Assembly: GCA_002257045.1 (NCBI GenBank)
Contig: NCHD01000003.1
Coordinates: forward strand, 1 to 57,811
Origin: Hydrogenophilales bacterium 16-61-112
GTDB taxonomy: Bacteria > Pseudomonadota > Gammaproteobacteria > Burkholderiales > Thiobacillaceae
Length of the DNA stretch: 57,811 nucleotides
Reading direction: 5' to 3'
In this document: positions 1 to 57,811 of the stretch, piece by piece
Layout: each line of letters begins with the position of its first letter
Numbering within the stretch: position 1 is the first letter of the stretch
The notes under the pieces: generated by a model
Seen by the model: the letters and a program-made list of their open reading frames with translations, nothing else
Told to the model about the DNA's origin: nothing
The model's database searches: none
Translations under genes and position numbers: made by a program

Positions 1-1
1 G

Positions 2-1019
2 GACGCCCAGAATCGAAAGCTCGATTTCCATCGCTTTAATGAAGCGTACTTGATGCACATGTCGACCAGCCCGCAGTACGCGATCATCGCTTCGTGCGAT
101 ATCGCGGCGGCGATGATGGAGCCCCCGGGCGGCACAGCCCTGGTCGAGGAATCGATCAAGGAAGCACTCGATTTCCGTCGCGCGATGCGCAAGGTTGACG
201 GCGAATTCGGTGACTCATGGTGGTTTCAGGTGTGGGGGCCGAATGACTTTGCCGAGGAGGGCATCGGCGAGCGCGAGGATTGGGTGCTCACGGCCAACGA
301 CCGCTGGCATGAATTCGGCAATATTGCGCCCGGCTTCAACATGCTCGACCCGATCAAGGCCACGCTCATTACCCCGGGCCTGGATATGGATGGCGCTTTT
401 GCCGATACGGGCATACCCGCGTTGATCGTGACCAAATATCTGGCTGAACACGGCGTCATTGTCGAAAAAACCGGGTTGTATTCTTTCTTCATCATGTTCA
501 CCATCGGCATCACGAAAGGGCGCTGGAACACGCTGGTCACGGCGCTGCAGCAATTCAAGTCGGATTACGATCAAAACCAGCCGCTTTGGCGTGTCTTGCC
601 AGAGTTTGTCGTCAAACATCCACGCTACGAGCGAACCGGGTTGAAAGAGTTATGTGACCAGATCCACACGGTCTACAAAGCCAACGATGTCGCCCGTTTG
701 ACGACGGAAATGTATTTGTCCGAGATGGATCCGGCGATGAAACCGGCTGATGCTTTTGCCAAGATGGCGAATCGACAAACTCGAAGGCCGCATCACAGCC
801 ATGCTGGTCACACCGTATCCGCCGGGCATTCCCTTGCTGATCCCCGGCGAGCGGTTCAATGCCACGATTGTCCGATACCTGCAATTCACGCGTGACTTCA
901 ATGGACGTTTCCCCGGCTTCGAGACGGATGTGCATGGCTTGGTCGAGAATGGGGATGAAGGCAAGTATTACGTCGATTGCGTACTCAGTAGCGACGTACC
1001 CGATGTGCCCTGTGCTTGA
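2..1019 (+). pseudogene. Orn/Lys/Arg decarboxylase, 5'-truncated by the window and frameshifted
   Basis: PLP-dependent basic amino-acid decarboxylase of the biodegradative arginine/ornithine/lysine type. The reading frame is open from base 2 and begins just after where the PLP-lysine region should lie; family blocks FNEAYLMHMSTSP and MMEPPGG follow. The frame from base 2 carries the family sequence to about base 768 (DAFAKMA) and then reads into unrelated residues. The next frame resumes at about 771 with IDKLEGRITAMLVTPYPPG and runs to a TGA at 1017-1019. Family members usually have about eight more residues between these blocks, so the lesion looks like a short deletion (about 23 nt, length 2 mod 3) rather than a single-base slip. 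Whether the substrate is arginine, ornithine or lysine cannot be decided from this part. The gene is either a recent pseudogene or carries a sequence error. Confidence 0.8.
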
Positions 1020-1045
1020 TTAAATAGACAAAAAGCGTAGTATGC

Positions 1046-1076
1046 GCAGTCCCCGGTTTGCCGGGGATTGCTTTTT
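1046..1076 (+). terminator. Rho-independent terminator after the decarboxylase
   Basis: An 11-bp stem (GCAGTCCCCGG paired with CCGGGGATTGC, one G-T pair), a TTTG loop and a run of five T. It lies 27 bases after the decarboxylase stop and ahead of rpsF, so it separates the two units. Confidence 0.85.
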
Positions 1077-1157
1077 GACCGGGGTGGTTTTTAGCCTCGG
1101 CCAATTTAACCTTGCTCCACCGCACCGCAGCGGGGGGCTTAACCGAAAGGAATTTTA

Positions 1158-1556
1158 ATGCGGCATTACGAAATCGTATTTATCGTCCATCCGGATCAGA
1201 GCGAGCAAGTGCCCGCCATGATCGAGCGTTATCGCGCCAATATCTCCGCACGTGGCGGCAGCATCCATCGTCTGGAAGATTGGGGCCGGCGTCAGATGGC
1301 TTACCCGATCCAGAAAATTCACAAGGCGCATTACGTGTTGATGAATATCGAGTGCGACCAGGAAACCCTGGACGAACTCGATCATGGCTTCAAGTTCAAT
1401 GATGCCGTGCTGCGTCATCTGACCATCAAGCGCAAGGATGCTGTCACCACAGCGTCGCCGATGATGAAGGAAGAAAAGTCGCGCGACATGATGGATGGTG
1501 CCAAGTCCGAGACTGCCAAGGCAGAAGTTGCCGTTGAGCAGCCCGCTGAAGCCTGA
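1158..1556 (+). CDS. rpsF: 30S ribosomal protein S6
   Basis: Small-subunit protein that binds 16S rRNA together with S18. The 132-residue product opens with [14 protein letters not shown] and contains the S6 block GRRQMAYPI. The acidic, low-complexity tail after about residue 100 ([15 protein letters not shown]) is typical of proteobacterial S6, which can be glutamylated at its end in some species. The start ATG is preceded by an AAAGGA ribosome-binding site 6 bases upstream. First gene of the usual rpsF-priB-rpsR-rplI cluster, with priB 4 bases downstream. Confidence 0.97.
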
Positions 1557-1560
1557 ATGA

Positions 1561-1851
1561 GTGAATAGGCTGGTCATCAGCGGAGCACTTACCCAGATAG
1601 ACCCTTTGCGGTACAGCCCGGCTGGCGTACCGATAGTCGAAGCGGTGGTTCATCATCGCAGCAGTCAGACCGTCGCTAGCCAGGCAAGACAGGTGGAATG
1701 TGAGTTGACGGTACAGGCGAGTGGATCGCTGGCCAGTCAACTTGCACAGATCACCGTTGGAACGCAGGTCAGGATGGAAGGCGCGTTGAATCGACGCAGC
1801 GTGAACAGCCGACAACTTCTCTTGATATTGAATCGAATCGAAAAGGAATAA
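1561..1851 (+). CDS. priB: Primosomal replication protein N (PriB)
   Basis: Single-stranded-DNA-binding OB-fold protein that helps PriA reload the replisome at stalled forks. The product is 96 residues ([24 protein letters not shown]), the usual PriB length. The start is a GTG: the nearby ATG at 1557 reaches a stop after two codons, and GTG at 1561 gives the conserved N-terminus. It sits 4 bases after rpsF and 2 bases before rpsR, so the four genes are surely cotranscribed, as in most beta- and gammaproteobacteria. The stretch [11 protein letters not shown] is the core OB strand region. Confidence 0.93.
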
Positions 1852-1853
1852 TC

Positions 1854-2144
1854 ATGGCACGTCCCATGGGTGGTAAATCAGGCGGCAAGTTCGCCAAAAA
1901 AGGGGGTCGCGACAGCGGCAATCGTGGTCTCTTCAAGCGTCGCAAATTCTGTCGCTTCACTGTCGACAAGGTTGATGAAGTCGACTACAAGGACATCGAA
2001 GTGCTGAAGGAATTCATCGCCGAAAACAGCCGCATTATCCCGGCGCGCATCACCGGCACCAAGGCGCATTACCAGCGCCAACTGGGTACCGCAATCAAGC
2101 GTGCGCGTTTCCTCGCGCTGATGCCTTACACCAATCTGCATTAA
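1854..2144 (+). CDS. rpsR: 30S ribosomal protein S18
   Basis: Small-subunit protein that pairs with S6 on the platform. The 96-residue product has the S18 signature [10 protein letters not shown] and the conserved block [16 protein letters not shown]. The N-terminus is extended by a Gly/Lys-rich segment ([13 protein letters not shown]), so the protein is about 20 residues longer than E. coli S18; such an extension is common in betaproteobacteria. The ATG follows an AAGGA sequence, 2 bases after the priB stop. Confidence 0.97.
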
Positions 2145-2154
2145 GGAGACGACC

Positions 2155-2604
2155 ATGCAAATCATTCTGATGGACAAAGTCGTCAACCTGGGCAATCTGG
2201 GCGATGTGGTTAAAGTCAAAGACGGCTATGCCCGCAACTTCCTGATCCCTTCCGGACGTGCACGTCGTGCAACGCAGGCCAATATGGCAGCGTTTGCGGC
2301 GCAGAAGGCTGAACTCGAACGGCTGGCTGCAGAGAAGCTTGCTGATGCTCAGCGTCGTGGCGAGAAGTTGGAAGGCAGCAGCGTGAAAATCAGCCAAAAA
2401 GCTGGCGTTGATGGCCGTCTGTTTGGCTCCATCACTAACGCAGACATTGCGGACGCATTGAAAACGCAAGGCCATGATGTTGCGAAGGCGGATGTGCGCC
2501 TGCCAGAGGGCCCGCTCAAGGCCATCGGCGAATACAGCGTGGTGTTGGCGCTGCATACCGATGTCACTGCGAACATTACCGTGGTGGTAACCGGCGAACA
2601 GTAA
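2155..2604 (+). CDS. rplI: 50S ribosomal protein L9
   Basis: Large-subunit protein at the base of the L1 stalk. The 149-residue product opens with [17 protein letters not shown], the L9 N-terminal domain, and contains [14 protein letters not shown]. The long connecting helix (residues about 40-75) and the C-terminal domain ([15 protein letters not shown]) are intact. An AAGGAG ribosome-binding site precedes the ATG. It is the last gene of the operon and is followed by a strong terminator. Confidence 0.97.
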
Positions 2605-2620
2605 TTCCCCGGGCATGCCG

Positions 2621-2650
2621 AAAAAAGGGAGCCGGTGGCTCCCTTTTTTT
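2621..2650 (+). terminator. Terminator after rplI
   Basis: A seven-base GC-rich stem (GGGAGCC and GGCTCCC, loop GGT) flanked by six A upstream and seven T downstream. The symmetric A/T flanks would let it work in both directions. It ends the rpsF-rplI operon 17 bases after the rplI stop. Confidence 0.9.
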
Positions 2651-2669
2651 ATACTTTTCTGTTCAGACA

Positions 2670-2678
2670 TTATCCACA
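2670..2678 (+). promoter_or_regulatory. Perfect DnaA box upstream of dnaB
   Basis: TTATCCACA matches the strongest E. coli DnaA-box form exactly. It lies 45 bases before the dnaB start, and a partial copy (TTATCCCTT) begins 12 bases further on. The position between the rplI terminator and dnaB suggests that DnaA may act on dnaB transcription; that role is inference. Confidence 0.6.
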
Positions 2679-2723
2679 GCCTTATCCCTTGGTTGGCATA
2701 GGCGCGAAGACTAAAATCCTGCC

Positions 2724-4124
2724 ATGGCCGCTATCTATCCGTTATCCGCAAGTACCGATCCCCAACTGGCGCAAATGCGCTTGCCCCCCCACTCGCTTGA
2801 GGCTGAACAAGCTGTATTGGGCGGGCTGTTGCTGGACAACAGTGCGTGGGATCGCATTGGCGACGTGATATCGGAAAGTGATTTGTATCGCCAGGATCAT
2901 CGGCAGATTTTGCGCGCGATCGTGCGGCAGATTGCGGAAAACCGGCCGGCTGACGCCGTAACGGTGGCGGAAGCCCTGCAGTCACTCGGTCATCTTGAAA
3001 GCGTCGGCGGGCTCGCCTATATCGTGGCGCTGGCAAGCAATACCCCTTCTGCCGCCAATATTCGTCGCTACGCGGAGATCGTGCGCGAGCGTTCGGTGAT
3101 GCGGCGCCTAGCCGAAGTGGCGACGGGCATTGCCGACACGGCGTATTCCCCGGGCGGACGCAGTGCGTCGCAATTGCTAGACGAGGCCGAAGCCAAGGTT
3201 TTTGAGATTGCTGAGTCGGGTAGTCGTGGGCAGGTGGGCTTTGTTGAAATCAAACCCTTGCTCAAGGAGGTTGTTGAGCGAATCGATGAGCTGTATCACC
3301 GGGATAACGACTCGGGCATCACCGGCGTGCCGACCGGTTTTCATGACCTGGACCAAAAAACATCCGGCTTGCAGCCAGGCGACCTGGTGATCGTCGCCGG
3401 GCGTCCGTCGATGGGCAAAACTGCGTTTTCGATCAACATCGCCGAAAACGTGGCGCTTGATACCGGTTTGCCGGTGGCCGTGTTCTCGATGGAAATGGGG
3501 GGCGCGCAGTTGGTGATGCGGATGATCGGTTCGGTCGGCAAGTTGGACCAACATCGGCTGCGCACAGGCAAGCTGGGCGAGGACGACTGGCAGCGGCTCA
3601 CTTACGCGCTCGGCAAGCTCAACGAGGCGCCGGTCTTCATTGACGAGACCCCAGGGCTCAACGTGCTGGAGTTGCGTGCTCGTGCGCGGCGACTGATGCG
3701 TCAGTGCGGCAAGCTGGGCCTGATCGTGATCGACTATTTGCAACTGATGTCGGGCAGCGGTAGCGGCGGCGGCAATGAAAATCGGGCAACCGAGATTTCT
3801 GAAATCTCGCGCGCATTGAAAGGCCTGGCCAAGGAATTGCAGGTGCCGGTAATCGCGCTGTCGCAGCTGAACCGTGGCCTGGAGCAACGTCCCAATAAGC
3901 GTCCGGTGATGTCCGACCTGCGTGAATCGGGCGCCATCGAGCAGGATGCCGATGTCATCCTGTTTATCTACCGCGACGAGGTCTACAACCCTGATACGCA
4001 GGACAAGGGCACAGCGGAAATCATCATCAGCAAGCAGCGTAACGGCCCGATTGGTACAGTACGGCTTGCCTTCATCGGCGAATATACGCGCTTCGAATCA
4101 CTGGCGCAGCCCGGCTCGTATTAA
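2724..4124 (+). CDS. dnaB: Replicative DNA helicase DnaB
   Basis: Hexameric 5'-3' helicase that unwinds DNA at the fork and recruits primase. The 466-residue product has the N-terminal primase-interacting domain (residues about 20-120, LPPHSLEAEQAVLGGLL), the RecA-like ATPase with Walker A GRPSMGKT at about 226-233 and Walker B LIVIDYLQLM at about 333-342, and the C-terminal DLRESGAIEQDAD and LFIYRDEVY blocks. Length is normal and no intein is present. A Gly/Ser-rich insertion (SGSGSGGGNE) follows Walker B, as in many betaproteobacteria. It has its own promoter region containing a DnaA box, and alr follows after 4 bases. Confidence 0.97.
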   Translation: MAAIYPLSASTDPQLAQMRLPPHSLEAEQAVLGGLLLDNSAWDRIGDVISESDLYRQDHRQILRAIVRQIAENRPADAVTVAEALQSLGHLESVGGLAYIVALASNTPSAANIRRYAEIVRERSVMRRLAEVATGIADTAYSPGGRSASQLLDEAEAKVFEIAESGSRGQVGFVEIKPLLKEVVERIDELYHRDNDSGITGVPTGFHDLDQKTSGLQPGDLVIVAGRPSMGKTAFSINIAENVALDTGLPVAVFSMEMGGAQLVMRMIGSVGKLDQHRLRTGKLGEDDWQRLTYALGKLNEAPVFIDETPGLNVLELRARARRLMRQCGKLGLIVIDYLQLMSGSGSGGGNENRATEISEISRALKGLAKELQVPVIALSQLNRGLEQRPNKRPVMSDLRESGAIEQDADVILFIYRDEVYNPDTQDKGTAEIIISKQRNGPIGTVRLAFIGEYTRFESLAQPGSY

Positions 4125-4128
4125 GTTC

Positions 4129-5196
4129 ATGCGTCCCATCCAGGCACGTATCTCTCTCGGTGCGCTGGCGCACAACCTGCGTGTTGCGCGTAACCACGCA
4201 GGGGGGGCGCGTGTCTTTGCGGTGGTCAAGGCGAATGCTTATGGCCACGGGTTGTCGCGTGCGCGACGGGCGCTGGCATCGGCCGACGGCTTCGCCGTGT
4301 TGACGCTGGAAGAAGCGGCCAATCTGCGTTTGATGGGAGTGCAGCAGCCGATTCTGCTGCTCGAGGGCTTGTTTGGAGCAGATGAAATCGCAACGTGCTC
4401 CGAGCTGGATTTGTGGCCGGTGCTGCATCATGCCGCGCAGCTCGACTGGTTGCAGCGGCTGCCCCCGGCACGTCCGATACAGGTTTTTCTAAAATTCGAT
4501 AGCGGCATGCACCGGTTGGGTTTTCCGCTCGAGGAACATGCAGGCATCGTCAAGCGGGTACGCAATCTGCCGGGTGTCGCCGGGATCACATTGATGACTC
4601 ACTTTGCGCAAGCGGATGAAGCTGTCGGGGTCGATTGGCAATTGCAGCCGTTTCTGCGCGAGATGGCCGGGCATGCGCTGCCCTGGAGCAGTGCCAATTC
4701 AGCGGCGCTATTGCGTTATCCCGAAGCGCAGGGCGCATGGGTGCGCCCCGGTTTGATGCTGTATGGCGCGTCGCCTTTCACTGAGGTGTCCGCTGAACAA
4801 TTGAAACTTCGACCCGTCATGACGCTGCAGTCCGAAATCATCAGCGTGCAGACCCTGAAGGCGGGCGAGGCTGTGGGCTATGGCCAGTTGTATCGTGCCG
4901 AACATGCTATGCGGGTCGGTGTGGTTGCCTGTGGTTATGCAGATGGTTATCCGCAAAATGCGCCAACAGGAACGCCGATTGTGGTCAATGGTCGCTTGAC
5001 CCGGACGCTTGGCCGTGTATCGATGGATATGCTGACGGTCGATTTGGGCGGATGCGTTGATGCCGGCGTAGGCGCTCCAGTCGTGCTGTGGGGAGAAGGG
5101 CTGGCAGTGGACGCGGTTGCCGCTGCCGCTCGAACCAGCAGTTATGAACTGCTATGTGCCCTGACTGCCCGTGTTTCGGTGCAGGAAACCGACTGA
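4129..5196 (+). CDS. alr: Alanine racemase
   Basis: PLP enzyme that makes D-alanine for peptidoglycan. The 355-residue product starts at the ATG 4 bases after dnaB (MRPIQARISLGALAHNL). The PLP-binding lysine is K34 in AVVKANAYGHG. The conserved blocks KFDSGMHRLGF, SSANSAALL, WVRPGLMLYG, VGYGQLYRA and CGYADGYP are all present. Upstream in-frame codons exist inside dnaB but add no conserved residues. dnaB-alr adjacency is common in betaproteobacteria. The gene ends 7 bases from the convergent dsrC-like gene. Confidence 0.95.
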   Translation: MRPIQARISLGALAHNLRVARNHAGGARVFAVVKANAYGHGLSRARRALASADGFAVLTLEEAANLRLMGVQQPILLLEGLFGADEIATCSELDLWPVLHHAAQLDWLQRLPPARPIQVFLKFDSGMHRLGFPLEEHAGIVKRVRNLPGVAGITLMTHFAQADEAVGVDWQLQPFLREMAGHALPWSSANSAALLRYPEAQGAWVRPGLMLYGASPFTEVSAEQLKLRPVMTLQSEIISVQTLKAGEAVGYGQLYRAEHAMRVGVVACGYADGYPQNAPTGTPIVVNGRLTRTLGRVSMDMLTVDLGGCVDAGVGAPVVLWGEGLAVDAVAAAARTSSYELLCALTARVSVQETD

Positions 5197-5203
5197 AAAC
5201 GCG

Positions 5204-5566
5204 TTAATGGGTGATGCCGAACGACGGGTCGCGGGTCCCCGGCGGCATGGGCAGCCCGGCATAGCGCATGGCCTGGGCAATCGGTCCCATCGGAAACAGT
5301 TTGTAGAGGAATGAGTGCCCGCCCACTCCGGCAAACTCTTCTTCCAGGGTATGCGCCAGGATGTGGGCATTGAGGGTGCCGCCGTGGTCAGCGTAGCAGT
5401 CGCGCAGGTAGCGAATGATGGCCAGATGGTCGTCGCTGAGTTCGAGCCCGTCCTGTTTCGCCATTGCGATGGCCTGTGCTTCGGTCCATCCGTCCAGTTC
5501 GGTCAGGTGGCCGCGCGTCGCGGAGTTGCTGTTTTCATTCTCGACCGTTTTGTTGTTGTCCGGCAT
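5204..5566 (-). CDS. DsrC/TusE-family protein lacking the C-terminal cysteines
   Basis: DsrC/TusE proteins carry sulfur on one or two cysteines of a flexible C-terminal arm, in dissimilatory sulfur metabolism or tRNA thiolation. This 120-residue product has the family core: GWTEAQAIAMAKQDGLELSDDHLAIIRYLRDCY, split here as GWTEAQAIAMAKQDG and LSDDHLAIIRYLRDCY, followed by LFPMGPIAQAMRYAGLPMPP. Where DsrC has Cys before IAGLPKP and Cys near the end, this protein has Met (AQAMRYAGLP) and then PGTRDPSFGITH. The only cysteine is in RDCYADHGG. It therefore cannot act as a normal persulfide carrier and resembles the cysteine-less regulatory paralogues described for sulfur oxidisers. A GGAG ribosome-binding site precedes the ATG. 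Confidence 0.85.
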   Translation of the reverse strand: MPDNNKTVENENSNSATRGHLTELDGWTEAQAIAMAKQDGLELSDDHLAIIRYLRDCYADHGGTLNAHILAHTLEEEFAGVGGHSFLYKLFPMGPIAQAMRYAGLPMPPGTRDPSFGITH

Positions 5567-5612
5567 GATGGTCTCCTTGGACTAACGGAGACTTTTTTAT
5601 AGCGGCTGCCGA

Positions 5613-5906
5613 CTAAAAACCAAGATCGCGGATGGGCGGGACGAAGCATTCGAGATGACGTTCCCCGAGGATGAATCGGGTGCAGTCAAGGTTGTGAACT
5701 GTAGCCCTCAAGGCCATGGAGAACCCCTCGATATCGGCGATGTCGGGGTAGCTTTCCATCCAGGTTGCTGGATCGTCGCATCGGTGCATGCGATGCGGAG
5801 GCTGACCACAATATCTCGCCATCGCCCGCAACAAGGAGTCGATCTGATCGCCAGCCAGATCGGCCTGCGTTAGATCGACCTGGAAATAGACATAGACGTG
5901 CCGCAC
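5613..5906 (-). CDS. DUF4936 family protein
   Basis: A 97-residue protein of unknown function (MRHVYVYFQVDLTQADLAGDQIDSLL) that I recognise as DUF4936, a small betaproteobacterial family often placed beside ygfZ. It starts with GTG directly after the ygfZ stop (TAAGTG), so the two are translationally adjacent. No signal peptide or membrane segment is seen. The protein is rich in His, Cys and Trp around YCGQPPHRMHRCDDP. The fold looks like a short alpha/beta domain with YVYFQV as the first strand. Function cannot be assigned. Confidence 0.75.
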   Translation of the reverse strand: MRHVYVYFQVDLTQADLAGDQIDSLLRAMARYCGQPPHRMHRCDDPATWMESYPDIADIEGFSMALRATVHNLDCTRFILGERHLECFVPPIRDLGF

Positions 5907-6781
5907 TTACTCGGGGAGCGCGTAGGGCAGGGGCTTGAGCGTGAGCGCCGCGCCGTCGGCGGCTTTCAGGTGCAGGGTCTGGGAATGTGTGCTTTCGACC
6001 TGGGCGACGACCAGTACATCGAAACCGCCGCCGGGTGCCGGCGCCGCATTGACCACGGTGCCGGTGGCCTGGCCTTCGATGTCGGCGCTGTATAACGCGT
6101 CTCCTGGTGCCGCTACTGCATCGACATGTGCCAGAAACATGCGGCGCTTGAGTTTGCCCAGATACTGGCTGCGTGCGACGATTTCCTGGCCGGGGTAGCA
6201 GCCTTTCTGAAAACTCACGCCGCCAATAACTTCGAGGTTGACCATTTGCGGCACGAACTGTTCCTGGGTCGCGCTGACGATCATCGGAATGCCGGCATTG
6301 AGCCGCAGCCAGTCCCACACTGGCGCGCCGACCGGGGTGGCAAAAGCGCACAGGCTTTGCCATACCTTGGCGGCATGCCCGGGCGCGACCGACAACACGA
6401 ACTTGTCGTCGCCGACCCGAATCACCAAACCATCCTCAACTGTGACCGAACTCATGGCCGTCTCGGGAGTCGTGCCCAGTGCGGCATTGACCGCTGCAGC
6501 TGCCTGCTTGCCAGCAACCACCAGGCGCACAGTGTCATCGCTGGCGTCTCGCGCCTGTACTTTGGCCCGCATGATGAACATGGTCAGGCGCTTTTGTACG
6601 CTGGGAAGAATGTCGCCTGCCAGTTGCAGGCAGTAATCGTCGGCTTGCCGCCACATCAGAAAGTTGCCCAGCAGGCGTCCCTTGGGGTTGCAGTAGGCAT
6701 TCCATTGCGCGCTGGCAGCACGCCGCGATCTTCGATCAGCGCGCCTTGGGATTGCAGAAATGTTTTCCAGGATTCGATCAC
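5907..6781 (-). pseudogene. ygfZ: Folate-binding protein YgfZ, internally deleted and frameshifted
   Basis: YgfZ is a tetrahydrofolate-dependent protein of the aminomethyltransferase fold that supports iron-sulfur enzymes such as MiaB. The N-terminal part starts at a GTG at 6781 (VIESWKTFLQSQGALIEDRGVL) and then runs out of frame to a TGA near 6658. The conserved sequence resumes in another frame at about 6715 (AQWNAYCNPKGRLLGNF) and continues normally through the signature GCYPGQEIVARSQYLGK to the stop at 5907. Family members have some 50-60 residues between these points (the block with LADLS and FLQGQLTNDV), all missing here. So the lesion is a deletion of about 160 nt with loss of frame. 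The C-terminal 250 residues could still be made from the ATG at 6656. Confidence 0.82.
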
Positions 6782-6824
6782 GTTACTATTCCGGCAGGTT
6801 GAACCGTTGAAAGTGTACACGCGG

Positions 6825-7256
6825 ATGCGCGAGATAGAGCTCAAGCCCTCACGTCTGTTGGGGCTGTTGTGGGCAGGGATGGCGCTGTTGGTGCTGCTTG
6901 CGATCGGGCTCGCGGCCCTGCCGGGCAGCGTGCAATGGGTGCTGGCTGCCGGGATGGCGGGGTTGTTTGCTTGGGGATGGCAGCAGGCATTGCGGCTGCC
7001 GCGCCTGCGAATCGCCGCTGATGGCGGGCTGCAAATGCTTGGCGAGGCGGACGCGTGGTGCGATATCGACGTACTGGGAGACAGTTTTGTGGCGACCGGT
7101 TTGATCGTGCTGCGTTATCGCCTGGAAGGACGGATACGTCCCAGCCTGACGCTGCTGCCCGACAGCGCCCCGGCCGACGATTTGCGCCGGCTCAGGGTGT
7201 CTCTGCGCTGGATACGCCGCACACGCTCGGACACATCGTCCCCGGACGCGGGTTGA
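6825..7256 (+). CDS. YgfX/CptA-like small membrane protein
   Basis: A 143-residue product with two adjacent membrane segments near the N-terminus ([19 protein letters not shown], then [16 protein letters not shown]) followed by a soluble beta-rich domain ([21 protein letters not shown]). This is the layout of YgfX (CptA), the membrane partner of SdhE/YgfY in Enterobacteria, and similar genes lie near nadB in betaproteobacteria. No ygfY is visible nearby. Two starts are possible: ATG at 6825, used here, or GTG at 6813; neither has a strong ribosome-binding site. The start lies 43 bases from the divergent ygfZ start. Its 3' end overlaps the convergent nadB by 65 bases. Confidence 0.6.
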
Positions 7257-8817
7257 GCACGGTATTGCCAGCAACTGGCAGGGTGTCGGGGTAGTCGCGG
7301 CTGAAATGCAGGCCTCGGCTTTCCTGTCGCAGCTGGGCAGAGCGAATGATGAGGTCGGCACTTTGCACCAGGTTACGCAGTTCGATCAGGTCGTTGCTGA
7401 CGCGGAAGTTACGGTAAAACTCGTCTATTTCGGCGCGCAACAGGCGGATGCGGTGCGCCGCGCGTACCAGCCGCTTGTTGGTGCGAACGATGCCGACGTA
7501 GTCCCACATGAAACGGCGCAACTCATCCCAGTTATGTGAGATGACCACTTCCTCGTCGGCATCGGTGACGCGCGAGGCGTCCCATGCAGGCAGCTCCAGC
7601 GCGGGCGCAGGCGGCGTGCGCAGAATGTCCGCAGCTGCCGCGTGGCCGAATACCAGACATTCGAGCAGCGAGTTCGACGCCAGCCGGTTCGCGCCGTGCA
7701 GCCCGGTGAACGTGACTTCGCCGACGGCATGCAGGTTGCATAAATCGGTACGGGCGTCGATGTCGGTGACCACGCCACCGCAGGTGTAGTGTGCGGCAGG
7801 CACCACCGGGATCGGCTGCCGGGTGATGTCGATGCCGAGTTCGAGGCAGCGGCGGTAGATCGTCGGGAAATGCTCGCGCACGAATTCGGCCGGTTTGTGG
7901 CTGATGTCGAGATAAACGCAATCCAAGCCGCGTTTTTTCATTTCGAAATCGATCGCGCGGGCCACCACATCCCGCGGTGCAAGCTCGGCGCGTTCGTCAT
8001 GCAGATGCATGAAGCGGCTTCCGTCGGGCAGCAGTAGATGGCCGCCTTCGCCACGCACTGCCTCGGTGATCAGGAAGGACTTGGCATGCGGGTGAAACAG
8101 GCAGGTGGGGTGAAACTGTACGAATTCGAGGTTGGCGACGCGGCAGCCGGCGCGCCAGGCCATGGCGATGCCGTCGCCCGTCGACGTGTCGGGATTGGTG
8201 GTGTAGAGGTAGACCTTGCCCGCGCCGCCTGTAGCCAGCACGGTGTGACCGGCGGCAAAGGTTTCGACTTCGCCGGTGCCTTTGTTGAGGGCATAGGCAC
8301 CGTGAATCTGCCGGTCCGAGCCGCCTGCGCGCTTGCCGCTGATGAGGTCGATGGCGACGTGCTGCTCGAAGGTATCGATGTTGGGGTGCGCGCGCACTTT
8401 GTCGAGCAGGCTGGTCTGCACGGCATGGCCAGTGGCGTCGGTGGCGTGCACGACCCGGCGCTGCGAGTGGCCGCCTTCGCGCGCCAGATGCAAACCGCCC
8501 GGTGTGTTCGGGTCGGGGGTGAAGGCGACCCCGTTGGCGGTCAGCCAGGCGATCATCTCGCGCGCCTGGCTGGCTACCCGATAGGTCACGGCCTCGTCGC
8601 ACAATCCGCCACCTGCGTTCAGGGTGTCGCGAACGTGTGCCTCGACTGAGTCGCCGGTGTTGACTGCCGCCGCGATGCCGCCCTGTGCCCAGTCGCTGGC
8701 GCCATCGGCCATCTGCCGCTTGGTGACGACAGCCACCCGGCGCTGATCGGCCAGCTTGAGAGCAGTGGTCAGCGCGGCAAGGCCGCTGCCGAGGATGAGG
8801 ACGTCATATCTGTGCAT
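7192..8817 (-). CDS. nadB: L-aspartate oxidase
   Basis: FAD enzyme that oxidises L-aspartate to iminoaspartate, the first step of NAD synthesis. The 541-residue product opens with [20 protein letters not shown] (FAD-binding GSGLAA) and contains [30 protein letters not shown] and the active-site region [10 protein letters not shown]. The C-terminal helical domain ([26 protein letters not shown]) is complete. I chose the ATG at 8817 because it places the FAD fingerprint at the N-terminus; a TTG at 8853 would add 12 unconserved residues. nadA and nadC are not in the window. It is divergent from rpoE and overlaps ygfX at its 3' end. Confidence 0.95.
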
Positions 8818-8904
8818 GGTGTCGGGAGAGGATGGCAGGTTGATACCCGGCAAGAATAACCCGGTTCCGGATGAACTTTTTCAATATGGGTCGCTCACAG
8901 GTTT

Positions 8905-8931
8905 GGAATATGCGGTCACGTATACTTCTCA
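8905..8931 (+). promoter_or_regulatory. Candidate sigma-E promoter of rpoE
   Basis: GGAATAT (8905-8911) and TCTCA (8927-8931), 15 bases apart, resemble the RpoE consensus GGAACTT-N15/16-TCTGA. The site lies 27 bases before the rpoE ATG. Autoregulation of rpoE from such a promoter is the rule in Proteobacteria; its use here is inferred. Confidence 0.5.
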
Positions 8932-8958
8932 CCACAATAAAAAAGCAGCTAGGGAGTT

Positions 8959-9555
8959 ATGTCGGATCGCGAACTGGATCAAGTGTTGGTCGAACGTGCC
9001 CAGCAGGGCGACAAGCGTGCGTTCGAGCTATTGGTGATCAAGTATCACCGCAAGCTCGGCCGTTTGCTGTCGCGCATGGTGCGCGATTCGGCCGAAGTCG
9101 AAGACATCACGCAAGAAGCCTTCATCAAGGCTTACCGTGCGTTGCCTGGATTTCGGGGTGAAAGTGCGTTTTACACCTGGCTGTATCGCATTGGTGTCAA
9201 TACCGCGAAAAATTATCTGGTGGCGCGCAAGAAGCAGCCGGTGTCGTCGGATGTGCAGGCAGAGGATGCAGAAAATTATGAGGAAGGTGATTTGCTGCGT
9301 GAAATTGCCACGCCGGAAACGGAACTTCAGTCCAAACAAATCGCCCAAGCAGTGAATGAGGCAGTTGAGGCTTTGCCCGAGGAATTGCGGACAGCCATCA
9401 CGTTGCGCGAAATCGAAGGCATGAGCTACGAGGACATCGCGCAAATGATGGATTGTCCGATCGGTACGGTTCGTTCACGGATTTTCCGCGCACGCGAGGC
9501 GATAGCAACCAGGATTCGCCCGATGTTGGGCACCAGTCAGGATAAAAGGTGGTAA
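8959..9555 (+). CDS. rpoE: RNA polymerase sigma factor RpoE (AlgU type)
   Basis: Group 4 (ECF) sigma factor for the envelope-stress response. The 198-residue product has region 2 (residues about 10-95, with [29 protein letters not shown] and [16 protein letters not shown]) and region 4 (residues about 125-185, [23 protein letters not shown], quoted here as [16 protein letters not shown] and [15 protein letters not shown]). The ATG follows GGGAG. The anti-sigma factor rseA begins 2 bases after its stop, and the order rpoE-rseA-rseB-rseC-mucD is the canonical betaproteobacterial sigma-E operon. A candidate sigma-E promoter precedes it. Confidence 0.96.
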
Positions 9556-9557
9556 CC

Positions 9558-10106
9558 ATGTCAGCCCTTCGTAAACCCAGTGTCTTGTCTCAGACAGCCT
9601 TTTCGCAGCCAGATGAAAGCCGGCAAATATTGTCCGCTGCCCTGGATGGCGCAGCGACTTCTGCCGAAACCGAGGCGTGCATCGCAGCCTTGAAACGCGA
9701 TGAATCGTTGCGACAAGACTGGTCCGAATACCATCTGATCGGCGATCTGATGCGCGGCACGGCGCCGGGTTCCGCTGATTTCATGGCTCGTTTCTCCGCA
9801 CAACTGGTGACCGAGCCGACCGTGCTCGCGCCGCGCCGTAGCATGTGGCCGCAACGTGTTGCGGCTGCTTCGTTCGCATCGCTTGCCGTGTGGGGCATGG
9901 TCACGCTCAGCGGCATGCAGCAGGATTCGCCGGCCAGTCTGCCTATGGCGGTGGCGCCAGCCCTTCAGCAGCTTGCTCAGGCAACCGTTCCGGTTCGTGA
10001 TGAGGCTCGCCTGGCACCCTATCTGGTTGCGCATCAGGAGTTTGCCCCGATGGCGGTAGCCTCGCCTTATCAGCGTACGGTTGCGCTTGCAGAGGAGCCT
10101 CGTTGA
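9558..10106 (+). CDS. rseA: Anti-sigma-E factor RseA
   Basis: Inner-membrane protein whose cytoplasmic N-terminus sequesters RpoE until DegS/RseP cleavage releases it. The 182-residue product has the RseA N-terminal domain (residues about 20-80: [18 protein letters not shown] and [13 protein letters not shown]) and one membrane segment at about 97-117 ([18 protein letters not shown]). The periplasmic tail is short and Ala/Pro rich. The start is ATG 9558 with AAAGGTGG upstream. The stop overlaps the rseB start (TGATG). Confidence 0.92.
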
Positions 10107-11077
10107 TGCGGGCGAAGGTCTGGGCACAACGTACCGACTGGTTCGCTGTGCTCACTGGTAGTTTGGTGTTGTCTGTTTTGATTCTGGTGTCGCCGGCCTA
10201 TGCAGACAATGCACTGGATTGGCTTAAGCGCGCCGAAACGGCAGCCAGGCAACAGAACTACAGCGGCATATATGTCTATCATCATGGCGAACACATAGAA
10301 GTATTGCGTGTTTTGCATCGCGTCGACCCAAAGGGCGAGCAGGAAAAAATAGAAGTACTGGACGGAACACCGCGCCAGTTTTTGCGTATCAACAATGATG
10401 TTTACTGTCATCTTCCGGGTGGCAAACAGGTCCGGCTGGAACGCAATGCGCCACGGCGCTTTTTCCCCGCGTTGCTGCCGGCAAACCCGGCTATGCTGCT
10501 GGATTTTTACCACGCCAAACTGGGCGGCATCGAACGCGTGGCGGGTCGCCCGTGCCAAGTCCTGTTGCTGGAACCCCGTGACGGCTATCGCTACGCCTAC
10601 AACCTATGGCTCGACAGGGCGACTGGACTGCCTCTCAAGTCACGCATCGTCAACGACAGCGGCAACGTCGTGTCGATGTTCGCCTTTTCCGAAGTGCAAA
10701 TCGGCAAGGCACCGGATACCCGCTATTTTTTCAATGATCTGACAGGAAAAAGTATTTTGAAGGCCAGTCTGGACCAGCCCGCAACAGTACCCTGGAATGT
10801 CACGCCGCCGCCGGGCTTTGCCCGTGTACAGGCGGCAGTGAGAGCGTTGCCTGGCAAGCAGATGCCGGTGACACATCTGGTCTACTCCGATGGTTTGAGC
10901 GTGTTGTCGATGTTCCTCGAACCGATCAATCCCAAAATGCCGAAAATGCAGGGACTGGCAGCCGAGGGTGCCATTGGCGTCTATGCGCGCGAGGTGGATG
11001 GCTATTCCGTGACTACCCTGGGCGAAGTTCCCAATGCTGCGCTGATTGAAACGGGTGACTCGGTGGAGAAGCAGTGA
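10106..11077 (+). CDS. rseB: Sigma-E regulatory protein RseB (MucB)
   Basis: Periplasmic protein that shields RseA from DegS and senses mislocalised LPS or lipoproteins. The 323-residue product has an N-terminal signal peptide (hydrophobic at about 15-30, likely cut after AYA) and the LolA-like N-terminal domain (LDWLKRAETAARQQNYSG, YVYHHGEHIEVLRVLHRVD) followed by the smaller C-terminal domain (VTHLVYSDGLSVLSMFLEP). The ATG at 10106 overlaps the last base of the rseA stop, and the rseC GTG overlaps its TGA, so translation is coupled along the operon. Confidence 0.93.
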   Translation: MRAKVWAQRTDWFAVLTGSLVLSVLILVSPAYADNALDWLKRAETAARQQNYSGIYVYHHGEHIEVLRVLHRVDPKGEQEKIEVLDGTPRQFLRINNDVYCHLPGGKQVRLERNAPRRFFPALLPANPAMLLDFYHAKLGGIERVAGRPCQVLLLEPRDGYRYAYNLWLDRATGLPLKSRIVNDSGNVVSMFAFSEVQIGKAPDTRYFFNDLTGKSILKASLDQPATVPWNVTPPPGFARVQAAVRALPGKQMPVTHLVYSDGLSVLSMFLEPINPKMPKMQGLAAEGAIGVYAREVDGYSVTTLGEVPNAALIETGDSVEKQ

Positions 11078-11541
11078 GCCAGGCAGTGCGCAATTCAGAT
11101 TCTGAGCCGATCATGCTTGAACAAACTGTCGAGGTCATCAAGACCGCTTCGGACGGGGTTTGGGTTCAGGCGGTCGAGCCTTCTGGTTGTGGAACATGCG
11201 CAGGCCAGGGTTGTTCATCGCGGCGGATTGCCGAATTGTTTCAGCGCAAGCCGCGCTTGTTTCGCGTCGATTGTGATTTGGCACTGGCGCCGGGTGACCG
11301 GGTGATTGTTGGCATTGCAAATGGCAGTGTGTTGAACAGTGCATTGCGTGCCTATGGCCAGCCTCTGGCCTTGATGCTGGGAGGCGCATTGCTCTCCCGG
11401 GTTTTTGGGGCGGGCGACGGCCCCGCCTTGATTGGTGTGCTGCTGGGTGGTACTGCCGCCTGGCTGCTGGCACGCAACACGCAGAGTGCGCGCCCTGTGG
11501 TGTTGCGACGTGAAGAGATGATTCGTTTGATGAAAGGATAG
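11074..11541 (+). CDS. rseC: RseC/MucC family protein
   Basis: Inner-membrane protein of the sigma-E operon; RseC homologues are linked to SoxR reduction and to positive modulation of RpoE. The 155-residue product has the cysteine cluster SGCGTCAGQGCSS at about residues 34-46, which may hold a metal cluster, then two membrane segments (about 90-110 and 115-130) and a basic tail. The start is a GTG in a GTGA overlap with rseB; an ATG at 11113 (MLEQTVEV) is an alternative that would drop 13 residues without losing conserved sequence. Confidence 0.85.
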   Translation: MSQAVRNSDSEPIMLEQTVEVIKTASDGVWVQAVEPSGCGTCAGQGCSSRRIAELFQRKPRLFRVDCDLALAPGDRVIVGIANGSVLNSALRAYGQPLALMLGGALLSRVFGAGDGPALIGVLLGGTAAWLLARNTQSARPVVLRREEMIRLMKG

Positions 11542-11546
11542 CGAGT

Positions 11547-12932
11547 ATGCGAATGGTTTTGACGACGATGGCGATGGTGGGATCACTGGTTTGGTCCACT
11601 TGGGCAACAGCGGTGATGGATGTAGCTGATCTGGTCGAATCGCAGGGTCCGGCGGTGGTCAATATCAGCACCACGACGCTCGCCAAACGCGGACCCAATG
11701 GCATGCCAGACGACGAAAATATCCCTGAATTTTTTCGGCGTTTTTTCCCGGGTATGCCAGGTATGCCCGGAATTCCAGGCGGGGCAATGCCCGGAACACC
11801 CAGCCACGGGACAGGCTCCGGATTTATCGTCGGCAGCGATGGCACCATCCTGACCAATGCTCACGTGGTCAACGGCGCTGACGAAGTTGTGGTCAAACTG
11901 ATCGACAAGCGCAAGTTCACCGCCAAGGTGATCGGCACCGACGCGCGCACCGACGTGGCAGTACTGAAAATCACCGCCAGAAATCTGCCCAGTGTCAAAC
12001 TGGGCAACCCGGATGCCTTGCGTGTGGGTGAGGCAGTCGCGGCGATTGGCTCGCCTTTCGGATTCGAAAACTCGGTTACCTCCGGCATCGTTTCAGCAAA
12101 AGGCCGCTCATTGCCTTCTGAAAGTTACGTGCCTTATATCCAGACCGACGTGGCAATCAATCCCGGTAATTCGGGAGGCCCGCTGTTCAACATGAAAGGA
12201 GAAGTGGTCGGCATCAACTCTCAAATTTATAGTCGCAGCGGGGGATATCAGGGAGTCTCGTTTGCCATTCCCATCGACGTTGCGATGGAAGTGGTGGAAC
12301 AACTGAAATCAGGTGGAAAAGTATCGCGTGGTTGGCTGGGCGTGGTGATTCAGGAAGTCAGCAGCGATCTTGCCGAGTCGTTTGGGCTGGATCGCGCACG
12401 CGGTGCTTTGATTGCACAGGTGCAGCCCGATAGCCCAGCGGCCAAAGCCGGTTTGCAAGCTGCCGACGTGATCCTGAAGTTCAACGGCAAGCCGGTTGAA
12501 AATTCGGGGGATCTGCCGCGCATGGTGGGGACGGTCAAACCCGGCAGCACGATTCCCCTTGAAATCTGGCGCAAAGGCAAAGCCCAGACGGTTCGCGTCG
12601 TTTTGACCGAACTGCCCGTCGAGGAGCAGGTGGCAGGCAGATCGGGCAAGGCGTTCGTCCGCGGCGGCTTGGCCCTCTCCGACCTCACGGTCGAGCAAAG
12701 GCGTGAACTCAAAATAGACTATGGCCTGCTGGTCGAGGATGTGACGGGCGATGCCCTGCGTGCAGGCCTGCGCAGTGGCGATGTCATCCTGGCCTTGAAC
12801 AACCGAAAGCTTCCTACGGTTGACACTTACCGGAAAGTCATCGCAACGATGCCTGTCGGAACAATCGTCGCCATCCTGGTACGGCGTGGCGAAGGCTCGT
12901 TGTACATTCCCCTGAAAATATCTGCAGATTGA
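11547..12932 (+). CDS. mucD: DegP/MucD-type periplasmic serine protease-chaperone
   Basis: HtrA-family protease of the periplasm that removes misfolded envelope proteins. The 461-residue product has a signal peptide (about 1-22), the trypsin-like domain with catalytic H106 (ILTNAHVV), D136 (ARTDVAVLK) and S209 (GNSGGPL), and two PDZ domains (about 255-345 and 365-455). The loop before the protease core (residues about 68-85, GMPGMPGIPGGAMPG) is an unusual run of Gly-Met/Ile-Pro triplets. It is last of the five sigma-E operon genes, 5 bases after rseC. Symbol choice: the operon position matches mucD of Pseudomonas; degP would be equally acceptable. Confidence 0.93.
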   Translation: MRMVLTTMAMVGSLVWSTWATAVMDVADLVESQGPAVVNISTTTLAKRGPNGMPDDENIPEFFRRFFPGMPGMPGIPGGAMPGTPSHGTGSGFIVGSDGTILTNAHVVNGADEVVVKLIDKRKFTAKVIGTDARTDVAVLKITARNLPSVKLGNPDALRVGEAVAAIGSPFGFENSVTSGIVSAKGRSLPSESYVPYIQTDVAINPGNSGGPLFNMKGEVVGINSQIYSRSGGYQGVSFAIPIDVAMEVVEQLKSGGKVSRGWLGVVIQEVSSDLAESFGLDRARGALIAQVQPDSPAAKAGLQAADVILKFNGKPVENSGDLPRMVGTVKPGSTIPLEIWRKGKAQTVRVVLTELPVEEQVAGRSGKAFVRGGLALSDLTVEQRRELKIDYGLLVEDVTGDALRAGLRSGDVILALNNRKLPTVDTYRKVIATMPVGTIVAILVRRGEGSLYIPLKISAD

Positions 12933-12935
12933 GGC

Positions 12936-13175
12936 ATGTCTGAGCGGCACCTTACACTGTATACGCGAGCGGGATGCCCGCTCTGCGAGGACATGGCAGA
13001 GCAGGTGCGTGCGCAGGCGTGCACGGGTCGCCTGATCGAGATCGATGTGGATCGGGATCAGGTGCTCAAAGCCCGATTTGGCTGGGATGTGCCGTTGCTG
13101 TTCGACGGCAACACCGAGATTTGCCGGCATGAGTTTGACGCGGCTGCATTCGGGGCCTGGCTGGCTCGCGCTTGA
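12936..13175 (+). CDS. Glutaredoxin-like thiol protein
   Basis: A 79-residue thioredoxin-fold protein of the short glutaredoxin-like (DUF836) type. It has the redox pair C14-P-L-C17 in LYTRAGCPLCEDM, the cis-Pro block WDVPLLF at about 50-56, and FDAAAFGAWL at the end. It begins 3 bases after mucD and so belongs to the sigma-E operon; in other betaproteobacteria a glutaredoxin followed by lepA is common downstream, but no lepA is seen here. The substrate is unknown. Confidence 0.85.
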   Translation: MSERHLTLYTRAGCPLCEDMAEQVRAQACTGRLIEIDVDRDQVLKARFGWDVPLLFDGNTEICRHEFDAAAFGAWLARA

Positions 13176-13399
13176 GTCCTGTTCTTTTTTCCCTTGAGCG
13201 AAAGACCTCGTTGCGCAGGGCGCCGGGCAAGAAGGTCGGTCCAGCTACTCCAGAAGAATATTAGCGGATAATGTTATAACTCATTGTCATAAAAGGATTT
13301 TCTGCCAACGTTGTGCGTATTGTCCGGACGCTTCAGGTCATAATTACGAATAATTCCTGCGAATAACAGGACCTGGCAATCCAACCGGAAAGAGCGAGG
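13176..13399 (+). promoter_or_regulatory. AT-rich upstream region of the cytochrome genes
   Basis: This 224-base gap is distinctly AT-rich in its second half and probably holds the promoter of the two cytochrome genes. A direct repeat CGAATAA occurs twice at 13348-13370, and ATAATGTTATAAC lies near 13268. No clear FNR, Fur or sigma-E site was recognised. No ORF of note. Confidence 0.35.
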
Positions 13400-13738
13400 A
13401 TGATGAAACTGACCACGACGACACTGTGCGTATCCGTCCTAATGAGTTTGGCGTTGCCTGTTCAGGCTGCGGGTGACCCGGTAGCGGGGAAAACCAAAAC
13501 GTCTATGTGTGCCGGCTGTCATGGCATTCCGGGCTGGCGCACGGCTTATCCAAGCGTGTACAGCGTGCCCAAACTGGGCGGGCAACATGCCGACTATCTG
13601 GTTGCTGCGCTCAAGGGCTATCAATCGGGGGAGCGCAGCCATCCGACCATGGACGCCATCGTAGGCAGCTTGAGCGAGCAAGATATCGAAGACCTGGCTG
13701 CGTATTACGCTTCGTCGTATAGCGGCCCGGCCAAATAA
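13400..13738 (+). CDS. Class I cytochrome c, monohaem
   Basis: Periplasmic electron carrier. The 112-residue product has a signal peptide (cleavage near residue 23, VQAAG), a haem site C37-A-G-C40-H41 and a likely axial Met84 (HPTMDAIVG). The fold features KLGGQHADYLVAALKGYQSG and DIEDLAAYYAS are those of the halves of cytochrome c4 and of small c553-type cytochromes. An insertion after the haem site (GIPGWRTAYPSVYSV) sets it apart from its neighbour. The next gene encodes a related cytochrome 15 bases downstream, suggesting a tandem duplication. Confidence 0.9.
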   Translation: MMKLTTTTLCVSVLMSLALPVQAAGDPVAGKTKTSMCAGCHGIPGWRTAYPSVYSVPKLGGQHADYLVAALKGYQSGERSHPTMDAIVGSLSEQDIEDLAAYYASSYSGPAK

Positions 13739-13753
13739 TCTGTGGAGACGCTC

Positions 13754-14077
13754 ATGAAAAAAACGCTCTTTATCTCCGCTGTCTCCGCGCTGATTGTTTC
13801 ATTACCCGCAGTCGCCGCCGGCAATGCCGAAGCGGGGAAGGCCAAATCCGGGACCTGCATGGCATGTCATGGCCCTGATGGCGTAAGTTCGGTGTCGTCA
13901 TTTCCCAAATTGGCGGGACAAAACCGGGATTATCTGTATCACTCGCTCAAGGCTTACCAGTCCGGTAAGCGAAAGAATCCCATCATGGCAGGCCAGGTAC
14001 AGACACTGACCGATGCCGACATGCAGGATCTGTCGCTTTATTACTCCAGGCAAAAAGGTCTGTATCTGAAATATTGA
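13754..14077 (+). CDS. Class I cytochrome c, monohaem (second copy)
   Basis: A 107-residue periplasmic cytochrome with a signal peptide (cleavage near residue 22, AVAAG), haem site C35-M-A-C38-H39 and likely axial Met78 (NPIMAGQV). The stretch FPKLAGQNRDYLYHSLKAYQSGK, in two parts FPKLAGQNRDYLYHSL and KAYQSGK, parallels KLGGQHADYLVAALKGYQSG of the upstream gene, so the pair is homologous. I chose ATG 13754, which has GGAG 6 bases before it; the in-frame GTG at 13742 is less likely. The electron donor and acceptor are unknown. Confidence 0.9.
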   Translation: MKKTLFISAVSALIVSLPAVAAGNAEAGKAKSGTCMACHGPDGVSSVSSFPKLAGQNRDYLYHSLKAYQSGKRKNPIMAGQVQTLTDADMQDLSLYYSRQKGLYLKY

Positions 14078-14091
14078 GCCTGCAGGCTCAA
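14074..14091. terminator. Hairpin after the cytochrome pair
   Basis: TTGAGCC and GGCTCAA form a 7-bp stem around TGCA, overlapping the cytochrome stop codon. There is no T-run on the plus strand, so a terminator function is only possible. The next 120 bases hold nothing recognisable. Confidence 0.35.
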
Positions 14092-14218
14092 ACAAAAAAC
14101 AGTGGCCTTATCGGCAAGCGGGGCAGCTGTCCTTCCACCCACATGCTGCGCAACTCAAACCGCATGGGTGATGGCATAGAGACGAGGCGCAGTTGCTTGA
14201 GCAGGCACAGGGCCACGC

Positions 14219-14899
14219 TCAGGTAGTCAGGTAGTCGAGCGTTTCAAGCGGGTGGTGGATTTGCGCATGCGCGCCCCAGGTATGAGGCTGGTCGGTGGCG
14301 TCGAGATATCCCCAGGCGGCGACCAGTGCGGGCATGGCTGCAGCGTTGGCGGCCTGGATGTCGCGTTCGGCGTCCCCCAAATACAGGCATTGCTCAGGTG
14401 CCGCGCCACACAACTCGGCGGCGGCCCGCATCGGTGCGGGATGCGGTTTGGGTTGCGGGCAGGTGTCGCCGGAGACGATGCAGTCGGCACGCTCGGCCAG
14501 GTCGAGGATGGACATCAGCGGTTCGGTAAAGCGCGCAGGCTTGTTGGTCACCACACCCCATTTCAATTGGCGCGCTTCGAGTTCGGCCAGCAGTTCGAAG
14601 ATGCCGTCGAACGGCCGCGAGTGGCGGCAGATATTGTCGGCATACAGTTGCAGGAACTCCTCGCGCATCAACGCAAATTTCGTGTCCTCAGGGTGCAGGT
14701 CGAACCCTAACCCGAGCAGTCCGCGCGCGCCGTGCGATGCTTGTGGGCGGATGACCTCGTCGGCCAGCGGCGGCAGGCCGTGACGCGCGCGTTGCAGGTT
14801 GAGCGCGTAGCCGAGATCGGGCGCGGTATCGACCAGGGTGCCGTCAAGGTCGAACAGGACGACACGAATGCCGGAAAACGGCCGGGCTTTGATTTCCAT
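14219..14899 (-). CDS. gph: Phosphoglycolate phosphatase
   Basis: HAD-superfamily phosphatase that removes 2-phosphoglycolate. The 226-residue product has motif I DLDGTLVDTAPD (near residue 17), motif II in GVVTNKPARFTEPL, and motifs III-IV in KPHPAPM and YLGDAERDIQAA. Its position directly after ubiG (2 bases) is the usual mtaD-ubiG-gph order of betaproteobacteria. If the organism fixes CO2 through RuBisCO, the enzyme would handle the oxygenase product; RuBisCO is not in the window. Confidence 0.92.
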   Translation of the reverse strand: MEIKARPFSGIRVVLFDLDGTLVDTAPDLGYALNLQRARHGLPPLADEVIRPQASHGARGLLGLGFDLHPEDTKFALMREEFLQLYADNICRHSRPFDGIFELLAELEARQLKWGVVTNKPARFTEPLMSILDLAERADCIVSGDTCPQPKPHPAPMRAAAELCGAAPEQCLYLGDAERDIQAANAAAMPALVAAWGYLDATDQPHTWGAHAQIHHPLETLDYLTT

Positions 14900-14901
14900 G
14901 C

Positions 14902-15600
14902 TTATTCTCCGCGCTGTGTCGCCAACAGGTAGTTGACGTCGGTGTCCTCTCCCAGCCTGTAGATTTTGGTCAGCGGGTTATAGGTCATCCCGATCAGTTC
15001 CCGCGTATCGAGTTCGGTATCGCGCGCCATGCGGGCGAGTTCGGCCGGCTGGATGAACTTGGCGTAGTCGTGCGTGCCGCGCGGCAGCATTTTAAGGATG
15101 TACTCGGCTCCGACAATGGCAAACAGGTAGCTTTTGGCATTACGGTTCAGCGTAGAAAAAAACACCCAGCCGCCGGGTTTCACCAGGCGCGAACAGGCGG
15201 TTACGATCGAGGCGGGGTCGGGTACGTGTTCCAGCATTTCCATGCAGGTGACCACATCGAATTCGTCGGCGTGCTGCGCGGCGTAGTCTTCGGCCGACAC
15301 CATTTGGTATTCAACGTCGAGTCCCGATTCGTACAAGTGCAGCTTGGCAACCTTGAGCGCCTTTTCCGACAGGTCGATTCCGCTTACCCTGGCACCCGCT
15401 GCCGCCATCGCCTCGGCCAGAATGCCGCCGCCGCAGCCGACATCGAGTACTTTTTTACCTGCCAGCCCCACTTTCTGGTCGATCCATTTCAGGCGCAACG
15501 GGTTGATTTCGTGCAGCGGCTTGAACTCGGAATTCGGATCCCACCAGCGGTGGGCGAGTTCGGAAAATTTGGCGATTTCAGCGGCGTCGACGTTGCTCAT
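14902..15600 (-). CDS. ubiG: Ubiquinone biosynthesis O-methyltransferase
   Basis: SAM-dependent methyltransferase that carries out both O-methylation steps of ubiquinone synthesis. The 232-residue product has the UbiG N-terminus ([19 protein letters not shown]), the SAM site [13 protein letters not shown] at about residues 50-62, the acidic loop GIDLSEKAL, and [16 protein letters not shown], which is characteristic of UbiG. It lies between the mtaD-like gene and gph on the minus strand with 9- and 1-2-base gaps, so the three are an operon. Confidence 0.95.
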
Positions 15601-15609
15601 GTGCGTGTC

Positions 15610-16935
15610 CTATGCAGTTATTTTGGTGTGCCAGTAAGCGGCGCGGGCAATCAGGTCGTCTTTATCCAGCCCGGCCAGACTATGGTTGTTGACGATGTGC
15701 TTGCCATCGACCCAGACGTGTCTCACGGCTTCGCGCCCGGCGACATAGACCAGATGCGAAATGGGGTCGAACACTGGTTGGCTCGAAACGGCGGTGAGGT
15801 CGACCGCGACCATATCGGCGCGTTTACCGGGGGCGATACTGCCGATCTGGCTATCAAGATTGAGCGCGTGCGCTCCGCCAAGTGTGGCGGCCCTGAGCGC
15901 GGCGGCTGCGGGCAGGGCCGCTGCATCGCCGCTGACGCCCTTGGCCAGCAAGGCCGCCAGCCGCATTTCGGCGAACAGGTCGAGCCGGTTGTTGCTGGCA
16001 GCGCCGTCGCTGCCGAAGCCAAAATTGACCCCGGCGGCGGCGAGTTGATTGACAGGTGCAATGCCGGAAGCCAACTTGAGATTGGAGCTCGGGCAATGGG
16101 CCACGTGGCAACCGTGTGTGGCCAGAAACTCGATTTCAGCGTCGTTCAGATGGACGGCATGGACGCCGATAAAATTGGGCCCGAGCAAACCCAGCCGCGC
16201 CAGCCGTTCCAGCGGGCGCACGCCGTGTTGCTTCAGACTGGCAGTGACTTCGTCGGCGGTTTCATGAATGTGGGTGTGAATAGGCAGACCTAGTTGCTCG
16301 GACAGGGTGCTGATGCGACTGAAGGTGGCATCCGAAATGGTGTAGGGCGCGTGCGGAGCAAAGGCAAAATTGAGCAGAGGCTCATCGCCAAGCTTATCTC
16401 GCATCGCCAGCCCTTTGGCCAGATAATCGTCCGCATCCGTTGCATAGGCGCTGGGAAACTCAAGCACGATCATGCCCAGCGTGGCGCGCATTCCGGCTTG
16501 AACGTATGCCTCGCCCGCCGCTGCCGGGAAGAAATACATGTCATTCACGGTGGTGACGCCTCCCGACAGCATTTCGGCCGCGGCGAGGAGGGTGCCGTCG
16601 CGCACGAAGGCTTCGGACAGGTGCTTTTTCTCGGCGGGCCAGATGTGCTGCTGCAACCAGGTCATCAGCGGCTGGTCGTCGGCAAAACCTCGCAGCAGCG
16701 ACATCGCGGCATGGCAATGCAGATTGACCAGGCCGGGAATCAGTACCTGGCCGGGCAGGGCAAGGGTTTGCGCGGCGTCGTAGCGGGCCTGGGCGACCTC
16801 GGCTGGCTGCAGGTCGAAAATCCGGCCATCACGTACGACTACGGCGTAGTCGGTCAGCGCGCCACCAGGCTCGACGGGTACAAGCCATTGCGGCAGGAGA
16901 AGAAGATCAGCGGGGGCTTTCATGGTGGCCTGCAT
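15610..16935 (-). CDS. mtaD: TRZ/ATZ-family amidohydrolase, probable methylthioadenosine/SAH deaminase
   Basis: Amidohydrolase with a metal site. The 441-residue product has LVNLHCHAAMSLLRG (metal-binding HxH), HTHIHETADE, a conserved GVHAVHL and the GFGSDGAASNNRLDLF block with the catalytic Asp. These fit the 5-methylthioadenosine/S-adenosylhomocysteine deaminase group. Two close ATG starts are possible, 16935 (MQAT) and 16923 (MKAPADLLLLP); neither has a strong ribosome-binding site. It is the first gene of the mtaD-ubiG-gph operon. Clearing SAH next to a SAM-dependent methyltransferase makes sense, but the true substrate is inferred. Confidence 0.85.
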   Translation of the reverse strand: MQATMKAPADLLLLPQWLVPVEPGGALTDYAVVVRDGRIFDLQPAEVAQARYDAAQTLALPGQVLIPGLVNLHCHAAMSLLRGFADDQPLMTWLQQHIWPAEKKHLSEAFVRDGTLLAAAEMLSGGVTTVNDMYFFPAAAGEAYVQAGMRATLGMIVLEFPSAYATDADDYLAKGLAMRDKLGDEPLLNFAFAPHAPYTISDATFSRISTLSEQLGLPIHTHIHETADEVTASLKQHGVRPLERLARLGLLGPNFIGVHAVHLNDAEIEFLATHGCHVAHCPSSNLKLASGIAPVNQLAAAGVNFGFGSDGAASNNRLDLFAEMRLAALLAKGVSGDAAALPAAAALRAATLGGAHALNLDSQIGSIAPGKRADMVAVDLTAVSSQPVFDPISHLVYVAGREAVRHVWVDGKHIVNNHSLAGLDKDDLIARAAYWHTKITA

Positions 16936-17073
16936 TCTCACTGTTTGACCGGCGAATGGCAAAGCGCAGGCGAGGTGCGGCAATTTGCCACGCTTAGTGA
17001 ATTCATTTATTGCATTAACCTCTCTCGAGCAATTGGCCTTGTGGCCATAAACAAAAAATGCGCGGAGTGATGG

Positions 17074-18285
17074 ATGAAAAAAATTATGCGGCAGGCTTTA
17101 TGTGCGGCGCTGCTGATTGCGCCTTGCCTGGTTTATGCCCAACACCATGAAAAGAGCAAGGCGCAAGCTGCGGCTCAATCCAAACCCAAAGCCGTTAAAC
17201 CAGCTATTGCCGTAGGCGTTGCATCCGATTCCCGTGGCCGGCTGTGGCTGGCCCGGGTGGAGAACCAGCATCTTCTGGTCAATTATTCGGACGACAACGG
17301 GGCGCATTTTTCAGTACCTGTTCGCGTGACCGCTACGCCCGAGGCCATCGCAGCCGATGGAGAAAATCGCCCGAAGATTGTACTTGGCGCCGATGGCTCG
17401 GTGATGTTGAGCTGGACGCAGGCCTTGCCACAAAACTATGCCGGCAATATCCGCTTCGCGCGTTCGAACGACGGCGGCAAGTCCTTTAGCGAGCCGATCA
17501 CGCTGAACGACGATGGCCGAATCACCAGCCATCGCTTCGACGCGCTGATGACGGACGGCAAGGGGCGGGTAACGGTGGCCTGGCTCGATGCTCGCGACCG
17601 CGATGCGGCCAAAGCCAAGGGCGGCGCCTATGCCGGGATTTCTGTCTACACCGCGCAATCGCAGGATAACGGCGTGCACTTCAGCGCCAATCGGCGTCTG
17701 GCGGAGCACACCTGCGAATGCTGTCGGGTCGCGGCCGTTTGGTCGGACGAAGGCCCGGTTGTTTTCTGGCGCAACCTGTACGGTACCAATTCCCGCGATT
17801 TTGCTTATGCCAAGCTGGATGACGGCATCGTTCACCGGGCAAGTGACGACGACTGGCAAATCGATGCCTGTCCGCACCATGGCGGGGATATTGCGGCCGA
17901 TGGCCAGGGTGCGCTGCACCTGGCCTGGTTTACCAACGGCAAGACCCGGCAGGGCTTGTTTTACAAACGTGTCGCGGAGGCGAAGGAGTCGACCCCGATG
18001 GCGTTTGGCAATGCTGCTGCGCAAGCCGGGCATCCGGGCATCGCTGCAGCGGGCGATCGGGTAATGCTCACCTGGCGCGAGTTCAATGGCAGCGCCTATG
18101 TGGCGTACGCGCAGCGTTCGGATGACAGCGGCGCAACGTGGAGTCCGCCGATTCAGCTGGCCGAGGCGGCGGGCATCGCCGATTATCCGCTGCCGCTATT
18201 CAGAGGCACCCGGGCGTGGGTAGTATGGAATGCCGCTGTGGAAGGGCTGCGCGTGCTGCCGGTCGAATTCGGGAGCGGCAAATGA
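17074..18285 (+). CDS. Exported Asp-box (sialidase-like) beta-propeller protein with a CECC motif
   Basis: A 403-residue protein with a signal peptide (cleavage near residue 22, VYAQ) and four Asp-box repeats: SDDNGAHF at about 72, SNDGGKSF at about 131, SQDNGVHF at about 196 and SDDSGATW at about 349. Together they imply a six-bladed sialidase-type propeller. I see no evidence for sialidase catalysis. In mid-protein there is a cysteine cluster C214-E-C216-C217 and further on C266-P-H-H, which could bind metal or form disulfides. The next gene (ATGA overlap) is a TlpA-like thioredoxin, then a TonB-dependent receptor and tonB-exbB-exbD. The setting suggests a periplasmic or surface binding protein for a metal or metal complex; that is inference. 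Confidence 0.75.
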   Translation: MKKIMRQALCAALLIAPCLVYAQHHEKSKAQAAAQSKPKAVKPAIAVGVASDSRGRLWLARVENQHLLVNYSDDNGAHFSVPVRVTATPEAIAADGENRPKIVLGADGSVMLSWTQALPQNYAGNIRFARSNDGGKSFSEPITLNDDGRITSHRFDALMTDGKGRVTVAWLDARDRDAAKAKGGAYAGISVYTAQSQDNGVHFSANRRLAEHTCECCRVAAVWSDEGPVVFWRNLYGTNSRDFAYAKLDDGIVHRASDDDWQIDACPHHGGDIAADGQGALHLAWFTNGKTRQGLFYKRVAEAKESTPMAFGNAAAQAGHPGIAAAGDRVMLTWREFNGSAYVAYAQRSDDSGATWSPPIQLAEAAGIADYPLPLFRGTRAWVVWNAAVEGLRVLPVEFGSGK

Positions 18286-18761
18286 AACACGCATTCGTTG
18301 GCTTTGCGTGGCTTCTCGTCGCATGGGGGGCGCCTGCTTGCGCGGCAGAACCGCAATCCTTCACCGCAAACAGTCTTGCCGCCATCCAGGCGAAATATGC
18401 CGGGCAACCCTTCATTCTCAGCATGTGGTCAGTTAATTGGTGCGGCCATTGCATCACCGAACTGACCATGCTCGGCAAGGCTGCAAAAACCCACAAGCAG
18501 TTGCCATTGGTGCTGGTTGCAACCGACACGCTGGAATTCTCGGCAGCGATCCAGCAAACCCAGAAACGCCTTGGGCTGGCCAGGGTGGACAGCTGGGTGT
18601 TCGACGACGACATCCCGGAACGGCTGCGCCATGCGGTTGATCCGGCCTGGCACGGTGAATTGCCGCGCACGTATTTGTATGACGCAAAGCATCGGCGTGA
18701 GCCGGTGATGGGGGTGCTCAGTGAGCAAAAACTGCAGGCGTGGTTGAAGCAGCATCAGTAG
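18282..18761 (+). CDS. TlpA-like periplasmic thioredoxin
   Basis: A 159-residue thioredoxin-fold protein with a signal peptide (cleavage near residue 21, ACAAE) and the redox motif W53-C54-G-H-C57. The helix after the active site (CITELTMLGKAAKTH) and the later LPRTYLYDAKH strand with its cis-Pro are in place. The start ATG overlaps the TGA of the Asp-box gene, so the two are translationally coupled. It could keep the CECC cysteines of that partner reduced, as TlpA-type proteins do for copper and haem proteins; this is inference from adjacency. Confidence 0.85.
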   Translation: MKHAFVGFAWLLVAWGAPACAAEPQSFTANSLAAIQAKYAGQPFILSMWSVNWCGHCITELTMLGKAAKTHKQLPLVLVATDTLEFSAAIQQTQKRLGLARVDSWVFDDDIPERLRHAVDPAWHGELPRTYLYDAKHRREPVMGVLSEQKLQAWLKQHQ

Positions 18762-18793
18762 GCGAGTTGTCCTCATCAAAACCAGGGATCAAT

Positions 18794-20923
18794 ATGAAAA
18801 ACCTCATGCAGCCTATCGCGCTTGCCGTATCCAGCCTTTTTTCCCTGCATGGTTTCGCAGCCGAGCGTGCGATGGAAGCGCAACTGGATGAAATCGTCGT
18901 GTCTGGCTCACGTGCCGCCACCAAGCTGTCGGAAACGCCGGTAGCGATTGGCGTCGTCAAGCGCGCAGTCCTGGAATGCGACAAACCCAAAACCATGGGC
19001 GAAGTGATCAACCGCGTCCCCGGGGTGTATTGGAACGACCTCGGCAACGAGCAGCACAGCATGAGCATTCGCCAGCCGATCAGCACCAATTCGGTTTACC
19101 AGTATCTGGAGGACGGCATTCCGATCCGGCCGCTTGGCGTGTTCAACCACAACGCCCTGAACGAAATCAACGTGTCTGGCGTGAACAGCGTGGAGGTGGT
19201 GAAAGGGCCGTCGTCGTCCTTGTACGGCAGCAATGCAGTGGGCGGGGCGGTGAATTTCCTGACTGCCAGCGCGTCGCGCACGCCTTACGCCATGATCGGC
19301 GTGCGGCATGACAGTACGGCTGCGTTCACCCGTTACGATCTCGGCGCCAGCAATACCTGGGGCGATTTCGGTGCCCGTTTTTCGTATTATGGCTCGCGCC
19401 GGGACAGCAACAACTGGCAGGAATACAGCGGCGGGAGCAAGGATTCCATCACGCTGCGCGGCGACTACGCGCTCTCCACGTCGTCGCAGCTGCGCGCCAC
19501 CCTGGTTCATACCGATCTGGATAGCGAAACCTCGGGCAGCCTGTTCGAGAATGACTATCAAACGAATCCCGGCAAGAGCATCAACACCTTCACCTATCGC
19601 AAGGACAAGACCACCCGCGCCAATGTGGCGTGGGAAGGCGAAACCTTTACAGACGGCATCACCACCGTGACGTTGTTTGCGCGTGAAAACGATCATGGCC
19701 AGTTGCCGAATTACACCATTCGCACTTGCTCGCCGAATACGCCGACCTGCCGCAGGGGAACGATCAACAACAACCATGTCGAATCGGTCGGACTCGATGC
19801 CAAGCACCAGCAGGAATTCAGCTGGCTGGCCTCGCGCGTGGTGGCCGGCCTTTATCTGGATAAAAGCAAGAATCCTTATGTGAGCGATAACCTCGACATC
19901 GTGCGTGATCCGGTCACAGGCAAATATCTCAGCTACACGCTGTCCCCCACCTTGCTGGACGGCAAGCGTGACTACGCCGTGGATATCGACAACACGGCGG
20001 TATTTGCACAATGGGAGTTTTCTCCGCTGCGCGACGTGCGGGCGGTGGTCGGCGGGCGGTCGGATTCGATTCAGTATGATTTTGTGAACCATCTGGCACC
20101 GGGCGGCAGCCCGGATTTTGGCGCGCCGAATGAGAGCCGCAAGTTTTCGCGCTTCAGTCCGAAAGTCGGCGCGACTTATGCGCTGAGCAATGCGGCCAGC
20201 CTGTACGCCAACTACAGCGAAGGCTTTACGCCGCCGGACGTGAGCCAGCTGTACGGGAAATCGAGCGTTCCGGATTTGCGGCCTGCGGTCTACAGCAACT
20301 ATGAGCTGGGCCTGCGGATGGCGTTTCTCAACGGCGCCCTCAAGCTCGACTCTGCGGTGTACCGCCTGGATGGAAAGGACACGATCGTCAGCTACGCCAT
20401 GGCACCGGGCAACAGCGAGAACCGCAATGCCGGACGCACGCGCAGCCAGGGCATCGAGTTGGGCCTGAGTTACGACGCAGGCATGCTGGACATGCGGCTC
20501 GGGACAACACTTGCCAGCCATCGCTTTTTGCAATACCAGGCGTCCTCCACGCTGGATTACAGCGGCAAGGACATGCCGCAGGCGCCCAGCGATATCACCA
20601 CGGCAGAAATCGGCTACAAACCGGTTCAGGACGTGCGCGTTGCGCTGGAGTGGGTTCATCTCGGCGAATACTGGATGAACAATGCCAATACGGTGCGTTA
20701 CCCCGGCCACAGCCTGTTCAACCTGCGCGGCAACTACAAGTTTGCCAAAGGCTGGGAGACCTGGCTGCAGGTGCGCAATCTGGCGGACGCGCATTATTCG
20801 GATAATGCCTCCAGTGCCTACTCCGGGTTAGGCGCGTATACGCCAAACACGCAAAACACCTACACCCCGGGCGCGCCGCGCAGCGTCATGCTGGGTGTGT
20901 CCTACGCCTTTGGCGCCAACTGA
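18794..20923 (+). CDS. TonB-dependent outer-membrane receptor
   Basis: A 709-residue receptor with a signal peptide (cleavage near residue 22, GFAAE), a TonB box at about residue 32 (LDEIVVSGSR), the plug domain (about 40-150, SMSIRQPISTNSVYQYLEDG and VEVVKGPSSSLYGSNAVGGA) and a 22-strand-type barrel ending in Asn after ...VSYAFGAN. The barrel carries a CSPNTPTC loop near residue 315. The substrate is not evident; closest in style are receptors for metal chelates. ATG 18794 is preceded by AGGGA. It is followed 7 bases later by a dedicated tonB. Confidence 0.9.
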   Translation: MKNLMQPIALAVSSLFSLHGFAAERAMEAQLDEIVVSGSRAATKLSETPVAIGVVKRAVLECDKPKTMGEVINRVPGVYWNDLGNEQHSMSIRQPISTNSVYQYLEDGIPIRPLGVFNHNALNEINVSGVNSVEVVKGPSSSLYGSNAVGGAVNFLTASASRTPYAMIGVRHDSTAAFTRYDLGASNTWGDFGARFSYYGSRRDSNNWQEYSGGSKDSITLRGDYALSTSSQLRATLVHTDLDSETSGSLFENDYQTNPGKSINTFTYRKDKTTRANVAWEGETFTDGITTVTLFARENDHGQLPNYTIRTCSPNTPTCRRGTINNNHVESVGLDAKHQQEFSWLASRVVAGLYLDKSKNPYVSDNLDIVRDPVTGKYLSYTLSPTLLDGKRDYAVDIDNTAVFAQWEFSPLRDVRAVVGGRSDSIQYDFVNHLAPGGSPDFGAPNESRKFSRFSPKVGATYALSNAASLYANYSEGFTPPDVSQLYGKSSVPDLRPAVYSNYELGLRMAFLNGALKLDSAVYRLDGKDTIVSYAMAPGNSENRNAGRTRSQGIELGLSYDAGMLDMRLGTTLASHRFLQYQASSTLDYSGKDMPQAPSDITTAEIGYKPVQDVRVALEWVHLGEYWMNNANTVRYPGHSLFNLRGNYKFAKGWETWLQVRNLADAHYSDNASSAYSGLGAYTPNTQNTYTPGAPRSVMLGVSYAFGAN

Positions 20924-20930
20924 CGTTCAA

Positions 20931-21593
20931 ATGAACTTGCAGCAAGCGGGGTGGAATCGGCTGGTTGGCCTGACATTTGTGTTGGGGGTGCATGGCATCG
21001 TGCTGTACGCCCTGTGGAGCGCACGGCTGGTTCCCGCTCCAGAAGAGGCGGCAACGCTGTTTGTGAGTTTCATTGCGCCGCCCCAGCCTGCGGCCCAAGT
21101 GCAACCGCCACCCCGGCAACAGCAGCCGCCCAGGCCTGTGAAGCAGGAAAAACCCCGTCCACCCGCGCCGCATCGGCATCTGGTCGTAGGGGCAATGGTT
21201 GCACCGGCTGGTTTTGTCATGCCGTTGCCGCCAGCCGTACCCGTCATCGAAGCGCCGCCAGCACCGCTAGCCGCACCTGTACCATCCCCAGCCAAGTCGA
21301 CGGGCCCCGTTGCCTTGCAGGGCGAACTGGCTTTGGGTTGCCCGACGCGCACGCCGCCCAAGTACCCAGCACTCGCCAGACGGGCAGGCGAGTCGGGAGA
21401 CGTGGTGTTACGGGTCGAGCTCGATACGGACGGCCGGGTCGGCGCGGCTCATATCGCCACCAGCAGTGGGTTCAGGCGGCTCGATGAAGCCGCCCTGAAC
21501 GCAGTCAAGACCTGGCGCTGTGATCCGCCGCTGCGCGATGGTCAGGCCGTGCGCGCAATTGCATTGCAACCGTTTAAATTCAACCTCGAATAA
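20931..21593 (+). CDS. tonB: TonB-family energy transducer
   Basis: A 220-residue inner-membrane protein. It has a membrane helix at about residues 10-30 (LVGLTFVLGVHGIVLYALW), a Pro-rich spacer (about 45-130, e.g. PPPRQQQPPRPVKQEKPRPP) and the TonB C-terminal domain (RTPPKYPALARRAGESGDV, DTDGRVGAAHI, LDEAALNAVKTWRCDPP). ATG 20931 lies 7 bases after the receptor stop. The dedicated TonB-ExbB-ExbD set next to the receptor indicates that this locus powers its own uptake system. Confidence 0.9.
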   Translation: MNLQQAGWNRLVGLTFVLGVHGIVLYALWSARLVPAPEEAATLFVSFIAPPQPAAQVQPPPRQQQPPRPVKQEKPRPPAPHRHLVVGAMVAPAGFVMPLPPAVPVIEAPPAPLAAPVPSPAKSTGPVALQGELALGCPTRTPPKYPALARRAGESGDVVLRVELDTDGRVGAAHIATSSGFRRLDEAALNAVKTWRCDPPLRDGQAVRAIALQPFKFNLE

Positions 21594-21603
21594 AAGGCAT
21601 TCT

Positions 21604-22329
21604 ATGGAACACAGTCTGGGCTTTTCCCACTTTCTGTCGCAGACCGATGCGCTCGGGCGCGTCGTGCTCGCCATGCTGCTGGCGATGTCGGTGGCGAGCT
21701 GGTATCTGATTGCCAGCAAGTCGTTCGCCAATGTCCTTGCCGGGCGGCGCGCCGAGGCTTTTCTCAAGCAGTTCTGGGCAGCGGACTCGTTACAGCAGGT
21801 GCGGTCTGCGCTGCATCAACGGCCGGCCGACAGCGCCTTTGCCGAACTGGCGCGGGACGCGCTGGATGCGGCGGGTGACGCCGAAAAGCACGGCATGCAG
21901 AAACTGGCGGCAGCCGGCGGGCTGGGCGAATTTCTCACCCGCCTGCTGCGCAACGGCATCGACCAGGAAGCCACGCGGGTCGAGCATGGTCTGACCGTCC
22001 TCGCATCGGCCGGCTCGGCCGCGCCCTATATCGGTCTGTTTGGCACGGTGTGGGGGATTTATCACGCGCTGGTCAATATCGGCCTGTCGGGGCAGGGTAC
22101 GCTGGACAAGGTATCCGGCCCGGTCGGAGAGGCGCTGATCATGACCGCGCTGGGGCTGGCCGTGGCGATTCCTGCCGTTCTCGCCTACAACAGCTTCAAT
22201 CGACGCAACCGCTTGTGGCTGGCCAGGCTGGACGCATACGCGCACGATCTGTATGCCGTCATTACCGTCGGCGAAAAAGCCAACAGTTCGGCGGGCGAGC
22301 GCACGCAGCACGCCGCGAGAAAGAACTGA
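21604..22329 (+). CDS. exbB: Proton-channel protein ExbB (MotA/TolQ/ExbB family)
   Basis: A 241-residue inner-membrane protein with three membrane helices: about 20-40 (VVLAMLLAMSVASWYLI), about 135-155 (SAAPYIGLFGTVWGIYHAL) and about 175-195 (ALIMTALGLAVAIPAVLAY). The block GLFGTVWGI and the helix-3 ALGLAVAIPAV are family signatures. The periplasm-facing and cytoplasmic loops are of usual size. The ATG at 21604 follows the tonB stop by 10 bases. Confidence 0.93.
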   Translation: MEHSLGFSHFLSQTDALGRVVLAMLLAMSVASWYLIASKSFANVLAGRRAEAFLKQFWAADSLQQVRSALHQRPADSAFAELARDALDAAGDAEKHGMQKLAAAGGLGEFLTRLLRNGIDQEATRVEHGLTVLASAGSAAPYIGLFGTVWGIYHALVNIGLSGQGTLDKVSGPVGEALIMTALGLAVAIPAVLAYNSFNRRNRLWLARLDAYAHDLYAVITVGEKANSSAGERTQHAARKN

Positions 22330-22332
22330 ATC

Positions 22333-22749
22333 ATGGCGATGGGAAGCTTCGATCCGCGTCGCCATCAAGTGCCGATGGCCGAAATCAATGTGGTGCCGCT
22401 GGTGGATGTGATGCTGGTGCTGCTGGTGATTTTCATCATTACCGCGCCCTTGCTCACGCATTCGGTCAAGATCGATTTGCCCAAGGCCAGCAGCGCGGCC
22501 ACTGTCACCCAACCCGAGCACATCGAATTGGGTATTCGTGAAGCGGGTGCACTCTACTGGAACGGTGCGCCGGTGACGCAGGCAGAACTCGCTGCGCGCT
22601 TCGCTGTCGAGGCAAAAAAACAGCCGCAACCCGAGCTGCATATTCGCGCTGATCGCCATGTGCAGTATGAAAAGGTCGCGCAGGTGATGTCGGCTGCGGC
22701 GAAATCGGGGTTGGTCCGCATCGGCTTTGTGACAGACCCGTCGCGCTAG
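22333..22749 (+). CDS. exbD: Biopolymer transport protein ExbD
   Basis: A 138-residue inner-membrane protein with one N-terminal helix carrying the proton-binding aspartate: MAEINVVPLVDVMLVLLVIF, where D25 lies in PLVDVML. The periplasmic domain follows (ELHIRADRHVQYEKVAQVMSAAAKSGLVRIGFVT). It ends the uptake operon; the hairpin at 22753-22782 follows directly. Confidence 0.93.
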   Translation: MAMGSFDPRRHQVPMAEINVVPLVDVMLVLLVIFIITAPLLTHSVKIDLPKASSAATVTQPEHIELGIREAGALYWNGAPVTQAELAARFAVEAKKQPQPELHIRADRHVQYEKVAQVMSAAAKSGLVRIGFVTDPSR

Positions 22750-22752
22750 CCT

Positions 22753-22782
22753 ATGGCCTACCCATCCGGGTAGGTAGGCCAT
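22753..22782. terminator. Perfect 10-bp inverted repeat between exbD and gyrA
   Basis: ATGGCCTACC and GGTAGGCCAT flank a 10-base loop. It starts 3 bases after the exbD stop and lacks a T-run, so it may end the uptake operon inefficiently or act on the gyrA leader. A TGCTAAAAT sequence (extended -10 like, 22782-22790) just after it could be the gyrA promoter. Confidence 0.5.
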
Positions 22783-22821
22783 GCTAAAATCACGGGCTTT
22801 TAGACCAATAAAAAGCCGGTT

Positions 22822-25380
22822 ATGGAACAGTTTGCCAAGGAAACCCTCCCGGTCAGTCTCGAAGACGAGATGAGACGCTCCTACCTCGATTACGCGATGA
22901 GCGTGATCGTGGGGCGCGCGCTGCCGGATGTGCGCGATGGACTGAAGCCTGTGCACCGTCGCGTACTGTTCGCGATGAACGAGCTCTCCAACGACTGGAA
23001 CAAGGCTTACAAAAAATCCGCCCGCGTGGTCGGCGACGTGATCGGTAAATACCACCCGCACGGCGACACCGCGGTGTACGACACCATGGTGCGGATGGCG
23101 CAGGATTTCTCGCTGCGCTACATGCTGATCGATGGCCAGGGCAACTTCGGCTCGGTCGACGGCGACAACGCGGCGGCAATGCGTTACACCGAAGTTCGGA
23201 TGGCGAAAATCGCGCACGAGCTGCTGGCCGACCTGGACAAGGAGACGGTCGATTTCGGCCCCAACTACGACGGCTCCGAGTTCGAGCCGCTGGTGCTACC
23301 CGCCAAGATTCCCAATCTGCTGATCAACGGCTCGTCCGGCATTGCGGTAGGCATGGCGACCAATATCCCGCCGCACAACCTCACCGATATCTGCGACGCG
23401 CTGTTTGCGCTGCTGGACGATCCCGAGATCGACATCGAGGCGCTGATCAGCATCGTCAAGGCGCCTGACTTCCCCACCGCCGGCATCATTTATGGCCTGT
23501 CCGGCGTGCGCGACGGCTACCGCACCGGCCGCGGCCGCGTGGTGATGCGCGCCACCTGCCACTTCGAGGATGTGGGCAGGGAGGGTGGCAAGCAGGCGAT
23601 CATCATCGACGAGCTGCCGTACCAGGTGAACAAGGCCAACCTGCTGATCAAGATCGGCGAGCTGGTGCGCGAGAAGCAGATCGACGGCATTTCCGATCTG
23701 CGCGACGAGTCCGACAAGTCGGGCATGCGCGTCTACATTGAGCTGAAGCGCGGCGAAAACGCCGACGTGGTGCTGAACAATCTGTACAAGCAGACGCAGA
23801 TGCAGGACACCTTCGGCATGAACATGGTGGCGCTGATCGACGGCCAGCCGCGTTTGCTCAACCTGCGCGAAATTCTCGACGCCTTCCTGCGCCACCGGCG
23901 CGAAGTCGTCACCCGCCGCACCGTGTTCGAGCTCAAGAAGGCGCGCGAACGCGGTCATATCCTGGAAGGCCTGGCGGTGGCACTGGCCAACGTCGACGAT
24001 ATCGTCGAACTGATCAAGTCGTCTGAAACCCCGCTGATCGCAAAAGCGCGCCTGCTGGAAAAGGCGTGGAAGTCGGCGATGGTCGAGGAAATGCTAGCAC
24101 GCATTGATCCCGAATACTCGCGCCCGCTGAACATGGGGCCGGAATTCGGCCTGCATGCCGACGGCTATCACCTGTCCGAGATCCAGGCGCAGCGCATTCT
24201 CGAGATGCAACTGCAGCGCCTGACCAATCTGGAATCCGACAAGATCATTGGCGAATACAAGGAGATCATGCTGAAAATTGCCGATCTGCTCGACATTCTG
24301 GCCACGCCGGCGCGCATCACCCTGATCATTCGCGACGAGCTGAAACAGATTCAGGACCAGTTCGGCGATGGCCGCCGCTCGGTGATTGTCGAGAACGCGC
24401 AGGACATGTCGATGGAGGATCTGATCAAGCCCGAAGAGATGGTCGTGACCCTGTCGCATGGCGGTTACATGAAGTCGCAGCCGATGGACGACTACCGCGC
24501 GCAGAAGCGCGGTGGCCGTGGCAAGCAGGCAGCGGGTACCAAGGACGAAGACTTCATCGAGAAGATGTTCGTCGCCAACACCCACGATTTCATCCTCTGC
24601 TTCTCCAACCGCGGGCGCATGTACTGGCTTAAGGTCTACAACGTCCCGGCGGGGGGACGTGCCGCGCGCGGCAAGCCCATCGTCAACCTGCTGCCGCTGG
24701 AAGACGGCGAGAAGATCAACGCGCTGCTGCCGGTTAAATCCTTCGACGACGAGCATTACGTGTTCATGGCGACCAGCAATGGCATCGTCAAGAAAACGCC
24801 CTTGTCGGACTTCTCGCGTCCACGTACCGCAGGCATCATCGCGGTAGGGCTGGACGAGGGTGATTTCCTGATTGGCGCGTCGATCACCGACGGCCGCCAC
24901 GACGTGATGCTGTTCTCCGACGGCGGCAAGGCCGTGCGCTTCGACGAAAACGACGTGCGCCCGATGGGCCGCACCGCACGTGGCGTCATTGGCATGAAAC
25001 TCGCCAAGGACAAGAAGCTGATTTCGCTCTTGGTGGCCGAAGACGAAAACGACTTTGTGCTGACCGCGACCGAAAATGGTTTCGGCAAACGCACCTCGAT
25101 CACCGAATACACGCGTCATGCCCGCGCCACGCAAGGCATGATCGCAATCCAGACCAGCGAGCGCAACGGCCGCGTGGTCGCCGCCACGCTGGTGAAACCG
25201 GATGACGAAATCATGCTGATCACCACCGGCGGCGTGCTGATCCGCACCCGCGTCAAGGAAATCCGCGCGATGAGCCGCGCGACCCAGGGCGTCACGCTGA
25301 TCAATCTGGACAAGGGCGAGACGCTGATTGGCCTGGAAAAAGTGGCTGAAACCGACAACGAAGAGGAGATACAGGTATGA
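22822..25380 (+). CDS. gyrA: DNA gyrase subunit A
   Basis: Breakage-reunion subunit of gyrase. The 852-residue product has the winged-helix domain with active-site Tyr in AMRYTEVRM (about residue 121), the quinolone region [10 protein letters not shown] with Thr83 and Asp87, a coiled-coil tower, the GyrA-box QKRGGRGKQ at about 557 and the six-bladed C-terminal propeller. Thr at position 83 is wild type in several Proteobacteria and need not signal resistance. serC begins within the gyrA stop (ATGA), as in many beta- and gammaproteobacteria. Confidence 0.97.
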
Positions 25381-26456
25381 CCATTTATAACTTCAGCGCC
25401 GGCCCCGCCGTGCTGCCCAAAACCGTGCTGGAACAGGTGCAGGCCGAGTTGGTCGATTGGCATGGATCCGGCATGTCAGTGATGGAAATGAGCCATCGCG
25501 GCAAGGAATTCATGGGTATCGCCGCCGAGGCGGAAGCCGACTTGCGCGACGTGATGGGCATTCCGGCCAATTACAAGGTGCTGTTCCTGCAGGGCGGGGC
25601 GTCGAGCCAGTTCGCGATGGTGCCGATGAACCTGCTGCGCGGAAAAACCAGCGCCGATTACCTGAACACCGGCGAGTGGTCCAAAAAGGCCATAAAAGAA
25701 GCCAAGCGATATGGCGCGGTAAACGTGGTGGCGACGAGCGAAGACAAGAACTTCAGCTACGCGCCGACGCAGGAGCAGTGGAAACTCGACCCCAACGCCG
25801 CCTATGTTCATTACACGCCCAACGAAACCATCGGTGGGGTGGAGCTATTCTGGACGCCGGAAACCAAGGGCATACCGCTGGTGGCCGACATGTCGTCGAC
25901 CATCCTGTCGCGCCCAATCGACGTGTCGAAATTCGGCCTGATCTATGCCGGTGCGCAAAAGAACATCGGCCCAGCGGGTTTGACCATCGTCATCGTGCGC
26001 GACGACCTGATTGGCGAAACGCTCAAGGGCACGCCGACCATGTTCGACTACAAGATTCACGCCGACAACGAGTCGATGTACAACACGCCGGCCACGTTCG
26101 CCATGTATACCGCCGGTCTCGTGTTCAAGTGGCTGAAGGCGAACGGCGGCCTCGTAGCGATGGAAAAGACCAATCGCGAGAAAGCCGGATTGCTGTACAG
26201 CAAGATCGACGCTTCCGGTTTCTACAATTCGCCGGTAGCGATCGACAACCGTTCGTTGATGAACGTGCCGTTCACTCTGGCCGACCCGGCGCTCGACGAA
26301 GCCTTCCTCAAAGGCGCGAAAGCGCGCAATCTGCTGCAGCTGAAAGGCCACCGCTCGGTCGGCGGCATGCGCGCGTCGATCTACAATGCCATGCCGCTGG
26401 CAGGCGTGCAGGCGCTGGTCGACTACATGCTTGAATTTGAAGCCAGCCGGGGCTGA
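25377..26456 (+). CDS. serC: Phosphoserine aminotransferase
   Basis: PLP enzyme that forms phosphoserine from phosphohydroxypyruvate, and a parallel intermediate in PLP synthesis. The 359-residue product opens [20 protein letters not shown] and contains [16 protein letters not shown], the PLP-lysine block [15 protein letters not shown] and the C-terminal [17 protein letters not shown]. The ATG overlaps the gyrA stop. serA follows after 6 bases, putting the first two steps of serine synthesis together. Confidence 0.96.
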
Positions 26457-26462
26457 ATCGTC

Positions 26463-27638
26463 ATGGCTCAAGCGCGCAAGATCCTGACCCTCAACGCCAT
26501 TTCGGCCAAAGGACTGGCCCGTTTGCCGGCGCATTACACCGTGGGCGGCGATGTGGTCGACGCGGACGGCATTCTGGTGCGTTCGACCAACATGCACGAG
26601 ATGGACATTCCGGCATCGGTACGGGCCATCGCCCGCGCCGGTGCCGGAACCAACAACATCCCGGTCAAAAAAATGTCCGACCGCGGCGTGCCGGTGTTCA
26701 ATGCGCCGGGCGCGAACGCCAATGCGGTGAAGGAACTGGTCATCGCCGGCATGCTGCTGGCTGCGCGCAACATCGTGCCGGCAATCCGCTTTGTCGAAGG
26801 CCTGAGCGGCTCCGATGAGGAGATGCACAAGGCAACTGAGGCCGGTAAAAAGGCCTTTGCCGGCAGCGAGCTGCCAGGTCGCACGCTCGGCGTGATCGGC
26901 CTCGGCGCCATCGGTTCCTATGTCGCGGAAGCCGCGATCAAGCTCGGCATGAACGTGGTCGGCTTCGATCCGGCGATTACGGTGGATGCCGCGTGGCGCC
27001 TGCCCTCGCAGGTCCGGCGCGCCGAGAATGTCGACGATGTGCTGCGCATGGCGGATTACGTCAGCCTGCATGTGCCCCTGCTCGATGCCACCCGCAACCT
27101 CATCAACGCCCAGCGCATCGGCGTGATGCGCCCCAGCGCGGTGCTGCTGAATTTTGCGCGCGAAGGCGTGGTCGACAACCTCGCCGTGATCGAGGCGCTC
27201 GATGCGGGCAAGCTGCACGCCTATCTGTGTGATTTTCCCGCCAACGCCTTGAAGGGCCACGCCAAGGTGATCGCGTTGCCGCACCTGGGCGCCAGTACCG
27301 ACGAAGCCGAGGAAAACTGCGCCGTGATGGTTGCCGAGCAGCTGGCCGACTATCTGGAAAACGGCAACATCCTGAACGCGGTGAATTTTCCCAACGTCGC
27401 CATGGCGCGCGAATCGGCTTTCCGCATCGCCATTGCCAACGCCAATGTGCCGAATATGGTGGGTCAGATTTCGTCGGTGCTCGCCGGCGCCGGCATCAAC
27501 ATCCACAACATGCTCAACAAATCCCGGGGCGACATGGCCTATACCCTGGTCGACATCGACAGCGCTGCTACCGATGCCGTGTTGCAGCAGCTTTCAGCGA
27601 TTGCCGGCGTGCTCGCTGTGCGGAATCTGCCTGCATGA
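26463..27638 (+). CDS. serA: D-3-phosphoglycerate dehydrogenase
   Basis: NAD-dependent dehydrogenase that starts serine synthesis from 3-phosphoglycerate. The 391-residue product has the D-2-hydroxyacid dehydrogenase fold: GAGTNNIPV near the substrate, the NAD site TLGVIGLGAIGSYVAEAA (about residues 141-158), the catalytic Glu/His region LPHLGASTDEAEENC, and a C-terminal ACT domain (NMVGQISSVLAGAGINIHNM) for serine feedback. It is the short ACT-type enzyme without an extra regulatory domain. It is inserted between serC and pheA, in a supra-operon where serA is often absent. The stop overlaps the pheA start. Confidence 0.93.
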   Translation: MAQARKILTLNAISAKGLARLPAHYTVGGDVVDADGILVRSTNMHEMDIPASVRAIARAGAGTNNIPVKKMSDRGVPVFNAPGANANAVKELVIAGMLLAARNIVPAIRFVEGLSGSDEEMHKATEAGKKAFAGSELPGRTLGVIGLGAIGSYVAEAAIKLGMNVVGFDPAITVDAAWRLPSQVRRAENVDDVLRMADYVSLHVPLLDATRNLINAQRIGVMRPSAVLLNFAREGVVDNLAVIEALDAGKLHAYLCDFPANALKGHAKVIALPHLGASTDEAEENCAVMVAEQLADYLENGNILNAVNFPNVAMARESAFRIAIANANVPNMVGQISSVLAGAGINIHNMLNKSRGDMAYTLVDIDSAATDAVLQQLSAIAGVLAVRNLPA

Positions 27639-28726
27639 ACGACCTGCCCGAAGACCTCAGCGCGCTGCGGGCGCGCATCGATGGCATTGACGATGCCATC
27701 CTCAAACTGCTGTCGGAACGCGCGGGCATCGCGCAGCAGGTGGGGCGGGCCAAGAAGGGCGAAATAATCTATCGGCCCGAACGCGAGGCGCAGATTGTGC
27801 AACGGTTGCGCGCAGCCAACCCGGGCCCGTTGTCGGGCGACACGGTCGAGCGCCTGATCCGAGAAATCATGTCGGCCTGCCGCGCGCTCGAACAGACCAC
27901 GCGTGTGGCCTACCTGGGGCCGGCCGGCACCTTCACCCAGCAGGCGGTGCACAAGCAGTTCGGCCATGAAGTCGAAGCCCTGGCCGAGGCCAGCATTGAC
28001 GCTTGCTTTCATGCGGTGGAAACCGGCCGCGCCGATTTTGCTGTGGTGCCGGTGGAAAACTCGACCGAAGGCGCGATCTCGCGCACGCTCGACCTCATCG
28101 TTGCCAGTCCACTCAAAATTAGCGGCGAAGTGATGCTGCCGATCCACCAGATGCTGATGCGCACCGGGACTGCGGCCAACCCGGCCGGCCTCGACGGTAT
28201 CCAGCGTGTCTACGGTCATGCTCAGTCGCTCGCCCAGTGCCAGCAGTGGCTTGCGCGTCATCTGCCCCAAGCCGAACGCGTCAGCGTCGTCAGCAACAGC
28301 GATGGCGCACGCCGAGCGGCTGCCGAGCCGGATGCGGCGACGCTGGGTAGCGAAGCTGCTGCGGAGCTGTATGGCTTGGCCGTGGTAGCAGCACGGATCG
28401 AGGACGAGGCCAGCAATACCACGCGTTTTCTGGTTCTGGGCAATACCGATGCGGCGCCGTCCGGGCGTGACAAGACCTCGCTTGTCGTGGGCATCCACAA
28501 CCAGCCCGGTGCGATCGTCAAGCTGCTGCAACCGCTGGCCGAGGCCGGCATTTCCATGAGCAAGCTCGAATCGCGCCCGGCGCGCTCGAGCAACTGGGAG
28601 TACCTGTTTTTCATCGTGTGCGAAAGCCACCGCCAGGACCCCCGGCTTGCCGCCGTGCTGGCTGAAATCGAAGCGCGCGCCGCTTTCCTCAAAATTCTTG
28701 GTTCCTATCCTGCTGCGCTGTCATGA
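27635..28726 (+). CDS. pheA: Bifunctional chorismate mutase/prephenate dehydratase
   Basis: Makes phenylpyruvate from chorismate. The 363-residue product has an AroQ-type chorismate mutase domain (residues about 1-90: LRARIDGIDDAILKLLSERA), a prephenate dehydratase domain (about 93-270: VAYLGPAGTFTQQAVHKQF, VPVENSTEGAI) and an ACT domain (about 280-355: GIHNQPGAIVKLLQPLAEAG and the ESRP phenylalanine site). The ATG overlaps the serA stop, and hisC overlaps its stop. Confidence 0.96.
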   Translation: MNDLPEDLSALRARIDGIDDAILKLLSERAGIAQQVGRAKKGEIIYRPEREAQIVQRLRAANPGPLSGDTVERLIREIMSACRALEQTTRVAYLGPAGTFTQQAVHKQFGHEVEALAEASIDACFHAVETGRADFAVVPVENSTEGAISRTLDLIVASPLKISGEVMLPIHQMLMRTGTAANPAGLDGIQRVYGHAQSLAQCQQWLARHLPQAERVSVVSNSDGARRAAAEPDAATLGSEAAAELYGLAVVAARIEDEASNTTRFLVLGNTDAAPSGRDKTSLVVGIHNQPGAIVKLLQPLAEAGISMSKLESRPARSSNWEYLFFIVCESHRQDPRLAAVLAEIEARAAFLKILGSYPAALS

Positions 28727-29817
28727 ATTGCTGCGATTTAACGCCGGCGTATATACGCGCCATCGCGCCGTATTTACCCGGCAAACCCATTTCCGAACTG
28801 GCGCGTGAACTGGGCCTTGCCGAGGCCGACATCGTCAAGCTGGCATCGAACGAAAATCCGCTCGGCCCCAGTCCGCTGGCATTGGCGGCCGCGCAGGACG
28901 CGCTTTACGACATGGCGCTGTACCCCGACGGCGCGGGCTTTGCGCTCAAGGCCAAACTGGCTGCGAAATGGAAGGTATCGGCTAGCCAGGTCGTGCTGGG
29001 CAACGGATCGAATGATGTACTGGACATGGCAGCGCGTGCATTTCTCGCGCCGGGCACCACCTCTGTGTATGCGCAACACGCGTTCGCGGTGTATTCCCTC
29101 GCCACCCAAACCGTCGGCGCCCAGGGCGTTTCGGTGCCGGCCAAGCATTACGGCCATGACCTGGCTGCGATGCGTGCCGCCATCCGCGACGACACTCGCG
29201 TGCTATGGATCGCCAACCCGAATAATCCGACCGGAACATTTTTGCCCTGGGCCGAGGTCGAGGCTTTCCTCGAAACCGTGCCGCCGCAGGTGCTGGTGGT
29301 GCTGGATGAAGCCTACGGGGAATTTCTGCCGCCTGCCGAGCGTTGTGACACCGCTGCCTGGCTGGCGCGCTTTCCTAACCTGCTGATCGTCCGCACCTTC
29401 TCCAAGGCATATGGCCTGGCTGGGCTGCGCGTCGGCTACGGGCTTGGCAACGCTGACGTCATCGATTTACTGAACCGGGTGCGCCACCCTTTTAACGTCA
29501 ATGCGCCCGCGCTCGCGGCTGCCGCAGCCGCGCTGGATGATGTGGATTTTCTGGCGCGCAGCTATGCGCTGAACGTGGCTGGCATGGCGCAACTCGCTGC
29601 GGGCTTGAGTGCGCTGGGCGTCGACGGCGTGCCGTCGAAAGGAAACTTTCTGCTGGCGAAAGTCGGCGATGCCGCGCGAATCAATTCCGAACTCCTGAAG
29701 CTCGGCGTGATCGTGCGCCCGGTGGCCAATTACGGCTTGCCCGAGTTCCTGCGGGTGTCGGTCGGGCTGGCAGGGCAAAACGCCCGCTTCCTCGACGCCC
29801 TGAAAGCCAGCCTGTGA
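28723..29817 (+). CDS. hisC: Histidinol-phosphate/aromatic aminotransferase HisC
   Basis: PLP aminotransferase of fold type I. The 364-residue product has KLASNENPLGPSPLA, NGSNDVLDMAARAFL, NPNNPTGTF, DEAYGEF and the PLP-lysine block TFSKAYGLAGLRVGYG. Within a pheA-tyrA operon this paralogue probably acts on aromatic keto acids as well as, or instead of, histidinol phosphate. That distinction cannot be read from the sequence. ATGA overlaps at both ends couple it to pheA and tyrA. Confidence 0.93.
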   Translation: MNCCDLTPAYIRAIAPYLPGKPISELARELGLAEADIVKLASNENPLGPSPLALAAAQDALYDMALYPDGAGFALKAKLAAKWKVSASQVVLGNGSNDVLDMAARAFLAPGTTSVYAQHAFAVYSLATQTVGAQGVSVPAKHYGHDLAAMRAAIRDDTRVLWIANPNNPTGTFLPWAEVEAFLETVPPQVLVVLDEAYGEFLPPAERCDTAAWLARFPNLLIVRTFSKAYGLAGLRVGYGLGNADVIDLLNRVRHPFNVNAPALAAAAAALDDVDFLARSYALNVAGMAQLAAGLSALGVDGVPSKGNFLLAKVGDAARINSELLKLGVIVRPVANYGLPEFLRVSVGLAGQNARFLDALKASL

Positions 29818-30680
29818 TCGTCGATACGCTCGCGATTGTCGGCACCGGCCTGATCGGCGGCTCGTTTGCGCTGGCGCTCAAACAAGCCGGTGCCGTGCGG
29901 CGCGTGCTCGGCGTGGGGCGCAATCCCGCACGGCTCACCATCGCACGCGAACTTGAACTGATTGACGGCGTGGCCGACTACGCACAAGCAGGACAGGCCG
30001 ACTGCATACTGCTGGCCTTGCCTGTGGGCGAAACCGAAACCGTGCTGCGGCAGTTGGCACCACATCTCAAACCGGGCGCAATCATCACCGATGCCGGCAG
30101 CACAAAAGCCAACGTGATCAAGGCTGCGCGCACCGTACTCGGTGAACGGCTTGCAGATTTTGTTCCCGGTCATCCGATTGCCGGGTCCGAGCGAAGCGGG
30201 CCGGGCGCCGCCCGCGCAGACTTGTATCAAGGCAAAAAAGTCGTGCTGACGCCGCTGGCGGAGACCCGGAAAGCCGCCCTTGAAACCGTCAAGGCGCTCT
30301 GGCTGGCAACGGGCGCGCAAGTCGAAACGCTCGATGCCGCACAGCACGACCGTGTGTTTGCTGCGGTCAGCCACTTGCCGCACCTGGCTGCGTTCGCGCT
30401 GGTGGATGAACTGGCACAACGTGACGATGGCGAGACCTTCTTTCGTCTGGCCGCCAGCGGATTTCGCGATTTCACCCGCATCGCCGGCAGCAGTCCCGAA
30501 ATGTGGCGCGACATCGCGCTGGCAAACAAGGCGGCTCTGTTGACTGAACTGGATGCCTATGTGGCTGCGCTGCAAACGCTGCGCGCCGCCGTATCAACCG
30601 ACGATGCAGCCAGCTTGCTGGAAATGTTTACACGCGCCCGCACCGCGCGCGAGCACTGGATGAAAACCCAGGAAGCCTAG
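29814..30680 (+). CDS. tyrA: Prephenate/arogenate dehydrogenase
   Basis: NAD(P)-dependent dehydrogenase of tyrosine synthesis. The 288-residue product starts with a GTG in a GTGA overlap with hisC, and its NAD site is LAIVGTGLIGGSFALALK (residues about 6-23). The catalytic and substrate blocks PGHPIAGSERSGPGAA and FAAVSHLPHLAAFAL are present. It has no fused mutase or ACT domain, so it is the short type typical of betaproteobacteria. About 100 bases separate it from aroA. Confidence 0.94.
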   Translation: MIVDTLAIVGTGLIGGSFALALKQAGAVRRVLGVGRNPARLTIARELELIDGVADYAQAGQADCILLALPVGETETVLRQLAPHLKPGAIITDAGSTKANVIKAARTVLGERLADFVPGHPIAGSERSGPGAARADLYQGKKVVLTPLAETRKAALETVKALWLATGAQVETLDAAQHDRVFAAVSHLPHLAAFALVDELAQRDDGETFFRLAASGFRDFTRIAGSSPEMWRDIALANKAALLTELDAYVAALQTLRAAVSTDDAASLLEMFTRARTAREHWMKTQEA

Positions 30681-30779
30681 AGCGCGTGCGGTGTCAATCC
30701 ACTGTTGGCGGGGTGGGATGGCTCGTCCCGCTTGGCCCCGAAGTATTAATCGTTGGCCCTTATTCACACAGGATGTTTG

Positions 30780-32084
30780 ATGGATTTTCTTGATTTGCCC
30801 GCTGCCTCTGCCGCACACGGAACGGTGCGGCTTCCCGGCTCCAAAAGTATTTCCAACCGTGTGCTGCTGCTGGCGGCACTGGCAAAGGGCATGACGCGGG
30901 TGCGCGCTTTGCTGGACTCCGACGACACGCGAGTGATGCTTGACGCCTTGCGTACACTGGGTGTGGGTGTGGCTCGCCAACAAGATTCGCATGGCGGCGA
31001 GTCCGACGATTACGAAATCACCGGTGTGGACGGCGCGTTCCCGGTCAAGCAGGCCGAACTCTTTCTGGGCAATGCCGGTACGGCGTTTCGTTCATTGACG
31101 GCGGCGTGTGCATTATCGGGCGGGGAGTATGTGCTGAAAGGCGTGGCGCGGATGCACGAGCGGCCGATTGGCGATCTGGTCGATGCGCTGCGGTTGCTGG
31201 GTGCGCGGATCGATTATCTGGGTCAGCCGGGCTTTCCGCCGCTGGCCATCCATCCCGCTGAACTGGCAGGCGACGCCACCCAGGTGCGCGGCAATGTGTC
31301 GAGCCAGTTTCTGACCGGTTTGATGATGGCGCTGCCGATGCGGCAGCGCACCACGACGATCGAAGTCGTGGGAGAGCTGATTTCCCGGCCGTATATCGGG
31401 ATTACGCTCGCGATGCTGCGGCGCTTCGGTATCGAGGTGGCACAGGACGGCTGGCAACGGTTCAGCGTGCCGGAAACGGCGCGCTATGCAAGCCCCGGCG
31501 AAATCTGGGTCGAGGGCGACGCCTCATCCGCCTCGTATTTTCTGGCTGCTGGCGCCATCGGCGACGGGCCGGTTCGGGTGGAGGGCGTGGGCCGGGAAAG
31601 CGTGCAAGGTGATGTACGCTTCGCAGACGCGCTGGCATTGATGGGCGCACAGATCGAGATGGGGCCGAACTGGATCGAGGCGCGCGCTCCTGCGACGGGT
31701 CGGCTCAAAGCCATCGAGCTGGACTGCAACCCCATACCCGATGCGGCCATGACACTGGCCGTGGCGGCGTTGTTTGCCGAGGGCGTGACCACGCTGACCA
31801 ACATCGCGAGCTGGCGGGTCAAGGAAACTGACCGCATCGCGGCGATGGCGACCGAGCTGCGCAAGGTGGGCGCGAGCGTGGAGGAGGGCGCCGATTTCAT
31901 CCGTATCACGCCGCCGGAAAAGCTGATTCCCAATGCGGTGATCGACACCTATGACGATCACCGCATGGCGATGTGCTTGTCGCTGGTGACACTGGGTGGG
32001 GTACCGATCCGGATTAACGAGCCGGCATGTGTGAACAAGACTTTCCCGACCTATTTCAACGTGTTTGCTGGCATCGCGCAATGA
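30780..32084 (+). CDS. aroA: 3-phosphoshikimate 1-carboxyvinyltransferase (EPSP synthase)
   Basis: Sixth step of the shikimate pathway, adding enolpyruvate to shikimate-3-phosphate. The 434-residue product has [18 protein letters not shown] near the N-terminus, [16 protein letters not shown] (class I-type LxNAGTAxRxL), the R/K-rich [13 protein letters not shown] block, and a C-terminal [12 protein letters not shown] and [13 protein letters not shown] 30780 gives a conserved start (MDFLDLP). The stop overlaps the cmk start by 4 bases. Confidence 0.95.
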
Positions 32085-32779
32085 ACCTCCCCTCGCATCG
32101 GACGCCTGATCCCGCACCCGTCATCACCATCGACGGCCCTTCTGCCTCGGGGAAAGGCACGGTGGCCGAGCGGGTCGCCTCCTTGCTTGGCTTCCATTTC
32201 CTCGACAGCGGCGCACTCTATCGACTGACCGCATTGTCGGCGATGAAAAGCGGCGTGGCGCTGGATGACGAGGCGCGCGTGGGCGAACTGGCGGTCGCGT
32301 TGCCCGCGACGTTTCGCGGCGGCGCGGTGTGGCTGGATGACGAAAACGTCAGCGAAGCGATCCGCGCCGAAACAGTCGGCGAGGGGGCGTCCAAAGTCGC
32401 GGCCCTGCCTGCCGTGCGCGCGGCGCTGCTCGATCGCCAGCGCGCCTATCGCCAGACACCTGGCCTGGTGGCGGATGGCCGCGACATGGGCACGGTGATC
32501 TTCCCCGATGCGGTGGCCAAGGTTTTCCTCACCGCCAGCGCCGAGGCGCGTGCCGAAAGGCGGTATAAGCAGTTGATCGGCAAGGGGAACTCTGCTAGTC
32601 TTGCCGCCCTTGTTGCGGACATGCAGGCGCGTGATGCGCGTGATACTGCCCGTTCAGTGGCTCCCCTGAAGCCCGCACCCGATGCGCTGTTTCTCGATAC
32701 CACCGAAATGGATGTTGAATCGGCCGTTCGGGCTGTTCTCGATCACTACGCTTCATGTGATGCGCGAAACAAGCTGTAA
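32081..32779 (+). CDS. cmk: Cytidylate kinase
   Basis: Phosphorylates CMP and dCMP. The 232-residue product has the P-loop [17 protein letters not shown] (residues about 15-31), [26 protein letters not shown] and the lid region [20 protein letters not shown] 32081 overlaps the aroA stop. aroA-cmk-rpsA is a conserved block in Proteobacteria. Confidence 0.95.
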
Positions 32780-32867
32780 GTGAAGTTTTATCCGTGTCAG
32801 TTCTGCGCCCGCAGGCTGACGATGTGCAACTAACCCCGTCCTCACCGACGGACCAAGAAGGTTTTTA

Positions 32868-34589
32868 ATGTCAACTGCTACCGCTTCCACCAACCTGGAC
32901 TCCATGGACGACTTTGCAGCGATGTTCGAGGAATCCCTCGAGCACCAGGAAATGCGTCAAGGTGAAGTCATCACCGCTGAAATCGTCGGCATCGACGGCA
33001 ACTTCGTAACGGTGAATGCCGGCCTCAAATCCGAGAGTCTGATTCCAATCGAAGAATTCAAGAACGATCTGGGCGAAGTCGAAGCCAAGATCGGTGATTT
33101 CGTGGCCGTGGCGATCGAATCGATCGAAGATGGCTTCGGTGCAACCAAGCTGTCGCGCGAGCGCGCCAAGAAACTGGCTGCATGGCTGGATCTGGAAGTG
33201 GCGATGAACGAAGGCCGGATCGTCACCGGCATGGTGCAGGGCAAGGTCAAGGGTGGTCTGACGGTGCTGGTGGGTGGGCTGCGCGCTTTCCTGCCGGGTT
33301 CGCTGGTTGATACGCGTCCGGTCAAGGACACTACGCCGTTCGAATACAAGGAAATGGAATTCAAGGTCATCAAGCTTGACCGCAAGCGCAACAACGTCGT
33401 GGTGTCACGTCGTGCTGTGCTGGAAGAGACCATGGGCGCCGATCGCGAAGCGATGATGGAGAACCTCAAGGAAGGCTCCATCGTCAAGGGCGTGGTCAAG
33501 AACATCACCGACTACGGCGCGTTCGTGGACCTGGGCGGTATCGACGGCCTGTTGCACATTACCGACATGGCCTGGCGTCGCGTCAAGCATCCGTCCGAAG
33601 TGGTCTCGGTCGGCATGGAACTCGAAGCCAAGATCCTGCGTTACGACACCGAAAAGAACCGTGTTTCTCTCGGCATCAAGCAGCTGGGTGATGATCCGTG
33701 GGTCGGCATTGCTCGCCGCTATCCGCAGGGCACCCGCATGTTCGGCAAGGTAGCGAACCTCACTGACTATGGCGCGTTCGTCGAAATCGAGGCCGGCATC
33801 GAAGGTCTGGTGCACGTCTCCGAAATGGACTGGACCAACAAGAACGTCAGCCCCAACAAGATTGTGCAGTTGGGCGATGAAGTCGAAGTCATGGTGCTCG
33901 ACATCGACGAAGACAAGCGTCGCATCTCGTTGGGCATGAAGCAGTGCAAGTCGAACCCGTGGGAAGACTTCTCGATGAACTTCAAGAAGGGCGACAAGGT
34001 CAGCGGCGCGATCAAGTCGATCACCGACTTTGGCGTGTTCATCGGTCTGGCTGGCGGCATCGACGGCCTGGTTCACCTGTCCGACCTGTCATGGAATGTC
34101 CCCGGCGAAGAAGCTGTGCAAAATTTCCGCAAGGGCCAGGAAGTCGAAGCCGTGGTGTTGGGCATCGACCTCGAGCGCGAGCGCATTTCGCTGGGCATCA
34201 AGCAGATCGAAGGCGATCCGCTGACCAGCTACGCCACCGGCAACGAAAAAGGCAGCATCGTCAAGGGTACGATCAAGACCGTCGAAGCCAAGGGCGCCAC
34301 CGTGCAGCTGGACAGCGACATGGAAGGCTATCTGCGCGCATCCGAAGTGTCGCGTGATCGTGTTGAAGACATGCGCACTCACTACAAGGAAGGCGACGAA
34401 ATCGAAGCCATGATCATCAACGTTGACCGCAAGAATCGCGTGATCAACCTGTCGATCAAGGCCAAGGACATGACCGAGCAGGATTCGGCCATGAAGAAAA
34501 TGGCTGCTGACACCTCGGCTGCTGCTACGGGCTCAACCAACCTCGGCGCACTGCTGAAGGCCAAGCTCGAAAACAAGAACGCTGAGTGA
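32868..34589 (+). CDS. rpsA: 30S ribosomal protein S1
   Basis: Loads mRNA on the 30S subunit. The 573-residue product has six S1 RNA-binding repeats, starting at about residues 32, 118, 203, 288, 375 and 462 (for example [20 protein letters not shown] and [19 protein letters not shown]). The first two are degenerate and contact the ribosome. Length matches the family. The 88-base leader before the ATG has no ORF and probably carries its own promoter. ihfB follows after 25 bases. Confidence 0.97.
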
Positions 34590-34614
34590 TTTTTATTAAA
34601 ACAGGCAGGCATTC

Positions 34615-34899
34615 ATGACCAAGTCCGAGTTGATTGCTCAACTGGCGGCGCGGCATCCGCAATTTTCGGTTGCGGACATCGAGATGGCGGTGAAGACGGT
34701 TCTCGACGCGCTGGCAAAAAACCTGTCGCGCGGCGAGCGGATTGAAATTCGTGGCTTTGGCAGTTTCAGCCTGAGCTTTCGTCCCGCCCGTCTGGGGCGT
34801 AATCCCAAGTCGGGAGAGCGCGTTCAGGTTCCTGCCAAGTACGTGCCGCATTTCAAGGCGGGCAAGGAACTGCGTGACCGGGTGGACTTTCCGCTTTGA
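34615..34899 (+). CDS. ihfB: Integration host factor subunit beta
   Basis: DNA-bending HU-family protein that pairs with IhfA. The 94-residue product has the N-terminal helices ([15 protein letters not shown]), the [20 protein letters not shown] arm and [12 protein letters not shown] at the end. rpsA-ihfB adjacency is widely conserved. A strong terminator lies 25 bases after the stop. Confidence 0.96.
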
Positions 34900-34924
34900 G
34901 TTGGATGCGTGATTGATGTAAGTG

Positions 34925-34953
34925 AAAACGGCGCGTAATGCGCCGTTTTCTTT
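34925..34953 (+). terminator. Terminator after ihfB
   Basis: A 10-bp perfect stem AAAACGGCGC and GCGCCGTTTT with loop GTAAT, then CTTTT. The A/T ends make it symmetric. It ends the rpsA-ihfB unit. Confidence 0.9.
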
Positions 34954-35021
34954 TGTGCCCGTCCTTTTTGAAGGCCGGCCGCAAAGGTAGAATGCACGGC
35001 ACCTTGAACACGCAATAATCC

Positions 35022-35312
35022 ATGAAAAATATCACCCGTTATTTGGGACTGGCACTCAAGCTGCTCGTATTCCTGCTGGTGCTGGGCTTTGCCCTGAAAA
35101 ATAGCCAGACGGTCTCTTTCAATGCGTATTTGGGACAGGTGTGGCAAGCCCCCTTGATTGTCATGCTGGGGTTAGCGTTTGTTCTGGGTGTGCTTGCAGG
35201 CGCGCTGGCGTTGTTGCCCAACTTGTTTCGTCTGCGGCGCGAAGCGACCCGCAAACAGCGGGTCAGCGAAGCGGATGCCGCCTTGACCGCGACCGATATA
35301 ACCGTGGTGTGA
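35022..35312 (+). CDS. lapA: LapA-domain (DUF1049) inner-membrane protein
   Basis: A 96-residue inner-membrane protein with two helices (about 6-24 and 42-64: LVFLLVLGFALKNSQ and IVMLGLAFVLGVLAGAL) and the hallmark FALKNSQTVSFN. LapA works with LapB in controlling lipopolysaccharide synthesis and LpxC turnover. lapB begins 6 bases downstream. Confidence 0.9.
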   Translation: MKNITRYLGLALKLLVFLLVLGFALKNSQTVSFNAYLGQVWQAPLIVMLGLAFVLGVLAGALALLPNLFRLRREATRKQRVSEADAALTATDITVV

Positions 35313-35318
35313 TGCGCG

Positions 35319-36485
35319 ATGGAATTTGAGATTTGGTGGTTGCTGGCTTTCCCGCTTTTTTTTGTGCTGGGCTGGCTGGCTGCCCGCGTCGACATCAAGC
35401 AGGTGGTGACCGAATCGCGCGCGCTCCCCAACTCGTATTTCCGCGGCCTGAATTTTCTGCTCAACGAGCAGCCGGACAAGGCCATCGAAGCCTTTCTCGA
35501 AGTCGTCAAGCTTGAACCCGAAACCATCGATCTGCATTTTGCGCTTGGCGCATTGTTTCGCCGTCGCGGCGAACTGGAGCGTGCGATCCGCATGCACGAG
35601 AACCTGCTGGAGCGCGAGGGACTGGCCGAAGAGCAGCGGCTGCGCGCGCAAGGGGAGCTCGGCCAGGATTATCTGAAAGCCGGTTTGCTCGACCGCGCCG
35701 AAGAGGTGTTTCACAAACTGCTGCAAACGCCGCAGCACGGCGTGGCACGCACCTATCTGCTGGAAATTTACGTGCAGGAGAAAGACTGGCAAAAAGCCAT
35801 CAATGCGGCGCGTGAACTGCAAAATGACACCAGTAAACCTCTCAATGCGGATATCGCCCATTTCTACTGTGAACGGGCCTTGCTGGATGCGGCCAGGGGT
35901 CACCCCGATGCGGCAGCTGCCCATCTCCAGCAAGCGCTTGCTTCCAACCGTCAGTCGGTGCGCGCAAACCTGATGGCGGGCGACCTTGATGCGGCGGCAG
36001 GGCAGCATGAAGCCGCGATTGCCTACTGGCGGCTGGTCGAGACCCAAAGTGCGGCGCACATGGCGCTGGTGGTCGAGCGTGTGCTGGGCAGCTATCGTCA
36101 GTTGGGGCGCATGGAAGAAGGCGTGCAGTGGCTGCGTGCCCTGTATGCGCGGCAGCCTTCGCAGGATGTGTTCAGCGCGCTCTATCTGGCGGTTTCAGAA
36201 ACGGAAGGGGCGCTTGCCGCTACCCAGCTTGCGCGGGAAGAGCTTCGCCGCAACCCCAGTCTGCGCACGCTTGACCGTCTGCTTGAAGCCCAGCTGATCA
36301 ATGCAGAACCCGGCGAGCGCGAATTGCTGCAAGTCGAAAAGAGCCTGGTGGCCGCGCACAGCCAGCGCATGATGCGCTACCAGTGCGACAGCTGCGGTTT
36401 CAAGGCCAAGCAGTTTTTCTGGCGTTGCCCGGCATGTGGCCGGTGGGACAGCTTTGATCCCGAACGGCAAGAAAGTGAAAGCTGA
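35319..36485 (+). CDS. lapB: Lipopolysaccharide assembly protein LapB (YciM)
   Basis: Inner-membrane TPR protein that, in E. coli, guides FtsH to degrade LpxC and so balances LPS with phospholipid. The 388-residue product has an N-terminal membrane helix (WWLLAFPLFFVLGWLAA), about nine TPR repeats (about 45-345) and a C-terminal rubredoxin-type zinc/iron knuckle, C-x2-C and C-x2-C, in YQCDSCGFKAKQ and WRCPACGRWDSF. LapA is directly upstream. Confidence 0.93.
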   Translation: MEFEIWWLLAFPLFFVLGWLAARVDIKQVVTESRALPNSYFRGLNFLLNEQPDKAIEAFLEVVKLEPETIDLHFALGALFRRRGELERAIRMHENLLEREGLAEEQRLRAQGELGQDYLKAGLLDRAEEVFHKLLQTPQHGVARTYLLEIYVQEKDWQKAINAARELQNDTSKPLNADIAHFYCERALLDAARGHPDAAAAHLQQALASNRQSVRANLMAGDLDAAAGQHEAAIAYWRLVETQSAAHMALVVERVLGSYRQLGRMEEGVQWLRALYARQPSQDVFSALYLAVSETEGALAATQLAREELRRNPSLRTLDRLLEAQLINAEPGERELLQVEKSLVAAHSQRMMRYQCDSCGFKAKQFFWRCPACGRWDSFDPERQESES

Positions 36486-36521
36486 GATGCAAGGTTCAAG
36501 ACTCAAGTTGCAAGGGATGTA

Positions 36522-37229
36522 ATGAACTCGACCAAGATCATAGTGGCGCTGGATTTTGCCGATGCGGCCTCCGCGCTGCTGCTGGTAGACCGGCTCGACC
36601 CCGCGCTGTGCCGGCTCAAGGTGGGCAAGGAACTGTTCACGACCGCCGGCCCGGATCTTGTGCGTGCGCTGGTTACGCGCGGCTATGAGGTTTTTCTCGA
36701 CCTCAAGTTTCACGACATTCCCAATACCGTCGCAGCGGCCTGCCGTGCGGCCGCCGGGCTGGGCGTATGGATGCTCAACGTGCATGCCTCGGGCGGTTCG
36801 CGCATGATGACCGCCGCCCGCGAGGCACTCGGGAACGGACCGCGGCCGTTGCTGATTGCCGTTACGGTGCTGACCAGCATGAGCGCCGAAGACCTGGCCG
36901 AAATCGGCGTGGGCGCAGCCCCCGCCGATCAGGTACTGCGTCTGGCACGGCTGACTCAGCACTGCAAACTGGACGGCGTTGTCTGTTCCGCGCAGGAGGC
37001 GTCGATGCTGCGCGCGGATCTGGGCGGAGATTTCCGCCTGGTCACGCCCGGCATCCGTCCGGCCGGCTTTGATGCGGGCGACCAGCGCCGGATCATGACG
37101 CCGCAGCAGGCCTTGAGCGCAGGCGCCACCGATCTGGTGATCGGCCGACCGATCACCGCTGCAGTCGACCCGCTGGTCACCTTGCAGCACATTCAATCCG
37201 AGTTAAACAAGTCAGGGGAAGCAGCGTGA
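36522..37229 (+). CDS. pyrF: Orotidine 5'-phosphate decarboxylase
   Basis: Final step of UMP synthesis. The 235-residue product has the catalytic block [14 protein letters not shown] (residues about 57-70, with Lys and Asp) and [16 protein letters not shown], seen here as [16 protein letters not shown]. The closing [11 protein letters not shown] phosphate-binding loop is intact. The stop overlaps the GTG start of ugd by 4 bases. lapB-pyrF linkage is common in Proteobacteria. Confidence 0.96.
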
Positions 37230-38563
37230 AAATCACCGTCATTGGCACCGGGTATGTGGGTCTGGTCACCGGAACCTGCTTGGCAGAAGTCGGCAACGAG
37301 GTGTTGTGCCTCGATCTCGATCCGAAAAAAATCGACACGCTGAAAGCCGGCGGCATTCCCATTTTCGAACCCGGGCTGCAGGACATGGTGCGTCGCAACG
37401 TCGCGGCGGGCCGCCTGTCCTTCACCACCGATATCGAAGAGTCGGTGGCTTACGGTGAAATCCAGTTCATCGCGGTCGGCACGCCGCCGGATGAGGACGG
37501 CTCGGCCGACCTGCAATACGTCGTCGCCGCGGCCCGCAACATCGGCCGCCACATGCAGGGGTACAAACTGGTGGTCGACAAATCCACCGTGCCGGTCGGC
37601 ACCGCCGACAAGGTAAAGGCTGCCTTGCGGGAGGAATTGAGCAAGCGCGGTGTCACGTTCGATTTCAACGTCGCCTCCAACCCCGAGTTCCTCAAAGAGG
37701 GCGCGGCGGTGGATGACTTCATGAAACCCGACCGCATTGTGATCGGCACCGACAGCGAGCACGCCACCGCCTTGCTGCGTCAGTTGTATGCGCCGTTCCA
37801 GCGTAACCACAATCGCCTGACGGTGATGGACGTGCGCAGCGCCGAACTCACCAAATACGCTGCCAACGCCATGCTGGCGACGCGCATCTCCTTCATGAAC
37901 GAACTCGCCGTGCTGGCCGAAAAACTCGGCGCCGACATCGAGCAGGTGCGCCATGGCATCGGTTCCGATCCGCGTATTGGCTATCACTTCCTGTACGCCG
38001 GCTGCGGGTATGGCGGCTCATGCTTTCCCAAGGACGTGCAGGCGCTGCGCCGCATCGGCCAGGAAAACGGCATCCCGTTGCGTGTACTCGACGCGGTGGA
38101 AGAAGCCAACGAGGCGCAGAAGCAGGTGCTGGTCAACAAACTGACCGCGCGCCTGGGTACCGACCTCAGGGGCAAGCGCTTCGCCATGTGGGGTCTGGCG
38201 TTCAAGCCTAATACCGACGACATGCGCGAAGCGCCCAGCCGCAGCATGCTCGAAGCGCTGTGGGCGATGGGCGCGAGCGTGTCAGCCTACGATCCAGCAG
38301 CAATGGAAGAAACCCGCCGCATCTACGGCGACCGTATGGATAAAAAAGGTGCCGACCTGTTGCTGGTCGACAGCCCGATGGATGCGCTGAAGGGCGCCGA
38401 TGCGCTGTTGATCGTCACCGAATGGAAGGTGTTCCGCAGCCCCAACTTCGACACCATGAAGTCGCTGCTCAAAAACCCGCTGGTTTTCGACGGCCGCAAC
38501 CTGTATGAGCCGCAGGCCATGCGCGACATGGGTTTCGACTACCTGCCGATCGGGCGGCAGTAA
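37226..38563 (+). CDS. ugd: UDP-glucose 6-dehydrogenase
   Basis: Oxidises UDP-glucose to UDP-glucuronate for exopolysaccharide or lipid A modification. The 445-residue product starts with a GTG in an overlap with pyrF. It has the N-terminal NAD site [20 protein letters not shown], the active-site Cys in [16 protein letters not shown], and the C-terminal UDP-binding domain with [16 protein letters not shown]. Length is normal. Confidence 0.95.
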
Positions 38564-38591
38564 TGGGTAGCGCGCTTGAACGGATGCGGAC

Positions 38592-39494
38592 ATGACGGAC
38601 ACGAACGCCTACAAATCCATCGAAGACACGGTCGGCAACACGCCGCTGGTGCGCCTCAAGCGCATGCCCGGCCTCAGCAGCAACATCATCCTCGCCAAGC
38701 TCGAAGGCAATAATCCGGCAGGCTCGGTGAAGGACCGTCCGGCCTTGTCGATGATTGACGCGGCGCAGGCGCGCGGCGACATCAAGCCCGGCGATACGCT
38801 GATCGAGGCGACCAGCGGTAACACCGGCATTGCGCTGGCGATGGCGGCGGCGATGCGCGGCTACAAGATGATCCTCATCATGCCCGAGCACCTGTCGATC
38901 GAACGGCGGCAGACCATGCGCGCGTTTGGTGCCGAACTGCAACTGGTGAGCAAGGAAGCCGGCATGGAAGGTGCACGCGATCTGGCGATTGCGATGGAAA
39001 ACCAGGGCATCGGCAAGATCCTCGACCAGTTTTCCAACCCCGACAATCCGGAAGCGCACTACCGCACCACCGGGCCGGAAATCTGGCGTGACACCCAGGG
39101 CAAGATCACCCATTTCGTTTCCAGCATGGGCACCACCGGCACCATCATGGGCTGTTCGCGCTATCTCAAGGAACAGAACCCTGCTATCCAGATTGTCGGC
39201 GTGCAGCCGAACGAGGGCGCGCAGATTCCCGGCATCCGCAAATGGCCGGACGAATACGTGCCCGCCATCTGCGATTACGAGCGAGTCGACCGCATGATTT
39301 ATGTCGGCCAGTACGACGCTGAAGAAACCACGCGGCGCATGGCGCGGGAAGAAGGTATCTTCGCCGGCATCTCGTCCGGCGGCGCGCTGTGGGCCGCCTT
39401 GAAACTGTCGAAGGAAGTCGAAAACGCGGTGATCGTCACTATCGTCTGCGATCGTGGCGACCGCTATTTGTCGACCGGCGTCTTCCCCGCCTAA
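38592..39494 (+). CDS. cysM: Cysteine synthase B
   Basis: PLP enzyme that makes cysteine from O-acetylserine with sulfide or thiosulfate. The 300-residue product has the PLP lysine K47 in NPAGSVKDRPALS, the substrate loop EATSGNTGIALAMAAAM, and the glycine loop SSMGTTGTIMG. The short C-terminus (SSGGALWAALKLSKEVE) and the Arg-rich region near 211 (GIRKWPDEYVP) fit CysM rather than CysK. Thiosulfate use would suit a sulfur oxidiser, but this is inference. Confidence 0.9.
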   Translation: MTDTNAYKSIEDTVGNTPLVRLKRMPGLSSNIILAKLEGNNPAGSVKDRPALSMIDAAQARGDIKPGDTLIEATSGNTGIALAMAAAMRGYKMILIMPEHLSIERRQTMRAFGAELQLVSKEAGMEGARDLAIAMENQGIGKILDQFSNPDNPEAHYRTTGPEIWRDTQGKITHFVSSMGTTGTIMGCSRYLKEQNPAIQIVGVQPNEGAQIPGIRKWPDEYVPAICDYERVDRMIYVGQYDAEETTRRMAREEGIFAGISSGGALWAALKLSKEVENAVIVTIVCDRGDRYLSTGVFPA

Positions 39495-39502
39495 GCGGCC
39501 CT

Positions 39503-40858
39503 ATGGCCAAAGCCAAAACCGTCTACACCTGCAGCGAATGCGGCGGGGATTCGCCCAAGTGGCAGGGTCAATGCCCGGCCTGCAACGCCTGGAATACCCT
39601 GGTTGAAACCATCGCCGAGTCGACCAAACCGCGTTTCGCCGGGCTGGCGGCGAGCAGCAAGGTGCAGCGTCTGCTCGACGTCGAAGCCACGGAAGAATGC
39701 CGCATTGCCACCGATATCGGCGAGCTCGACCGCGTGCTGGGCGGCGGTCTGGTGCCGGGCGGCGTGGTGCTGATCGGCGGCGATCCCGGCATCGGCAAAT
39801 CGACCCTGTTGCTGCAGGCCCTGGCCGAACTGTCCACGCGGATGAACGCGCTGTACGTGAGCGGGGAAGAATCCGCCCGCCAGGTCGCGCTGAGGGCGCG
39901 GCGGCTGTCCTTGCCCGAAGCGAATCTGCCGGTGCTGCCGGAAATCCGCCTAGAAGCCATCCTGGCGCACCTGGACGAACTCAAGCCCGCCGTCGCGGTG
40001 ATCGATTCGATCCAGACCGTCTATTCCGAAGCGCTGACCTCCGCGCCCGGCTCGGTGGCGCAGGTGCGCGAGTGCGCGGCGCAGCTGACGCGCTACGCCA
40101 AGCAGAGCGGCACCGCGATCATCCTGGTCGGCCATGTCACCAAGGAAGGCGCGATTGCCGGCCCGCGCGTGCTGGAACACATCGTCGACACCGTGCTGTA
40201 TTTCGAGGGCGATACCGGATCGAGTTTCCGGCTGGTGCGCGCGATCAAAAACCGCTTCGGTGCAGTCAACGAAATCGGCGTGTTTGCGATGACCGAAAAA
40301 GGTCTCAAGGGCGTCTCCAACCCCTCGGCGATTTTCCTGTCGCGCCATGGCGAACCGGTGCCGGGGTCGTGTGTTCTGGTCACCCAGGAAGGCACGCGGC
40401 CGCTGCTGGTCGAGATTCAGGCACTGGTTGACAGCAGCCATGCGCCCAACCCGCGACGTTTGAGTGTTGGACTGGAACAGAACCGACTCGCCATGCTGCT
40501 TGCTGTGCTGCATCGCCATGCTGGCATCGCATGTTTCGATCAGGACGTATTCGTCAATGCCGTGGGTGGAGTGAAGATCAGCGAACCCGCCGCCGACCTC
40601 GCGGTGCTCGCAGCCATCGTCTCGTCACTCAGAAACCAACCGCTGCCCGACAAACTGGTGATGTTCGGCGAAGTCGGCCTCGCTGGTGAAATCCGCCCGG
40701 TGCAGCGTGGCCAGGAACGATTGAAGGAAGCCGCCAAGCTCGGCTTTACCCAGGCCATCGTGCCGGCTGCCAACCAGCCCAAGCAGAAGATTGCCGGGAT
40801 GGAGATTCATGCGGTGAACCGGCTGGATGAAGCGATTGCGTTGTTCAGGGGGAATTGA
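39503..40858 (+). CDS. radA: DNA repair protein RadA
   Basis: Branch-migration protein of recombination. The 451-residue product has a four-cysteine zinc finger at the start (YTCSECGGDSPKWQGQC, PAC), a RecA-like ATPase with Walker A GGDPGIGKST at about residues 92-101, the RadA-specific KNRFGAVNEIG motif and a Lon-protease-like C-terminal domain (DVFVNAVGGVKISEPAADLA and FGEVGLAGEIRPV). ATG 39503 fits the zinc finger at the N-terminus. Beyond it lies an AT-rich islet. Confidence 0.96.
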   Translation: MAKAKTVYTCSECGGDSPKWQGQCPACNAWNTLVETIAESTKPRFAGLAASSKVQRLLDVEATEECRIATDIGELDRVLGGGLVPGGVVLIGGDPGIGKSTLLLQALAELSTRMNALYVSGEESARQVALRARRLSLPEANLPVLPEIRLEAILAHLDELKPAVAVIDSIQTVYSEALTSAPGSVAQVRECAAQLTRYAKQSGTAIILVGHVTKEGAIAGPRVLEHIVDTVLYFEGDTGSSFRLVRAIKNRFGAVNEIGVFAMTEKGLKGVSNPSAIFLSRHGEPVPGSCVLVTQEGTRPLLVEIQALVDSSHAPNPRRLSVGLEQNRLAMLLAVLHRHAGIACFDQDVFVNAVGGVKISEPAADLAVLAAIVSSLRNQPLPDKLVMFGEVGLAGEIRPVQRGQERLKEAAKLGFTQAIVPAANQPKQKIAGMEIHAVNRLDEAIALFRGN

Positions 40859-41087
40859 GAAAGCAGAAATTCAGGGTTTTTTCTGGCGAAACACAGATTT
40901 GGTCAGTCCGACTTACCTTGTTTGACCATCTAATATCGACCCATTTGAGTCATTCATGGTCTGCTAGTTGTGTGTCCGTTTGACTTCACGAATCGGCCGA
41001 TCAGTGCCTATTAACCAACAGTCAGAAATCGATCTACTGAAATTAATTATTCAATCAAAACCTTCCTGATTAAAGATTCGTTGATCA
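40859..41087. other. AT-rich intergenic stretch after radA
   Basis: 229 bases with no ORF. It is clearly lower in GC than radA and continues into the J-like gene. It holds fragments such as GAATCGGCCGATC and AAATTAATTATTCAATC. The boundary to high-GC DNA falls right at the radA stop, which suggests inserted DNA. Confidence 0.4.
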
Positions 41088-41795
41088 TCAATATCTGTAG
41101 TTATTCCTTTGATTCTCGTTTTGAAGCCACCGAACCGTCTGCTTCTCTTTCTCAACTTGGCGCTCAGCATCAATTTTCTGTTGACGTAGCCGGGCTTCTT
41201 CACGCTGTTGTTGTAGTTCTTTCTCACGCGCCGCTTGTTGTGCCAGTTGCTGCAAGCGGTAATCAGTTTCGCGCGATTCTCTTAGCGCGTTCTCTCTTAA
41301 AGCATTCTCCTGTCCCGTCTTTTGTAATTCCTGTTGCCGATCAAATTGCGTTTGTTGGGCAGCTTCCTGTTTGTTTTGTGCTTCATCTTGGAGTTTTAAC
41401 AGGTTATTTTCCAACTCTTTTACATGCGCGATTCGCAGCTTTTCTCTTTCAGCGACGTTGTCGTTATAAACCCAGATCGCTCCTGTCAAAAAGCAGCCGA
41501 TAACAAACAGTTTAGGAATGCTCCATGAATTGGATTGCTCATAAATTATCTCCGGTTGGCTATCGAAAGTTTGCGGTGCAAAAAGCTTTTGGTTGTATTG
41601 CTGTCGGGCTGCTGAGTTGGATAGGACTGTATAAGCCTCTTTGGCAGCTATAAGACGAATACGGTCATCCCCACCAGGATTGGCCTCAGAACCATCTTTA
41701 AGTTGATGTAAAAGCTCTGCGTAGGCTGTTTCAATCTGGTCGATCGAAGCATCTGGTCTAACCCCCAGGATTGTGTATAGGCTTTTAGTTTCCAT
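41088..41795 (-). CDS. J-domain-like membrane coiled-coil protein
   Basis: A 235-residue protein of unknown function. The N-terminus (residues about 5-70) resembles a DnaJ J-domain: LYTILGVRPDASIDQIETAY and IAAKEAYTVLSNSAARQQYN. The helix II-III loop reads LKDGSEANPGG and lacks the HPD triad needed to stimulate DnaK. A membrane helix follows at about 93-110 (LFVIGCFLTGAIWVY), then a long Gln/Glu/Arg-rich coiled coil (about 120-230) with repeats such as ENALRENALRES. The codons and flanks are AT-rich compared with neighbours, suggesting recent acquisition. It could anchor a non-canonical chaperone partner; that is speculation. Confidence 0.7.
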   Translation of the reverse strand: METKSLYTILGVRPDASIDQIETAYAELLHQLKDGSEANPGGDDRIRLIAAKEAYTVLSNSAARQQYNQKLFAPQTFDSQPEIIYEQSNSWSIPKLFVIGCFLTGAIWVYNDNVAEREKLRIAHVKELENNLLKLQDEAQNKQEAAQQTQFDRQQELQKTGQENALRENALRESRETDYRLQQLAQQAAREKELQQQREEARLRQQKIDAERQVEKEKQTVRWLQNENQRNNYRY

Positions 41796-42167
41796 AAATA
41801 ATTAAAGATATTTTATGTAGGGAGATTTTATTTTTTCTATATTGACAAACGATTACGTCGAAATCTTAAACTTATCGGTCAAGGCAAGTTCTTACTTTAT
41901 ATAAACAATTAATTAAGATTGGGCCTTGATCGTTAGTAATTTCCTCTTGCACTGCTGCGTACAGTGTTCATGAATTCTTCTGACAGAGGGCTCGGCTGTT
42001 CATGGCCGTGTATGAATTCAGCCGATTTCTAATATTGTGGTCATTCGTCAACGATTCCGCGATGTTGGTGAACGGCATCTGGGACCGAGAACCAGATGGT
42101 CATGACGGTCAGTATCAATGTCGGCTTCTGGCCGATACCCGCCAAATAGCGTCTTCCCGCCGAGGGC
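41796..42167. other. Gene-free region between the J-like gene and prfC
   Basis: 372 bases. The first 200 are AT-rich (TTTATTTTTTCTATATTG-like) and probably carry the promoter of the J-like gene. The rest is GC-richer and contains GTGGTCATTCGTCAAC and TCGGCTTCTGGCCGAT, fragments of a type also seen at 57072. No convincing ORF, tRNA or terminator. Confidence 0.4.
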
Positions 42168-43660
42168 CTAGCCCATCACCTGCCCATGCTCCCGCGTGTC
42201 ATGGAACGCCACCTTGGGCCAGCGTTCCTGCGCCAGCATCAGGTTCACCCGCGTATCGGCCAGATACACCAGGTTGCCGTCGACGTCCTTCGCCAGTTTC
42301 AGCGAATTGGCCTTGGTGAACTCAGCCAGATGCGCGGCGTCGGGGCAGGTCACCCAGCGTGCGGTGTAGATGCCGGCGTTCTCGAAGCTGGCATCGACGC
42401 CGTATTCGGTGCGCAGGCGATGGGCGACGACTTCGAATTGCAGTTGGCCGACCGCGCCGATCAGCAGGGTGTTGTCGACGAAGGGCTCGAACACCTGTAC
42501 CGCGCCTTCTTCGCCCAGCTCCAGCAAGCCCTTGTTCAACTGCTTGGCGCGCAGCGGGTCGCGCAGGCGAGGGCGGCTGAACAATTCGGGGGCGAAATAC
42601 GGTATTCCTTTGTATTGCAGGGCCTCGCCCTCAGTCAGGGTGTCGCCGATATGCAGCTGGCCGTGGTTGTGGATGCCGATGATGTCGCCGGCCACCGCGT
42701 CTTCCATGCGGGTGCGCTCGTTGGCCATGAAGACTACGGCGTTGGCGATTTTCATCTCCTTGCCAGTGCGGCGGTGGCGCACTTTCATGTTGGGGGTGTA
42801 GCGGCCCGAGCAGACACGGAAGAAGGCGATGCGGTCGCGGTGCTGCGGGTCCATGTTGGCCTGGATCTTGAACACGAAGCCAGTGAACTTGGGTTCGGTG
42901 GGGTCGACCACGCGCTCGACCGCCTCGCGCGGCTGCGGCGGCGGCGCCCAGTCGGCCAGCGCGCGCAGCACTTCGCGCACGCACGCAAAGCCTCATCGCC
43001 CAAGCCCTTGAGCGATTCGAACTGCTGGCCGGCGTTTTCCTCGCCGGCTTTAAAACGCAGGATTTCGTCGTTGATCAGGTGGTAAACGCCATGAAAGCGC
43101 TTGCCCATGCCGATCGGCCAGGTCACCGGGGCGCACTGGATTTTCAGGATCGACTCGATCTCGTCCAGCAGTTCCAGCGGGTCGCGCACCTCGCGGTCCA
43201 TCTTGTTGATGAAGGTAATGATCGGCGTGTCGCGCAGGCGGCAGACTTCCAGCAACTTGATGGTCTGTTCTTCCACGCCCTTGGCCGCATCGACCACCAT
43301 GATCGCGGCGTCCACCGCGGTCAGTACGCGGTAGGTGTCTTCGGAAAAGTCCTTGTGGCCCGGGGTGTCGAGCAGGTTGAACACGCAGTCGCCGTGGGTG
43401 AACTGCATCACCGAACTGGCGACCGAAATGCCGCGCTCGCGCTCCACCTCCATCCAGTCCGAGGTGGCGAACTTGCCGCTTTTCTTGGCCTTGACCGTGC
43501 CTGCCATCTGGATTGCGCCGCCGAACAGCAGCAGTTTTTCGGTGAGCGTGGTTTTACCGGCGTCGGGGTGCGAAATGATGGCGAAGGTACGGCGTTTTTT
43601 GACGTCGCGCGCCAAAGGCGAATCGCCGGTCGTGGTCGGCGTGGTGGCTATGGATTCCAT
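42168..43660 (-). pseudogene. prfC: Peptide chain release factor 3, internally deleted and frameshifted
   Basis: RF3 is a GTPase that recycles RF1/RF2. The N-terminal part (from ATG 43660) has an intact G domain: [13 protein letters not shown] (G1), DTPGHKDF (G3), FINKMDREV (G4). It runs to [14 protein letters not shown] at about 42990 and then leaves the frame. The next frame begins at about 42980 with [17 protein letters not shown] and continues through domains II and III to the stop ([17 protein letters not shown]). In E. coli RF3 about 45 residues lie between these points, and all are missing here; so the lesion is a deletion of about 136 nt with loss of frame. The split leaves a G-domain fragment and a possible C-terminal fragment from GTG 42980. 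Confidence 0.85.
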
Positions 43661-43781
43661 CGGGGGGCATGCGGATATGAAGCAGGGGCGCAATTTTAAG
43701 CTATTTCCCGGCATGCGATAAATTGCATGACAGCTGCTCCGGACCGTGATGGAGCGGGTGACAACCGGTAAAATCGCAGTG

Positions 43782-44474
43782 ATGAAATTGCTTGTAATCG
43801 ACACGTCAACCGAATGGTGCTCGGCCGCATTGTGGCTGGATGGCCGGATTCTCGCCCGCCGGGTGCTGGCCGAACAGCGTCACAGCAGCCTGTTGCTGCC
43901 GATGGTGGATGAACTGCTGCGCGAAGCGGCAACGCCCCTGGTCCAACTCGATGGCATCGGCTACGGCGCGGGGCCGGGGTCGTTCACCGGCCTGCGCATT
44001 GCCTGCGCGGTGACCCAGGGTCTGGCGCTGGGCGCCGACCTGCCGGTGGTGGGGGTGTCCACGCTGGAATCCATTGCCGAACAAGCAGGCGCAGAGCAAG
44101 TGCTGGCCGTGCTCGATGCGCGCATGGCCGAGGTCTACTGGGCGGCGTACCAGCGAAGTGGTTTGGACTGGCAGTGCGTGATCGAGCCTGCGCTGGCCTT
44201 GCCCGAGTCGGTGAGCGTGCCGGATGACAGCGGCGATTGGGTGGGGGCAGGCAATGGGTTTGTTGCGCTGGGCGACGTGTTGCGGCCGCGCCTGGCGGCG
44301 CAGCTGGTTCGTGTCGACGCCAGCCTGATGCCTGACGCGGCGGCGATGGCCGGGTTGGCCGCCCGTGCATTCGAGCGCGGCGACGGGATGGACGCCGCGC
44401 ACGCTGCGCCGATTTATCTGCGTGACAAGGTAGCGCTGACGATCGACGAGCGTCGAGCGAAAAAAGCCGGATGA
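43782..44474 (+). CDS. tsaB: tRNA threonylcarbamoyladenosine biosynthesis protein TsaB
   Basis: Works with TsaD and TsaE in forming t6A in tRNA. The 230-residue ASKHA-fold protein opens [18 protein letters not shown] and has the [20 protein letters not shown] block. ATG 43782 is preceded by a weak site; an in-frame ATG lies 36 bases upstream. It is divergent from prfC and overlaps rimI. Confidence 0.92.
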
Positions 44475-44953
44475 ATAACCCGACCCGTATCGCCGCTTCC
44501 GTGATCGCGCACAGCCCGCGCCCGATGACTGTGGCCGATCTGCCCGGCATTCACCCGATCGAACGGGCGAGTTACGACCATCCGTGGAGCATCGGCAACT
44601 TCGCTGATTCGCTGAATGCGGGTTACAGCATGTGGGTGCTTGAGCTCGAAGGCGAAGTCATGGGCTACTCCGTCATGATGGCGGCGGCGGGCGAGGCGCA
44701 CCTGCTCAATCTGACGGTCGCTCCTGACTGGCGGAGGCACGGCCTGGGGCGGGATCTGCTGGCGCACTGCCTGGAACGCGCCTGTGCGCACCAGGCCGAC
44801 AGCCTGTTTCTGGAAGTACGCACCTCCAACATCGCCGCCATCAGCCTGTATCACAGCAGCGGCTTTGTCGACCTGGCGGTGCGCCGCGCCTACTACCCTG
44901 CAGGCGAAGGCCGCGAAGATGCGCTCATCATGAAAAAGGATCTGGCGTGCTGA
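44471..44953 (+). CDS. rimI: Ribosomal protein S18-alanine N-acetyltransferase
   Basis: GNAT-fold acetyltransferase for the N-terminus of S18. The 160-residue product has a typical RimI centre: HPIERASYDHPWSIGNF, VAPDWRRHGLGRDLLAHCL (acetyl-CoA loop RRHGLG) and FLEVRTSNIAAISLYHSSGF. The N-terminus before PMTVADLP is about 18 residues longer than usual, so a later start is possible. tsaB-rimI-udg is a common order in betaproteobacteria. Confidence 0.92.
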   Translation: MNNPTRIAASVIAHSPRPMTVADLPGIHPIERASYDHPWSIGNFADSLNAGYSMWVLELEGEVMGYSVMMAAAGEAHLLNLTVAPDWRRHGLGRDLLAHCLERACAHQADSLFLEVRTSNIAAISLYHSSGFVDLAVRRAYYPAGEGREDALIMKKDLAC

Positions 44954-45486
44954 GCCGGGACGACGTGTTCGCCGAACTTGGCATCGGCCCGCTGTGGCGG
45001 CTGCGCGAGGACCCATCCGCCACGCCGCTCGCCGCTCCCGACTCCCCGCTCACCACATGGGACGCGCTGACGGAAGCCGTCGCCCACTGCACCGCCTGCA
45101 AGCTTTCTGCGACCCGCACTCAGGGCGTGCTGGGTGTGGGCGACCGCCATGCCGACTGGCTGGTCGTTGGCGAGGCGCCGGGCGCCGACGAAGACGCGCA
45201 GGGCGAGCCGTTTGTCGGCCAGGCGGGCAAGCTGCTCGACGCCATGCTGGCGGCCATCGATCTACAGCGTGGCAGCAATGTCTACCTCACCAATGTGCTG
45301 AAATCGCGCCCGCCCGGCAACCGCGATCCCGAACCCGACGAGATCGCCGCGTGCCGCCCGTATCTGCTGGCGCAGATGACTTATCATCCGGCCTATCTGC
45401 TGCGTAACCTGCCCGACAAGGCGCGCGCGTGGGAGGACTTGTGCCTCGCCCGCCGCACCTTCAACTCCCTGCCCCCTGAATCCTGA
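44947..45486 (+). CDS. Iron-sulfur uracil-DNA glycosylase, internally deleted and missing a cluster cysteine
   Basis: Family 4-type uracil-DNA glycosylase, but altered. The 179-residue product has the N-terminal pair CTACK, the active-site region [20 protein letters not shown] and the catalytic C-terminal [16 protein letters not shown]. Two features are odd. The third cluster ligand of the family, Cys in NVLKCRPP, is Ser here ([12 protein letters not shown]), although the fourth (IAAC) remains. And the family's middle block (about 44 residues, IAPQIIVPLG...WHGI type) between YLLAQ and TYHPAYLLR is absent, in frame. The protein is unlikely to be fully active. The start codon GTG overlaps rimI. 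Confidence 0.8.
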
Positions 45487-45497
45487 CCGCTCCCATC

Positions 45498-46553
45498 ATG
45501 AAACTTCTGCATTCCGCTTTGCGTTTTCGCGTCAATTACTTTTCCGATCTGGGCCGCCATCAAGTCGTGGTCTGGATGCCGGGCGATACGCCACCGGTCG
45601 ACGCCCAGGTTGACGTCGGGCCGAAGGTCGAGTTCGACGTCCCGCTGGATGCATTTCGCAGCGACGTTGCGCCGCTCAGAGTGGGGCGTTTTTATCCATC
45701 GCAGCTGCTGCATTCGGACGATGCACCGGGCCCGATGTTCCGTGTAATGAAGGTCGAAGGCGATCATTTTTCCGCCAACTTCAGCCATCCGCTGCAAGGC
45801 CGCATTTTCAGCATCGACAGCGGCAAGAGCGATGTTGGCACTGAGCCTGTCGGCCAGGTCGGGCAATTGCTCGAATGGAGCGGCATGGAAACGCAGATGC
45901 TGACGCCGACCCAGTTCGGCGGGCCGGATGCCTACAGCCGCGAAGACGAAACCCCGGATACCGAGTTTTACGCCCAGCCGCGCAAACTGATCCATGTCGA
46001 TGCCGTGTGCGCGCGCCGCATCCAGGCTCTGTACCGCACCGTGCTGCCGGAAAACGCGCGGGTGCTCGACCTGATGGCGGGCTGGCGCTCGCACTTGCCC
46101 GATACCGTGCAGTCCGCCGTGGGGCTGGGCTTGAACGCGGAGGAGCTGGCGGACAACCCGCAACTGGGCGAGCGCATCGTGCACGATCTCAATGCCGATC
46201 CTAAACTGCCATTTGCCGAAGCCAGCTTCGATGCGGTGGTGTGCACGGTGTCGTTCGAATACCTGACGCAGCCGGAAAAAATCGTTGCCGAAGCCCGCCG
46301 CGTGCTGAAACCCGGCGGGATGTTTGTGGTCACCCTGTCGAACCGGAACTTCCCGCCTAAAGTTATTAAACTATGGACGCAGTTGCACCCGATGGAGCGC
46401 ATGGCCTGGGTGGGCATGCTGATCAAGAATGCCGGTTTCAAGAAAGTGGAAACGTATCTGGAGCGCGGCTTGAAGCGCCCCAAGGATGATCGCTATGCGG
46501 ATCGTCTGAACGAATCTGATCCCCTGTTCGCCACCTGGGGCGTGGCACCCTGA
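45498..46553 (+). CDS. SAM-dependent class I methyltransferase, function unknown
   Basis: A 351-residue protein. The first 120 residues form an FKBP/SlyD-like segment (VDVGPKVEFDVPLDAF, GRFYPSQLL). The remainder is a class I methyltransferase with motif I as VLDLMAGWRSHLPD at about residues 190-203, a late loop FDAVVCTVSFEYLTQPEKI and the C-terminal EARRVLKPGGMFVVTLSNR. The motif I Gly pattern is looser than usual (DLMAGW), as in a known proteobacterial group of unknown substrate. It follows udg by 11 bases. Confidence 0.8.
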   Translation: MKLLHSALRFRVNYFSDLGRHQVVVWMPGDTPPVDAQVDVGPKVEFDVPLDAFRSDVAPLRVGRFYPSQLLHSDDAPGPMFRVMKVEGDHFSANFSHPLQGRIFSIDSGKSDVGTEPVGQVGQLLEWSGMETQMLTPTQFGGPDAYSREDETPDTEFYAQPRKLIHVDAVCARRIQALYRTVLPENARVLDLMAGWRSHLPDTVQSAVGLGLNAEELADNPQLGERIVHDLNADPKLPFAEASFDAVVCTVSFEYLTQPEKIVAEARRVLKPGGMFVVTLSNRNFPPKVIKLWTQLHPMERMAWVGMLIKNAGFKKVETYLERGLKRPKDDRYADRLNESDPLFATWGVAP

Positions 46554-46567
46554 CCGAGGAATACATC

Positions 46568-47230
46568 ATGTTGAGAATGCTGTGGGTTTCTTTTATGGCG
46601 CTGGCTTTGTCCGGCTGTGGCTACAACACGTTCCAGACCACCGACGAGGAGGTCAAGGCGGCCTGGGCCGAAGTGCTGAACCAGTATCAGCGACGCGCCG
46701 ATCTGGTGCCGAACCTGGTCAACGTGGTGAAAGGCTACGCCGCGCACGAGAAGGACGTGTTCATTGAGGTGACTGCAGCGCGTGCCCGTGTCGGTTCGCT
46801 GCAGGCGACGCCCGAACTGATCAACGACGAGGCGGCGTTCCAGAAATTCATCGCGGCGCAGGGCGAAATGACCAGCGCGCTGTCGCGCCTGATGCTGGTG
46901 GCGGAGAATTATCCGCAACTCAAGGCCGACGGCCTGTTCCGCGACCTGCAGGCGCAGCTCGAAGGCACCGAAAACCGCATCACGGTTGCGCGCAATCGCT
47001 ATATCGACTCGGTGAAAACCTACAACGTCGCGGTGCGCTCGTTCCCGTCCAACCTGACCGCAATGCTGTTTGGCTATAAAACCAAGCCTAGCTTCACGGT
47101 GGAGAACGAAAAAGCCCTTGCTATACCGCCCAAGGTTGATTTCGGTGCACCTGTGCCTGCCGTACCGGCGCCCGCACCCGCTTCGCCTGCAAGCGGTGCC
47201 CCAGCGGGCGCCGCTGCTCCCGCTTATTGA
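46568..47230 (+). CDS. LemA family lipoprotein
   Basis: A 220-residue protein with a lipobox (LSGC17) at the end of a hydrophobic leader, then the LemA helical bundle (AAWAEVLNQYQRRADLVPNL, FIEVTAARARVGSLQ, NPLEGTENRITVARNRYID-like LEGTENRITVARNRYID). The C-terminus is Ala/Pro-rich (VPAPAPASPASGAP). LemA genes usually sit next to TPM-domain genes, as here. The role in the envelope is not established. Confidence 0.9.
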   Translation: MLRMLWVSFMALALSGCGYNTFQTTDEEVKAAWAEVLNQYQRRADLVPNLVNVVKGYAAHEKDVFIEVTAARARVGSLQATPELINDEAAFQKFIAAQGEMTSALSRLMLVAENYPQLKADGLFRDLQAQLEGTENRITVARNRYIDSVKTYNVAVRSFPSNLTAMLFGYKTKPSFTVENEKALAIPPKVDFGAPVPAVPAPAPASPASGAPAGAAAPAY

Positions 47231-47237
47231 GCGGCAG

Positions 47238-48095
47238 ATGACCCGGTTGCTGCCGATACGCCTTGCGTTCGGCTTTTTGTTCTTCTGGTTTGCGCTGTCT
47301 GCCTGGGCTCAGGTGGCGGTGCCGGATTTGTCGCGCCGGGTCACCGACCTGACCACCACGCTCACCGCCCAGCAAATTGCTGAACTCGACACCCAGCTTG
47401 CCGCACTCGAAGCCAGAAAAGGCAGCCAGATTGCCGTGCTGATTGTGCCCACGCTGGACGGCGAGGACATCGCGCAATTCGGCATCCGGGTGGCCGACAA
47501 ATGGAAAATCGGCCGCACCAAAGTGGATGACGGCGTGATCCTGATCGTCGCCAAAAACGACCGCAAGCTGCGCATTGAAGTGGGCTACGGCCTGGAAGGT
47601 GCGATTCCAGACGCCATTGCCAAACGGGTGATCGCCGAAACCATCACGCCGTTTTTCAAGGCGGGCGACTATTACGGCGGCATCACGGCAGGGGTCGGCC
47701 AGCTCATCAAACTCATCGATGGCGAACCCTTGCCCGCGCCGGTCCGCGCAAGTCAAACGGGCAACTCGCTCGAAAGCCTGTTGCCTTTCATGGTCATGGG
47801 TTTTGTTGTCGGCAGCTTTCTGGCACCCATGTTGGGGCGCGGCACGGCCAGCGGCGTGGCTGGACTGGGCACCGCAGGCCTGGCCTGGCTGACCTCGGGC
47901 GTCCTGTTTTCGTCCCTGCTGATGGGCGGCGGGGTGTTGCTCGCCGTGCTGCTGATGGGGGTGATGGGTCGAGGCGGCGGTGGCGGCTGGGGCAGCGGCG
48001 GTTTTGGCGGGGGCGGCTTCGGCGGTGGCGGAGGCGGCTCCTGGGGCGGCGGAGGCGGTGGTTTTGGCGGCGGGGGGGCGTCGGGCTCATGGTGA
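47238..48095 (+). CDS. TPM-domain protein with Gly-rich tail
   Basis: A 285-residue exported protein. It has a signal peptide (about 1-22), a TPM domain (about 25-165, VPDLSRRVTDLTTTLTAQQ, IGRTKVDDGVILIVAKNDR), membrane segments (about 180-200 and 218-240), and a C-terminal run of GGGG with Trp and Ser (GWGSGGFGGGGFGGGGGG). The Gly-rich end follows a hydrophobic segment. It starts 7 bases after lemA. Similar LemA-TPM pairs are found widely, with functions around membrane integrity or photosystem repair in other phyla. Confidence 0.85.
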   Translation: MTRLLPIRLAFGFLFFWFALSAWAQVAVPDLSRRVTDLTTTLTAQQIAELDTQLAALEARKGSQIAVLIVPTLDGEDIAQFGIRVADKWKIGRTKVDDGVILIVAKNDRKLRIEVGYGLEGAIPDAIAKRVIAETITPFFKAGDYYGGITAGVGQLIKLIDGEPLPAPVRASQTGNSLESLLPFMVMGFVVGSFLAPMLGRGTASGVAGLGTAGLAWLTSGVLFSSLLMGGGVLLAVLLMGVMGRGGGGGWGSGGFGGGGFGGGGGGSWGGGGGGFGGGGASGSW

Positions 48096-48595
48096 ATTTC
48101 AGTCGCTGGGCAAAGCATCTGTTCATGCCGTCGTGGGCATGGCGGCGCGCGTTTCCGCACGCCGCACTGGACGCGATCGAAGCAGCGATCCGTCAGTCGG
48201 AAAGCTGCCACAACGGCGAAATCCGCTTTGCAATCGAAACCAGCCTTGCGCCATCGAGCGTGTGGCGCGGCATGAGTGGCCGTGAACGTGCCATCGAAGT
48301 ATTTTCCAACCTGCGCGTGTGGGACACCGAACACAACAGCGGCGTGCTGATCTATCTGCTGCTGGCCGATCACGATATCGAAATCGTCGCCGACCGCGGC
48401 ATCGCCGCGCAGGTCGAGCAGTCGGCCTGGGAGACCGTGGCGCGGGCGATGGAAGCCGCCTTCCGCCAGGGTGAATTCGAGCGCGGCGCGCTCACCGGCA
48501 TCGAGCAGGTGAGCGCGCTGCTGGTGGCGCATGTGCCCCCGCGCAGCCGTAACCCGAACGAACTGGCCAACCGGCCGGTCATCATCAGGAATTGA
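48089..48595 (+). CDS. Second TPM-domain protein, soluble
   Basis: A 168-residue product overlapping the previous gene by 7 bases. It has no signal peptide and no clear membrane helix. The TPM-like core (EAAIRQSESCHNGEIRFAI, LLADHDIEIVADRGI) is present without the Gly tail. The N-terminus is basic (MVNFSRWAKHLFMPSWAWRR). A GTG at 48092 in a GTGA overlap is an alternative start. It may act with its larger neighbour at the inner face of the membrane. Confidence 0.8.
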   Translation: MVNFSRWAKHLFMPSWAWRRAFPHAALDAIEAAIRQSESCHNGEIRFAIETSLAPSSVWRGMSGRERAIEVFSNLRVWDTEHNSGVLIYLLLADHDIEIVADRGIAAQVEQSAWETVARAMEAAFRQGEFERGALTGIEQVSALLVAHVPPRSRNPNELANRPVIIRN

Positions 48596-48596
48596 A

Positions 48597-49004
48597 ATGC
48601 AGGTTTATATGGTGTGGTGGATTCTGGCGGCGGTGCTGGTGGGGGTGGAACTCACCAGCGGCACGTTCTACCTGCTGGTGTATGGCGCAGCGGCAGCGGT
48701 GGCGGGCATCGCCGCCTGGCTCGGCGCGGGCGTTGTGGTGCAGTTGCTGACCGCGGCGGGAATCGCCATCGCCGGCACGCTGGCGCTGCGCCACTGGAAG
48801 CGCACCACGGCGCATCCGGAAAGCACCGTGCAGGACATGGACATCGGCCAGCCGGTGATACTCGACACCTGGCAGGACGGCCATGGCCAGGTTAAATATC
48901 GCGGTGCACTGTGGGACGCCGAGGCCGAATCGGCCAGCGTCGACAGCACACGGCCGTTGCTGATTCGCGCAGTCAAGGGCAACACGCTGGTTCTCGGCAA
49001 TTAA
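48597..49004 (+). CDS. NfeD-like membrane protein
   Basis: A 135-residue protein with two or three membrane helices (MVWWILAAVLVGVELTSGTF, GAGVVVQLLTAAGIAIAG) and a C-terminal OB-type domain (MDIGQPVILDTWQDGHG, GNTLVLG). This is the short NfeD form that pairs with a slipin; the slipin follows after 18 bases. ATG 48597 is 1 base after the previous stop. Confidence 0.85.
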   Translation: MQVYMVWWILAAVLVGVELTSGTFYLLVYGAAAAVAGIAAWLGAGVVVQLLTAAGIAIAGTLALRHWKRTTAHPESTVQDMDIGQPVILDTWQDGHGQVKYRGALWDAEAESASVDSTRPLLIRAVKGNTLVLGN

Positions 49005-49022
49005 TCGATTAGGGGTAGCAAT

Positions 49023-49812
49023 ATGGATGTCGTCGCACTGGTTTTTCTCATCGTCATCGCCATTGTCGTCGCCAAGGGCGTGCGCGTGGTGCCGCAGCAA
49101 AATGCCTGGGTGGTCGAACGCCTCGGCAAATTCCACGCTGTGCTCGCGCCCGGCCTCAATCTGGTCATCCCCTTCATCGACAACGTGGCCTACAAGCATT
49201 TGCTGAAGGAAATTCCGCTCGACGTGCCGAGCCAGATCTGCATCACGCGCGACAACACCCAGCTGTCGGTCGACGGCATCCTGTATTTCCAGGTCACCGA
49301 TGCCAAGATGGCGTCCTACGGTGCGAGCGACTATGTCGCGGCGATTTCGCAACTGGCGCAAACCACGCTGCGCTCGATGATCGGCAAGATGGAAATGGAT
49401 CGCACCTTCGAGGAGCGCGACGACATCAACCGCGGCGTGGTGATGGCGCTCAACGAAGCCTCGACCAACTGGGGCGTCAAGGTGCTGCGCTACGAAATCA
49501 AGGACCTCACCCCGCCCAAGGACATCCTCCACGCCATGCAGCGGCAGATCACCGCCGAGCGCGAAAAACGCGCACTCATCGCCTCATCAGGCCATCGCCG
49601 CCGCCAACGCCGAGGCCATCGCCCGTGTCGCCATGGCCATTGAAAAACCCGGCGGCATTCATGCCGTGAATCTGAAAGTGGCAGAGAAATACGTCGAAGC
49701 GTTTGCCGGCATCGCCAAGGCCGGCAACACCCTGATCGTGCCATCGAACATGGCGGATATCAGCACCCTGATTGCGGGCGCGATGAGCGTGGTGAAGGCG
49801 CAGACGCCGTGA
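49023..49812 (+). pseudogene. Slipin/QmcA-like SPFH protein, internally deleted and frameshifted
   Basis: Stomatin-type membrane scaffold protein, the usual partner of NfeD. The first frame has the N-terminal helix (VALVFLIVIAIVVAKGV) and SPFH domain (WVVERLGKFHAVLAPGLN, DVPSQICITRDNTQLSVDGI, FEERDDINRGVVMALNEAS), up to REKRALIAS at about 49583. It then runs on for 18 unrelated residues. The C-terminal part resumes in the next frame at about 49591 (AIAAANAEAIARVAMAI) to the TGA at 49810-49812 (IVPSNMADISTL). The coiled-coil block normally between them (about 40-45 residues) is missing. So this is a deletion with frame loss, not a one-base slip. Confidence 0.83.
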
Positions 49813-49933
49813 CCAAGCGGGTCGGAGCAAGTGTTCGGCCCGCTAAGCCTTGAGGGGGACGCATGAGGGCTTTATGCGGCAGCGACCCGCTTGTTTTGAG
49901 GCAGCCATACCGTAGCGTGGAGTCTGCCCGGAA
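49813..49933. repeat. Gap with an 11-bp inverted repeat before the flavoprotein
   Basis: CAAGCGGGTCG (49814-49824) and CGACCCGCTTG (49883-49893) are perfect inverted copies 58 bases apart. The gap has no ORF or evident ribosome-binding site for the next gene. Its right end abuts the point where the flavoprotein N-terminus is missing, so it may be a small REP-like element or a rearrangement scar. Confidence 0.5.
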
Positions 49934-51154
49934 ATGGGCCCCGCTGGCTTGATGGCGGCCGAGGTTTTGTCGCAGGGGGGCGCCCAAGTTGAATTGTTCG
50001 ACGCGATGCCTTCAGTGGGCCGCAAGTTTCTGCTGGCGGGGGTGGGCGGAATGAACCTCACCCATGCCGAAGCGCTCACGTTGTTCGTGTCGCGCTACGG
50101 TGCGCGCGCGGCTGAAATCAAGCCCCTGCTCGATGTTTTTCCTCCTGCCGCTCTGCGCGAGTGGTGTCATGGGCTGGGCATCGAAACTTTCGTCGGTTCG
50201 TCGAGTCGCGTGTTTCCCAAAGACATGAAAGCCGCGCCCTTGCTGCGCGCCTGGCTGCATCGGCTGCGTCAGGCCGGCGTGCGGTTTCATGTGCGGCATC
50301 GCTGGCTGGGGTGGGCTGCGGATGGCGCATTGCGCGTTGCGAGCCCGGCCGGCGAACGCCTGGTGCACGTCGATGCGCAGATATTGGCCTTGGGCGGCGG
50401 TAGCTGGGCGCGGCTGGGATCGGACGGCGCGTGGCTGCCTGTGCTGGCTGAGCGTGGTGTGGCCGTGTCGCCCCTGCTGCCGTCGAACTGCGGTTTCGAC
50501 GTGGCGGGCGGCTGGAGCGAGCATCTGCGCAGCCGCTTTGCCGGCCAGCCGCTGAAAACCGTCGCGCTGCGCTTTACCGATGCCGCCGGATGCCGGCACG
50601 AACGCCGGGGCGAGCTGATGCTGTCCGATCAGGGCGTGGAAGGCAGCCTGATTTACGCGCTGTCGGCACCCGTGCGCGACACGATTGCGGCGCACGGCGC
50701 GGTCACGCTCGAACTGGATCTGGCGCCTGACAAAACCCTGGAGCGGGTCATTGCCGAAGTCGCCCATCCGCGTGGCGCGCGTTCGCTGTCCAGCCATCTG
50801 CAAAGCCGCGCTGGACTCAAAGGCGTGAAAATGGCCTTGCTGCACGAAATCCTGTCGCGCGAGCAATTGAACGATCCGATCCAGCTTGCTCACGCGATAA
50901 AATCGCTGCCGCTCGAGCTGACCGCAATGCGCCCGCTCGACGAGGCGATCAGCAGCGCGGGCGGCGTGCGCTTCGACGCGCTGGATGAAAACCTGATGCT
51001 GCGTTCCTTGCCCGGCGTGTTCTGCGCAGGCGAAATGCTCGACTGGGAAGCGCCCACCGGCGGCTATCTGCTGACCGCCTGTTTCGCCAGCGGACGCGTG
51101 GCGGGGCAGGGCGCATTGACTTATTTACGAACACACCATGCTGCGACTGACTGA
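49934..51154 (+). CDS. HI0933-like flavoprotein, N-terminus apparently truncated
   Basis: FAD protein of the TIGR03862 (PP_4765-like) group of the HI0933 family. The 406-residue product has FDAMPSVGRKFLLAGVGGMNLTH in two blocks (SVGRKFLLAGVGGMN, NLTHAEA), GGGSWARLGSDGAWLPVL and GVFCAGEMLDWEAPTGGY. The first ATG gives MGPAGLMAAE: the family normally has a beta-strand plus Gly before it (VAVIGAGPAGLM), and a stop lies in frame at 49913. So about ten residues, including the first Gly of the FAD fingerprint, are lost. The function of the group is unknown. It overlaps the next gene by 17 bases. Confidence 0.8.
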   Translation: MGPAGLMAAEVLSQGGAQVELFDAMPSVGRKFLLAGVGGMNLTHAEALTLFVSRYGARAAEIKPLLDVFPPAALREWCHGLGIETFVGSSSRVFPKDMKAAPLLRAWLHRLRQAGVRFHVRHRWLGWAADGALRVASPAGERLVHVDAQILALGGGSWARLGSDGAWLPVLAERGVAVSPLLPSNCGFDVAGGWSEHLRSRFAGQPLKTVALRFTDAAGCRHERRGELMLSDQGVEGSLIYALSAPVRDTIAAHGAVTLELDLAPDKTLERVIAEVAHPRGARSLSSHLQSRAGLKGVKMALLHEILSREQLNDPIQLAHAIKSLPLELTAMRPLDEAISSAGGVRFDALDENLMLRSLPGVFCAGEMLDWEAPTGGYLLTACFASGRVAGQGALTYLRTHHAATD

Positions 51155-52760
51155 ACTCAAACTCCCGCTCGACCATTCCGCAGACGCCTTGCGCGCAGAG
51201 ATCCTGCAACGCCTGGGGCTGCGGGACGACGAATTGCTGAACGTCAGCATTTTCAAGCGCAGCCACGACGCACGCAAAAAGCACGCGCTGCTGCTGATTT
51301 ACGCGGTCGACATCGAAGTCAAAAACGAAGCGGCCTTGCTGAAGAGGTTTCGCGCTGAACGCCATCTCACGCCGACCCCGGACATGGCGTATCACTTCGT
51401 CGGCCACGCACCTGCCAATTTCACGCATCGTCCCATCGTCATCGGCTTTGGTCCCTGCGGCATCTTCGCCGCGCTGGTGCTGGCGCAAATGGGCTTCAAG
51501 CCCATCGTGCTGGAACGCGGCAAGGCGGTGCGCGAGCGCACACAGGACACCTGGGGGTTGTGGCGCAAGCACACGCTCAACCCCGAATCCAACGTGCAGT
51601 TCGGCGAGGGCGGCGCCGGCACATTTTCCGATGGCAAGCTTTACAGTCAGATCAAGGATCCCAAGCACTACGGGCGCAAGGTCATCGCTGAATTCATCAA
51701 GGCGGGCGCACCCGACGAAATCCGCTATGTGGCCAAGCCGCACATCGGCACCTTTCGTCTGGTGGGCGTGGTCGAAGCCATGCGCCACGAGATCGAATCG
51801 CTGGGCGGGGAAATCCGTTTCCAGCAGCGCGTCACCGATGTGCTGATCGAGGACGGGCATGTCCGGGGCCTGACGCTCGCCAGCGGCGAAACCCTGCGCA
51901 GCGATCACGTCGTGCTGGCGCTCGGCCACAGCGCGCGCGACACCTTCGAGATGCTGCATGCGCGCGGCGTGTACATGGAGGCCAAGCCGTTTTCAATCGG
52001 CTTTCGTATCGAGCACCCGCAGTCGCTGATCGATCAGGCGCGGCTGGGGCCGAACGCCGGCAATGCGATTCTCGGCGCGGCGGATTACAAACTGGTGCAT
52101 CACGCCAGGAACGGCCGTGCGGTCTACAGCTTCTGCATGTGCCCGGGCGGCACCGTGGTAGCGGCCACCTCCGAGCCGGGGCGCGTGGTGACCAACGGCA
52201 TGAGCCAGTATTCGCGCAACGAGCGCAACGCCAATGCGGGGATCGTGGTGGGGATCACACCGGCGGATTATCCCGGTGGGGTGCTGGCAGGTGTCGAATT
52301 GCAGCGCCAGCTGGAATCGCGTGCGTTTGAACTGGGCGGCGGCAATTACGATGCACCCGCGCAGCTGGTAGGCGATTTTCTGGCGGCAAAACCCTCCACC
52401 CAGCTTGGCAGCGTCGAGCCTTCGTACAAACCCGGCGTGCAGCTGACCGATCTCGCGACTGCGCTGCCGGATTACGCCATCGAAGCGATCCGCGAAGCGA
52501 TCCCCGCGTTCGACCAGCAGATCAAGGGCTTTGCCATGCAAGACGCGGTGCTGACCGGCGTCGAAACCCGCACCTCGTCGCCGCTGCGGATGACGCGGGG
52601 CGACGATTTCCAGAGTCTCAACGTCAAGGGACTATATCCGGCGGGCGAGGGCGCAGGCTACGCGGGCGGGATTCTGTCAGCGGGTGTGGATGGCATCAGG
52701 GTGGCGGAAGCGGTGGCGTTGCAGTTGCTGGGTCCAGGGCGTCCCTTGCCATCAGGTTAG
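51138..52760 (+). CDS. FAD-dependent dehydrogenase of the COG2509 type
   Basis: A 540-residue flavoprotein of unknown substrate. The N-terminal domain (about 1-90, LDHSADALRAEILQRLGL and FKRSHDARKK) is an extra module typical of the family. The FAD site is VIGFGPCGIFAALVLAQMG at about residues 98-116, followed by NVQFGEGGAGTFSDGKLYSQ, VLALGHSARDTFEML, FCMCPGGTVVAA and the closing YPAGEGAGYAGGILSAGVDG. ATG 51138 lies inside the previous gene. Its last 65 bases overlap the convergent paiB-like gene. Confidence 0.9.
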   Translation: MLRLTELKLPLDHSADALRAEILQRLGLRDDELLNVSIFKRSHDARKKHALLLIYAVDIEVKNEAALLKRFRAERHLTPTPDMAYHFVGHAPANFTHRPIVIGFGPCGIFAALVLAQMGFKPIVLERGKAVRERTQDTWGLWRKHTLNPESNVQFGEGGAGTFSDGKLYSQIKDPKHYGRKVIAEFIKAGAPDEIRYVAKPHIGTFRLVGVVEAMRHEIESLGGEIRFQQRVTDVLIEDGHVRGLTLASGETLRSDHVVLALGHSARDTFEMLHARGVYMEAKPFSIGFRIEHPQSLIDQARLGPNAGNAILGAADYKLVHHARNGRAVYSFCMCPGGTVVAATSEPGRVVTNGMSQYSRNERNANAGIVVGITPADYPGGVLAGVELQRQLESRAFELGGGNYDAPAQLVGDFLAAKPSTQLGSVEPSYKPGVQLTDLATALPDYAIEAIREAIPAFDQQIKGFAMQDAVLTGVETRTSSPLRMTRGDDFQSLNVKGLYPAGEGAGYAGGILSAGVDGIRVAEAVALQLLGPGRPLPSG

Positions 52761-53346
52761 CAACCGCCCTCGCGGTTTGATTGTCCGATTGCCCGAGTGC
52801 GCTCATTACGCGCTGCCGGTCCTCGTACGCACGGTTTTGGCTGAGTTTGAATTTGGCCTGAACGTCGGTGATTTCGATTTCAAAGCCCACAATCATGTTG
52901 AGCAGCTTGGTTCGACGCGGTCCCGCAATGTGGGCTTGCCACGGGTCAGGCATGTGCGTCTCATGGATTTGGGTCAGCTGTTCAACCAAGGCTCCAAGTT
53001 CAGACTCTGCTTCGATGAGCCGGACCTTTCCGCGCAGATGAACCACCGCGTAATTCCACGTTGGCACGCCAGGCGAGGCGTACCAGGAGGGGGAAACATA
53101 GGCGTGCGGTCCTTGAAAAATCACTAGAGCCTCAGCGTTCGCCGCAAAGTGCTGCCACTGCGGATTGGCCCTTGCCATGTGGCCAAGCAATTTTCCTGAG
53201 CCCGTGCCGCGTTCGTACACGAATGGCAGATGGCTGACAAATGGCACGCCCTCGGGTGCGCTGATCAGCATCCCGAACGAGTGGTCTTCGATGAGTGCTG
53301 CAATTCGCTCAGGATGAGATTCCTTGAAGTATTCCGGTACGTACAT
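52696..53346 (-). CDS. PaiB-like FMN-binding protein
   Basis: A 216-residue protein of the FMN-binding negative transcriptional regulator (PaiB) family, a split-barrel flavin fold. Blocks: MYVPEYFKESHPERIAALI, FVSHLPFVYERG, GHMARANPQWQHF, FQGPHAYVSPSWYASPGVPT and VPTWNYAVVHLRG. Despite the family name, no DNA-binding motif is visible and many members are probably flavin enzymes. ATG 53346 has AGGAGA 10-15 bases before it. The cupin gene lies upstream on the same strand, 25 bases away. Confidence 0.9.
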   Translation of the reverse strand: MYVPEYFKESHPERIAALIEDHSFGMLISAPEGVPFVSHLPFVYERGTGSGKLLGHMARANPQWQHFAANAEALVIFQGPHAYVSPSWYASPGVPTWNYAVVHLRGKVRLIEAESELGALVEQLTQIHETHMPDPWQAHIAGPRRTKLLNMIVGFEIEITDVQAKFKLSQNRAYEDRQRVMSALGQSDNQTARAVANLMARDALDPATATPPLPPP

Positions 53347-53371
53347 GACGGTGTCGTCTCCTGATTGCGGC

Positions 53372-53866
53372 TTACGATTCGCCATCCCAGTAATCAACCG
53401 CCGAGGACAGATGGCCAAAAAAAGACAAAGTACGTTTGTTGGCATCGCCCCCCGGTGCGCTGCCGACGAACACGCCGAGCTTGCCAGAGTCGGGATATTC
53501 GAATACGTCGGGTGCTTCCATGGTACTGACAGCCAGATAGCGCAGCTCCCCGCCAGACGTGGTGCGTAGTTGATGGGCGGCTCCGCCGGGCGCGGCGCAG
53601 ATGACGTCGCCGGGCTGAACCGGATGCTCATTCTCGCCATGGCGTAGCGTACCGATGCCCTCCAGGATGAAAAACATTTCCTCGTTGACATGGTGAAAAT
53701 GGAATGGCCAGCCGGACTTTCCCGGCGGCAACACTACCAGCCGGTAGCCCAGTTTTTGTGCACCAATGCGTTGCCCGATGGCGCCGAGTTGGGCGGAAAA
53801 ATGCTTGCCGTCGCCCCACTCGCTAAGCGCCACGTCTTTCAGGTTGAGGATGGTGTGAGTGGCCAT
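53372..53866 (-). CDS. Cupin-domain protein
   Basis: A 164-residue protein with a single cupin barrel. Cupin motif 1 is HFHHVNEEMFFILEGIG (metal ligands His, His, Glu), and motif 2 lies in PGDVICAAPGGAAHQL. The rest (LRYLAVSTMEAPDVFEYPDS) resembles a known group of proteobacterial cupins of unknown substrate. It is divergent from arsR, sharing a 126-base region. It may be cotranscribed with the paiB-like gene. Confidence 0.88.
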   Translation of the reverse strand: MATHTILNLKDVALSEWGDGKHFSAQLGAIGQRIGAQKLGYRLVVLPPGKSGWPFHFHHVNEEMFFILEGIGTLRHGENEHPVQPGDVICAAPGGAAHQLRTTSGGELRYLAVSTMEAPDVFEYPDSGKLGVFVGSAPGGDANKRTLSFFGHLSSAVDYWDGES

Positions 53867-53961
53867 GGGGGCTCCAGAATGGCGAATTATTGAGTGGGGT
53901 GACCAGGCATGCTACCGCAAGAGCCGGGGCAGGCTGTTTGCGTCAGTATTGATTGCTTGTG

Positions 53962-54003
53962 TTTGTTTCCATATTTCGATTATCATCAAAATATGGAAAC
54001 AAA
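53962..54003 (+). promoter_or_regulatory. Palindromic operator overlapping the arsR start
   Basis: TTTGTTTCCATATTT (53962-53976) and AAATATGGAAACAAA (53989-54003) are perfect 15-base inverted copies, 12 bases apart. A possible -35 TTGTGT (53957) and -10 TATCAT (53981) are 18 bases apart and straddled by the palindrome. The arsR ATG (53993) lies inside the right arm, about 7 bases after the -10, with no ribosome-binding site, suggesting a leaderless transcript. Binding by ArsR is expected but inferred. Confidence 0.7.
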
Positions 54004-54331
54004 AGACGCTGTTATCGCCCTTGCTGCACTTGCCCAGGCTTCCCGCCTGGCGGTCTTTCGAACGCTGGTTCAGGCGGGCCTCTCTGGTTTGGCCGCCGGC
54101 AAGATCAGTGAACTGACCGGCATCCCGCCGTCGTCGCTGTCGTTCCACCTCAAGGAACTATCGCACGCCGGCATGCTGGATTCGCGCCAGGACGGCCGCT
54201 TTGTCATCTACACCGCGCGATTCGATGCGATGAATGCGCTGGTGACGTACCTCACAGAAAACTGCTGTGGCGGCAATCCCTGCACGCCCGTCTGTTCACC
54301 TGTCTGTTCCACTGCAAAGGAGCCCTCATGA
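53993..54331 (+). CDS. arsR: ArsR-family arsenic-responsive repressor
   Basis: Winged-helix metalloregulator. The 112-residue product has the ArsR recognition helix (SELTGIPPSSLSFHLKELS, residues about 39-57) and wing (SRQDGRFVIYTAR). It lacks the classical CVC pair in the recognition helix. Instead the C-terminus holds C91, C92, C97, C101 and C105 (NCCGGNPCTPVCSPVC), close to the Acidithiobacillus ferrooxidans type of As(III) site. ATG 53993 fits the conserved METKDAV start. The TGA overlaps the next ATG. Confidence 0.93.
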   Translation: METKDAVIALAALAQASRLAVFRTLVQAGLSGLAAGKISELTGIPPSSLSFHLKELSHAGMLDSRQDGRFVIYTARFDAMNALVTYLTENCCGGNPCTPVCSPVCSTAKEPS

Positions 54332-54813
54332 AACGCCTGCATGTACACATTGCGGTCGACGATCTCGCCGCCAGCATCCAGTTTTATTCAACGATGTTCG
54401 CCAGCGAGCCGACCGTCACCAAAACCGATTACGCGAAATGGATGCTCGACGATCCGCGCGTCAATTTCGCCATCTCGGCGCGCGGCGCCACCCCCGGCCT
54501 CAACCATCTGGGCGTGCAGGTGGAAAACGCCGACGAGCTGGCCGAGATGAGTGGCCGCCTGCAACAGCTGGAAGCAGACGTGGTCGAGGAAATGGGCACC
54601 GCCTGTTGCTACGCCAAGTCGGACAAATACTGGGCGACCGATCCCAGCGGCATTGCGTGGGAGACCTATCACACGCTCGACAGCATTCCGGTGTTCGGCG
54701 CGCCCGAAGATGGCGCAGCGCAGGCAGGCGGCTGCTGCGTGCCCGAACCCGCTGTGGCAAAAATTTCCGGCTGCATCCCGGTCAAGGACAAGGCGTCCCC
54801 GGGTTGCTGCTGA
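54328..54813 (+). CDS. arsI: ArsI/CadI-family VOC metalloenzyme
   Basis: Vicinal-oxygen-chelate protein of the ArsI/CadI group; ArsI cleaves the C-As bond of trivalent methylarsenicals, CadI binds cadmium. The 161-residue product has likely metal ligands H5/H7 (RLHVHIAVDD), H60 (GLNHLGVQV) and E112 (AWETYHTL), and the vicinal pair C93-C94 (TACCYAKSDKYW) of ArsI. The tail has extra Cys (GGCCVPE, SGCIPV, PGCC). Context in an ars operon favours arsenic. Its stop is in frame with the following arsC, across a tandem repeat. Confidence 0.85.
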   Translation: MKRLHVHIAVDDLAASIQFYSTMFASEPTVTKTDYAKWMLDDPRVNFAISARGATPGLNHLGVQVENADELAEMSGRLQQLEADVVEEMGTACCYAKSDKYWATDPSGIAWETYHTLDSIPVFGAPEDGAAQAGGCCVPEPAVAKISGCIPVKDKASPGCC

Positions 54814-54821
54814 ATCGGTTT

Positions 54822-54893
54822 GCCGCCAATTTCATCAAAACTGCCGCCAATTTCATCAAAACTGCCGCCAATTTCATCAAAACTGCCGCCAAT
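54822..54893 (+). repeat. 21-bp tandem repeat between arsI and arsC
   Basis: Three identical 21-base units (54822-54842, 54843-54863, 54864-54884), each starting GCCGCCAATTTC, plus a partial fourth (54885-54893) that merges into the ribosome-binding site of arsC. The frame stays open from the arsI TGA to the arsC GTG. Read in that frame the unit encodes LPPISSK. Confidence 0.95.
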
Positions 54894-54906
54894 TCAAGGA
54901 TCAATC

Positions 54907-55332
54907 GTGACTCAACCCTATACCGTGCTGGTGCTGTGCACCGGTAATTCCTGCCGCTCGCAAATGGCCGAAGTGCTGCTGAACCATGACCTCGCCGGCC
55001 AGGTGCGCGCGCTGTCTGCCGGCACCAAGCCGCAGCCCAAGGTCGCCGATGGCGCGATTGCCGCCCTCAAAGAGGCAGGCCTCGCCACCGACGGCCTGCA
55101 CCCCAAGGACATCGATGCCGTGATGAACGAACGCATCGACCTGGTGGTGACCGTGTGCGACAACGCAAAGGAAGCCTGCCCGATTTTCCCCAAGCCGATT
55201 CCGGCCATTCACCTGCCGTTCCATGATCCTCACGGCGAACCGCTGGAGAGCTTTCTTGCGGTGCGCGACGACATCCGCAAGCGCCTGATTGCGGCCGTGC
55301 GCGAGAAACTCGGCCTGCAGTTCGCGGCCTGA
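54907..55332 (+). CDS. arsC: Arsenate reductase, low-molecular-weight phosphatase type (first copy)
   Basis: Thioredoxin-coupled ArsC reduces arsenate to arsenite. The 141-residue product has the P-loop C11-T-G-N-S-C-R17 (CX5R) and the further Cys C84 (VTVCDNAKEA) and C91 (ACPIFP) for the intramolecular relay. The GTG at 54907 has AAGGA 6 bases before it. An upstream TTG at 54820 would add a repeat-encoded extension (SSKLPPI) and is unlikely. A related arsC follows after 27 bases. Confidence 0.92.
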   Translation: MTQPYTVLVLCTGNSCRSQMAEVLLNHDLAGQVRALSAGTKPQPKVADGAIAALKEAGLATDGLHPKDIDAVMNERIDLVVTVCDNAKEACPIFPKPIPAIHLPFHDPHGEPLESFLAVRDDIRKRLIAAVREKLGLQFAA

Positions 55333-55359
55333 TTTCCCTTGCTTGAATGGAGACCTGCC

Positions 55360-55857
55360 ATGGATAAACCCGTTTTCAATGTGCTGTTCCTGTGTACTGG
55401 CAATTCGGCGCGCTCGATTCTCGCCGAAACTGTGCTGACCAATCTGGGTAAAGGCCGTTTCCGTGCCTTCAGCGCCGGCAGCCATCCCGCGGGGCAGGTC
55501 AATCCATTTGCGCTGGAACTGCTGGAAAAGAATCATTTCGACACCAGCGAGCTGCGCAGCAAGTCGTGGGATGAATTCGCGCAGCCTGTTGCGCCGCATC
55601 TCGATTTCGTCATCACCGTGTGCGACAACGCAGCAGGCGAAGTGTGTCCGCTGTGGCCGGGCCAGCCGATGACCGCGCACTGGGGTGTGCCCGATCCGGC
55701 GGCGGTTGACGGCACGGACGAACAGAAGCGTCGTGCTTTCGTCGATGCGATGAATCAGCTGCAGCGCCGAATCTGCATGCTCGTCAGCCTGCCGTTTGCC
55801 ACCCTCGACGGCATGAAGCTGCAACAGGCCGTGCGCGATATCGGGAAGACCGCATGA
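55360..55857 (+). CDS. arsC: Arsenate reductase, low-molecular-weight phosphatase type (second copy)
   Basis: A 165-residue product with the P-loop C12-T-G-N-S-A-R18 and the relay cysteines C88 (FVITVCDNA) and C95 (GEVCPLWPG), plus MTAHWGVPDPAAVDG. It is longer and clearly divergent from the first copy, so the pair does not look like a recent duplication. ATG 55360 follows GGAG. The stop overlaps the start of the repeat mini-ORF (ATGA at 55854). Confidence 0.92.
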   Translation: MDKPVFNVLFLCTGNSARSILAETVLTNLGKGRFRAFSAGSHPAGQVNPFALELLEKNHFDTSELRSKSWDEFAQPVAPHLDFVITVCDNAAGEVCPLWPGQPMTAHWGVPDPAAVDGTDEQKRRAFVDAMNQLQRRICMLVSLPFATLDGMKLQQAVRDIGKTA

Positions 55858-55955
55858 GCGCGCCACTGTTCACTGGAGTTTGCTTGATGAGCGCGCCAGC
55901 TTTAATCAGGGGCCGCCTTATGAGCGCGCCAGCTTTAATGAGGGTCGCCCTATGA
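55854..55955 (+). CDS. 33-codon mini-ORF of three 11-residue repeats
   Basis: ATG at 55854 overlaps the second arsC stop (ATGA), and the TGA at 55953-55955 overlaps the acr3 ATG (ATGA). The product is MSAPLFTGVCL, MSAPALIRGRL, MSAPALMRVAL in a row: three repeats, each with its own ATG. It has no similarity that I know. It would be translated by ribosomes leaving arsC and hand them on to acr3. It may be a leader or coupling peptide, or an accidental product of duplication of the acr3 start region. Confidence 0.5.
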   Translation: MSAPLFTGVCLMSAPALIRGRLMSAPALMRVAL

Positions 55956-55958
55956 GCG
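55854..55958 (+). repeat. 33-bp tandem repeat upstream of acr3
   Basis: Units begin ATGAGCGCGCCA at 55854, 55887 and 55920 (33-base spacing), then ATGAGCGTCCAG at 55952, which is the acr3 start 32 bases later. Units 2 and 3 are near-identical for 20 bases. The one-base shortening moves acr3 to another frame. Confidence 0.9.
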
Positions 55959-57025
55959 TCCAGTGTGAAGTCACCGCGAAGCGCGCCGTCGCCGCGCCGA
56001 TGAACCTGTTTGAGCGCTGGCTCACGCTCTGGGTGGGCTTGTGCATCGTCGCCGGCGTGCTGCTCGGCCAGCTTTTCCCGGCACCGTTTCAGGCGCTGGG
56101 ACGGATGGAAGTCGCGCAGGTCAACCTGCCGGTCGGCCTGCTGATCTGGGTCATGATCATCCCGATGCTGATGAAGATTGACTTCGGCGCGCTGCATCAG
56201 GTGAAATCGCACTGGAAAGGCATCGGCGTCACGCTGTTCGTCAACTGGGCGGTGAAGCCGTTTTCGATGGCGCTGCTGGCGTGGATTTTCATCCGCCATC
56301 TGTTTGCCCCGTATCTGCCGGCCGAGCAGCTCGACAGCTACGTCGCCGGCCTGATCCTGCTGGCAGCCGCGCCCTGCACCGCGATGGTGTTCGTGTGGAG
56401 CCGGCTCACCGGCGGCGACCCGTATTTCACCCTGTCGCAGGTGGCGTTGAACGACGCCATCATGATCGTCGCCTTCGCGCCTATCGTCGGCCTGCTGCTC
56501 GGGCTGTCGGCCATCGTGGTGCCATGGGATACGCTGTTCATCTCGGTGGTGCTGTATATCGTGATCCCGGTGATCCTCGCGCAAATCTGGCGCAAGCTGC
56601 TGCTCAAGCGCGGACAGGCAGCGTTCGACGCGGTGATGGCGCAGCTCGGCCACGCCTCCATCCTCGCACTGCTGGCGACGCTGGTGCTGTTGTTCGCTTT
56701 CCAGGGTGAGGCGATCATCGCACAGCCCTTGATCATCGCGCTGCTGGCCGTGCCGATCCTGATCCAGGTGTTCTTCAATTCGGGCCTGGCTTACTGGCTG
56801 AACCGAAAAGTGGGCGAAAAGCACAGCATCGCCTGTCCTTCGGCGCTGATCGGCGCGTCCAACTTCTTCGAGTTGGCCGTGGCCGCAGCGATTGCGCTGT
56901 TCGGCTTTCAGTCAGGTGCGGCCCTGGCCACGGTGGTCGGCGTGCTGATCGAAGTGCCGGTGATGCTGCTGGTGGTGAAAATCGTCAACCGCAGCAAGGG
57001 GTGGTACGAAGCCGGGCTGAAATAA
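55952..57025 (+). CDS. acr3: Arsenite efflux transporter Acr3
   Basis: Arsenite/proton antiporter of the ACR3 (BASS-like) family with ten predicted helices. The 357-residue product has the essential Cys142 in AAPCTAMVFVWSRLTGG and the conserved Glu307 in GASNFFELAVA, plus DYYFT-type loop residues GGDPYFTLSQVALND. It ends the ars operon. The N-terminal 20 residues before NLFERWLTLW are variable. In-frame codons upstream cross the repeats without a likely start. Confidence 0.95.
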   Translation: MSVQCEVTAKRAVAAPMNLFERWLTLWVGLCIVAGVLLGQLFPAPFQALGRMEVAQVNLPVGLLIWVMIIPMLMKIDFGALHQVKSHWKGIGVTLFVNWAVKPFSMALLAWIFIRHLFAPYLPAEQLDSYVAGLILLAAAPCTAMVFVWSRLTGGDPYFTLSQVALNDAIMIVAFAPIVGLLLGLSAIVVPWDTLFISVVLYIVIPVILAQIWRKLLLKRGQAAFDAVMAQLGHASILALLATLVLLFAFQGEAIIAQPLIIALLAVPILIQVFFNSGLAYWLNRKVGEKHSIACPSALIGASNFFELAVAAAIALFGFQSGAALATVVGVLIEVPVMLLVVKIVNRSKGWYEAGLK

Positions 57026-57476
57026 AACTGGCCGACCCGAAGTCGACTAGCTGCGGTTGCCATTGCTAAAGGTCATTCGCCAAGTATGACCAATCGCTGC
57101 TTTGAGAAGGGGTGCCGACTGCTTGCAGCCGGCCAGAAGAAACCGGTCATTTTGTTTGGCTCGAACGTTTCGAACTCGGCCAAAGGCGACATCAGCCTTT
57201 CAATTGACCGCGTCCGCTGTACTCGCAAGACCGGTCGTTGGCTCGCCTCTCTCTCCTGACCAACCGCTTTGCCTCGTTTGGACGGCGGAACCCGACCCGT
57301 TGCAGCCGTTCATGTCTTGATCACCGTACGTCCGTTTCTCAGCAGATAGCAGCACTTTTGCATCCGTCTGCCCTGCAAGCACCAGTAGACCTCGCAAACC
57401 GGGTGTCTGCTCATAAGCGTGTCGACGGTATGAACGAACCCTTGGTGGATAGGGTAATTTCTGTAGAATGCGCGCC
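57026..57476. other. Gene-free region between acr3 and the CzcI-like gene
   Basis: 451 bases without a supported ORF. Near 57072 it has AGGTCATTCGCCAAG, similar to a stretch at 42039, and GCCGACTGC/GCAGCCGGC, a short inverted repeat at 57113-57131. The last 50 bases (GGGTAATTTCTGTAGAATG) could hold the promoter of the next gene. No clear terminator for acr3. Confidence 0.4.
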
Positions 57477-57811
57477 ATGCGTCGCCTCATCGCCCTGATC
57501 ATCATGCTCATCGTCCCGCTCCAGTTTGCCTGGGCGGCGGCGGCTGGGCTGCATGGGCACTTGGAGAAGGACGTGGCCACCTCGGGCTTCCATACCCATG
57601 ATCATGATCATCAGGAAAGCGCTGATCCAGATCACGACTCTTCTGGTGGCACGAATAATCAGGATCACAACGAGGACGGACATCATGGCCACTACCATCC
57701 TGTCTTCTCCTGCATCCTGATGGAATCCAGCCTCACGCTGGATATAGCCTTGTCCGGCGGACCGATTCTGTATCCGCCTGCGGCCTTCTTGTCCCACACC
57801 CCCCCGCTTCT
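57477..57811 (+). CDS. CzcI-like His-rich periplasmic protein, cut by the window end
   Basis: The first 111 residues. A signal peptide (MRRLIALIIMLIVPLQFAWA, cleavage near residue 21) is followed by a His/Asp-rich segment (HTHDHDHQE, DHNEDGHHGHYH). This is the make-up of CzcI, the small regulatory protein ahead of czcCBA cobalt-zinc-cadmium efflux genes. A CzcCBA operon downstream is predicted, not seen. Confidence 0.7.
   Translation, partial: MRRLIALIIMLIVPLQFAWAAAAGLHGHLEKDVATSGFHTHDHDHQESADPDHDSSGGTNNQDHNEDGHHGHYHPVFSCILMESSLTLDIALSGGPILYPPAAFLSHTPPL

Follow-up and report, generated by a model that had tools for sequence, protein, structure and literature searches.

A repeated mini-ORF between arsC and acr3 in Thiobacillus as a probable natural ribosome relay

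The arsenic gene cluster and its intercistronic mini-ORF

The window, by which we mean the whole stretch of 57,811 nucleotides analysed here (Hydrogenophilales bacterium 16-61-112), contains four consecutive genes of an arsenic cluster on the forward strand, in the order arsI-like, arsC-A, arsC-B and acr3. The first of these (54328..54813) lies upstream in the same cluster and encodes an ArsI/CadI-like VOC metalloenzyme (NCBIfam NF041414, 140.2 bits, cut-off 116). arsC-A (54907..55332) is a thioredoxin-type arsenate reductase-like gene with a GTG start, proposed on the basis of an upstream AAGGA, and arsC-B (55360..55857) is a second arsenate reductase-like gene. The gene for the arsenite efflux pump, acr3 (55952..57025), scores above the curated cut-off of its model (NCBIfam TIGR00832, 380 bits, cut-off 282.8), while both arsC genes match arsenate reductase models below theirs (PRK13530/TIGR02691 of NCBIfam for arsC-A; TIGR02691, 75.8 bits for a cut-off of 174.3, for arsC-B). 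A separate tandem array of 3.5 copies of 21 bp, 100% identical, is located between arsI and arsC-A (54821-54894), in frame with arsC-A and upstream of its proposed GTG start. Judged by eye, this array is absent from the other genus loci compared.

Between arsC-B and acr3, a single open frame of 33 codons plus TGA (55854..55955, forward strand) encodes the peptide MSAPLFTGVCL MSAPALIRGRL MSAPALMRVAL. Its ATG overlaps the TGA of arsC-B (55855-55857), which lies inside an ATGA, and its own TGA (55953-55955) overlaps the ATG of acr3 (55952-55954), again as ATGA. A mini-ORF joined in this way to both genes had been described in the original prediction, and it is borne out. It is composed of three units (55854..55886, 55887..55919 and 55920..55951) that were predicted to measure 33 bp each and to share their opening. 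The shared opening is confirmed by exactly three exact copies of ATGAGCGCGCCA, at 55854, 55887 and 55920; the lengths, however, are 33, 33 and 32 bp. Last units throughout the genus share the 32 bp of unit 3, which puts the mini-ORF out of frame with acr3. What had been taken for a fourth copy, shorter by one base, is merely the acr3 start, ATGAGCG and a few further bases; ATGAGCGC-like acr3 starts occur also at loci without units.

With one mismatch allowed, ATGAGCGCGCCA matches the window at the same three places only, with 1.08 matches expected. Since 11 of 100 shuffles also yield three such matches, the copy count by itself is unremarkable, and the noteworthy feature is the presence of three exact copies in register. 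Past its first 12 nt, unit 1 bears little resemblance to units 2 and 3, which are close to each other. Tandem Repeats Finder reports units 2 and 3 together with the acr3 start (55887-55958, score 114, 2.2 copies) and misses unit 1.

Several Shine–Dalgarno (SD)-like runs are found along the mini-ORF. A weak one, GGGAAG (55843..55848, forward strand), precedes its ATG at the 3' end of arsC-B, with a predicted anti-SD duplex of −4.3 kcal/mol that 28% of random acr3 14-mers match. Unit 1 contains GGAG (55875-55878) and unit 2 AGGGG (55908-55912). The putative SD of acr3, ATGAGGG (55938..55944, forward strand), lies within unit 3, where its predicted duplex energy is −6.1 kcal/mol and unit columns 19, 21 and 24 are constrained (see below).

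Unit number and reading frame across Thiobacillus

acr3 was sought in 56 genomes of the genus (54 with a match), each representing one species in the comparison, and in 117 genomes of the family (91 with a match). From 58 genus loci read, we kept the 51 with an Acr3 at least 88% identical and an aligned start, and dropped the seven under 88%; matches lacking the acr3 5' end (e.g. in G075, G014 and G064) were excluded. Outside the genus, 124 loci were reduced to 71 usable ones by setting aside 28 in which no arsC was found and 25 without an aligned start. Removal of duplicates left 69 distinct usable loci, 83 distinct start-aligned loci and 122 distinct loci overall.

A unit beginning 32 bp before acr3 is present at 30 of the 51 close Thiobacillus loci, with 27 ATG, one GTG, one CTG and one lost start codon. 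In all 30 carriers, the frame from position −32 is open up to a stop that overlaps the acr3 ATG, in two of them (L003 and L031) as TGATG instead of ATGA. None of the 83 distinct start-aligned loci outside the genus has an ATG at this position. The commonest state is one unit of 32 bp, or 11 codons. At the 37 junctions of arsC-B with acr3 (Acr3 identity of 88% or more), 12 gaps measure −4 nt and 19 measure 28 nt; the remainder are 61 (two cases), 58, 92 and 94 (one each) and one arsC fusion. One locus with a gap of 61 (L003) is on a contig that starts inside arsC, so that its arsC type and gap were assigned by hand. No gap between −3 and 27 or between 29 and 57 was found at these 37 junctions, which means that the definition of the gap-28 class conceals no decayed units.

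The unit has been retained with acr3 also where the preceding gene is arsC-A, which is the case in five of the 30 carriers. In two loci (L028 and L029, from G035 and G006), about 150 bp of other sequence separates arsC-A from an otherwise kept 32-bp unit. In the fusion locus (L057, from G066), the arsC frame runs on through the mini-ORF as far as the ATGA of acr3, where it stops; its end reads in part GTTGMSAPAPMESAL. This is a natural fusion of arsC with a unit.

The comparison of unit number among relatives, suggested along with the original prediction, revealed loci with zero, one, two and three units. Arrays of two or three occur in four other Thiobacillus genomes (G024, G026, G032 and G071). 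On a tree of arsC and acr3 with 36 genus and five outgroup rows (L047 falls just below its 89% filter), in which 14 of 38 inner branches are well supported, unit number changes at least 15 times and presence or absence at least 11 times. The tree counts fail to separate gain from loss of the unit. The direct −4 overlap is, however, common outside the genus (23 of the 69 distinct usable loci), so that it is probably ancestral and the unit probably a gain of Thiobacillus.

The multiplied units fall into two arrangements of frames. G032 has 32+32+32 bp, read as three mini-ORFs chained by ATGA. The other arrays are fused into a single frame, with 33+33+32 bp in the window, 33+32 bp in G024 and G071 and 30+32 bp in G026. 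The changed internal units thus measure 33, 33, 33, 33 and 30 bp and are all in frame, although these are few events. The prediction that copy number would shift the spacing by exact codons holds for these fused units of 33 or 30 bp, but not for the ATGA-chained 32-bp units of G032. Among the four fused arrays, the internal start is lost in G026 and is CTG in G024; a fused frame needs none.

Wherever units follow arsC-B, a ribosome that begins at the arsC stop would finish on the acr3 start; in G024 the frame ends there as TGATG, and in L057 arsC itself ends there. The exceptions are all carriers with arsC-A as the preceding gene. A frame begun on the arsC-A stop ends within the unit and not at acr3 in L028 and L029, and in L031 the unit ATG is placed 5 nt behind that stop; in all three, the unit proper still ends on acr3. 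Among multiplied units after arsC-B, the only arrangements seen are those that, judging from their frames, would still deliver a ribosome to acr3.

A pattern for the unit gave 10 matches in the 56 genus genomes, all 10 at acr3, although it misses diverged units. The same pattern, which diverged dispersed copies could escape, gave no match in the genome of the window, where a 136-bp query gave one. Within the limits of this pattern and this query, no dispersed 32-bp unit was seen, and this candidate was rejected. An ATGA located 20-49 or 50-79 nt before acr3-like starts was found in five of 369 genomes each, the genome of the window included; by eye, the matches of other genomes to these class-wide patterns are not tandem units.

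Constraint on the unit and the readings it allows

The last arsC codon contributes its third base to the ATG of the mini-ORF. This base is A in 18 of 19 one-unit loci and G, giving GTG, in the remaining one. A accounts for 7% overall at fourfold sites, and among the 188 fourfold sites of arsC and acr3 no other one has it in more than 11 of 19 loci. The length of the unit is fixed in all 19 loci of the gap-28 class, whereas the arsCA-arsCB gap takes its modal value in 10 of 18 of them (Fisher p = 0.001; L048 omitted for a faulty gap) and the arsI-arsCA gap, measured to the start codon, in 5 of 17 (p = 5e-6; L027 and L056 have no arsI match). These Fisher tests, like the rank tests, overstate independence because the loci share ancestry.

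The SD core of the unit is also kept, with no parsimony steps at A19 and G24 and one at G21 among one-unit loci. The mean predicted energy of the acr3 SD is −6.1 kcal/mol with one unit (n = 20) versus −4.1 kcal/mol without (n = 12; p = 0.0003), a modest advantage given that 16% of random acr3 14-mers get to −5.9 kcal/mol and that some carriers are weak (L052, −2.2 kcal/mol). Predicted accessibility of the acr3 start shows no clear difference between the classes; the means for SD and start are 0.50 and 0.53 for zero-unit loci (13 loci, L057 counted among them), 0.42 and 0.58 for one-unit loci and 0.36 and 0.66 for multi-unit loci.

The peptide behaves differently. On average, parsimony puts 4.3 steps on a free site of the unit versus 3.0 on a fourfold site of acr3; at codon positions 1, 2 and 3 of the unit the values are 2.9, 5.3 and 4.3, respectively. 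On this comparative evidence there is no sign of selection on the peptide, whose sequence seems irrelevant. Openness of the mini frame, seen at all 24 loci compared, says little, since the acr3 frame over the last unit is likewise open in 24 of 24. By these comparisons, the constrained features are the start codon, the length and the internal SD, while the peptide drifts. They argue for a coupling mini-ORF, as originally predicted, and not for a spacer.

We consider it probable that the mini-ORF acts as a natural "bicistronic" ribosome relay from arsC to acr3, amplified to three units in the window. A ribosome that has finished arsC-B would restart at the ATG overlapping the arsC-B stop, translate a short nonsense peptide, terminate at the TGA overlapping the acr3 ATG and reinitiate on acr3, helped by the SD inside the mini-ORF. 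In E. coli, a distance of 38 nt is reported to cut coupling by 80-90% in two gene pairs and to abolish it in a third (PMC10666635). As coupling drops so steeply with distance in these pairs, a gap of 28 or 94 nt would need a bridge. By spanning the gap with a stop-start overlap on either side, the mini-ORF would avoid uncoupling and place a better SD before acr3. We infer from the sequence comparison that ribosomes use the mini-ORF and that Acr3 synthesis is higher with it than with the direct overlap. Units would probably come and go through recombination between the short direct repeats ATGAGCGC. The 12 of 37 junctions without a unit, which show that it is dispensable, count against the relay.

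On top of such a relay, the number of units may set the output of Acr3, with slippage as a fast switch. The two proposals overlap in the weight we give them, and tuning of efflux by copy number, as suggested in the original prediction, is possible but doubtful. It would fit the repeated changes among zero, one, two and three units on the tree, and the fact that every unit of the window brings an ATG and an SD-like run of its own, all sharing a single frame that leads to acr3. The variation, however, is between species, with one genome for each, and the units of the window have diverged, which makes fast present-day slippage not obvious. The internal start is moreover absent or CTG in two of the four fused arrays.

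We regard as unlikely the account in which duplicated acr3-start DNA drifts as a neutral product of slippage with a useful SD. The mini-ORF would then be a by-product of an ATGA at the end of arsC and another at the start of acr3, and acr3 would initiate independently on the GGAG inside the duplicated DNA. Such an origin is favoured by the ATGAGCGC direct repeats, and the unit does evolve at the rate of fourfold sites or faster. It also agrees with the junctions that lack a unit, with the equally open acr3 frame and with a unit SD stronger than that of zero-unit loci. Neutral drift is harder to reconcile with the retention of a start codon at all 19 one-unit loci, at a site that otherwise seldom has A, and with a length that stays fixed while the neighbouring gaps vary. 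The altered internal units, few as they are, all remain in frame, and the unrelated family of G141, described below, obeys the same frame rule.

The position before a pump gene could suggest a regulatory leader peptide acting by attenuation or by arsenic sensing. This is very improbable, as the peptide shows no conservation, substitutions are as fast at second as at third codon positions, Cys occurs in just 5 of 30 terminal peptides and the array of the window folds no better than shuffles (z −0.17).

An N-terminal extension of Acr3 or ArsC in place of a separate ORF is scarcely credible. The acr3 frame is open upstream, with a TTG at 55880, and arsC is truly fused with the unit in L057. Within the last unit, however, an in-frame GTG or TTG for acr3 is present in only 7 of 30 carriers, at differing places, and an in-frame ATG in none, and the extension of Acr3 was rejected for this scarcity of starts. 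The Acr3 alignment moreover reaches residue 1 in 83 of the 122 distinct non-genus loci, which have no unit, and the arsC fusion is one junction in 37. An assembly artefact is just as implausible: the genome is a draft of 206 contigs, but the units have diverged from one another, two or three units occur in four other Thiobacillus genomes and single units in many, including one single-contig genome (G023).

Known coupled short ORFs and a parallel family

Mycobacterial MIRUs are elements of 50-100 bp that occur in tandem copies of variable number and insert at DTGA. The Thiobacillus mini-ORF resembles them in that its ends overlap the flanking stop and start, in the window and in relatives, and in its tandem copies of variable number (0-3). 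In contrast, its unit measures 32/33 bp, carries an SD and is found only at acr3, not interspersed (10 of 10 matches in 56 genomes to a pattern that misses diverged units). The likeness is one of architecture. The MIRU has been described as a short ORF placed at the start of a gene and coupled with −4 spacing (PMC12548453, citing Supply 1997). The same source names the short ORF that "delivers" a ribosome as a general idea, with MIRUs as a possible natural case.

A synthetic counterpart is the bicistronic design (see also PMC5995908), in which a short nonsense ORF with an internal RBS is reported to boost the next gene (PMC13255528). Common to both are a short leader ORF with an internal SD, a stop adjoining or overlapping the target start and a nonsense peptide, and the first construct of PMC13255528 has 11 codons. 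The target SD lies inside the leader ORF here as well, although it is weak in a few carriers. The Thiobacillus case differs in being natural, located within an operon after another gene, and tandem-amplified.

Other systems share part of the arrangement. A termination-reinitiation pair is matched by the stop-start overlap at both ends of the window mini-ORF and by the ending of all 30 carriers on the acr3 start. Gene pairs joined by ATGA show the same tetramer as the zero-unit Thiobacillus junction (PMC6728339, PMC10666635), whereas here an inserted mini-ORF has the overlap at each end. In mycobacteria, the RTGA-coupled small ORFs described start leaderless transcripts, unlike the intercistronic and repeated ORF described here; their architecture is reported to be sometimes kept while the small protein diverges (Shell 2015, PMC4633059). 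The TAACTGA repeats before start codons in Beggiatoaceae are likewise tandem, near starts and of proposed translational role, but they are heptamers, and the abstract names no coupled mini-ORF (PMC4679880). Attenuator leader peptides differ from the mini-ORF, which has no conserved peptide or residue run and, in the window, no unusual fold. At the level of titles and the beginnings of abstracts, the papers listed by the literature searches contained nothing on such arrays at arsC-acr3 junctions or on a MIRU-like family in proteobacteria. The original claim that no leader of this kind is described in ars operons stands to this extent, but the general kind is known from MIRUs and RTGA-coupled small ORFs.

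A proteobacterial MAG (LL3.bin32, G141) with an Acr3 79% identical provides a parallel case. Its arsC-acr3 junction (L071:2847-3000) has two 77-bp units that start ATGAGCGC, each a 26-codon ORF, ATGA-chained and with a strong SD at its end. The 77-bp unit is dispersed in this genome, with 31 matches at E up to 10 and 20 at E up to 0.001. At 13 places (L216-L228), the ATGA of the unit contains the stop of an open frame of 126 codons or more in nine cases, and a frame that stays open for 131 codons or more begins exactly at the unit end in 11; these flanking features are open frames, not verified genes. In 17 copies read at 11 of these places, the frame of the unit itself stops on the ATGA of the unit end in 12, reads through in frame to it in four and runs on in one (L220). 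The four that read through belong to an array of five units (L222) with a spacing of 75 bp and a last unit of 77 bp, in which ATG is present only in the first; the array is fused into a 126-codon ORF. Of 41 genomes searched around G141, itself among them, 17 contain matches to the unit.

By its sequence, the G141 family, found outside mycobacteria, resembles MIRUs in architecture, and its frames obey the rule seen in Thiobacillus. We read this family of an unrelated genome as an independent parallel, with chained (77 bp) or fused (75 bp, last 77 bp) solutions. It suggests that the occurrence of MIRU-like elements extends beyond mycobacteria.

We tentatively propose, as something that may hold but is far from assured, that coupled mini-ORFs are general, repeatedly invented and portable translation-initiation modules in proteobacteria. 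Their tandem amplification would obey a strict frame rule, with a length of 2 mod 3 for chained internal units, 0 mod 3 for fused ones and always 2 mod 3 for the last. Unit number would then serve as a dial through which evolution could set the following gene, in this case the arsenite pump. If real, the relay between arsC and acr3 would be the natural equivalent of a device that is known chiefly from synthetic biology. The single genus offers a built-in comparative series of zero, one, two and three units, in chained and fused frames. This series makes it testable whether ribosomes can pass through serial stop-start overlaps, how much is lost or gained at each step, and whether operons evolve their ratio of pump to enzyme by adding coupled mini-ORFs.

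One junction in another genus of the family (L165, from G137) has an arsC-acr3 gap of 243 nt that starts ATGAGCGCG, reaches a stop after 10 codons and contains apparent inserted repeat DNA. This gap is possibly a decayed unit.
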